From the IMG/VR virus record IMGVR_UViG_3300020442_003560, positions 1 to 31,018 of that record: a stretch of 31,018 bases of DNA; one strand, given 5' to 3'. A program made the translations under genes and the position numbers. Positions 1-31,018 of the stretch are shown here, piece by piece. Each line of letters starts with the position of its first letter. The stretch's first letter is position 1. The notes beneath the pieces are model-generated. The model worked only from the letters and a program-made list of their open reading frames with translations, was not told where the DNA came from and did not search any database. This DNA is from a virus.

Positions 1-444
1 GGAGGAGCATTGCTAAGTGCCATCCATGGTGTTACAGTAGAGAATACATTGTATCAAGATGGTGAACAAGCAAATACTTTCAAGGCATTTGACAGCACTC
101 AAGAAGAAGAAACCTATTCAATGGTTACAGCAAACCGCTTCTGGTCTCAGATCTTTGGTATTGCGTTTAGCAATAAGAGGTGGTTGCATTTCTTTATGCT
201 CTTTGTTCCTGTTATGGGTCTGTGGACAAGTTCCATCGGTATTATTGGTCTTGCTCTCAACCTTCGTGCTTATGACTTTGTTTCGCAAGAGATCAGAGCA
301 GCAGAGGATCCTGAATTTGAAACGTTCTACACAAAGAACATCCTATTGAATGAAGGTCTTCGTGCATGGTTAGCACCAGTGGATCAACCGCATGAATCAT
401 TTGTATTCCCTGAAGAAGTATTGCCAAGAGGTAATGCTCTCTGA
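1..444 (+). CDS. psbD: Photosystem II D2 protein, C-terminal 147 residues (5' end outside window)
   Basis: The reading frame is open from base 1, so the gene continues upstream of the window. The product is the C-terminal part of the D2 reaction-centre protein, a thylakoid membrane subunit that binds the plastoquinone QA and half of the photosystem II cofactors. Visible landmarks are [10 protein letters not shown] (first non-heme iron histidine), [18 protein letters not shown] with the QA-contacting Trp and then LHFFMLF (second iron histidine), the last transmembrane helix, and the typical end [11 protein letters not shown]. No frameshift or lost residue is seen in this part. In cyanophages psbD keeps photosystem II working while the infected host shuts down. 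A strong hairpin terminator follows 7 bases after the stop codon. Identification is very secure. Confidence 0.97.
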
Positions 445-450
445 TATAAT
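421..450 (+). promoter_or_regulatory. Possible sigma70-type promoter inside the psbD tail
   Basis: TTGCCA (421-426), an 18-nt spacer, and a perfect TATAAT (445-450). Transcription would begin near 457, inside the 5' arm of the following terminator hairpin, giving the 476 gene a very short leader. The -35 lies in coding sequence, so chance is possible. Confidence 0.35.
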
Positions 451-451
451 T

Positions 452-475
452 AGGAGGTCTCAGACCTCCTTTTTT
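452..475 (+). terminator. Rho-independent terminator after psbD
   Basis: AGGAGGTCT (452-460) is perfectly complementary to AGACCTCCT (462-470) and is followed by TTTTT. The hairpin apex opens to a 3-5 nt loop. The start codon of the next small gene directly follows the T-run. Confidence 0.9.
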
Positions 476-619
476 ATGTCAAAAAATTATGATGGACCCC
501 TCTATGCTCCATGGAGTAAAGTAGTTGAGGGGCGTGGGTTTGATCCAGTAGAGGAACGTAGTAAAAACAAAAACAAAAAAGGAAAAATTTCTAATGAATC
601 TGTCACTCCAAGAGATTGA
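476..619 (+). CDS. Small hypothetical protein, 47 aa
   Basis: Starts MSKNYDGPLYAPWSKV and ends with a lysine/asparagine-rich, charged tail (SKNKNKKGK...). ATG 476 is chosen because the frame has no better start after the psbD terminator and the N-terminus YDGPLYAPWSK looks like an ordered motif. No Shine-Dalgarno sequence is visible; the ATG sits directly after the terminator T-run. The 3' end overlaps the next small gene by 26 bases. The product is soluble, has no cysteines or membrane segment, and I do not recognise a family beyond its being a typical small cyanophage early-type gene. Function unknown. Confidence 0.6.
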   Translation: MSKNYDGPLYAPWSKVVEGRGFDPVEERSKNKNKKGKISNESVTPRD

Positions 620-752
620 TCATATCTTAAAGGCATTGGAAACAATGTCACCACACCATATCGCAAGGGCAAGAGAGCAATTGGCATCGGGAGTAGTGGA
701 CCATCAAAAATTAATTAGTAAAGTAAAAGACTATCGCTATCGTTTAGTATAA
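594..752 (+). CDS. Small hypothetical protein, 52 aa
   Basis: The frame reads MNLSLQEIDHILKALETM and continues as a predicted all-helical, amphipathic protein (HHIARAREQLASG, HQKLISKVKDYRYRL). It overlaps the end of the 476 gene by 26 bases in another frame, a common arrangement of translationally coupled phage genes. The stop codon lies inside a T4-type late promoter sequence (TATAAATA, 748-755). The short length puts it near the limit of recognition, but the helical pattern and tight packing support a real gene. Function unknown. Confidence 0.6.
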   Translation: MNLSLQEIDHILKALETMSPHHIARAREQLASGVVDHQKLISKVKDYRYRLV

Positions 753-755
753 ATA
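748..755 (+). promoter_or_regulatory. T4-type late promoter
   Basis: Exact TATAAATA, the sequence recognised by the gp55-gp33 modified polymerase in T4-like phages, about 85 bases upstream of the glutaredoxin gene. Transcripts from here would have to cross the terminator at 812-838. Confidence 0.6.
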
Positions 756-782
756 AAATTGAATATCGTCGCCGCAAACATG

Positions 783-811
783 TTGGCAAAATCCAACCGC
801 TGTGCTATAAT
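783..811 (+). promoter_or_regulatory. Sigma70-type promoter for the glutaredoxin gene
   Basis: TTGGCA (783-788), a 17-nt spacer, and TATAAT (806-811) preceded by TGC, an extended -10. This is one of the best promoter matches in the window. The predicted start near 818 lies inside the 5' arm of the hairpin at 812-838. Confidence 0.7.
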
Positions 812-838
812 GGGGAGGAGAAATCCTCCCCTTTTTTT
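812..838 (+). terminator. Rho-independent terminator directly upstream of the glutaredoxin ATG
   Basis: GGGGAGGA (812-819), a GAAA tetraloop, TCCTCCCC (824-831), then seven Ts ending at 838; the ATG is at 839. It would stop read-through from upstream, but RNA started at the 806-811 promoter lacks most of the 5' arm and should escape. Confidence 0.88.
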
Positions 839-1090
839 ATGGACATAGTAATCTACACCCAAGAAGGGTGCTTTTATTGCGGTCAGTTAAAAGAATTGTG
901 CCGAAGGGCAGAAGTATTATATACTACTATTAATGTAGGAACTGACATCACAATGAATGAATTCAAAGGCAAGTATCCACTTGCAACTGGATTTCCCTAT
1001 GTTATAATTGATGGGGAAGTCGTAGGTGGTCTTGTTGAGACTGCAAGACTTTTTATTAAGAAAGGATTGGTATCTAGTGGAAAAAGATAA
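839..1090 (+). CDS. nrdC: Glutaredoxin, 83 aa
   Basis: A single-domain glutaredoxin of normal length. Residues 3-18 read IVIYTQEGCFYCGQLK, with the active-site Cys-Phe-Tyr-Cys (residues 11-14) at the start of helix 1; TGFPYVIIDGEVVGG further on carries the cis-proline before strand 3 and the glycine pair that binds glutathione. The protein would pass electrons from glutathione to ribonucleotide reductase and other disulfides in the host cytosol; T4-like cyanophages often carry such a gene, called nrdC by analogy with T4. CFYC differs from the usual CPYC. It is preceded by its own sigma70-type promoter and a terminator, so it probably begins an early unit that continues into the overlapping 1077 gene. 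Confidence 0.9.
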   Translation: MDIVIYTQEGCFYCGQLKELCRRAEVLYTTINVGTDITMNEFKGKYPLATGFPYVIIDGEVVGGLVETARLFIKKGLVSSGKR

Positions 1091-1247
1091 ACCTTTGTCT
1101 ATAAATAAAGGCATAGAGCTCATGTTAAGGAGGGCTAAGAAGGACACATATGACAAACCTAAAACAGGTTTAGTAGTTACCAAGACTTTCTCTCTCCTAA
1201 AACGTAAGTTCTATTTCAACTTTGAATTTAGGTGGGAGAAGCAATAG
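1077..1247 (+). CDS. Small basic hypothetical protein, 56 aa
   Basis: Chosen start is GTG 1077, overlapping the glutaredoxin stop by 14 bases, with AAAGGA about 11 bases upstream; ATG 1122 is a possible shorter start of 41 aa. The product is strongly basic (SINKGIELMLRRAKKDTYDK, then LLKRKFYFNFEFRW) with an aromatic C-terminus that could form a beta hairpin. A late-promoter octamer lies within the 5' part (1100-1107) and could serve the downstream genes or the shorter form. I do not recognise the family. Confidence 0.6.
   Translation: MEKDKPLSINKGIELMLRRAKKDTYDKPKTGLVVTKTFSLLKRKFYFNFEFRWEKQ
1100..1107 (+). promoter_or_regulatory. T4-type late promoter candidate
   Basis: Exact TATAAATA inside the 1077 gene, 15 bases before its internal ATG 1122 and about 160 bases before the 1269 gene. 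Confidence 0.5.
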
Positions 1248-1268
1248 CAAACCACTAGGAGTTGAACA

Positions 1269-1508
1269 ATGGCAGACGCAACAATCTTATTTTTCTCAGG
1301 AACTTTTTCTTTTTTATTCTTATGTGTAGGTGTTATAGCAGGTTGGACTGCCAAAGATTTCATTCATGATTACATGTGGTCTAGAGATGAGTATCAACAA
1401 CAAGCACACCCAGAGATGTATGATGAACAAGGTAACTGGTTAAATGAAGAACTTCTTACTGTAAAATTTATTAATGAGGATGACGACGATGAGGCTTTTG
1501 ATGCATGA
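1269..1508 (+). CDS. Small membrane-anchored protein, 79 aa
   Basis: Begins MADATILFFSGTFSFLF and forms one hydrophobic segment over residues 5-27 ending at GWTAKDF, followed by an acidic tail with many Glu and Asp residues (FINEDDDDEAFDA at the end). An AGGAG box at 1257-1261 sits 7 bases before the ATG. This is an N-in or N-out single-span membrane protein with a soluble tail of about 50 residues. The family is common in T4-like cyanophages but unassigned as far as I know. The end overlaps the next gene by 20 bases. Confidence 0.75.
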   Translation: MADATILFFSGTFSFLFLCVGVIAGWTAKDFIHDYMWSRDEYQQQAHPEMYDEQGNWLNEELLTVKFINEDDDDEAFDA

Positions 1509-1920
1509 GGTACTACAAAAAGTATCAAACGCAAAAACAAAAAAAGAAAAGATCAAACTATTGCAAGAGATGAATTCTTCTGCACTTAGAATGATTCTTA
1601 TCATCAACTTTGATGATTCTATTATTAGTATGTTGCCACCAGGCAATGTTCCATACACACCTAATGAGGCACCAGATGGTACAGAACATACTATGCTAGA
1701 GAAAGAATCTAGACTGCTTCACCACTTCTTTAAGGGAGGATCAAATGTATCTCAGGTAAAACGTGAGAATATGTTTATTCAAATGCTTGAAGGTCTTCCT
1801 GCTGGTGAAGCAGAAGTTCTATGTCTTGCAAAAGATAAGAAGATTGGAAAACGTTGGAAGATTACCAAGGCATGTGTAACTGAAGCGTTTCCTTCTATCC
1901 AGTGGGGAGGTAGGTCTTGA
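1489..1920 (+). CDS. Conserved cyanophage hypothetical protein, 143 aa
   Basis: The start ATG 1489 (MRLLMHEVLQKVSNAKT) is preferred over ATG 1474 because GAGGA at 1476-1480 gives a normal 8-base spacing. The product has an N-terminal helical region, a middle part with PPGNVPYTPNEAPDGTE, and a C-terminal helical region with LEGLPAGEAEVLCLAKDKK and a final WKITKACVTEAFP. It resembles a family of unknown function found widely in T4-like marine phages (I believe Pfam DUF6433). No catalytic motif is visible. It overlaps the upstream membrane protein gene and its stop codon shares bases with the TTG start of the next gene, so the three are probably co-translated. Confidence 0.75.
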   Translation: MRLLMHEVLQKVSNAKTKKEKIKLLQEMNSSALRMILIINFDDSIISMLPPGNVPYTPNEAPDGTEHTMLEKESRLLHHFFKGGSNVSQVKRENMFIQMLEGLPAGEAEVLCLAKDKKIGKRWKITKACVTEAFPSIQWGGRS

Positions 1921-2195
1921 AGATCATTCATGAAGACTGTGATCCTGAACTAGCAAAAAATAAAAAACTACCAAACAATGCATACCTAATTGAATACATC
2001 AAGGAAGGTATAAAAACATATGACATCACAATGTCACAGAAAGCTGTTGACATTTTTGATCATTATTATGATAAGTACAAACAAGATTTTCATTGGTTGA
2101 AACAAGCAGATGGTCAATTAAGACCGAATCTCTGGAACGTTGAGAAACCAAAACAACCTGAAAATAAGCGAAGAAGAAAACCTTCTGACGATTAA
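1917..2195 (+). CDS. Conserved small phage protein, 92 aa, TTG start
   Basis: The start TTG 1917 overlaps the previous stop (TTGA) and has GGGAGG at 1905-1910, so the non-ATG start is well supported and no in-frame ATG nearby fits better. The product reads MKIIHEDCDPELAKNKKLPN and NAYLIEYIKEGIKTYDI, then an aromatic helix (IFDHYYDKYKQDFHWLKQAD) and a basic, proline-containing tail (PKQPENKRRRKPSDD) that could touch nucleic acid. I do not recognise a named family. Confidence 0.75.
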   Translation: MKIIHEDCDPELAKNKKLPNNAYLIEYIKEGIKTYDITMSQKAVDIFDHYYDKYKQDFHWLKQADGQLRPNLWNVEKPKQPENKRRRKPSDD

Positions 2196-2238
2196 AGGTT
2201 AAAACAATATTAAAGTGTATCCAACTATACATATACAC

Positions 2239-2273
2239 TTGACTATATATTAAAAGTGTGTTAGTATTAACAC
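2239..2273 (+). promoter_or_regulatory. Possible promoter and operator-like palindrome before the riboswitch leader
   Basis: TTGACT (2239-2244), a 17-nt spacer and TAGTAT (2262-2267) would start RNA near 2274, right at the base of the riboswitch helix. Overlapping the -10 is a perfect inverted repeat, GTGTTA-GTAT-TAACAC (2258-2273), which could be an operator. The -10 is a weak match. Confidence 0.4.
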
Positions 2274-2276
2274 ATA

Positions 2277-2332
2277 CGTTCAGTCTGATGTATGTCAGAC
2301 CGCAAGTAAGCCGACACGGAACGGAGTCGTTC
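2277..2332 (+). promoter_or_regulatory. Glutamine riboswitch-like element (glnA / downstream-peptide RNA fold)
   Basis: Outer helix P1 is formed by CGTTC (2277-2281) with GAACG (2319-2323). Inside it a perfect 6-bp hairpin GTCTGA/TCAGAC (2283-2288 with 2295-2300) is followed by CCGCAAGTAAG, closely matching the remembered family consensus (CGUUCA, hairpin, ACGGAAGUAGG, GGAACG). The same GAACG can instead pair with CGTTC at 2328-2332 in a hairpin with a GAGT loop. That alternative hairpin holds the ACGGAG ribosome-binding site of the gene at 2338, so the two structures are mutually exclusive. Known members bind glutamine in cyanobacteria and their phages; ligand control here is inferred. Confidence 0.78.
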
Positions 2333-2337
2333 ATCTC

Positions 2338-2505
2338 ATGATTTTATTACTACTCGCTTATGCTTCAATGCATTGTTCGGACGCACTAGTTCTCCAAGAA
2401 CGAGTACTTTCTGACAAGAACTTAGCTGAACCAGTTAAGTTGGAATTGCTTGAAGTTATAATGGAGGCAACTCCTGAGTGTGCATGGGACGCAAATGTTG
2501 ACTGA
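2338..2505 (+). CDS. Small exported protein under the riboswitch, 55 aa
   Basis: Starts MILLLLAYASMHCSDALV, a short signal peptide or membrane anchor with a cysteine near the likely cleavage site, followed by a helical, acidic stretch (LQERVLSDKNLAEPVKLELL) and the end ATPECAWDANVD with a second cysteine that could make a disulfide. Small proteins of this layout (signal peptide, ER.. helix, ATP-C-WD-N at the end) recur in T4-like cyanophages downstream of the same riboswitch type. Its job is unknown; riboswitch control suggests a link to host nitrogen status. Ribosome-binding site ACGGAG overlaps the switch. Confidence 0.75.
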   Translation: MILLLLAYASMHCSDALVLQERVLSDKNLAEPVKLELLEVIMEATPECAWDANVD

Positions 2506-2543
2506 AGGAACGGGTCTATCCACCCTAACCTGAGGACAATCCA

Positions 2544-2684
2544 ATGGCACAAGTCACTTACAGAGGAGTCACTTATGACTCTGAAGCGTACCGTCAAATG
2601 GTACAAGTAGAAGCTCAAAAAAGAAACCACGAACTAATGTATCGTGGTATCAAAGTTGAACGCAAGTTCGCTTCAAAGAGCTGA
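2544..2684 (+). CDS. Very small DUF4278-like protein, 46 aa
   Basis: The ATG at 2544 has TGAGGA about 8 bases upstream. Residues 5-12 (TYRGVTYD) match the YRGxxY motif of the cyanobacterial DUF4278 family, and MYRGIKVE near residue 32 is a second copy of the YRG motif, with helix EAYRQMVQVEAQKRNHEL between them. The end is basic. Followed by a strong terminator. DUF4278 proteins are small cyanobacterial proteins of unknown role, so this is probably host-derived or shared by gene exchange. Confidence 0.72.
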   Translation: MAQVTYRGVTYDSEAYRQMVQVEAQKRNHELMYRGIKVERKFASKS

Positions 2685-2708
2685 TACAAAACTGAATACC
2701 AGTTTAGC

Positions 2709-2741
2709 AATTCCCTGAAAAATTTTTCAGGGAATTTTTTT
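2709..2741 (+). terminator. Strong rho-independent terminator
   Basis: A perfect 28-base inverted repeat (arms 2709-2722 and 2723-2736, with the GC-containing part TTCCCTGA/TCAGGGAA) followed by more Ts to 2741. Because it is symmetric with A-run and T-run on both sides, it could act in both directions. Confidence 0.9.
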
Positions 2742-2755
2742 ATGAAAATAGTCGT

Positions 2756-2763
2756 AATAAATA
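2756..2763 (+). promoter_or_regulatory. Late promoter candidate
   Basis: AATAAATA, matching the NATAAATA form of T4-type late promoters, 19 bases upstream of ATG 2782 and just after the terminator. Confidence 0.4.
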
Positions 2764-2781
2764 TTAAAACAAAGTGTTGTT

Positions 2782-2961
2782 ATGGATAGGGAAAAACTAA
2801 AACTAATTCTTCGTAACATGAAGTCATTAGTTAATGCCTTAGAATCTGAAATATACTCAGACCCAACATCTTATGTGGATAAGAGGGAGAATTATGATGA
2901 TCCCCTTTGGTATACATCTGAGTACAAAGATAACGATGACGATGATGGATATCCAGACTAA
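2782..2961 (+). CDS. Small acidic hypothetical protein, 59 aa
   Basis: Starts MDREKLKLILRNMKSLVNAL, an amphipathic helix, then ESEIYSDPTSYVD and a very acidic tail (YKDNDDDDGYPD). The stop codon overlaps the next ATG (TAATG). It has no cysteines, no membrane segment and no recognisable enzyme motif. Similar short proteins with this helix-plus-acidic-tail layout occur in T4-like cyanophages; function unknown. Confidence 0.7.
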   Translation: MDREKLKLILRNMKSLVNALESEIYSDPTSYVDKRENYDDPLWYTSEYKDNDDDDGYPD

Positions 2962-3257
2962 TGGAAAACGAAGAGAGAGAAAAACAGAATAAGAGTATTA
3001 GAAAATCAGCAAAGAAATTGATCAAGGTTGCGAAAAAGCATCCGACGTGGTATACTACAGAGGAAGTGCGTTACGCAAAAATAATTCGTAAGAGTCTTAA
3101 AAAGAATGCAACAAGTGAAACTGGTGTCCGTGACTCCCGAAGCGGAGAAGACAATCGGATACATAGCGAGAGTAAGCAACCCCAAGAACCAGAACAATCC
3201 AAACGTAGCAGGATTGCTCAAGTATTGTATCAAGCATGGACACTGGTCCGTTTTTGA
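2961..3257 (+). CDS. Small basic protein overlapping thyX by 152 bases, 98 aa
   Basis: The ATG overlaps the preceding stop (TAATG). Residues 1-48 look like a conserved phage protein: MENEEREKQNKSIRKSAKKL, then AKKHPTWYTTEEVRYAKIIRKSLKK, strongly basic and helical. From about residue 49 on, the frame lies inside thyX and the composition changes to a low-complexity Ser/Arg/Gln/Glu run, so that part may be a recent extension after loss of an earlier stop codon. Translational coupling with the upstream gene is likely. The N-terminal half is well supported, the C-terminal half less so. Confidence 0.6.
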   Translation: MENEEREKQNKSIRKSAKKLIKVAKKHPTWYTTEEVRYAKIIRKSLKKNATSETGVRDSRSGEDNRIHSESKQPQEPEQSKRSRIAQVLYQAWTLVRF

Positions 3258-3744
3258 GCAAGCCTTCATGAGCCTTGAGATCAATACTACACGTGGTCTG
3301 GCAGCTCAAATTTTGAGACATCGTAGTTTCACATATCAAGAGTTTTCTCAGAGATATGCGGATACTAATCTTTTGACTTCAGTAATTCCCGTACCAGAAT
3401 TGCGTCGTCAAGATACTAAGAACAGGCAAAACTCTATCAATGATATTCCTGAAGAACAAACTAAGTTTCTTCAATCTAAGATTGAAAGATACTTTGCAGA
3501 AGGTTCTGATCTTTATAATGAATTGCTCAGAGAAGGTGTGGCAAAAGAGTGTGCTCGTTTTGTGTTACCTTTAGCTACACCTACTAGACTTTTCATGACG
3601 GGCTCGGTTCGTTCATGGATCCACTACATAGATCTACGTTCAGCACATGGAACTCAAAAGGAGCACATGGAGATTGCTGAACAGTGTAGGAATATCTTCA
3701 CGGAACAATTTCCTACTATTTCCGAAGCACTAGAATGGAGTTAA
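3106..3744 (+). CDS. thyX: Flavin-dependent thymidylate synthase ThyX, 212 aa
   Basis: ThyX makes dTMP from dUMP using methylene-tetrahydrofolate, NADPH and FAD, as a tetramer, and is the thymidylate synthase typical of cyanophages. The diagnostic signature RHR-x7-S is present in ILRHRSFTYQEFSQRY, where the arginines and serine bind dUMP and FAD. Other family parts are YIARVSNPKNQNN near the start, KHGHWSVFEQA, and the C-terminal SVRSWIHYIDLRSAHGTQKEH with the dUMP-binding arginine. The length is normal. Start ATG 3106 (MQQVKLVSVTPEAEKTIGYI) matches the family N-terminus, which makes the 152-base overlap with the upstream frame real. Confidence 0.96.
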   Translation: MQQVKLVSVTPEAEKTIGYIARVSNPKNQNNPNVAGLLKYCIKHGHWSVFEQAFMSLEINTTRGLAAQILRHRSFTYQEFSQRYADTNLLTSVIPVPELRRQDTKNRQNSINDIPEEQTKFLQSKIERYFAEGSDLYNELLREGVAKECARFVLPLATPTRLFMTGSVRSWIHYIDLRSAHGTQKEHMEIAEQCRNIFTEQFPTISEALEWS

Positions 3745-3747
3745 ATC

Positions 3748-4008
3748 ATGCCAATGTATGATGTAGTCAACAAAAAAACAGGAGAGAAAAAAACTCTTCA
3801 CCTCTCTATTGATGATTATGTTAAGTGGAAGGAAGAGAATCCTGACTGGGATAAAAACTGGGAGGAAATGAATCTCTTGGTTCAATATCATAATATGTTT
3901 CTTCGTGGTATTCATGGTCATCCAGACCACAAAGAAGATAGTGGTGGAGGTTGGAGGCATGATGATCATGATGCTTTTGGCATACCAGATTCTGAATTTG
4001 ACAACTAA
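3748..4008 (+). CDS. Small protein, first of a duplicated pair, 86 aa
   Basis: Starts MPMYDVVNKKTGEKKTLHLS, then DDYVKWKEENPDWDKNWEE and a His/Asp/Gly-rich tail (GIHGHPDHKEDSGGGW, RHDDHDAFGIPD). The N-terminal half is clearly homologous to the next gene. The beta-hairpin start MPxYxVxNKxTGE resembles the N-terminus of FmdB-type small regulatory proteins but without the zinc-binding CxxC pair. The histidine-rich tail could bind a metal. GGAG about 8 bases upstream lies in the end of thyX. Function unknown. Confidence 0.72.
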   Translation: MPMYDVVNKKTGEKKTLHLSIDDYVKWKEENPDWDKNWEEMNLLVQYHNMFLRGIHGHPDHKEDSGGGWRHDDHDAFGIPDSEFDN

Positions 4009-4019
4009 GGAGAAAAACA

Positions 4020-4262
4020 ATGCCTACATACCCCGTTATTAATAAGGAAACTGGAGAGACAAAGACTCTCTACATGACCATGAAAGAATACTGTACATGG
4101 AAGGATGAGAATCCTGAGTGGGACAAAGATTGGTCGCAAGGTTGTGCTGGTGCTGGCGAAGTTGGCGACTGGCGTGATAAAATGACTAAGACACATCCTG
4201 GATGGAGTGATGTCATGAAACAAGTTAAAAATGTACCAGGATCTAACGTTCAAGGATGGTAA
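4020..4262 (+). CDS. Small protein, second of a duplicated pair, 80 aa
   Basis: Starts MPTYPVINKETGETKTLYMT, then KEYCTWKDENPEWDKDWSQG, matching the 3748 product almost position by position over the first 43 residues (shared KETLY/KTLH, DENPEWDKDW/EENPDWDKNW). The tails differ: this one is Gly/Trp-rich (GAGEVGDWRDKMTKTHPGWS). AAGGAG sits 6-8 bases before the ATG. The pair probably arose by tandem duplication followed by divergence of the C-terminus. Function unknown. Confidence 0.72.
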   Translation: MPTYPVINKETGETKTLYMTMKEYCTWKDENPEWDKDWSQGCAGAGEVGDWRDKMTKTHPGWSDVMKQVKNVPGSNVQGW

Positions 4263-4269
4263 TTAAATT

Positions 4270-5016
4270 ATGGTGAGAAAAGCAAAGACTCCAGTCCCTT
4301 CTGGAATGTCAAAGAAACAAATGAAGAGAAGGAAACCTATTAATAGTAGTTACTTTCTTGACATTAATCCCATCACTGAGAACCAAGAAAAGTTCTTTAC
4401 TGAGTGGGGATCAGACAAGAATCTATTTGCTTTTGGTGCAGCAGGAACAGGTAAAACTTTTATTGCTTTGTACCTAGGACTAAAAGATGTTATTGATGAA
4501 GATACCTTTTATGATAAGGTATACATTGTTAGGTCTTTAGTTTCTACAAGAGAGATTGGATTCTTGCCAGGCACACATGAAGATAAAGCAGATCTTTATC
4601 AGATTCCATATAGGAATATGGTAAGGCAGATGTTTGAAATGCCTGATGATAATAGTTTTGAAATGCTCTATGATAATCTAAAAAATCAAGAGACTATTTC
4701 ATTCTGGTCTACATCATTCCTTCGTGGAACCACATTAGACAATGCTATTATTATTGTTGATGAATGTCAGAACTTGAACTTCCATGAACTTGATTCAATC
4801 ATGACACGTGTTGGACAGGATTCTAAGATCATTTTCTGTGGTGACATCAATCAGTCTGATCTTACTAGAACAAATGAAAGGAATGGCATCCTAGATTTCC
4901 AACGTATTCTGGAAAACATGGAAGAGTTTTCTTCAATTGAATTTGGTGTCAATGACATCGTTCGCTCTGGACTAGTTAAGTCTTATCTGATTAGCAAAAT
5001 GACACTTGGACTTTGA
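4270..5016 (+). CDS. phoH: PhoH-like ATPase, 248 aa
   Basis: A P-loop NTPase of the PhoH family. Residues around 55-62 give Walker A, GAAGTGKT; IIIVDECQN near residue 163 is Walker B with the DExQ-type helicase-like sequence; KIIFCGDINQSD and the preceding GQDSK form the sensor region. PhoH is one of the most widespread accessory genes in marine phages; it is linked by regulation to phosphate stress in some bacteria and by domain fusion to RNA metabolism, but its role in phages is unproven. The length is typical. It is followed after 3 bases by a nuclease gene, suggesting one transcription unit from thyX onward. Confidence 0.95.
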   Translation: MVRKAKTPVPSGMSKKQMKRRKPINSSYFLDINPITENQEKFFTEWGSDKNLFAFGAAGTGKTFIALYLGLKDVIDEDTFYDKVYIVRSLVSTREIGFLPGTHEDKADLYQIPYRNMVRQMFEMPDDNSFEMLYDNLKNQETISFWSTSFLRGTTLDNAIIIVDECQNLNFHELDSIMTRVGQDSKIIFCGDINQSDLTRTNERNGILDFQRILENMEEFSSIEFGVNDIVRSGLVKSYLISKMTLGL

Positions 5017-5019
5017 TAC

Positions 5020-5706
5020 ATGATATTCACTCACCGTAGTGCTGAACCAATAGATATGTCTGCCAAAATGGTAGATGGTCGTAGATTATACTCCACACCT
5101 GATGGCAAATTTTATCCTTCAATCACTACGGTGATTAGTAATAATGCTGCTAAACAAAAAAACTTAGCAAGGTGGAGAGCACGTGTAGGAAAAGATAAAG
5201 CACAAGCGATATCTAATCGTGCTACTGGACGTGGTACAAAGTATCATTCCATTGTTGAAGACTACCTAAATAATAATTTAACACTTACTGATTACAAAGG
5301 TTCTCCTTTACCTGTTCTAATGTTTGAGCAGAGTAAGCAGGATCTTAATCGTATCAGTAATATATTTTTACAAGAAGCAGCATTATACTCTCACAATTTA
5401 GAAGTTGCTGGTAGAGTAGATTGTATTGCAGACTTTGACGGAATTTTATCAATCATTGATTTCAAAACTGCCGCTGAACCAAAGAAAGAAGCGTATCTAT
5501 ATGACTACTTTGTTCAGGAGACAGCATATGCTTGTTGTCTTCAGGAAATCTATGGTATTACTGTCAAACAACTGGTAACTATTGTTGCTTGTGAAAATGG
5601 CGAGACCCAAGTGGTTATTAAACCACCTAAAAAGGAATACTTGCTGCAACTTATCAAGTACATAGACGAATACCAGACAAAATATGGAAAAGAAAAACTT
5701 ACTTGA
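5020..5706 (+). CDS. PD-(D/E)XK family exonuclease, RecB/Cas4-like, 228 aa
   Basis: The product contains the core of a PD-(D/E)XK nuclease: an upstream helix with RGTKYHSIVEDYL (the H of the RecB-type motif), EVAGRVDCIAD with the metal-binding Asp, ILSIIDFKTA with the D-x-K pair, and FVQETAYACCLQEIYG with the Q/Y motif typical of RecB/AddB/Cas4-like enzymes. T4-like cyanophages carry this gene widely next to phoH and gp33 as a probable exonuclease in DNA replication or recombination. No iron-sulfur cysteine cluster is visible. All core motifs are intact, so it should be active. Confidence 0.85.
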   Translation: MIFTHRSAEPIDMSAKMVDGRRLYSTPDGKFYPSITTVISNNAAKQKNLARWRARVGKDKAQAISNRATGRGTKYHSIVEDYLNNNLTLTDYKGSPLPVLMFEQSKQDLNRISNIFLQEAALYSHNLEVAGRVDCIADFDGILSIIDFKTAAEPKKEAYLYDYFVQETAYACCLQEIYGITVKQLVTIVACENGETQVVIKPPKKEYLLQLIKYIDEYQTKYGKEKLT

Positions 5707-5938
5707 AGATAGATTTATGACATCTGCGAAATTCTCACAGGAAGTTGAAAAAATTGCTGTGACTAATGAAGATATGAACTACATAGATGCAGTTCTACAT
5801 CTATGTGATCTTAATGAGATTGAGGTGGAATCCGTACCTAAATTAATCTCAAAACCATTGAAAGAAAAGCTTAAATATGAAGCTCAGAAACTTAACTACA
5901 TGAAAAAGACCAGTCGTGCAAAATTAATGCTAGTGTAA
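5684..5938 (+). CDS. 33: Late transcription co-activator gp33-like, 84 aa
   Basis: In T4, gp33 bridges RNA polymerase, the sigma-like gp55 and the gp45 sliding clamp to switch on late genes. This protein has the cyanophage gp33 layout: KFSQEVEKIAVTNEDMNYID, then HLCDLNEIEVESVPKLISK, LKEKLKYEAQKLNYMKK, ending in a short hydrophobic clamp-type tail (AKLMLV). Position supports the call: T4 has the order 33-59-32 and here gp32 follows one gene later. ATG 5684 overlaps the nuclease gene by 23 bases; ATG 5717 would give a 73-residue form. The many TATAAATA sites in the window need such a factor. Confidence 0.7.
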   Translation: MEKKNLLEDRFMTSAKFSQEVEKIAVTNEDMNYIDAVLHLCDLNEIEVESVPKLISKPLKEKLKYEAQKLNYMKKTSRAKLMLV

Positions 5939-5939
5939 T

Positions 5940-6281
5940 ATGTCAGGGGAATTTTTTAAGTCAGAATTAGTCAAGGGAGACATCCAAGAGATGATGGTAC
6001 TCCAAGAGTTTTGTTTTAAGTCTGCTCAGAATCTCATGCTTCTATCTAAGGAAGCAAAACTAGAGTATTTTGAAGCACTTAAACTACTCCTAGAAAAACA
6101 GAAGATCTTTCACACTCGTTGTAAATTGAGTGATGATCCAGAAGCAAAATCTATTGTTGAGAACATGCGTAACTGTGTCATCATGCTAGGTGGAGACTCA
6201 AAACTTACAGTAGAGGACATGTTTGATGATCTCCTGACAAAGATCAATGGTTTTGAGGAACAGCTTGACAGGATCAAGTAA
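5940..6281 (+). CDS. DUF1825 family protein of cyanobacterial type, 113 aa
   Basis: Starts MSGEFFKSELVKGDIQEMMV. The arrangement FF-x-SE-(I/L)V, then helices LQEFCFKSAQNLMLLSKE and EYFEALKLLLEKQKIFHTR, and LSDDPEAKSIVENMR matches DUF1825, a small all-helical family found in nearly all cyanobacteria and carried by many cyanophages. The start lies 1 base after the gp33 stop with no clear ribosome-binding site, so it may be coupled. It occupies the place of T4 gene 59 (helicase loader) but is half as long and I see no evidence that it is a homologue. Function unknown. Confidence 0.8.
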   Translation: MSGEFFKSELVKGDIQEMMVLQEFCFKSAQNLMLLSKEAKLEYFEALKLLLEKQKIFHTRCKLSDDPEAKSIVENMRNCVIMLGGDSKLTVEDMFDDLLTKINGFEEQLDRIK

Positions 6282-6295
6282 TCCTGCTATAAATA
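6265..6295 (+). promoter_or_regulatory. Overlapping early-type and late-type promoter for gp32
   Basis: TTGACA (6265-6270), a 17-nt spacer, and TGC-TATAAATA (6288-6295). The same bases serve as an extended sigma70 -10 (TGnTATAAA) and as a perfect T4 late octamer, so the gp32 unit could be read both by host polymerase early and by the gp33/gp55-modified enzyme late. Confidence 0.75.
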
Positions 6296-6596
6296 TAGGT
6301 GTTGGGTTGACGAATCCAACATGGGAGTGACTGAATCAAACTTGCTGGCAATGGTCTAGTTAAGGTGATGAGTCAGAGGTGGTGCTCGCTGTGGTAACAC
6401 AGAACTGTTTAACCAGACAGGACTCATGCAGTACAGTAAAAATTTACTTATGTAGAAATGCCCTGTACTTGTAGGTATACATTATTCCTACCTCCCACAC
6501 CCACCACAAAGAAACGTTGGGCAGACGGAACTGGGAGACTGGTTCGCACGTAAGACCCAACACAATCCAACTAAATCCAAAACAATCTAAAGTAAT
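6296..6596 (+). promoter_or_regulatory. Long structured 5' leader of gp32, with a pseudoknot candidate
   Basis: About 300 bases without a gene. Helices seen by eye: 6301-6320 (8 bp, loop GACG); 6389-6402 (CTGTG-GTAA-CACAG, GNRA loop); 6431-6436 with 6463-6468; 6471-6475 with 6487-6491; 6516-6521 with 6556-6561. Two further helices cross each other: 6354-6363 with 6409-6418 (10 positions, one mismatch) and 6368-6374 with 6421-6427 (7 bp, perfect), a pseudoknot. T4 gp32 represses its own mRNA through a pseudoknot in its leader, so an autoregulatory operator is a fair inference. There is no Shine-Dalgarno before ATG 6597. Confidence 0.6.
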
Positions 6597-7544
6597 ATGT
6601 CATTCGCAGATCTAAAGAAAAAGTCCAGTTCAAATCTACAGTTCCTACAAAAAGAACTAGAGAAGACAGTCAGTAACAAGAACGTTGACGACCGCTTCTG
6701 GAAACCAGAAGTTGATACAAGTGGTAATGGTTACGCTGTTATTCGTTTTCTACCAGCACCAGAAGGAGAGACCGTGCCTTGGGCAAAGGTTTACTCTCAT
6801 GCATTCCAAGGACCAGGTGGTTGGTACATTGAAAACTCTCTCACCACCCTTGGAGACAAGGATCCTGTTGGTGAAGTCAATCGTCGCCTCTGGAACAGTG
6901 GTAGCGATGTAGACAAAGATACTGCTCGTAAGCAGAAGCGTAAACTCTCTTACTACAGCAACATCGTTGTCGTAAAGGATCCTAAGCACCCTGAGAACGA
7001 AGGTAAGGTATTCCTCTACAAGTATGGCAAGAAGATCCATGACAAGATCCTCGCTGCTATGCAACCTGAATTCCAAGATGAGACACCAGTAAATGTGTTT
7101 GACCTTTGGGAAGGTGCTAACTTCAAGTTGAAGATTAAAAAAGTAGCAGGTTTCTGGAACTATGATAGCAGTGAGTTTGATAGTGTTGCTGCTTTGTCTT
7201 CAGATGATTCTGAATTGGAAACCATCTGGAAGCAAGAGCACTCGCTAGAAGCGTTCACAGCACGTGAACAGTTCAAATCATACGAAGACCTAGAGAAGCG
7301 TCTAAACCTTGTTCTAGGTGCTGCTCCACGTCCCTCAGCACCTTCTGTGGATAGCGAGGAGTATGAACCAACCAACTCTCCTGAGTGGTCTAGTGGTGGG
7401 TTCAATGATGCTGATATTAATCCTGCTCCCTCTTCTTTCCGTCAGCAGATGAGTGCTCCTGCACAATCTCCTGTTAAGAAGGAAGCAGTTGTTGAAGATG
7501 ATGATGCACTATCTTATTTTGCATCTCTAGCAGCAGATGACTAA
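6597..7544 (+). CDS. 32: Single-stranded DNA-binding protein gp32, 315 aa
   Basis: gp32 coats single-stranded DNA in replication, repair and recombination. The T4 layout is kept: a basic N-terminal cooperativity segment (MSFADLKKKSSSNLQFLQKE), a core with RFLPAPEGETVPWAKVYSHA and KLSYYSNIVVVKDPKHPENE, VFLYKYGKKIHDKI, and VNVFDLWEGANFKLKI, then a Pro/Ser-rich linker and an acidic C-terminus (VVEDDDALSYFASLAADD) that recruits partner proteins. The length is close to T4's 301. The protein contains no cysteine at all, so the zinc-binding site of T4 gp32 (His and three Cys) is missing. Expression probably comes from the 6265-6295 promoter and may be controlled by the leader. The stop overlaps pebS by 8 bases. 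Confidence 0.96.
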   Translation: MSFADLKKKSSSNLQFLQKELEKTVSNKNVDDRFWKPEVDTSGNGYAVIRFLPAPEGETVPWAKVYSHAFQGPGGWYIENSLTTLGDKDPVGEVNRRLWNSGSDVDKDTARKQKRKLSYYSNIVVVKDPKHPENEGKVFLYKYGKKIHDKILAAMQPEFQDETPVNVFDLWEGANFKLKIKKVAGFWNYDSSEFDSVAALSSDDSELETIWKQEHSLEAFTAREQFKSYEDLEKRLNLVLGAAPRPSAPSVDSEEYEPTNSPEWSSGGFNDADINPAPSSFRQQMSAPAQSPVKKEAVVEDDDALSYFASLAADD

Positions 7545-8205
7545 TACAGTTGACCTCTGGGTCAACTACAAAAAAGTTCTTGATGATGTATTCCCTGAGT
7601 TTCAATTTGAATCTCGGTGGTGTGAGTGGAAAGGTAAAGGTGATCTGACATTAACAGCAGACATCTTTACTGCTCCACACTTTATAAAATCTAGAAGAGT
7701 AGATATTTACAATGAAAAATCAGATATCTACAACAATGTAATCTATCCCAAGACAGGGAGTTACCTTCCCTGTTTTGGTATGGACCTTATGGGGTTTTTT
7801 GAAAAGAAAGTCATCATTGTATTTGATTTTCAGCATCCAGTTGAAAAACTTTTGTTTTCATTACCTACTTTACCTAAAGCAGAGAAAGATTATCGGTTCT
7901 TTGAGATGGGTAACCATTTTTCAGAGAACATTTTTGTGAGGTATTGTACCTTTGATGAGGTTGATCAATACTTACCTGACTTTAGAAAGTATCTTGAAAC
8001 GTATCGTAGTATGATTGATGAAGCACAACCCACTGGGGAAGACACATCATTCTATAAAGACTTTGATACATACATGAAAAAACTAGACCCTATCCTTGGA
8101 TACATGTCTAGTAGATTCGGTGCTGATAATGCTAACCGAATGATGAACGAGTTTTTCTTTCCTTATGCAGAGGAAGACGATTATAAAACTGGCACAAGGG
8201 GGTAG
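7537..8205 (+). CDS. pebS: Phycoerythrobilin synthase PebS, 222 aa
   Basis: PebS is the phage-specific ferredoxin-dependent bilin reductase that performs both two-electron steps from biliverdin to phycoerythrobilin, work that needs PebA and PebB in the host. The family core is unmistakable: SDIYNNVIYPKTGSYLPCFG, MDLM, KKVIIVFDFQHPVEK, YRFFEMGNHFSENIFVRYC, GEDTSFYKDFDTYMKKLDP. By alignment with the known P-SSM2 enzyme, Asp83 corresponds to its catalytic Asp105 and Asp184 to Asp206, so both proton donors are kept. Substrate would come from the heme oxygenase at 26635. The start overlaps the gp32 end, linking pebS to the gp32 transcript. The stop codon lies in a terminator hairpin. Confidence 0.95.
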   Translation: MTNTVDLWVNYKKVLDDVFPEFQFESRWCEWKGKGDLTLTADIFTAPHFIKSRRVDIYNEKSDIYNNVIYPKTGSYLPCFGMDLMGFFEKKVIIVFDFQHPVEKLLFSLPTLPKAEKDYRFFEMGNHFSENIFVRYCTFDEVDQYLPDFRKYLETYRSMIDEAQPTGEDTSFYKDFDTYMKKLDPILGYMSSRFGADNANRMMNEFFFPYAEEDDYKTGTRG

Positions 8206-8221
8206 ACACACCCCCTTTTTT
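8196..8221 (+). terminator. Rho-independent terminator at the end of pebS
   Basis: AAGGGGGT (8196-8203) pairs with ACCCCCTT (8210-8217) around a 6-nt loop and is followed by Ts to 8221. The pebS stop codon TAG is within the hairpin. Confidence 0.92.
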
Positions 8222-8231
8222 CTTGTATAAT
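8203..8231 (+). promoter_or_regulatory. Sigma70-type promoter overlapping the terminator
   Basis: TAGACA (8203-8208, one mismatch to TTGACA), a 17-nt spacer and TATAAT (8226-8231). The -35 lies in the loop side of the terminator hairpin. It would serve the 8253-9215 genes. Confidence 0.6.
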
Positions 8232-8252
8232 TTTAATAGTGGATATACAACA

Positions 8253-8492
8253 GTGCTTAGCGTTAGTAAGGTTTTTCAATGGACCGAGACAGTCTTGGTT
8301 GCATCTACCGTTGTTGTATCAATTGGTACAGGTGCAGTTGCGGTTGCTGAAAGTTCAGTACCACTTGACCTAAATACTTTTATTCTGTCGGTAACACCTC
8401 CATACGAATCAGACGACAAGAGGATATATCCTGACAGGGTGCTTGAAGAGGAGCGTAAATCATATCCTGCTGAGGAGAGACATTATGAATAA
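8253..8492 (+). CDS. Small membrane or exported protein, 79 aa
   Basis: GTG 8253 is the most likely start because the predicted promoter would begin RNA near 8238; an upstream TTG at 8223 lies within the promoter itself. The product has a hydrophobic segment at about residues 14-36 (VLVASTVVVSIGTGAVAVAE) ending like a signal peptide with an AVA-E cleavage-type site, followed by an extended part rich in Pro, Tyr and charged residues (TPPYESDDKRIYPDRVLEEE). No ribosome-binding site is clear. The frame overlaps the next gene by 8 bases. No known family recognised. Confidence 0.55.
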   Translation: MLSVSKVFQWTETVLVASTVVVSIGTGAVAVAESSVPLDLNTFILSVTPPYESDDKRIYPDRVLEEERKSYPAEERHYE

Positions 8493-9036
8493 ATGGATAG
8501 GCATAGGTCTAGGTGGAGTTCTAGGTCTTACACATATAGGAATGATTGGTATGATTGCCAGTCGCAATAATTTACCAGTCGTTAACTTACCTGTAAATGA
8601 TTACACATCATACACAGTAGAAGCAGGTAAGGATGGTTACCGAATAGATTACCAAGCAAATGATCCTAAAGTAATGCGTGTGGAAAGGGATCTGCGTAGG
8701 AAAGCTGGTTTTCTGGGACTTGGGACTAACACTACCCACACCACCGAAGAGTACACAATGGATGGGTCTCAACACTTGGATAGTAGGGGAGGTGGAACAG
8801 GACAAGACCCAAAGTCTGTCGCCTGCATCAAGGCGGTCGGTGGAGGAGAGCAAACGGGAAGGCTTGTCGGCGGTAGCATCGGTGCTAGTATTGCTAGTTC
8901 TGGTCTTGCCTCTATTCCTTATGTTGGTTGGGTCATTGCTGGTGCTGCTACGATGATGGGCATGGAACAAGGTGCAGAGATTGGTGGGCAGATGGTAGAA
9001 GACATGGATCCTAATTGTGAAACTGAAGAAGAATGA
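8485..9036 (+). CDS. Conserved cyanophage membrane protein with glycine-rich C-terminal segment, 183 aa
   Basis: ATG 8485 has GAGGAGAG 6-12 bases upstream, which decides the start over the in-frame ATG at 8443. Residues 1-26 (MNKWIGIGLGGVLGLTHIGM...) form a membrane anchor, the middle contains YTSYTVEAGKDGYRIDYQAN and GFLGLGTNTTHTTEEYTMDG, then CIKAVGGGEQTGRLVGGSIG begins a long Gly/Ala-rich hydrophobic region with GLASIPYVGWVIAGAATMMG, which looks like glycine-zipper membrane helices. The protein is a recurring unknown in T4-like cyanophages. Two cysteines flank the glycine-rich part. It may be a membrane-active or envelope protein; function unproven. Confidence 0.78.
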   Translation: MNKWIGIGLGGVLGLTHIGMIGMIASRNNLPVVNLPVNDYTSYTVEAGKDGYRIDYQANDPKVMRVERDLRRKAGFLGLGTNTTHTTEEYTMDGSQHLDSRGGGTGQDPKSVACIKAVGGGEQTGRLVGGSIGASIASSGLASIPYVGWVIAGAATMMGMEQGAEIGGQMVEDMDPNCETEEE

Positions 9037-9215
9037 AAAAGATTGCAGATGCTATCTCCCATCCAGTAACAGTAATTAATCTGATGCTTGTTGGATCTCT
9101 TGGGGTGATTGAATTTGTTCACACTAAAGCACATCGTAGTCTAGAGGCAGACGTTCACGGTCATGTGCATCAGTTTCTCAGGAAACATCCTGAGACCTGT
9201 GACTATATTGAATAG
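9033..9215 (+). CDS. Small membrane protein, 60 aa
   Basis: Overlaps the previous gene by ATGA, so it is probably translationally coupled. Residues about 11-28 (VTVINLMLVGSLGVIEFV) are a single hydrophobic span, followed by a His-rich soluble part (HTKAHRSLEADVHGHVHQFL) ending RKHPETCDYIE. The four or five histidines could bind metal. It closes the + strand block before the inverted baseplate genes. No family recognised. Confidence 0.7.
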   Translation: MKKIADAISHPVTVINLMLVGSLGVIEFVHTKAHRSLEADVHGHVHQFLRKHPETCDYIE

Positions 9216-9217
9216 TG

Positions 9218-9268
9218 AATTCCATAAAACTGGAAAAATTTTTTCAGCAAATTTTTTGTCAAAAAAGT
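9218..9268 (+). repeat. Intergenic direct repeat, copy 1, terminator-like
   Basis: AATTCCATAAAACTGGAAAA at 9218-9237 occurs again exactly at 13265-13284, and the similarity continues in weaker form (CAGCAAA/CGGCAAA, GTC or GAC, AAAAAAGT). It forms a TTCCA/TGGAA hairpin followed by A- and T-runs and sits between convergent genes, so it may terminate transcription from both sides. The two copies bracket the gp53-gp48-gp2-gp4/gp54 block. Confidence 0.75.
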
Positions 9269-9271
9269 CGT

Positions 9272-9958
9272 CTAAACTTCAGTCTGTTTTAATCTATTGC
9301 TGATGTAATTACTAGACTTGGAATATTGCATTCCCTTTTTAAATTCTGACACAAAAACATTGAAGTATTCTCTCTTTAGAATATAAATGTCTCTCTTCTT
9401 TTCGTTTTCAGCAGTCTCATACTCATATGCTGTGACTGGTCTTGATACATTGTTACCAGGAATTGTGATTGATTGACTTCCATCTGAATATGTGAAAGGA
9501 GAATCATAAAAATTCTTGTCAACTTTTAGTCCACCTTTTAGGGCAAGGACATCTATACCATCCACCACTCTACCAGACTTTGTTTCAATGGTCTCGTAGT
9601 GGTGGATTTTTGAGTATGCGATGTTAACTCCTTGATCATCTACACCATACAAGTCCTCAATATATTTGTCTAATGTATATGTGTCTAGAGGAAATGAGTA
9701 TAGAGGATTGATAAGATTATTGGTGAGAATAATAACCCAATCATAAAAGGGACTGCCATAGTATAGATTTGCAATGGTTTCTAAGTTAATTCCATCTTGT
9801 ACAGAATATTTGTTATAGAAAGTTGCATAACCAAATGCATCCTCACTAACCGTATATCTTCTGAAGAAATTTTTAGCAGTAGTGTATTCTGCTTCAGAAA
9901 ATGGATAGTTAATTGGTTTGTTATCGTATTCTATGTCAGGTATCAGTGAGAAATACAT
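9272..9958 (-). CDS. 53: Baseplate wedge protein gp53, 228 aa
   Basis: Minus strand. gp53 is the last wedge subunit added in T4 and holds neighbouring wedges together in the baseplate. Family features visible are MYFSLIPDIEYDNKPI, ATFYNKYSVQDGINLETIAN, LYYGSPFYDWVIILTNNLIN (LysM-like segment with the strongly conserved YGS-YDW), and the C-terminal KKRDIYILKREYFNVFVSEF. The length (228) is a little above T4's 196. The ATG overlaps the gp48 stop by one base (TAATG on the minus strand), so the two are coupled. It is the last gene of the inverted block. Confidence 0.9.
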   Translation of the reverse strand: MYFSLIPDIEYDNKPINYPFSEAEYTTAKNFFRRYTVSEDAFGYATFYNKYSVQDGINLETIANLYYGSPFYDWVIILTNNLINPLYSFPLDTYTLDKYIEDLYGVDDQGVNIAYSKIHHYETIETKSGRVVDGIDVLALKGGLKVDKNFYDSPFTYSDGSQSITIPGNNVSRPVTAYEYETAENEKKRDIYILKREYFNVFVSEFKKGMQYSKSSNYISNRLKQTEV

Positions 9959-11238
9959 TAAAATCCTCTCTTAATATCGTCTTTGAACAGAACCTTACTT
10001 TCTAGGAAGTTTAGTGTTAGTTCTGTTGCTACTGGTTCTCCATCTTTATATGTAGCATAGGTTCCGTCTGAAGTATAGTTCACAGCAACTTTTCTAATTG
10101 CACATGGTTTAAACTGCTGAACGTATTTGTTTTCAGATAGTCCTGACATGAATGTAAATTTACATAGGTAAGGAACTCTCATGAAGTTATCCATGTTTGT
10201 GAAATCAAATTTTTGTCCTTGATCAGCACCAGTTTCAATACCTTTAAATTTACCAGTCACATCTTGATTGAAACTAATAAAAGTTGTTTCAGTATCTCCC
10301 TTGCCACCCCATTGTGGTACAGAAGCATATCTAAACATGAAGCAAATTTTTCTAATCATTTGTGCTTCTGGTGCATTTCTAGGTATCATTTTAAATGTCA
10401 TACCAATTTCTCTCAATTCAGGTGAGTCGTACAAAATCTCTGCATTAGGATTTAATACAATTCCTTGAGTTGATCCAGTGATATCACCCATGTCTAAGTT
10501 ACCACCAACACCAGGAATTTTATTTAATAACTGTGTTTGTAACGCAGCAACTATAGCCTGTGTATTTCCTTCAAAATCATTAATTCTGTTTCCAATTTCT
10601 GAAAGGTTTCCACCAGCAGCACCAGCAATTGCTGCTCTACCAATAGCACTGAATTGTTTACCATTCCATGTCTGTTGAATATCATTACCTAGATCTTGTG
10701 GCATTGGTAAAACAATACCAGAAGTTCCTTCAATTTTTTCAACCTTTAGTTGTGTTGATGCTGTGTATGATGCTTGAGCATAACGTCTTAATGAATTTTG
10801 ACCACCTGAAGTTAATCTTTGAGAATCTTTACTGAATGGTGGGATATATTTTCCAAACTGAAAGTAAACATAGTCATTATCCCCATCAATGAGATTGTCT
10901 GTGGGATATCTTGCCGTCTCTGTTAAAGATGCAGTAGGAACTGCATTTTCTAATGGTTTAACGTAAATGTAATCAGCAGGTGCTGAGGCGTCTTTAACCT
11001 CAGTTAAGTTTTGGACACCATCTTTTCCAGATATGTAAGTGTATTGCCTAGATTTTTCTAAGGTTGCTAGGTCTGAAAATTTCCAATAACCTTTGAACTG
11101 TCCTTGAGAACCACCATAAAAGATCCACGCACCAGAAGCTGAATCTTGCCAGTAATGTCCTCTTTCAAGGTTACCTCTGGGAGCAGGAAACTCTGATCCA
11201 TCTATAAGTTTTACGCCACCGTCTGTATTTCTTGCCAT
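9958..11238 (-). CDS. 48: Baseplate tail-tube cap protein gp48, 426 aa
   Basis: Minus strand. In T4, gp48 binds the top of the gp27/gp29 hub and, with gp54, starts tail-tube growth. The N-terminal part (GHYWQDSASGAWIFYGGSQG, TARYPTDNLIDGDNDYVYFQ) is typical of the cyanophage protein; the C-terminal half has a tube-like fold pattern with NPNAEILYDSPELREIGMTF, PRNAPEAQMIRKICFMFRYA and the end LTLNFLESKVLFKDDIKRGF seen in gp48/gp54 family proteins. It is longer than T4's 364 residues. It lies 3 bases after the gp2-like gene. Identification as gp48 rather than gp54 follows from the gp53 neighbour and length. Confidence 0.85.
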   Translation of the reverse strand: MARNTDGGVKLIDGSEFPAPRGNLERGHYWQDSASGAWIFYGGSQGQFKGYWKFSDLATLEKSRQYTYISGKDGVQNLTEVKDASAPADYIYVKPLENAVPTASLTETARYPTDNLIDGDNDYVYFQFGKYIPPFSKDSQRLTSGGQNSLRRYAQASYTASTQLKVEKIEGTSGIVLPMPQDLGNDIQQTWNGKQFSAIGRAAIAGAAGGNLSEIGNRINDFEGNTQAIVAALQTQLLNKIPGVGGNLDMGDITGSTQGIVLNPNAEILYDSPELREIGMTFKMIPRNAPEAQMIRKICFMFRYASVPQWGGKGDTETTFISFNQDVTGKFKGIETGADQGQKFDFTNMDNFMRVPYLCKFTFMSGLSENKYVQQFKPCAIRKVAVNYTSDGTYATYKDGEPVATELTLNFLESKVLFKDDIKRGF

Positions 11239-11241
11239 GTG

Positions 11242-11949
11242 TTAGTTTCCTTTTGCCATTTCTCTACTTTGGGAGGATCCATAACCATGAATAATTCGCC
11301 TGTCTCTGATCCTATCGTAGACACCACCTTTGGTTTCTTCCCATACCATTTCTTTGGTGTAGGACATACGACCTGCTTTACCTTTCACGTTTCTAACAAA
11401 GTTTTCTATAGGTAATAGTATTGCTGTCGCCCATTCATCTGATGCTAAGTCCAGTAGATAACCATCAATGTGGTTATTCAGGTATTTATGGAAGCAATTC
11501 CTAGGAATGTCAATTCTTCCTTCCATTAATCTTTTGATACACCATACTCTTCTCTTTGGTGACAAGTAATGTAGGTTAGCACCCCAGAACTCTCCTCTAC
11601 TTGCTTTTACCACATAAACAAGCGGAAATGAATCATAATATGGTAATTTTTTCTTCCCTTTTGCATGATATTCAAACAAATATAAGTGACCAACTACAGG
11701 GAATGATCTCAATTCATTTTTATCTTGTTCTACATCTGTTGCTTGTCTTTCTGCTTGTTCTTCCTGAACCATCCTAGATGGTTCTTTTAAGTATGAAAAT
11801 GCTTCTGTTTTTACTGTGTTTTTATACCAGAGCCAAGTCTGTTTTTCTCCGTTTGCTTTTGCTTTGACTTTTTCAAAGATCGTTTCATAACCAGTATCTT
11901 GTGCAATAGTTGGTCTTTGAATGTCATAAAAGCCATAATAGCTGTCCAT
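11242..11949 (-). CDS. Probable DNA end protector, gp2-like, 235 aa
   Basis: Minus strand. The middle carries a motif common to a T4-like family next to gp4: GHLYLFEYHAKGKKKLPYYD, FPLVYVVKASRGEFWGANLH, YLSPKRRVWCIKRLM. T4 gp2 binds the ends of packaged DNA and blocks host exonuclease; in T4 it is encoded beside gp50/gp4 and gp53, the same neighbourhood as here. I recall this LPYYD..FPLV..G.N.HYL pattern being annotated as DNA end protector in related phages, but I cannot verify it from sequence alone. An unassigned structural protein is the alternative. No nuclease motif or membrane segment is seen. Confidence 0.55.
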   Translation of the reverse strand: MDSYYGFYDIQRPTIAQDTGYETIFEKVKAKANGEKQTWLWYKNTVKTEAFSYLKEPSRMVQEEQAERQATDVEQDKNELRSFPVVGHLYLFEYHAKGKKKLPYYDSFPLVYVVKASRGEFWGANLHYLSPKRRVWCIKRLMEGRIDIPRNCFHKYLNNHIDGYLLDLASDEWATAILLPIENFVRNVKGKAGRMSYTKEMVWEETKGGVYDRIRDRRIIHGYGSSQSREMAKGN

Positions 11950-11953
11950 GTTT

Positions 11954-12388
11954 TTATACTGCTAAATGATCTTCTGTGAGTATTAAAAATTTCATCTGCC
12001 TATCTTCACAGAAGTCCTGAGCAGCGTCCCATTTAGAACGGTTCTTAGCGAACGTCAGGGCAGCCCGTTTATAGGCAGCAGTTCTCTTATCTTTGTCATA
12101 CGGTGGTTTGGTTTGCTTTTTAGGTTTAATTTCTATAATGTACTTTGCAAATGTTCCTGACTTTTCACGAACTTTTATGTAAAAATCAGGATAATATCTA
12201 TGAACTCTACCGTCAATTGGGGAACGATATGGTATAATGATTTCTTCACTACCCCATTCAACAATAGATGGAGTATCATCACAATAGATCATGAATTTCC
12301 GTTCCCATAATGATCTATAAACTATCCTAGTTGGATTACCACGGTACTTCTTAGGATTCTTTGGTTTATAGTATCCAGAGTACGCCAT
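11954..12388 (-). CDS. 4: Head completion protein gp4 (gp50), nuclease fold, 144 aa
   Basis: Minus strand, first gene of the inverted block. It matches T4 gp4 in length (150) and layout: MAYSGYYKPKNPKKYRGNP, YRSLWERKFMIYCDDTPSIV, EWGSEEIIIPY, RYYPDFYIKV, YIIEIKPKKQT, and KWDAAQDFCEDRQMKFLILT. These give a TnsA-like PD-(D/E)XK nuclease core: Glu in WGSEE, Asp in YYPDF, and E-I-K. T4 gp4 is needed to finish DNA-filled heads, together with gp50 and gp2, before tails attach. All candidate catalytic residues are present. A late promoter (CTAAATA) lies 25 bases upstream on the minus strand. Confidence 0.9.
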   Translation of the reverse strand: MAYSGYYKPKNPKKYRGNPTRIVYRSLWERKFMIYCDDTPSIVEWGSEEIIIPYRSPIDGRVHRYYPDFYIKVREKSGTFAKYIIEIKPKKQTKPPYDKDKRTAAYKRAALTFAKNRSKWDAAQDFCEDRQMKFLILTEDHLAV

Positions 12389-12412
12389 ATATAATATAGG
12401 AAATCACATATC

Positions 12413-12419
12413 TATTTAG
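12413..12419 (-). promoter_or_regulatory. Late promoter for the inverted block
   Basis: CTAAATA read on the minus strand, the short form of the T4-type late promoter, about 25 bases before the gp4 start. It nearly touches the divergent start codon of the 12421 gene, so the 32-base gap serves both directions. Confidence 0.5.
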
Positions 12420-12420
12420 A

Positions 12421-13251
12421 GTGAAAAGAGTAACAAAGATAAACGAATTCATGCAAAAGATTGGTGTTAAGGGAGGTATGTCCCTTACCACTGGTTACCA
12501 TGTTGAATTTGAATTCAAGAATAAAACCTTACCATTCTTAGAAGAATTTTACGGAGAAAATGGTAAAGATGTCGTTGAAATGTTATGTGATGAAGCACAA
12601 CTACCAAACGTTGTTGCCACTACAGGAACTCTTACTGGTAGATATCTTGGTGAAGGATTGATCAACTATCCACACACAAGATCCTTTACCGATTTAGGTT
12701 TGGGATTTATGTGCGATGCTAAATTAACACCATTGAAGTTTTTGAATGCTTGGTATGAGCATATCTTTGGAGAGGTTTATGATAAAAAGTTTGAATATGA
12801 GGACACAATAGAATCTGCAAGGGGTAAATTACCTAGATCTACAAACCGTGTGAATAGATTGTCTTATATTGATGATTATGTGTGTAACCTTAGAATCATG
12901 AAAACAGAACCAAATAAAATAAGTTCTGATGGAAGAGCACCTATTGGATATATCTTAGAGAATGCTTATCCATATTCTATTGATGCTGTTCCTCTAGCAT
13001 ACGGTAGTTCTCAGTTGACAAGAGTAACTTCAAGCTTCTATTATACTAGACATACAGTGTTGTATGGTACATCTAAAAAACATAAACGTCAAAATTCAGA
13101 CGTACCAGACCAACCAGTAAGACCTTTTAATACAGAACTCACAGGAATTTATAATGAACTTGATTTTGATGACCCAGCAGCAGGAAACTTCGGTCTAACT
13201 CCTAAGAGAGGTGGACCAATTCCATTGCAAGTAGTTCCTTTTCAGGAGTGA
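12421..13251 (+). CDS. 54: Baseplate tail-tube initiator gp54-like, 276 aa
   Basis: Start GTG 12421 gives MKRVTKINEFMQKIGVKGGM; ATG 12451 is a possible shorter start. The core shows the T4 gp19/gp54 tail-tube fold pattern: LCDEAQLPNVVATTGTLTGR, GLINYPHTRSFTDLGLGFMC and LTPLKFLNAWYEHIFG, the same order as in phage tail-tube proteins. In T4, gp54 sits on gp48 and templates the first gp19 ring. The size (276) suits gp54 (320) better than gp19 (163), and the location beside gp48 and gp53 agrees. It is transcribed away from the minus-strand baseplate genes. A weak AGGAA lies rather far upstream. Confidence 0.78.
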   Translation: MKRVTKINEFMQKIGVKGGMSLTTGYHVEFEFKNKTLPFLEEFYGENGKDVVEMLCDEAQLPNVVATTGTLTGRYLGEGLINYPHTRSFTDLGLGFMCDAKLTPLKFLNAWYEHIFGEVYDKKFEYEDTIESARGKLPRSTNRVNRLSYIDDYVCNLRIMKTEPNKISSDGRAPIGYILENAYPYSIDAVPLAYGSSQLTRVTSSFYYTRHTVLYGTSKKHKRQNSDVPDQPVRPFNTELTGIYNELDFDDPAAGNFGLTPKRGGPIPLQVVPFQE

Positions 13252-13264
13252 AAATTGACTTTTC

Positions 13265-13315
13265 AATTCCATAAAACTGGAAAAAAATCTTCGGCAAAAA
13301 ATTGACTAAAAAAGT
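13265..13315 (+). repeat. Intergenic direct repeat, copy 2
   Basis: Second copy of the sequence at 9218, identical over 13265-13285 and similar to about 13315. It has the same hairpin TTCCA/TGGAA followed by A-rich sequence. Both copies have the same orientation although the genes between them run in both directions. Confidence 0.75.
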
Positions 13316-13318
13316 TTA

Positions 13319-14026
13319 ATGGATTTTCAAACAATATGTCATGATGGATTCTTTAAGGATCCTGATAAAGTTAGAGAATGGGCTTTAACTTTAAAATATG
13401 ATCACCCAATAGGAACATATCCTGGTGTTAGATCAAGACCACTAATAGAACTTAATAAAAGATTTTACGAATCCACCACTTCCAAATTATTGGCATTGTG
13501 GGGAGATTATAGTAAAAACGATTGGGACTGTCAGATACAGTTTCAGAAAATTAGTAGATTTTCCGATAATCCTGAAATTAACCGAGGGTGGATCCATCAA
13601 GATGGTCAAGCATTTTGTGCTGCTGTTGTTTATCTTGATCCTGATGCAAATCTAGATCATGGAACTTCAATTTATAGAATGAAATCTGATGCAGAGAGGA
13701 ATGCATTGCCTTGGCAGAAAAAAGACTGTGATCCAAAATTAATGCAATTTCATACTGATGTTTTAGGTCCAGAACAAAAAAGAGATAAAAAATCTCTAGA
13801 AATATTTGGAAACAACATGAAAATCAATAATTCTATGTTTGAACGTACTTTAGAGGTAAAAAACGTGTATAATAGAGTTATTGGGTATGATGCTACACAG
13901 TTTCATGCACAATCAAATTTTCACATGGAGAGTGATGATGAATTTAGATTAACTATGGTTGCGTTTGTGACTAGAATTATTAAACCAGCGACAAAACTAT
14001 TTGAGTTGAAAAGTCGCTATATATAA
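13319..14026 (+). CDS. 2-oxoglutarate/Fe(II)-dependent oxygenase-like protein (DUF6445 type), 235 aa
   Basis: The product has the HxD...H...R pattern of the double-stranded beta-helix oxygenases: GWIHQDG (His93, Asp95), FHAQSNFH (probable distal His196) and FRLTMVAFV (Arg210, the usual 2-oxoglutarate-binding arginine). The N-terminus MDFQTICHDGFFKDPDKVRE (leaving or entering a helix for FF-DP) is typical of phage prolyl-hydroxylase-like proteins (DUF6445). Cyanophages carry many such oxygenases; substrates are unknown and may be virion proteins, given its place among baseplate genes. No ribosome-binding site is obvious, since A-rich repeat sequence precedes the ATG. Confidence 0.75.
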   Translation: MDFQTICHDGFFKDPDKVREWALTLKYDHPIGTYPGVRSRPLIELNKRFYESTTSKLLALWGDYSKNDWDCQIQFQKISRFSDNPEINRGWIHQDGQAFCAAVVYLDPDANLDHGTSIYRMKSDAERNALPWQKKDCDPKLMQFHTDVLGPEQKRDKKSLEIFGNNMKINNSMFERTLEVKNVYNRVIGYDATQFHAQSNFHMESDDEFRLTMVAFVTRIIKPATKLFELKSRYI

Positions 14027-14029
14027 ATA
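14022..14029 (+). promoter_or_regulatory. T4-type late promoter for gp26 and the hub genes
   Basis: Exact TATAAATA, 20 bases before the gp26 ATG and overlapping the stop of the oxygenase gene. No proper -35 is visible, so this is a pure late promoter, suited to the 14.05-25.7 kb structural block. Confidence 0.8.
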
Positions 14030-14049
14030 CACGACTTGAAATTATTTTT

Positions 14050-14763
14050 ATGGCATTACCAAAGTTAGGGTATCCCACATATGAATGTGAATTGCCTTCT
14101 TCAGGAAAAACTATCAAATATCGCCCTTTTCTTGTAAAAGAGGAAAAAGTGCTTTTAATGGCATTGGAAGCAAATGACGAAAAACAAGTTATTGGCGGTG
14201 TTAAAGACCTACTCAAGAATTGTGTTATTTCAAGGATTAAGGTAGATCAACTACCTAGTTTTGATTTGGAGTATTTGTTCTTGAAAATTAGAGCAGCGTC
14301 CATCGGAGAGATGATTACTCTTAGTGTGACGTGTCTTGATGATAATGAAACAGAAGTAGAGGCATTAATCAACATTAATGATGTTGAAGTTAAAAAGCAG
14401 GAGGGTCACTCTCCTAAAATCATGTTTGATGATACCACTGGTATTATGATGAAATATCCTAGTATGAAGCAATTCATTGATAGGGAATTTCTACAAAAAG
14501 ATCTAGGTACAGAAGATGTATATGATTTCATTGCAAATTCTATTGATCAGATCTTTGATGACGAGGAAGTTTATGATTCATCAACAACAACTCCAAAAGA
14601 GTTTCGTCAGTTTGTAGATACTTTGACTACTAAACAATTTGAGAAGATTCAAGACTTTTATGCTACTTGTCCAAAGTTGAGTCATACTTTTGCAGTTACC
14701 AATCCTAAAACTGGAAAAGAGTCTACTTACACAATTGAGGGTCTACAGAGTTTTTTCGCATAG
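14050..14763 (+). CDS. 26: Baseplate hub protein gp26, 237 aa
   Basis: Starts MALPKLGYPTYECELPSSGK and continues with TIKYRPFLVKEEKVLLMALE, KDLLKNCVISRIKVDQLPSF and DLEYLFLKIRAASIGEM, the N-terminal pattern of the gp26 family of baseplate hub/chaperone proteins in T4-like phages. The C-terminal part is helical (DVYDFIANSIDQIFDDEEVY, EFRQFVDTLTTKQFEKIQDF) ending in a beta hairpin. The length is near T4's 208. In T4 gp26 is needed for hub assembly; many T4-like phages place it directly before the tape-measure gene, as here. It plausibly acts as a tail-assembly chaperone. Confidence 0.85.
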   Translation: MALPKLGYPTYECELPSSGKTIKYRPFLVKEEKVLLMALEANDEKQVIGGVKDLLKNCVISRIKVDQLPSFDLEYLFLKIRAASIGEMITLSVTCLDDNETEVEALININDVEVKKQEGHSPKIMFDDTTGIMMKYPSMKQFIDREFLQKDLGTEDVYDFIANSIDQIFDDEEVYDSSTTTPKEFRQFVDTLTTKQFEKIQDFYATCPKLSHTFAVTNPKTGKESTYTIEGLQSFFA

Positions 14764-14798
14764 CACTCTTCCAGAACAATTTGGAGGGGTACTATAGA

Positions 14799-14948
14799 AT
14801 GAACTTTGCTCTTATGCAGTACCATAAATATAGCTTGACTGAAGTTGAAAATATGATGCCATGGGAAAGGGAAGTATATACTACTTTCCTCATGCAATAT
14901 CTAGATGAACTCAAACAAAAACAAGAACAAGCGAAAGCAGGTAGATAG
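14799..14948 (+). CDS. Small tail-assembly protein next to gp26, 49 aa
   Basis: ATG 14799 is preceded by GGAGGGG (14782-14788), a strong ribosome-binding site. The product contains YHKYSLTEVENMMPWEREVY followed by a charged helix (QYLDELKQKQEQAKAGR). The S-xx-E-ENM-PWER-(I/V)Y motif recurs in short proteins directly after gp26-type chaperones in many myoviruses, in the place where a second chaperone product is expected. It overlaps the start of the next gene by one base. I cannot assign a T4 number (gp51 or gp28 analogues are possible). Confidence 0.75.
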   Translation: MNFALMQYHKYSLTEVENMMPWEREVYTTFLMQYLDELKQKQEQAKAGR

Positions 14949-17677
14949 TGGCAAATCTAGTTCAAACAGCTCAAGGTGATCTAACCAGTTTTATTGCTGG
15001 AAAAATCTTTGATCAAATTAAACAAAAATTTGATCAGGATATTCCTAAGGGATCACCTGAAGTAGAAAAAGCAATTAAGGATCTAGAACGAGAAGAAGAA
15101 GTTGATGTTACCTCTATTCCCGTTGTAGATAAACCTCTGCGGAATCAAGTAATCAAACTGTTTGGAACTAGACTTGAAGTAAAGTTAGTTCAACTTGAAG
15201 GAAAAGTTGAAGCAACAAATACTGCTATATCTGCTATTGGTGCTGCTATCGTTGATAGTCAAGAACTTATTATCAACCAAAATCAAATTTTGGAAGATAA
15301 GTTTGACACTTTATTGGATATATTTGGTACAAAAGCAGAATTAGAAAAGAAAGCGGAGGAAGATAAGAAAGCAGAAAAGGAATCAGCAGAGATCTTTGAA
15401 CAAGATCCAATGTTCGGTTCATCACCGCTACAGAAAATGCTTGCTCGCTCTAACATGGGAGGGTCTTCGTTAGTTGGATTCTTACTTAGAAGAGCAGGAG
15501 CAAAAGTTGCATCTAGGTTGATAAGATCACTTTCAAGAAGATTCATACCTAGAAGAATTAGAGCAAGAGGAAGATTACTCACAAGAGGAATCAGAGGTGT
15601 AAGGAGATTACCAGGCAAAGTAAAAACAAAAATTGCTGCTGCTGCCACCTCACGTATTCTTGGTAGAAATGTAGCAGAGAACGTTGGAAAAAAGGCAACA
15701 GGAAAAGTATTATCAAAGAAAATTCCTGGCCTTGGTATCGCTGCTGGTATTATATTTGGTATTGAGAGAGCCTTAAAGGGAGACTATACTGGTGCAGGTC
15801 TAGAAGTACTGTCTGGAATTGCTGGAACAATTCCTGCTGTTGGAACTGGAACTTCTTTAGGTATTGATGCATATATCATTAAAAGAGATATTGAGAAAGA
15901 ACTTAGAGGAAGTTATGCTGCTGGTACTGGTCAAACTAAAAAAGGACTCGCAAATTTACATGGTAGAGAGTTAATTTTAGGTAAAAAAGATCAGGATGAT
16001 ATCGCTATGGGATTTAAAAATGCTACTGCCCTTATTGGGACAGTATTGACATCGGTTGCATTAGATGTTGCATCTGCTGCTGGAGCAGAGCAAATGGTTA
16101 GATCAGAAATACTTAGTAGTGGGTTAGATGGATTTGAAAGATCATCTGTAAGGTATAAGTCTACATTGGGAGTAGTTCGCACACAAAATAGAGACGAACA
16201 GGCAATTGATGAACTTTCTCTTCCTTTCCAAGGAATGTTCCCACAACAGAAATCAGGAACACCTCAAGAAGATGATGTTAGTGGATTTTTTAATCCAAAG
16301 AATTTTTTCAATAATTTTGCTGGTGGTGAGGAGTTGCTACCTTGGTTTCAAAAGTCAGGTGCTTTTAGAAGCATGACCAATTTTGTCAATAGAAACAATC
16401 CTGGCTATGTAATGATAGACAAGAGTGGAGAACCTGGCGTTGATTTCACTCCAGATGGTTTTTATACTAGAGCATTATTTGATGGTCAAGTTGTTGAAAT
16501 TGGTCATCAATATAATCCAAAAACTAAAAGAGGATACGGTAATTTTGTAATTGTTAGGCATGAAGATCCTGATAGACCAGGACAAATGTTTGATGCATTA
16601 TATGCTCACTTCCCCAAAAGTGGAATCTCTGTAACAGAGGGGGAACATGTTAGTCATGGACAAAAACTTGGACTCATGGGAAGAAATAGTGATGATCCAA
16701 GAGATATTGGTAGTATTGATGGAATGCACATGAGTGTGGATTTCTTTAAAGTTGGTGGTGGTGGTACATATAACCCAAGAGATAAGAACACTCATTATCC
16801 ATTTTGGCATGGTATATACAATCATGTTGATCCAAAGTTTAAAAATGCTAAACCAGTAAAAGAGAAAGTACAGACCAATCCTAAACTGGTACAAAAGCAA
16901 ACAATGACAATGCTTGCTGCATTTGAAGATGTTAAAACTAATGCATACTTAGATACTGAAAATATTCCTACTATTGGATTTGGTGCAACTTATTACCCAC
17001 CAGGATTTAGGTTGAAGGGAAAGGTGAAAATGGGTGATAAAATCACTATGGATGAAGCTATAATGATCAAGGATAAGCATTATCAAGATCACTTGAAAAT
17101 TGTTATAGGAGAACTTAAAAACGTTGGTGTGGATCTATATGATTTGCCCGTTGATGTTTCCTCAGTTCTTCTTTCGTTGGCATTTAACTATGGAAGTCTT
17201 AGGGGTGCTCATAAAGGAAGCAATACTGTTTTCAACGGAAAAACATTTCCACATTCTCTTCCTGAGATGGTTAAGAAGGCACATGCCAACAATGATTATA
17301 GTAGTATTGCTGATTTACTTAGACTTAACTTAGTTCATGATAACAATGGTGATTTGAAAAATAGAAGAGAATCTGAGGCAAAAATTATTAAGTCAGGAAC
17401 AGGAACTGGTTACTTTGGTCTTCAGGATCTAAAAAATACACTTAAAGGTGATCAAAGTTTCTTACCTCCATCAATGAGAACCAGTCTATTATCAAAATTA
17501 GATACAGACAGTAAAGACGTTGAAATGCTTTTAGATGAGATTCAAACTACTGGAGCACCAATTATTATGTTAAATACTCAAGTAGTAGCTGCTAATATGA
17601 ATGAAGATTTCAATTTTAGTAGGACAACTTCAGTAGGTGATTGGAAAGATCACTATAGAATAGCATCACTAGGGTAA
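14948..17677 (+). CDS. Large tape-measure-like hub protein with degenerate M23 and intact lysozyme domains, 909 aa
   Basis: Start GTG overlaps the previous stop. Domains by residue: 1-60 start motif MANLVQTAQGDLTSFIAGKI; about 70-150 a coiled coil; 180-350 basic and hydrophobic helices with NLHGRELILG, a tape-measure-type motif; 485-605 a peptidase M23-like fold; 640-810 a T4-type lysozyme (GH24). The lysozyme triad is complete: Glu660, Asp669, Thr675 with the exact T4 spacing (E-x8-D-x5-T) in AFEDVKTNAYLDTENIPTIG. In the M23 part, Asp499 and His554 are kept, but the first zinc histidine is Glu495 and the HxH motif is H594-M-S596. It probably cuts peptidoglycan on entry, combining tail-length and lysozyme roles. 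Confidence 0.82.
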   Translation: MANLVQTAQGDLTSFIAGKIFDQIKQKFDQDIPKGSPEVEKAIKDLEREEEVDVTSIPVVDKPLRNQVIKLFGTRLEVKLVQLEGKVEATNTAISAIGAAIVDSQELIINQNQILEDKFDTLLDIFGTKAELEKKAEEDKKAEKESAEIFEQDPMFGSSPLQKMLARSNMGGSSLVGFLLRRAGAKVASRLIRSLSRRFIPRRIRARGRLLTRGIRGVRRLPGKVKTKIAAAATSRILGRNVAENVGKKATGKVLSKKIPGLGIAAGIIFGIERALKGDYTGAGLEVLSGIAGTIPAVGTGTSLGIDAYIIKRDIEKELRGSYAAGTGQTKKGLANLHGRELILGKKDQDDIAMGFKNATALIGTVLTSVALDVASAAGAEQMVRSEILSSGLDGFERSSVRYKSTLGVVRTQNRDEQAIDELSLPFQGMFPQQKSGTPQEDDVSGFFNPKNFFNNFAGGEELLPWFQKSGAFRSMTNFVNRNNPGYVMIDKSGEPGVDFTPDGFYTRALFDGQVVEIGHQYNPKTKRGYGNFVIVRHEDPDRPGQMFDALYAHFPKSGISVTEGEHVSHGQKLGLMGRNSDDPRDIGSIDGMHMSVDFFKVGGGGTYNPRDKNTHYPFWHGIYNHVDPKFKNAKPVKEKVQTNPKLVQKQTMTMLAAFEDVKTNAYLDTENIPTIGFGATYYPPGFRLKGKVKMGDKITMDEAIMIKDKHYQDHLKIVIGELKNVGVDLYDLPVDVSSVLLSLAFNYGSLRGAHKGSNTVFNGKTFPHSLPEMVKKAHANNDYSSIADLLRLNLVHDNNGDLKNRRESEAKIIKSGTGTGYFGLQDLKNTLKGDQSFLPPSMRTSLLSKLDTDSKDVEMLLDEIQTTGAPIIMLNTQVVAANMNEDFNFSRTTSVGDWKDHYRIASLG

Positions 17678-17681
17678 TTAA

Positions 17682-20102
17682 ATGGCATCTCTTACTAGGA
17701 CATTTCAAGGCGATTTAACCGCTTCTATTAGTAGTTATTTGTATAATGAAGCAGTTAGAGCTGCTGATGATGCTGCTCTTGAAAGAGAACTTGCCACGGA
17801 TTATATTAGGGCAGTTAATGTTGGTGATACGATGTTCGCAAAGAGCGTCAATCCCAATGCATATAATCCTGCACGGGAAGGTGTTGCAGGTGGATCAGTT
17901 GCGGCGATGGACCAGTTTTCGCCAAATTTCCGCAGGGGAGAATTCTTTGGTGCTGCATTAGCACATAGATTAAGACCTAATCCACTAGGATTACTTGGTA
18001 AACGATTCCAAAAGGAACCATTCTCATATACTGGATATATGAGAGGACAATCTACTCCTCTAACACTTGCAACGCCTCCTGGTGGTATTGGACCACGCCC
18101 AGAGTTTGGTTTACCAACACCAGGATATGTTCAACCAGCACCTAGAACATCTATTTTCAATAAGAGCAGTCCTATTAATCCAATACCTACTGGTGTTGCT
18201 ATTACTGCTCAGACAGCAGCAAAACGTGCTGGTCAACCATTCCCAATGGTTGCCGTTGGATCTTCTGCCTTACAGAAACAACCATCTCCATTCTTGGGAT
18301 CTGGAGCATATTCAGGTGGTATGCCAGGAATGTGGAATACCAGTCCAGATACAAAAGCAGTTAAAGTCAAAGATCCTAAATTAGGTAAGTTCTTTACTGC
18401 TGTATCTAGATCTCTAAATGTCAGTCTCAGTAGTATGTCTGAGCAGGTAGATGAGAATGAAGCAACACTCATTACAGTTAGAGAAAGTTTACTAGGAACA
18501 ATTAAGAAACTAGAAGTTAATTCTGATACTTTAGAAGCAAAATTAGATGCTATTATTGACGTTCTGCGAGATCAGAATAGAAATGCTATTGTTTCCGAAG
18601 ATAACAAGGAAAGTGAAAGGAAAGAAGCACAGATAGAATTACAAAAACAGCAATATGAAGGTGAGGTAATTCAAAAAGTAGGTGAGGATGATCTTGAATT
18701 TGCTGTACGTGATGCCCGTGATGAAGCACAGGATGGAGATCCATTTGGTCCATATCCATCAGACACTGGTGATTTATGGAAAGATACTCCACAGATGGCC
18801 AGAGGTGGTATTGTAGATGGTCCCCAGAGTGGATATCCTGCTATTCTTCATGGTAAGGAAGCAGTTATTCCTATTGATACTCCATTTACAAGACAAAGTT
18901 ATGCTAGTGGCACAATGGGTAGAGGATCAACTACTATTAACAATAGTATTGTTTCTGATAGTGGATCTGCTCCATCATTTGATAAGTTTGTTCCAAATAT
19001 GTTCAAACAAGTCATTGAATCTAAAATTTCAGATGTTCCTAATCTAAAAGAAACAACAGAAATGCTTGGAAAGGCAGTTGAATTGCCAGTCAAAGCAAGT
19101 GGTTTAATTGCTTTCAATGTATTAGGAAAAGCGTTGAGTGGCATGAAGACACTGGCAGGTGATGTTTCTGGTCCACTAAAAACAGTATTGTCTCCACTAA
19201 CATCTTTTGGTGTTTCTAATACACTTATTAATGGATTGACAAGAGATTTGTCTGTTGGTGGTGCTGCTGTTAGAAGAAGGGATGCAAATAAAGCTTTTGG
19301 TGCAGAGATTAAAAATAATAACATGATGACCAGATTCTTTAATGGCATTATGAATCTGTTCAGGCCAGATCCAGAACCACCATCAAATGACGATGGTAAT
19401 GGTGGTCCTGGTGGATACCGTGGCGGTGGTTATCGTGGCGGTGGAGTGCAATATGCTGGCGGCGGTCCTGGTAATTTCTTTGAAGGTGCTAGGAATTGGT
19501 GGAATAGAGGTAGGAACATGAGAGTTCCTAATGAGAATACTGCTCGCTGGTTTGGTAGAAATAGTTTGATGGCAGATGATGCTACACAACTTACTAGAAC
19601 TAATAAAGCATTCAAGTCTGGTGCTACTGGTATTCGTGGTTGGAATCCTATCAAAGCATTTACACCAGAAATGGTTAGAACTGGTCCTACTCCTGCTGTT
19701 CGTCAGGCATTTGAAAGACCTGTTAGAGCAATTACTAGTTTATTTGGAACAGTTAAGGCACTCAAGAACGGATCTGTTCTTGGATTGATTTTAAGTGATA
19801 TTATGAAGGGTCATGGAATGACTGAGGAGGAATGGATGCATGGTCCAGGAACTGTTACTCATTTTGAGAAAAATTTCAGTAGAACTAATACTAAAGATCA
19901 ATTGACAAATTTTGTTAATTTGAATTCTTTTGAACAACAGGCAAATAAAGTTACAAACTATGAACAGCAAAAGACTAAAGTCATAGAAATAAATAACAAA
20001 GGTGTTACAGCATTAGATTCAGCTGAAAAAGACATGAATCTTATTGGTAATAATCCAAATCCTTCCCTAGATCATTTCTTCCCATCTCCATATAATTATT
20101 AA
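17682..20102 (+). CDS. Tape-measure-like tail protein, 806 aa
   Basis: Starts MASLTRTFQGDLTASISSYL, clearly related to the start of the previous protein (MA-L--T-QGDLT). Residues 140-200 are Pro/Gly-rich; 240-330 form a coiled coil with DTLEAKLDAIIDVL, also echoed in the neighbour; 373-400 hold RGGIVDGPQSGYPAILHGKE and AVIPID, the motif seen in many phage tape-measure proteins; 440-520 are hydrophobic helices; 567-590 a Gly-rich stretch with GGYRGGGYRGGG; the rest is mixed. Tape-measure proteins fill the tail tube and set its length; T4 uses gp29 (590 aa). I cannot tell which of the two large proteins is the gp29 equivalent. Confidence 0.72.
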   Translation: MASLTRTFQGDLTASISSYLYNEAVRAADDAALERELATDYIRAVNVGDTMFAKSVNPNAYNPAREGVAGGSVAAMDQFSPNFRRGEFFGAALAHRLRPNPLGLLGKRFQKEPFSYTGYMRGQSTPLTLATPPGGIGPRPEFGLPTPGYVQPAPRTSIFNKSSPINPIPTGVAITAQTAAKRAGQPFPMVAVGSSALQKQPSPFLGSGAYSGGMPGMWNTSPDTKAVKVKDPKLGKFFTAVSRSLNVSLSSMSEQVDENEATLITVRESLLGTIKKLEVNSDTLEAKLDAIIDVLRDQNRNAIVSEDNKESERKEAQIELQKQQYEGEVIQKVGEDDLEFAVRDARDEAQDGDPFGPYPSDTGDLWKDTPQMARGGIVDGPQSGYPAILHGKEAVIPIDTPFTRQSYASGTMGRGSTTINNSIVSDSGSAPSFDKFVPNMFKQVIESKISDVPNLKETTEMLGKAVELPVKASGLIAFNVLGKALSGMKTLAGDVSGPLKTVLSPLTSFGVSNTLINGLTRDLSVGGAAVRRRDANKAFGAEIKNNNMMTRFFNGIMNLFRPDPEPPSNDDGNGGPGGYRGGGYRGGGVQYAGGGPGNFFEGARNWWNRGRNMRVPNENTARWFGRNSLMADDATQLTRTNKAFKSGATGIRGWNPIKAFTPEMVRTGPTPAVRQAFERPVRAITSLFGTVKALKNGSVLGLILSDIMKGHGMTEEEWMHGPGTVTHFEKNFSRTNTKDQLTNFVNLNSFEQQANKVTNYEQQKTKVIEINNKGVTALDSAEKDMNLIGNNPNPSLDHFFPSPYNY

Positions 20103-20104
20103 TA

Positions 20105-21451
20105 ATGGCAGAGACTAAACCATATGCATCATCGCTTGAGGTTAAAGGAATTGCGATCTTCTCTGTAGAAGACGAAGCAAAACCATATGCAAATATAAAA
20201 AATCTAGTAACTCATTATTATCATATTGAGGACATTACTCAGGCTGCATATGAAGCAAAGATGGTAGTTGTTGATAATGCTACTAATCTAATTGCTAACA
20301 TGCCAATTCAGGGCAATGAGAAGGTTGTCGTTGAAGTTAAAGATACTTTTGATAATACCTATAATTATGAGTATCGTGTCTGGACAGTTGCTAACAGACT
20401 TAGTGCTGATAGGAAGCAAGTGTATACATTAGGACTTGTTTCTCCAGAGGGACTTGCCAATGAGGGTGTTCGTCTGGTAAAATCAGAAAAGGGTAAGATA
20501 TCTGAAGTTGTTGAAAGTTTGGTTTCAAATTTGACATCTGTCAAAGATTATGAATTTGATAATGATGAAGAAGCAGGAGAATTTGGTCTTCTCGTTAAAA
20601 CCGATGAAACCAAAAATTCTTGTAAGATTATTCCTCATAGACAAACTGTGTTCTCTGTCATTAGATCCTTACAAAAAAGAGGTATCCCAAAGACAAAGAA
20701 TAACAAAAAAGGCACTGCTGGATATGTTTTCTACCAAACAAGAAAGGGATTTAACTTTAGATCCTTTGATAGTTTGGTCTCTGCTGGACCAATCGGTCAA
20801 GACTTTGTTTATACAATGGGTAAACGAGATGAAGAGAATGCCAATAAAATTCAGGAAATTAAATATGGCGATGAAATAAACCTGATGAAAAAATTGAGGG
20901 AAGGTGCCTTCAAGTCAGTTTCTTGTTATTTCAACATAAATACTGGCAAGTACACAGAATCAGTGTATTCTATGGAAGAGGTATGGGATGAGATGGAGCA
21001 TCTAGGAAGTCAAACAAAACTACCTAAAGGTGCTGCTGATTTATCCCAATTCCCAACTAGAGTACTTTCATCTGTCATTAATAATGAGTTCTGGTACAAC
21101 GGAACAGAATCTGCTTCCGCTGATAGTAAAAATGATTTAAAAGATTATCAACCTTTTTATTTACAACAATCTATCGGTAGAGCTGGTTTGATGTTTAATC
21201 AACAGATAACCATTTCGCTCACAGGACACTTAGAATTATGTGCAGGAGACTGCATTGAACTCAAAGTTCCTAATCAACAAGCAGAAGTATTGAAAGAAGA
21301 TGGTGTAACGTGGGATCCAGAAAATAGTGGAACCTTTTTAATCAAAAGAGTCACACATCAGTTTCATGTTACAGGTAATTCAGTTTATACCGTCATGGAT
21401 CTCATACGTGACTCATATGGAATACAAGGTAGTAATTCTAACGTAAAATAA
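20105..21451 (+). CDS. 27: Baseplate central hub protein gp27, 448 aa
   Basis: gp27 forms the trimeric ring of the hub that carries the gp5 spike. Starts MAETKPYASSLEVKGIAIFS; the paired beta domains show IKNLVTHYYHIEDITQAAYE, EYRVWTVANRLSADRKQVYT and LGLVSPEGLANEGVRLVKSE, followed by ETKNSCKIIPHRQTVFSVIR and SLQKRGIP, and later DCIELKVPNQQ with FLIKRVTHQFHVTGNSVYTV. This layout (two tube-like domains separated by a helical insertion) fits the gp27/VgrG hub family. It is longer than T4's 391. The neighbours (tape measure upstream, gp5 OB protein downstream) agree. Confidence 0.85.
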   Translation: MAETKPYASSLEVKGIAIFSVEDEAKPYANIKNLVTHYYHIEDITQAAYEAKMVVVDNATNLIANMPIQGNEKVVVEVKDTFDNTYNYEYRVWTVANRLSADRKQVYTLGLVSPEGLANEGVRLVKSEKGKISEVVESLVSNLTSVKDYEFDNDEEAGEFGLLVKTDETKNSCKIIPHRQTVFSVIRSLQKRGIPKTKNNKKGTAGYVFYQTRKGFNFRSFDSLVSAGPIGQDFVYTMGKRDEENANKIQEIKYGDEINLMKKLREGAFKSVSCYFNINTGKYTESVYSMEEVWDEMEHLGSQTKLPKGAADLSQFPTRVLSSVINNEFWYNGTESASADSKNDLKDYQPFYLQQSIGRAGLMFNQQITISLTGHLELCAGDCIELKVPNQQAEVLKEDGVTWDPENSGTFLIKRVTHQFHVTGNSVYTVMDLIRDSYGIQGSNSNVK

Positions 21452-21454
21452 CCT

Positions 21455-21682
21455 ATGGAATCTTTAGAACAACATATTGCAAAGGATAAAGATATCCTAG
21501 CAACCCCTACAACTTCTCCTCAAATGCGTCGTCATGTTGAAGAAGAGTTGCACGAACTAGAAGTATATTCACATAATCATAGAAAAGAAATTGAAGCAGG
21601 AGATCATCACGATCCTACAGCTCTAGAGCTATTCTGCGAAGTAGAACCAAACGCACCAGAGTGTAAGATTTACGATGATTGA
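21455..21682 (+). CDS. cp12: CP12-like Calvin-cycle regulator, 75 aa
   Basis: The C-terminal end FCEVEPNAPECKIYDD is the CP12 signature: Cys61 and Cys70 separated by eight residues, then xYDD, the part that binds GAPDH and, with phosphoribulokinase, shuts down the Calvin cycle under oxidising conditions. The N-terminal half (MESLEQHIAKDKDILATPTT, SPQMRRHVEEELHELEVYSH) is helical and contains no cysteines, as in the short cyanophage CP12 proteins, which lack the first Cys pair. In phage infection CP12 is thought to push carbon flux to the pentose phosphate pathway. The gene is wedged between two baseplate genes and overlaps the next by 8 bases. Confidence 0.8.
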   Translation: MESLEQHIAKDKDILATPTTSPQMRRHVEEELHELEVYSHNHRKEIEAGDHHDPTALELFCEVEPNAPECKIYDD

Positions 21683-24533
21683 TTCGGCAATGAGCAGTTT
21701 GTTTCCAACGCACAATATTGGTGCTGATGGATTCAACTGGTTTATAGGACAAATTGAATCTGGCGAAGGCGATCCTGATCCTAAAGGTTCAGGACGGCAT
21801 CGTGTAAGGATTCTTGGACAACATCCAAAAGAATGCGGTCTCGTACCAAGTAGTGAACTTGGTTGGGCACAAACTCTCATGCCTGTCACAAATCCACATA
21901 CACCTGGTGGAGCAACCTCTGTATCAGATCAACTTGAATCTGGTACATGGGTTGTTGGTTTTTTCTTAGATCCTGAAAGACAAATGCCCGTTATTATGGG
22001 TAGTATTGGTAGGGTCGCTAATTCTTTTGAATCAGGAGAAACAGCGGATGAGGATCCTACACCAGAGTCAGATGGATGTAAATCTTTTACGACTTTCGTT
22101 AAACCAAGAAATAAAAAACCATTTGATCAGTATTCTGAATCAACGGTAACACTAGATCCACTTGATGCTGGTCATGCACCAGATGGAAGGGTAAGAACAA
22201 CTGAAGACGGTGAAGTAATTTCATCAGCAACTACACAGTATATTGCTGCAAAATATGGTCAAAATTCTGAAACAAATCCTTCTGGTATTAACTGGTGTGT
22301 AGAAATTGCAGACAAGTGTGGTAAAGAAACTGATTTGAATAACACATTCCAGAGATTATTCTCTGAGATGCTTTATGAAACTCAGAGAAACAATGGTAAG
22401 TTGGGAACTTATCTGGTTGGAGAAGTAACTGGCGAATTATATGATTCTATTGGAATTGGTAGGAAGTATGTTACCAAAGGAAAGCAATTAGTTAGAACTT
22501 TTGTTGCATCTGCTAAAGGATTTGTCGTTGAGAAGATGAGAGAAGCTGTCAAGGCATTGACAGATGCTTTGATATATCCTTCAGAAGAAGGTAACTCTTT
22601 AACACCCGTTACTAAGTTCTTCAACGATAAGTTGGCATCCCTTGGATGTGAAATGGCAGATCTTGGTGATAGACTTGCTAAATTTATTGAAGAAATTATT
22701 TTTGGTTATCTCTTCAATATCTACAAGCAAACAGTCTGTCATGTTGATAAGTTTATTAATGGTATTCTTGGTAAAATTCAATCATTGATGAATGAATTAT
22801 TGGAAAGTATATTAGGACCAATTCAAGATCTTCTTGGTGCTATTGCAAGTCCATTTAACATTCTTGGTGATGCTATTAACTATGTTCTAGGAATTCTTGG
22901 AATTGAGTGTAGCGGACCAGGTAAAAAGTGTTCAAAGACGACTACAATTTGTACTAATTGTGGTTCTGGTGAAAGAAAGGACTTTTTAGATAATTTACTT
23001 GATGATTTAGCAGATAAACCAAAGGATTGGAATCAATATACATGTCCAGATAATTTTGAAGGAACAAAACGTAATCCAACTGAAGTTATCTTTGTTGGTG
23101 GTGAAAATATTCCACCAAATAATGATTATATTGCATATACTATTGAGAAAAATATTATTGTAAAAGAAGGAGAGATTGCTGAATTTACTGTAACTAGATC
23201 TGGAAAGACAGATCTTGTTTCTAGTGTCACTTATCTTACTCAAGATGGAACTGCTGAGGCAGGCGTTGATTATGAAGAAAAAACTGGAGTCTTAGGTTTT
23301 GTTTCTGGTGAAACTTCAAAGACAATCAATGTGAGAACTTTTGCAGACAACGAAGATGATGATAGGGAAGATTTCTTTGTCGTTATTAGAAAAGATACAC
23401 CTGGTACAATTGAATCTCTTACAGAAAACAATGTAGGAAGATGTACTATTAGATCATATGGTGCAGACGATCCTACTAGTGATGGTGATTTTGGTACAGA
23501 TACTCCAGTTGATGATCCTTCAACCAAGGGACCAAATACAAAACCACCTACTGCTGATGATTATCCACCACCAGACGATCCAAATGCACCAACAGGAGTT
23601 GAAGTTGAGACATCTGATGAACAATTAGAACCAACTTTCTTCGTATTCCCTGATAAGAATGAAGTTGAAGAAGGTGGTTTTGTAACATATACAATTCAGA
23701 CACAAAATGTTCCTGATGGTAGCATTGTTAGATATCAATTATGGGGAGATAATATTACTCCCTCTGATATTGTCAATTTCACTTTAAGTGGATCTTTTAC
23801 TGTCAATGAGAATCAAGCAACAGTTGTTATTGGAATCAATAAGGATGATAATGACAGAGAGAAAGATGAATCTCTTGTTTTCTCTATTCCTAATACAGGT
23901 GCTCAGTGTAGTGTACTTATCTTATCTGATTTAAACAATCTAACACCATTAGAACAGTTTGAAAAAAATGATGAGTCAACTAATTTCTCCCCAACACCAG
24001 TAGTTCCTCCATCTGTTCAAGAAATTATTACAGGACCAGGTGGAGAAATTGTTGATATTATTATTGGGGATCCTGGCACTCCATTTAAAGAAGCACCTAA
24101 CGTATTAATTGTAGGTGAGGGTACAAGTGGAGCAGGAATTGCATTACTCAATGATCGTGGTCTATTGACTGAGATTAGAGTGACTGACCCTGGCTTTGGA
24201 TATAAGTTAAATAAACCAGATGATGCTCGTAAAGAATGTATTATTGATTCTTTCACTATGATTAGACCTGGTCAAGATTATACATCTCCACCTACTGTTT
24301 ATATTAATGGTGATAATAGTATTGCCGAGGCATTGGTTGAAGAAGGAAAAGTTGTTAGCATTAGAATTAAAAATAGAGAGATGACATTTAAATCTTATCC
24401 AAAAGTTATTATTGTTGGTGGCGGTGGATATGGTGCCACATTCTTGCCATCATTTGCTTGTCTTGAACCAGAGGCTCGTGTTGCTGTTGGTTCTGCTAAG
24501 ATTGGCACAGGTTCTTACATTGATTGCCCATAG
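21675..24533 (+). CDS. 5: gp5-like baseplate hub/spike protein with OB-fold and Calx-beta domains, 952 aa
   Basis: Residues about 17-115 form the gp5 N-terminal OB fold: FNWFIGQIESGEGDPDPKGS, RHRVRILGQHPKECGLVPS, LGWAQTLMPVTNPHTPGGA, ESGTWVVGFFLDPERQMPVI. Unlike T4 gp5 there is no lysozyme domain and no beta-helix; instead a long helical region (about 230-400), a four-cysteine segment near 410-430 (ECSGPGKKCSKTTTICTNCG), two Calx-beta domains (about 490-595 with EFTVTRSG and EDDDREDFFVVI, and 660-750), a Pro/Asp-rich linker between them, and C-terminal glycine-rich repeats with PGFGYK and PGQDYTSPPTVYI. Calx-beta repeats may bind calcium or surface ligands. The protein is probably part of the hub tip. 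Confidence 0.8.
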   Translation: MIDSAMSSLFPTHNIGADGFNWFIGQIESGEGDPDPKGSGRHRVRILGQHPKECGLVPSSELGWAQTLMPVTNPHTPGGATSVSDQLESGTWVVGFFLDPERQMPVIMGSIGRVANSFESGETADEDPTPESDGCKSFTTFVKPRNKKPFDQYSESTVTLDPLDAGHAPDGRVRTTEDGEVISSATTQYIAAKYGQNSETNPSGINWCVEIADKCGKETDLNNTFQRLFSEMLYETQRNNGKLGTYLVGEVTGELYDSIGIGRKYVTKGKQLVRTFVASAKGFVVEKMREAVKALTDALIYPSEEGNSLTPVTKFFNDKLASLGCEMADLGDRLAKFIEEIIFGYLFNIYKQTVCHVDKFINGILGKIQSLMNELLESILGPIQDLLGAIASPFNILGDAINYVLGILGIECSGPGKKCSKTTTICTNCGSGERKDFLDNLLDDLADKPKDWNQYTCPDNFEGTKRNPTEVIFVGGENIPPNNDYIAYTIEKNIIVKEGEIAEFTVTRSGKTDLVSSVTYLTQDGTAEAGVDYEEKTGVLGFVSGETSKTINVRTFADNEDDDREDFFVVIRKDTPGTIESLTENNVGRCTIRSYGADDPTSDGDFGTDTPVDDPSTKGPNTKPPTADDYPPPDDPNAPTGVEVETSDEQLEPTFFVFPDKNEVEEGGFVTYTIQTQNVPDGSIVRYQLWGDNITPSDIVNFTLSGSFTVNENQATVVIGINKDDNDREKDESLVFSIPNTGAQCSVLILSDLNNLTPLEQFEKNDESTNFSPTPVVPPSVQEIITGPGGEIVDIIIGDPGTPFKEAPNVLIVGEGTSGAGIALLNDRGLLTEIRVTDPGFGYKLNKPDDARKECIIDSFTMIRPGQDYTSPPTVYINGDNSIAEALVEEGKVVSIRIKNREMTFKSYPKVIIVGGGGYGATFLPSFACLEPEARVAVGSAKIGTGSYIDCP

Positions 24534-24542
24534 GAATAAAAT

Positions 24543-25718
24543 ATGACTAATTCTTTTGATAGAGATCTTATTAAATCAACGGTTGGTGACAATCCTGTAC
24601 GGGCAAATATTGTACGAGATCAAAAACCAGTAACACCTGAACCCCCTGATGAGGTAGATGATACTGAACCGCAGAGAACCATCAAGTTCCACATGCAGAG
24701 TCAGTCTTGGACTATCATGGAGGATGGTGTACTCACTAGTCCTAATGGAACGGATTTTAATATTGCTGGTAAAGATGTACAATCACAAGTTATTCTGAGG
24801 AATAATGGTGACATTATTATTTCGGCAGGAGGACAAGGTGGTGGTAAAATTTGTGGTGGTAGAGTTCTAATTAATGCTAGAGGTGGTCAACTCGTGAAGA
24901 GTGGACCTAGTGTTGAGGAATATGTTTCTGATAGTGGAGCTGCTCAGGGAGAAGGACCAAAAGACGATAAAGAAGAACTAGCAAGGTCTGTTCTTTGCTA
25001 TGGAGACTATAATGAGGAAGTCTTAGGAGACCGCTATATTAGGGGCAAGACGGTCACTATAGACGCACAGGACGTACTTACCCTTATCGCTAAGGAGAAG
25101 CTCGTTATACAGGCAGGACCAGAGGGTGGAGGAGAGATTGTATTCAGTGCTGGTAAGATTACAACATCAGCAGCTATTGAAGACAAACTTATTACTAGTC
25201 AATCAATGACCGTTTCGTCAGAGAGCACTGACGTACAATTTGATCCTAGAGCGTCAAAAAATATTATTTCACCAGGTCACATCAATCACAAGGTTTTAGG
25301 TGACTATAAACTAGATGTTGCTGGTGTTGGTAGATTGTCATTTTTAGGTAGTACTTTATCAGTACCACTTGTAAAAGACTTGAGAACAAATGCACTCAAT
25401 ATTCATTGTGTTGCAGGAAATATTGGAATGATGACAGATATTGGTAGTATGTTCATTCAGGCAGGTATGGGACCAAAGTGGCCAAGTCTTACTGACATTC
25501 TACCAGGTGCAGTTACAATGACTGCTAAGTCAAATATTCAACAAGAAGCATTGGTAAATTATTCAGCGAAGGCAACTGCTGGTAAGATGGACTTAGAAGC
25601 CTTGGGAGTTGCTACACTTACCGCTACTGGTGGTGTCACAATTGATGCAGAGGGTGCTGTAGACATCAAATCTAAGGGTATCACAACAATTACTGGTACA
25701 TTTATCAAGTTAAACTAG
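24543..25718 (+). CDS. Beta-helical tail spike protein (gp5 C-terminal/VgrG needle-like), 391 aa
   Basis: After an acidic linker, the product becomes a regular run of short beta strands: WTIMEDGVLTSPNGTDFNIA, VILRNNGDIIISAGGQGGGK, then GKTVTIDAQDVLTLIAKEKL and VIQAGPEGGGEIVF, and at the end LTATGGVTIDAEGAVDIKSK and GITTITGTFIKLN. This Val/Ile/Thr/Gly pattern with turns every 8-10 residues is that of the triple-stranded needle of T4 gp5 and VgrG. With the OB-fold protein just upstream it represents the membrane-piercing spike as a separate chain. The start is 9 bases after the previous stop (AGGAATAAAAT, a fair ribosome-binding site). Confidence 0.78.
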   Translation: MTNSFDRDLIKSTVGDNPVRANIVRDQKPVTPEPPDEVDDTEPQRTIKFHMQSQSWTIMEDGVLTSPNGTDFNIAGKDVQSQVILRNNGDIIISAGGQGGGKICGGRVLINARGGQLVKSGPSVEEYVSDSGAAQGEGPKDDKEELARSVLCYGDYNEEVLGDRYIRGKTVTIDAQDVLTLIAKEKLVIQAGPEGGGEIVFSAGKITTSAAIEDKLITSQSMTVSSESTDVQFDPRASKNIISPGHINHKVLGDYKLDVAGVGRLSFLGSTLSVPLVKDLRTNALNIHCVAGNIGMMTDIGSMFIQAGMGPKWPSLTDILPGAVTMTAKSNIQQEALVNYSAKATAGKMDLEALGVATLTATGGVTIDAEGAVDIKSKGITTITGTFIKLN

Positions 25719-25758
25719 GTAGTGCGGATAACCGTCAAACAAACTGTCACAAGGGGTA

Positions 25759-25793
25759 TTGACGTGATCCCAAAGGAAATGTTATTATAAATA
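25759..25793 (+). promoter_or_regulatory. Early-type and late-type promoter for the exported protein
   Basis: TTGACG (25759-25764), an 18-nt spacer, TATTAT (25783-25788), and the late octamer TATAAATA (25786-25793) overlapping it, a design like that before gp32. Confidence 0.6.
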
Positions 25794-25962
25794 TCAAGAC
25801 GTGGGACTTCTACGTTCCCCCGTCTATCAGTTGGCCACTGATCGCAATCCCTTCCGAATGTCGCAAATTTACGCTAGGATGTGTCTTGCACAATTAACGA
25901 GAGATAGTCGGTCTCTCTTACATCCGCAGGTTAAACTCTGCGAGACACTAAAACTAACTAAC
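25794..25962 (+). promoter_or_regulatory. Structured 5' leader, about 165 bases
   Basis: The frame upstream of ATG 25963 is open but has no sign of coding; instead it holds hairpins: 25826-25842 (ATCAGT/ACTGAT), 25900-25916 (AGAGA/TCTCT), 25925-25942 (CGCAG/CTGCG). There is no Shine-Dalgarno before the ATG. Together with the promoter this suggests RNA-level control or a stability element. Confidence 0.5.
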
Positions 25963-26340
25963 ATGTCTATTAAATCAACAATCGCAGCACTTGCTGCAAC
26001 CCCTCTTCTATTCTCTGGTGCCGCTTTTGCTGGTCCATATGTTAATGTAGAAGCAAATGCCTCTTATCCTGATGGCGAGTACTCTGGTGCTACTACAGAT
26101 CTTCACATTGGCTACGAAGGTGCCACTGCTGAAGGCAGACTAGGTTACTATGTACAAGGTGGTCCTGCAATTAATCACACCGAAGCAGGTGATGATTACG
26201 AGACAGAACTATCTGGTAAGGTTGGTGCTTCATATGGTCTAAATGAGTCTACCGCTCTATATGGTGAACTCTCTGGTATTACCACACCTGCTGATGATAT
26301 CAACTGGGGTGCTAAACTAGGTGCTAAATTCGTTTTCTGA
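25963..26340 (+). CDS. Exported barrel-like outer-membrane-type protein, 125 aa
   Basis: Residues 1-23 (MSIKSTIAALAATPLLFSGA, AFA) are a classical signal peptide with an AFA-G cleavage site. The mature part is a series of amphipathic strands, GPYVNVEANASYPDGEYSG, TDLHIGYEGATAEGRLGYYV, LSGKVGASYGLNESTALYGE, and ends in WGAKLGAKFVF with the terminal aromatic residue typical of outer-membrane beta barrels. ATG 25963 is chosen over upstream starts because the signal peptide begins there. About six strands are too few for a common porin, so it may oligomerise. A phage gene for a host-envelope protein is unusual; it may change the cell surface in infection. A terminator follows. Confidence 0.78.
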   Translation: MSIKSTIAALAATPLLFSGAAFAGPYVNVEANASYPDGEYSGATTDLHIGYEGATAEGRLGYYVQGGPAINHTEAGDDYETELSGKVGASYGLNESTALYGELSGITTPADDINWGAKLGAKFVF

Positions 26341-26368
26341 ATAACGAATTAATTAAGTAAAACAAGGG

Positions 26369-26394
26369 GGAGGGGTTGCGACCCCTCCTTTTTT
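26369..26394 (+). terminator. Rho-independent terminator
   Basis: GGAGGGGT (26369-26376), TGCG loop, ACCCCTCC (26381-26388), then six Ts. Confidence 0.93.
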
Positions 26395-26404
26395 ATGGTA
26401 CAAT
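26376..26404 (+). promoter_or_regulatory. Possible sigma70-type promoter overlapping the terminator
   Basis: TTGCGA (26376-26381) in the hairpin loop, a 17-nt spacer and TACAAT (26399-26404). It would start RNA near 26411 for the membrane protein/ho1 unit. The -35 is weak. Confidence 0.45.
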
Positions 26405-26419
26405 TTTAGGAGAAAGCGT

Positions 26420-26635
26420 ATGAGTAGAGCAGGTATGAAATTAGAGAAACGTCGTGCTCAGGTAAAATCAAGATTCTATTATATTTTCTGGGGCATTGCT
26501 ACAGTATCTGTATTGCTTGGTCAACTATATGTTGGTGCTGGATACCGAATGTATGCAAAGTCACTAATGATGATTTTCCATGCAGTAGAGGTTGAGGTAC
26601 TTGGAGATGACGACAATTACAACTATTATCGCTAA
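26420..26635 (+). CDS. Small membrane protein upstream of ho1, 71 aa
   Basis: AGGAG at 26408-26412 lies 7 bases before the ATG. The product has a basic start (MSRAGMKLEKRRAQVKSRFY), one hydrophobic span at about residues 19-45 (YIFWGIATVSVLLGQLYVGA), and an acidic, Tyr/Asn-rich end (EVEVLGDDDNYNYYR). The positive-inside rule suggests the N-terminus is in the cytoplasm. Its stop overlaps the ho1 ATG (TAATG), so it is co-translated with heme oxygenase. No family recognised; similar small proteins are seen in cyanophages. Confidence 0.75.
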   Translation: MSRAGMKLEKRRAQVKSRFYYIFWGIATVSVLLGQLYVGAGYRMYAKSLMMIFHAVEVEVLGDDDNYNYYR

Positions 26636-27351
26636 TGAATGGTTATATGGAGGTATCTAAGCAATTAAAAGAAGGGACTAAAAAGTCTCACTCTGCTGCT
26701 GAGAATACCAAATTTGTTGCCTCTTTTTTAAGAGGTGTACTTGATCCCAAGGAGTATCGTAAACTCCTTGCAAATTTCTATTATGTCTATGACACGATGG
26801 AACAAAGGATCGCTGAGACAAAAGATCCCATGGTCAAACTAATTAGATCAGAAGATCTTGAACGAAAAGATGCTATTGAACGTGATTTAGCATACTATTA
26901 TGGTCCCACATGGAAGGATCAACTGACACCAACAGAAGCATGTAATACTTACTGTTATAGGATTAATGAGATAGCAGAAGAGAATCCATATCTTCTTATT
27001 GCTCATCATTATACCAGATATATTGGAGATCTATCTGGTGGACAAATTCTGAAACAGATAGTACAAAGAGTTCTTAAACCACCTTTGGGAGAAGGACTTC
27101 ACTTTTATGAATTTCCTAGTATAACTGATGCGAAGGAATTCAAGACCAACTACAGAGCAGTTCTAGATAATCTTGATCTAGATCAAGCACAAATTAACAA
27201 TTTAATTGCAGAAGCAAATTATGCCTTTAGATTAAACATGTATTTGTTTGATGAAATTGAGGGAGATGCAGGTAAGTCATTCTGGCAATTAATTAATAGT
27301 TACGCAAAGGATTTTATCAATGAAATGATTAATTCAAAGCGATTTAGATAA
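26635..27351 (+). CDS. ho1: Heme oxygenase HO1, 238 aa
   Basis: Ferredoxin-dependent heme oxygenase opens heme to biliverdin IX-alpha, iron and CO, and so supplies the substrate of PebS. Family landmarks are LKEGTKKSHSAAENTKFVAS with the heme-ligating His19, FYYVYDTMEQRI, PYLLIAHHYTRYIGDLSGGQ with the flexible glycine helix over the heme (GDLSGG at residues 131-136), and ANYAFRLNMYLFDEI. The length equals cyanobacterial HO1. ATG 26647 is an alternative start and would remove four residues. It is about 18 kb from pebS. The downstream hairpin has its T-run on the minus strand, so it does not clearly terminate ho1. Confidence 0.95.
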   Translation: MNGYMEVSKQLKEGTKKSHSAAENTKFVASFLRGVLDPKEYRKLLANFYYVYDTMEQRIAETKDPMVKLIRSEDLERKDAIERDLAYYYGPTWKDQLTPTEACNTYCYRINEIAEENPYLLIAHHYTRYIGDLSGGQILKQIVQRVLKPPLGEGLHFYEFPSITDAKEFKTNYRAVLDNLDLDQAQINNLIAEANYAFRLNMYLFDEIEGDAGKSFWQLINSYAKDFINEMINSKRFR

Positions 27352-27381
27352 AAAAAAGTCCCCCCTATTGCTAGGGGGGAC
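27350..27381 (-). terminator. Terminator for the minus-strand gene at 27401
   Basis: GTCCCCCCTA (27358-27367) pairs perfectly with TAGGGGGGAC (27372-27381) around TTGC. An A-run (27350-27357) precedes it on the + strand, which becomes a U-run after the hairpin in minus-strand RNA; there is no T-run on the + side. Confidence 0.88.
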
Positions 27382-27400
27382 TACTAAATGCTAATTGGAC

Positions 27401-27565
27401 TTATTGTGTTAGAATATGATTGCATATACTTTTATCTGAATGTTCCGTCTGGCACTCTATCAAGCAGTCGTAGTAATCGGTAATCTGGTCTAGTTTGTAA
27501 CTAGCGTCTTCTGGATCAAAGTGTTGCCACTCTGCTAATTGGTTACTGCTAATGATATTGTGCAT
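27401..27565 (-). CDS. Small conserved phage protein on the minus strand, 54 aa
   Basis: Read on the minus strand, the start at 27565 has GGGAG nine bases upstream, better than the in-frame ATG at 27595. The product is MHNIISSNQLAEWQHFDPED, then YKLDQITDYYDCLIECQTEH and a last cysteine-containing helix (SDKSICNHIL). Three cysteines in a YYDCLIEC...C pattern suggest a helical hairpin with disulfide or metal. A terminator with the correct orientation follows 20 bases after the stop, strong evidence that this lone antisense gene is real. Function unknown; similar proteins are seen in T4-like cyanophages. Confidence 0.75.
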   Translation of the reverse strand: MHNIISSNQLAEWQHFDPEDASYKLDQITDYYDCLIECQTEHSDKSICNHILTQ

Positions 27566-27711
27566 TTCGTTTTTCTCCCAAATAAATGGACACATAATAA
27601 AGAAACTCTCAGGTCATTGTTCTTTCTCTAATTCTACTACTATATATCTTCATAACCACATATTTGGTAGTGGATTTAACAATAATTATTGCCTACGTTA
27701 TTATACTTACT

Positions 27712-28179
27712 ATGCTAGATGATTTTTGTACAAAACTAATAGGATTCTACGATAATTGGAATCAAGCGTCTACAAATCCAGCAAAATGGGCACACTGCAA
27801 GATCCGATGGGAGAGGATCAGTGATACTGAATTGAAATCAAAACAGTGGTATCATTATATGGGTGAAGAAAATCCATATAGAAAGAGGTGGCATCGTGTC
27901 AAACAAGAAAATGATGTTATAATTGTAGAGAACTGGTCTCCAGATTGGGGTGGACATGAACCATGCTGCGACATGAAGTTTCGCTACGAAAACGACTTTT
28001 GGATCGGAGAAGTGGCGACAGATGCTTGCATCATCAGAGGAGGTGTGGTAAAATCTTTAGTACAGTTCAATGGTCAAATCTACAAGAGCAGAGATCAAGG
28101 ATGGAAAAAAGACAAAGTTATTTGGGGTAGTGACGTAATCTACGAATTCAAAAAATCTGACAAACCTATTGCTGTATAA
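27712..28179 (+). CDS. cpeT: CpeT/CpcT-like chromophore lyase family protein, 155 aa
   Basis: ATG 27712 (MLDDFCTKLIGFYDNWNQAS) is preferred to a TTG 48 bases upstream, because family members start with this FC-x-x-(I/L)-G segment. Other family-like parts are NPAKWAHCKIRWERISD, QWYHYMGEENPYRKRWHRV, PCCDMKFRYENDFWIGEV and WGSDVIYEF. CpeT-type proteins form a ten-strand barrel and attach phycoerythrobilin to phycoerythrin in the host; the phage forms bind bilin but their lyase activity is uncertain. Its nearness to ho1 fits a bilin-related role. The stop overlaps the next ATG (TAATG). Confidence 0.75.
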   Translation: MLDDFCTKLIGFYDNWNQASTNPAKWAHCKIRWERISDTELKSKQWYHYMGEENPYRKRWHRVKQENDVIIVENWSPDWGGHEPCCDMKFRYENDFWIGEVATDACIIRGGVVKSLVQFNGQIYKSRDQGWKKDKVIWGSDVIYEFKKSDKPIAV

Positions 28180-28655
28180 TGCCTGAATACTACAAGCCAA
28201 AAAAACGCTACAACATGAATGGGACAGGTAGTCCTTACAAATCTACAAAGGATCCTTGGAAGTTACTTGTTTGCCGAGCAAGAGGTAACGCAAAACCAGG
28301 TCATCTAAAAGGTAATGGTATTGCAAGAGAAGAAGCATTGCCATTGGATATCACAGCACAGAGTCTACGAGATCAATACAACAAGCAAAATGGCAAGTGT
28401 TATTGGTCTGGTTTCCCTATTGATATTAATGGACTTCTGGAGCGTAGTAATCCGTTGGCACCAAGTCTAGATCGTCTGGATGATAACAAAGGTTATACTC
28501 AAGATAACGTAGTCTTAACAATACGATTATTTAATTTAGGAAGACAAACCTGTCCAGCAGACAAATTTCGCAAAATCTGTGATAAAATAGAGAGACATTA
28601 CAAGGGAGAACAAGTCGTTGCATCACTATCCTCATTCATGGAAGATAGAGACTAA
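28179..28655 (+). CDS. HNH/endonuclease-like protein, 158 aa
   Basis: The product has a basic N-terminus (MPEYYKPKKRYNMNGTGSPY, KSTKDPWKLLVCRARGNAKP), then ITAQSLRDQYNKQNGKCYWS with a CxxS-type treble-clef start, PLAPSLDRLDDNKGYTQDNV and VLTIRLFNLGRQT. The block (P-S-x-D-R-(I/L)-D-x-x-K-G-Y-T-x-x-N-V) is typical of phage-encoded HNH-related nucleases of the free-standing homing type, but a full set of metal-binding cysteines is missing and the first histidine is replaced, so catalysis is uncertain. It lies 4 bases before tRNA-Leu; a second HNH gene is on the other side of that tRNA. Confidence 0.6.
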   Translation: MPEYYKPKKRYNMNGTGSPYKSTKDPWKLLVCRARGNAKPGHLKGNGIAREEALPLDITAQSLRDQYNKQNGKCYWSGFPIDINGLLERSNPLAPSLDRLDDNKGYTQDNVVLTIRLFNLGRQTCPADKFRKICDKIERHYKGEQVVASLSSFMEDRD

Positions 28656-28659
28656 TAAT

Positions 28660-28744
28660 GGGAGTGTGGTGGAATAGGTAGACACACCAGACTTAAAATC
28701 TGTTGACCATTACGGTCGTGGGGGTTCAAGTCCCCCCACTCCTA
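28660..28744 (+). tRNA. tRNA-Leu (anticodon TAA)
   Basis: Acceptor GGGAGTG (28660-28666) with CACTCCT (28737-28743); anticodon arm CCAGA-CTTAAAA-TCTGT; long variable arm (class II, as for Leu); T arm GGGGG-TTCAAGT-CCCCC. It reads UUA, a codon common in this A+T-rich phage. Confidence 0.93.
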
Positions 28745-28750
28745 TTGGTT

Positions 28751-28757
28751 CTAAATA
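28751..28757 (+). promoter_or_regulatory. Late promoter candidate
   Basis: CTAAATA, 20 bases before the HNH gene, matching the short late-promoter form. Confidence 0.35.
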
Positions 28758-28777
28758 CAGTAGTAATTTGAACCCTA

Positions 28778-29131
28778 ATGCCAATCAAAGACAAGGAGAA
28801 GAATAGAGAGTATCAACGTGAATGGGCACGTAAGAATGGTAAGACTAAGAGGAGAAATCAAAGGGGACCAGTGAACCGACAAAAGTTAGTTGATGACGCA
28901 AAATCTAAACCTTGTGTTGTCTGTCGTGTTCAATATCCTGTATGTTGTATGGATCTACATCACGCAGACAACAGTGCTAAAACCGTTAGTATCACAGGGT
29001 TGACAAGGACTGGTCCTTATGATAAACTTAAAGACGAAGTTGATAAATGTGTTCCATTATGTGCCAATTGTCATCGTATGGTTCACGCAGGTCTTAAACA
29101 GTTACCTGATTTAATTTTATTGCCACTCTAG
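28778..29131 (+). CDS. HNH endonuclease, 117 aa
   Basis: A compact HNH enzyme: basic N-terminal half (KDKEKNREYQREWARKNGKT, KRRNQRGPVNRQK), then the zinc knuckle CVVC (Cys46, Cys49), MDLHHAD with His61-His62 as the catalytic pair, and LCANCHRMVHAG with Cys95, Cys98, His99 and His103. All metal and catalytic residues are present. Free-standing HNH genes are mobile and often insert beside tRNA genes; this one lies between tRNA-Leu and tRNA-Thr, and its stop codon overlaps the first 10 bases of tRNA-Thr. It may be a homing endonuclease that spreads the RNA cluster. Confidence 0.83.
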   Translation: MPIKDKEKNREYQREWARKNGKTKRRNQRGPVNRQKLVDDAKSKPCVVCRVQYPVCCMDLHHADNSAKTVSITGLTRTGPYDKLKDEVDKCVPLCANCHRMVHAGLKQLPDLILLPL

Positions 29132-29195
29132 CTCAGCTGGATAGAGCAACGCTTTTGTAAAGCGTAGGTCGTCGGTTCAAGTCCGACGAGTGGCT
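29122..29195 (+). tRNA. tRNA-Thr (anticodon TGT)
   Basis: Acceptor GCCACTC (29122-29128) with GAGTGGC (29188-29194); anticodon arm ACGCT-TTTGTAA-AGCGT; T arm GTCGG-TTCAAGT-CCGAC. The 5' end overlaps the HNH gene's stop codon. CCA is not encoded. Confidence 0.94.
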
Positions 29196-29197
29196 TT

Positions 29198-29265
29198 CCC
29201 TCTTCTGAGGGAATAGGTGACTTTACGAATAGCTTCGGACAGGGGTTCAATTCCCCTCACCTCCA
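29198..29265 (+). ncRNA. ssrA: tmRNA acceptor piece (3' half of a permuted tmRNA)
   Basis: Contains a hairpin CCCTC-TTCT-GAGGG (29198-29211), a linker, the T arm AGGGG-TTCAATT-CCCCT, and the 3' acceptor strand CACCTCC plus discriminator A (29258-29265). It has no D arm and no anticodon, so it is not a tRNA. CACCTCC pairs with GGGGGTG at 29345-29351, including a G.U at position 3, the alanine identity element. Marine Synechococcus and Prochlorococcus have two-piece tmRNA with this order (acceptor half before coding half). The mature 5' end is uncertain, perhaps near 29212. Confidence 0.88.
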
Positions 29266-29269
29266 CTGA

Positions 29270-29341
29270 TCCCAAGTAGCTCAGTGGCAGAGCAGGTGAC
29301 TGTTAATCACTCGGTCGCTGGTTCAAATCCAGCCTTGGGAG
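29270..29341 (+). tRNA. tRNA-Asn (anticodon GTT), inside the tmRNA intervening segment
   Basis: Acceptor TCCCAAG (29270-29276) with CTTGGGA (29334-29340); D arm with AGCTCAGTGGCAGAGC; anticodon arm GGTGA-CTGTTAA-TCACT; T arm GCTGG-TTCAAAT-CCAGC. It lies 4 bases after the acceptor piece and 3 bases before the coding piece. Confidence 0.95.
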
Positions 29342-29344
29342 TAT

Positions 29345-29553
29345 GGGGGTGCCATGGTTTTGACGGGGTATTACGATTGTGACTGAAACCTGCTTGGATA
29401 AGCAAACAACAGATGCAAACACATCTACACCTGCTGCGAATAACATCGTAGCATTCTCCCGTCAGGAAGCCCTTGTTGCTGCCTGACCCTTAGGGGAGAT
29501 GGGGGTTAGACTAGCCTTCTCACCCAAGTAGTCCATGGGGGTGTAATGCCCCC
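29345..29553 (+). ncRNA. ssrA: tmRNA coding piece (5' half of a permuted tmRNA)
   Basis: Begins with the universal tmRNA 5' sequence GGGGGTG-CCATGG-TTTTGACGGGG (acceptor strand and the D-loop-like GGTTTTGACGGG). Hairpins GCTT-GGAT-AAGC and AGATG-CAAAC-ACATCT follow, then the tag reading frame (29436-29486) and a structured tail with GGTTAGACTAGCC and a last hairpin GGGGG-TGTAATG-CCCCC (29537-29553). With the acceptor piece at 29198-29265 it would form a trans-translation RNA that frees stalled ribosomes and tags unfinished proteins, using the host or phage SmpB. The mature 3' end is estimated. Confidence 0.9.
29436..29486 (+). other. tmRNA tag reading frame, ANNIVAFSRQEALVAA
   Basis: Resume codon GCG at 29436 (GCT at 29433 is an alternative) gives ANNIVAFSRQEALVAA followed by TGA. 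It resembles tags of marine cyanobacteria (ANNIV-F-RQ-A-VAA) and keeps the VAA end that ClpXP-type proteases recognise. Confidence 0.85.
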
Positions 29554-29557
29554 TTAT

Positions 29558-29631
29558 GGCTCAGTAGCTCAGTGGATCAGAGCAACTGCCTTCTAAGCAG
29601 TCGGTCGTAGGTTCAAATCCTACCTGAGTCG
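29558..29631 (+). tRNA. tRNA-Arg (anticodon TCT)
   Basis: Acceptor GGCTCAG (29558-29564) with CTGAGTC (29624-29630, one G.U); anticodon arm ACTGC-CTTCTAA-GCAGT; T arm GTAGG-TTCAAAT-CCTAC. It starts 4 bases after the last tmRNA hairpin, so RNase P cutting here may set the tmRNA 3' end. Reads AGA. Confidence 0.94.
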
Positions 29632-29679
29632 TTTTCAACTAAGGTTCAAATCACAACGGTTGTAAAACCCTTAGAACCC

Positions 29680-29710
29680 TTGTAAAATAAAGAGTTTAGT
29701 TGTATAAATA
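29680..29710 (+). promoter_or_regulatory. Late promoter for the large virion gene
   Basis: Exact TATAAATA (29703-29710), with a weak TTGTAA (29680-29685) 17 bases upstream that could also make a sigma70 promoter. The ATG is 36 bases further. Confidence 0.75.
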
Positions 29711-29745
29711 AACTGACGGACGACTACATCCATAGGATAGCAGAT

Positions 29746-31018
29746 ATGGCTTTGACAAGACTTGACAACCTTATTAGTTCAAAAACTGGTAAGTATTTGT
29801 ATGTGTCTCCTGATGACTTTAACGCAAGTGATGAACTTAATAATAGAGGTAATTCACCTGTAAGACCGTTTAAGTCTATTCAGAGAGCATTCCTAGAGAT
29901 CTCAAGATTCTCTTATTTACCTGGTGGACCTGATAACGATAGGTTTGATCAATTCACTGTCATGGTGATGCCTGGTAATCACTATATTGATAACAGACCA
30001 GGTCTTGTAGATGTAGATGGTATTGATGAGTTTGCTTTTGACCAAGCACTAAGTGAGTGGGCAGATAATTCAAACTTAGATATTAAGGATCCTAACAACG
30101 TCCTCTATAAGTTTAACAATACTGAGGGTGGTGCTATCATTCCTCGTGGTTCTTCTATCATTGGTTATGACCTACGTAGAACCATTGTCCGTCCTCTATA
30201 TGTTCCTGATCCTGCTGATCCACTAGAAAAGCGTTCTGCTATCTTCAACGTAACTGGTGGTTGTTATTTCTGGCAGTTTACCATCAAGGATGGTGATCTA
30301 GAACCTTCTTCACCATTATATTCATCTACTGATGGTATTGGTAAAGTTTATAGTCAGACTCCTGCTGATCCATCTGACTGGGGATCTGCTCAACTAACTA
30401 TTCCTAACTTCTCACACCACAAGCTAACTGTATTTGAATATGCAGATAAGCAAGAGTTGGGTCTATACTATAGAAAGGTTGCTAAGGCATTCTCTCAGTA
30501 TCAACCAAACATTGATGATCCAAACGAGTTTGGTGCAAGAATTCAAGAGACCAGAATTGTTGGTCCGCTATCTGACATTCGTTCTATTGAAAGTATCAGA
30601 GTTGATGATAGAACAACAGAACCAACGTTACCAGGATCTACTACAAGGGTAACAGTTACAACAAAGGTAGATCACGCATATTTTAGAAATCAATTTGTTG
30701 CCATTGAAGACAATGGTTTAGATGATGAGATTGATGGAACTTTCTCCATTGATCAAATTGATGAAACAAATGGAAAGGTATTCTCATACCTAATTGAAGG
30801 CACGGTTACTAATCTAGGCAGTAACACTAATCTTATTAGTGGTACAACTTATACCGTAAACTCTAGTCCTGTAGCACTAGGACAGAATGCTAACGTCAAG
30901 GCAGAAGTTGACTCTGTTGAGTCTGCATCTCCATACGTATTCAACTGCTCCATCAGATCTACTTGGGGTATTTGTGGTATCTGGGCAAATGGTTTGAAAG
31001 CCACTGGTTTCAAATCAA
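29746..31018 (+). CDS. Large virion structural protein (tail fibre/baseplate type), N-terminal 424 residues
   Basis: The frame is open from ATG 29746 to the window end, so the 3' part is missing. AGGA lies 10 bases before the ATG. The N-terminus MALTRLDNLISSKTGKYLYV, then SPDDFNASDELNNRGNSPVR and PFKSIQRAFLEISRFSYLPG, matches the start of a large structural protein family of T4-like cyanophages (the xRPFKTIQRA-xEA-RFSY motif). GGAIIPRGSSIIGYDLRRTI and ATPYVFNCSIRSTWGICGIW-like segments suggest a parallel beta-helix, as in tail spikes. It is probably a fibre or baseplate-periphery protein; the exact role is unknown. Confidence 0.85.
   Translation, partial: MALTRLDNLISSKTGKYLYVSPDDFNASDELNNRGNSPVRPFKSIQRAFLEISRFSYLPGGPDNDRFDQFTVMVMPGNHYIDNRPGLVDVDGIDEFAFDQALSEWADNSNLDIKDPNNVLYKFNNTEGGAIIPRGSSIIGYDLRRTIVRPLYVPDPADPLEKRSAIFNVTGGCYFWQFTIKDGDLEPSSPLYSSTDGIGKVYSQTPADPSDWGSAQLTIPNFSHHKLTVFEYADKQELGLYYRKVAKAFSQYQPNIDDPNEFGARIQETRIVGPLSDIRSIESIRVDDRTTEPTLPGSTTRVTVTTKVDHAYFRNQFVAIEDNGLDDEIDGTFSIDQIDETNGKVFSYLIEGTVTNLGSNTNLISGTTYTVNSSPVALGQNANVKAEVDSVESASPYVFNCSIRSTWGICGIWANGLKATGFKS

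Follow-up and report, generated by a model that had tools for sequence, protein, structure and literature searches.

Can the intervening segment (IVS) of a permuted tmRNA gene be a complete tRNA gene, with both RNAs left intact? This question is raised by a locus in a 31,018-base IMG/VR virus record, analysed here at its whole length (the window) and itself a fragment. Judged by its gene content, the window is from a T4-like marine cyanophage. It carries genes for T4-type tail, baseplate and ssDNA-binding proteins as well as heme oxygenase, CpeT-like and cyanophage OMP genes, and its nucleotide matches to Synechococcus myoviruses are partial. Near the right end lies an RNA array, in the order tRNA-Leu, HNH ORF, tRNA-Thr, permuted tmRNA with internal tRNA-Asn, and tRNA-Arg, with all features on the + strand. 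Directly upstream of the array, also on the + strand, is a 158-aa endonuclease-like ORF at 28179-28655 (PHROG 3322, endonuclease VII/HNH-like; phrog_3322 5e-28, phrog_1035 (endonuclease VII) 1.4e-10). tRNA-Leu(TAA) at 28659-28745 (ARAGORN; Rfam 57.8 bits) is followed by a 117-aa HNH endonuclease ORF at 28778-29131 (phrog_3106 4e-26, phrog_2255 3e-23), which overlaps the 5' end of tRNA-Thr(TGT) at 29122-29195 (ARAGORN). tRNA-Thr abuts the 5' end of the tmRNA, and tRNA-Arg(TCT) at 29557-29632 (ARAGORN; Rfam 71.8 bits) starts about 5 nt past the tmRNA 3' hairpin. A TATAAATA motif around 29699, seen by eye and resembling a T4-type late promoter, stands between the array and a tail-fibre gene at 29746. 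Elsewhere in the window there is a strong manA RNA motif at 6300-6501 (RF01745, 160 bits), upstream of an ssDNA-binding protein gene, and a Glutamine-II riboswitch-like match at 2274-2330 that is barely over the cut-off (33.9 vs 33).

An earlier note on this DNA had proposed a permuted two-piece tmRNA whose intervening segment is a complete tRNA-Asn, and this proposal was confirmed. ARAGORN reported a tmRNA of its starred, permuted class with the tag ANTSTPAANNIVAFSRQEALVAA and a tRNA-Asn(gtt) inside it at 29270-29341. Covariance models were then applied, and the two halves were scored as tmRNA: RF01851 (cyano_tmRNA) matched 29179-29552 at 159 bits (E 3.7e-44; gathering cut-off 70 bits), with a 72-nt insert at the position of the tRNA. 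The same model gave an E-value of 8.7e-48 in a search of the record itself, and RF04321 (tmRNA_permuted) matched the unit at 90.6 bits. Scored alone as a tRNA with RF00005, the insert reached 70.8 bits (E 2.4e-16; cut-off 29 bits).

The acceptor piece lies upstream of the coding piece. The acceptor (3') piece at 29198-29265 (Rfam and fold) consists of a 5' hairpin CCCTC..GAGGG, the T arm, the strand CACCTCC (29258-29264) and the discriminator A29265; CCA is not encoded. The 79-nt IVS (29266-29344) comprises a 5' spacer CTGA (29266-29269), the complete 72-nt tRNA-Asn(GTT) (29270-29341) and a 3' spacer TAT (29342-29344), so the whole tRNA gene falls inside the IVS and shares the strand of the tmRNA. 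The coding (5') piece at 29345-29552 (Rfam) starts with GGGGGTG and has a GGGGG/CCCCC hairpin at its end. Its tag reading frame, ANTSTPAANNIVAFSRQEALVAA followed by a stop, occupies 29415-29486 (ARAGORN coding part 242-313 of 29174-29577), is in frame and has AA at the end. The 7-bp acceptor pairing with a G3.U70 wobble described in the earlier note was also found, as GGGGGTG (29345-29351) and CACCTCC pair at 7/7 positions with G3.U70. The two acceptor stems comprise 14 pairs, and in a thermodynamic fold of 29198-29556 every one of them has a probability of about 0.98 or more; the loop that the tmRNA acceptor stem closes thus holds the tRNA as a domain of its own. On these sequence features the nested arrangement in the window is real: the IVS of a permuted tmRNA contains a complete tRNA-Asn.

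Filled sites of this kind are not confined to the window. Pattern scans and targeted scans of IMG/VR found a complete tRNA in the same tmRNA site in 13 further contigs from 13 separate metagenomes, which shows that the window is not an assembly accident. The nested tRNA is tRNA-Asn in three contigs (L014, L136 and L137; three distinct tRNA sequences including that of the window), tRNA-Tyr in seven (L046, L056, L065, L072, L108, L143 and L144) and tRNA-Ala(TGC) in three (L135, L141 and L142), the last group in another permuted tmRNA type (RF04321, 67-70 bits). The spacers flanking the nested tRNAs are 2-5 nt on each side, except downstream in the tRNA-Ala group (11-13 nt). Since filled cases are known from metagenomic contigs only, it might be argued that the window is an assembly chimera, or that the tRNA was called by chance. 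This explanation can hardly be right, because the 79-nt IVS of L014, an independent contig with different flanks, is identical to that of the window, 12 more filled contigs come from other metagenomes, and the E-value of the tRNA itself is far from what chance would give. The composite pattern occurred in 0/100 shuffled sequences.

A tag-pattern scan of IMG/VR, followed by parsing, returned at least 64 contigs with both tmRNA pieces. Among the matches listed, the IVS is nearly always 4-7 nt long (e.g. CTCAT, TTCAC), as it is in most of the related phages, compared with 79 nt in the window, and at least 5 of these contigs have a complete tRNA-Tyr(GTA) in an IVS of 88-89 nt. The comparison with related cyanophages proposed in the earlier note shows an empty site in close relatives, among them the isolates S-CAM1 and S-CAM3. 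The arrangement recurs: related and unrelated phage tmRNAs carry an Asn, Tyr or Ala tRNA gene at the site. No two-tRNA insert was found with a pattern written for it. L005-L013, also with IVSs of 77-90 nt, contain no tRNA and were discarded. No filled site was seen in GTDB genomes with a scan pattern that was too strict (it demands a GACG end and misses the GACA of the tRNA-Tyr group) and is therefore non-exhaustive for cellular genomes; the sole match of the genome scan (L134) is an ordinary tRNA array with no tmRNA. Nor did a filled site appear in phage isolates among the matches of nested queries in distant searches of 50,697 phage records.

Both RNAs appear to be intact in the filled loci. 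In each of the 13 nested units that were tabulated, the outer tmRNA acceptor stem has 7/7 pairs and G3.U70. The tags of the filled forms are in frame and open. Between the window and L014, the coding piece is identical at 133/147 positions and the tag differs in length by an in-frame 18 nt. In the 10 distinct nested tRNAs, the acceptor, anticodon and T stems retain all 17 of their pairs; both partners have changed in a compensatory way at 7 pair positions among the Asn tRNAs, at 4 among the Tyr tRNAs and at 5 among the Ala tRNAs. These kept pairs, compensatory changes and open tags argue against a dead tmRNA as well as a dead tRNA. A dead tmRNA would be expected if the inserted tRNA had killed it, leaving a pseudogene in a tRNA array in which only tRNA-Asn functions. 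Phage tRNA clusters do change rapidly, phages are not known to need tmRNA, and with the insertion the precursor loop grows from 5 nt to 79 nt. However, filled forms that have mutually diverged show no damage to the tag frames, the 7/7 acceptor pairing with G3.U70, the T arm or the 3' hairpins, and filled forms score 100-163 bits against RF01851, whose cut-off is 70. We regard the pseudogene explanation as very unlikely.

A second rival explanation concerns the tRNA rather than the tmRNA. The fold of tRNA-Asn might be kept only as a processing guide that recruits RNase P to the IVS, with no decoding of Asn codons, and tRNA-like remnants in the IVS of other permuted phage tmRNAs (L140; L138, L148 and L149) would fit this idea. 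Nevertheless, the nested tRNAs have normal 7-nt anticodon loops with the anticodons GTT, GTA and TGC, their anticodon stems show compensatory changes, and the empty 5-nt sites that form the majority among the matches listed are evidently sufficient. A role as guide alone is for these reasons highly improbable. As for the remnants, all in permuted phage tmRNAs of another type, the IVS at L140:10755-10853 (+) has a tRNA fold (44.8 bits) whose anticodon loop is 16 nt long. L148 and L149 (122-nt IVS), together with L138, have T-arm-like hairpins beside acceptor-like helices. These structures may be decayed nested tRNAs.

Close relatives that differ in the state of the site show how it has changed. 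The coding piece of L108, which carries tRNA-Tyr, is identical at 148/150 positions to that of the empty L037, and the coding piece of L143, also with tRNA-Tyr, is identical at 147/147 positions to that of the empty L043. L056 and L064 differ at 4/150 positions of the coding piece, and one has tRNA-Tyr while the other is empty. In the empty members of these pairs the IVS is 5-6 nt. S-CAM1 and S-CAM3, with a 5-nt IVS, are 88-91% identical to the filled L072, with the alignment gap at the tRNA.

A tree was built from 60 distinct cyano-type tmRNAs (49 empty, 6 with Tyr, 4 with Asn and 1 with a long IVS), with the IVS left out. The filled and empty states require about 8 changes on this tree, of which the well-supported branches call for at least 6 (3 or more in Tyr and 3 or more in Asn). 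The data reject a single clade of the tRNA-Tyr forms (p-AU 2.8e-5) and likewise one of the tRNA-Asn forms (p-AU 4.7e-4). It is important to note that these changes are gains or losses alike and are no proof of many insertions, and that recombination blurs the count of independent insertions. The IVSs of L108 and L072 are identical at 86/88 positions, whereas their coding pieces agree at only 109/137. In addition, the acceptor strand of L108 and L143 is CACTTCC, as in the L072 group, whereas that of their empty sisters is CACCTCC. The near-identical IVS in divergent tmRNAs and the shared strand suggest that homologous exchange probably carried the filled IVS, together with its flank, from one tmRNA lineage to another. 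Given the gains and losses on the tree and near-identical inserts in clearly different tmRNAs, the sequences identify the IVS as a tolerated site through which tRNA genes enter, leave and are exchanged. A separate cyano-type permuted tmRNA, nearest to L073, lies at L120:5774-6336 (-); its 220-nt IVS is made of repeated AT-rich hairpin-like units and contains no tRNA.

The reading that we consider very probable is that the IVS of a phage permuted tmRNA has been filled by a tRNA-Asn gene, that the precursor would be cut by host enzymes to give tRNA-Asn and a two-piece tmRNA, and that the IVS would offer tRNA genes a free landing site. In this model the array would be transcribed as one RNA, and the two tmRNA pieces would fold across the tRNA. 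Host RNase P would cut at 29270, which would free the 5' end of tRNA-Asn and leave CTGA on the acceptor piece, and at 29345, which would make the 5' end of the coding piece and leave TAT on the tRNA. Host tRNase Z or exonucleases would then remove CTGA and TAT to give 3' ends at A29265 and G29341. Neither 3' end has an encoded CCA, so the host CCA-adding enzyme would have to supply it. The predicted products are a functional tRNA-Asn and a two-piece tmRNA charged with alanine, and recombination within phage tRNA clusters would fill the IVS, empty it and swap its contents. For permuted tmRNA precursors, RNase P and tRNase Z are the probable cutting enzymes (PMC3985003), and we infer that the same enzymes suffice for tRNA and tmRNA, with a separate cut per end.

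This scheme departs in part from the earlier note, in which the enzymes that mature tRNA-Asn also create both inner tmRNA ends. That tRNA enzymes make these ends is the natural reading, but maturing tRNA-Asn alone would not set them exactly because spacers of 4 nt and 3 nt lie between. The further idea that a single processing event gives all three RNAs needs correction: four ends would each need a cut of their own, and these cuts include RNase P cleavage at G29345 and trimming at A29265. The outer tRNA-Thr and tRNA-Arg had been suggested to set the outer ends, and both do abut the tmRNA ends. They are not required, however, as L137 has no tRNA-Thr upstream and L072, L046 and L065 lack tRNA-Thr but have tRNA-Arg.

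A stronger proposal is that nesting is selected and not just tolerated, with RNase P cuts on tRNA and tmRNA interdependent in one folded precursor and their outputs coupled during infection. We think this unlikely. Were it true, a tRNA that acts against host anticodon nucleases or serves phage codons would be made in a fixed ratio to tmRNA, and former nested tRNAs would have left the tRNA-like remnants of other phage IVSs behind as processing signals.

Comparison with known systems indicates which part of the arrangement is new. The window unit shares with the cyanobacterial-type permuted tmRNA (RF01851) the order of acceptor piece, IVS and coding piece, the 7-bp G3.U70 stem, the AANNIV.FSR tag core and the 3' hairpins; it differs in its 79-nt IVS, which is taken up by a whole tRNA gene, against about a dozen nt in the Rfam consensus. 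Two-piece tmRNAs are also described in marine myophages, in Melnitz and its marine relatives, with no nested tRNA reported in the parts of that account considered here (PMC9004378). In algae and archaea, circularly permuted tRNA genes likewise have an IVS between acceptor ends, presumably removed by RNase P and tRNase Z, but their RNAs are religated by way of a circle, and their IVS, of 1-74 nt, is discarded (PMC3978253). The statement in the earlier note that no description of this nesting was known is nearly right, with one exception. A 2025 tmRNA database paper, covering 97,179 sequences of which 79 are from phages, remarks in one sentence on an intact tRNA-Ala in the IVS of a permuted tmRNA as a 'unique feature' of GCA-2688965 sp002688965.2, a nominally archaeal MAG (PMC11915505). 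That case matches the window in having an intact tRNA gene within a permuted tmRNA IVS and differs in its tRNA (Ala, not Asn) and its nominally archaeal source. The viral contigs L135, L141 and L142 carry the published combination of permuted tmRNA and tRNA-Ala, and our guess is that the published case is a (misbinned) phage sequence. No other description of a tRNA nested in a permuted tmRNA was found among the open-access papers searched. It is the recurrent variant of the permuted tmRNA gene form that is new; the permuted phage tmRNA itself was already known.

The break in a permuted tmRNA is in this respect a usable gene-insertion site, in which one RNA gene lies inside another on the same strand. 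Both can stay intact, since the two pieces of the outer RNA are never ligated. What had been a one-line curiosity becomes a recurrent phage arrangement with natural filled and empty pairs, which make the processing order, the coupling of the RNAs and the consequences of tmRNA splitting experimentally approachable.

The endonuclease genes that adjoin the array are possibly homing endonucleases of the tRNA region. Together with the HNH gene of L014, a close homologue of the 117-aa ORF in the same neighbourhood, they recall SegB of T4, the homing endonuclease behind the inheritance of that phage's tRNA region (PMC2988022). A causal role of such genes in moving tRNAs into the IVS would be speculation by analogy. 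It is not claimed here, since a simple motif test found no such endonuclease gene within 2 kb in the tRNA-Tyr contigs. In a 205-kb phage contig, a GOLLD RNA (227 bits) was observed at L149:752-1213 (-), in an array of more than 20 tRNAs and a permuted tmRNA.

Nested genes also bear on annotation. Weaker tmRNA hits that overlapped strong tRNAs were rejected in the database paper (PMC11915505), and annotation pipelines that apply such a rule will miss nested cases. Permuted tmRNAs are unannotated as tmRNA in the isolates L002 (PV340856.1), S-CAM3 and S-CAM1 (L003/L004) and S-SSM7 (L146), and in several of these records a 'hypothetical protein' is called across the permuted tmRNA.
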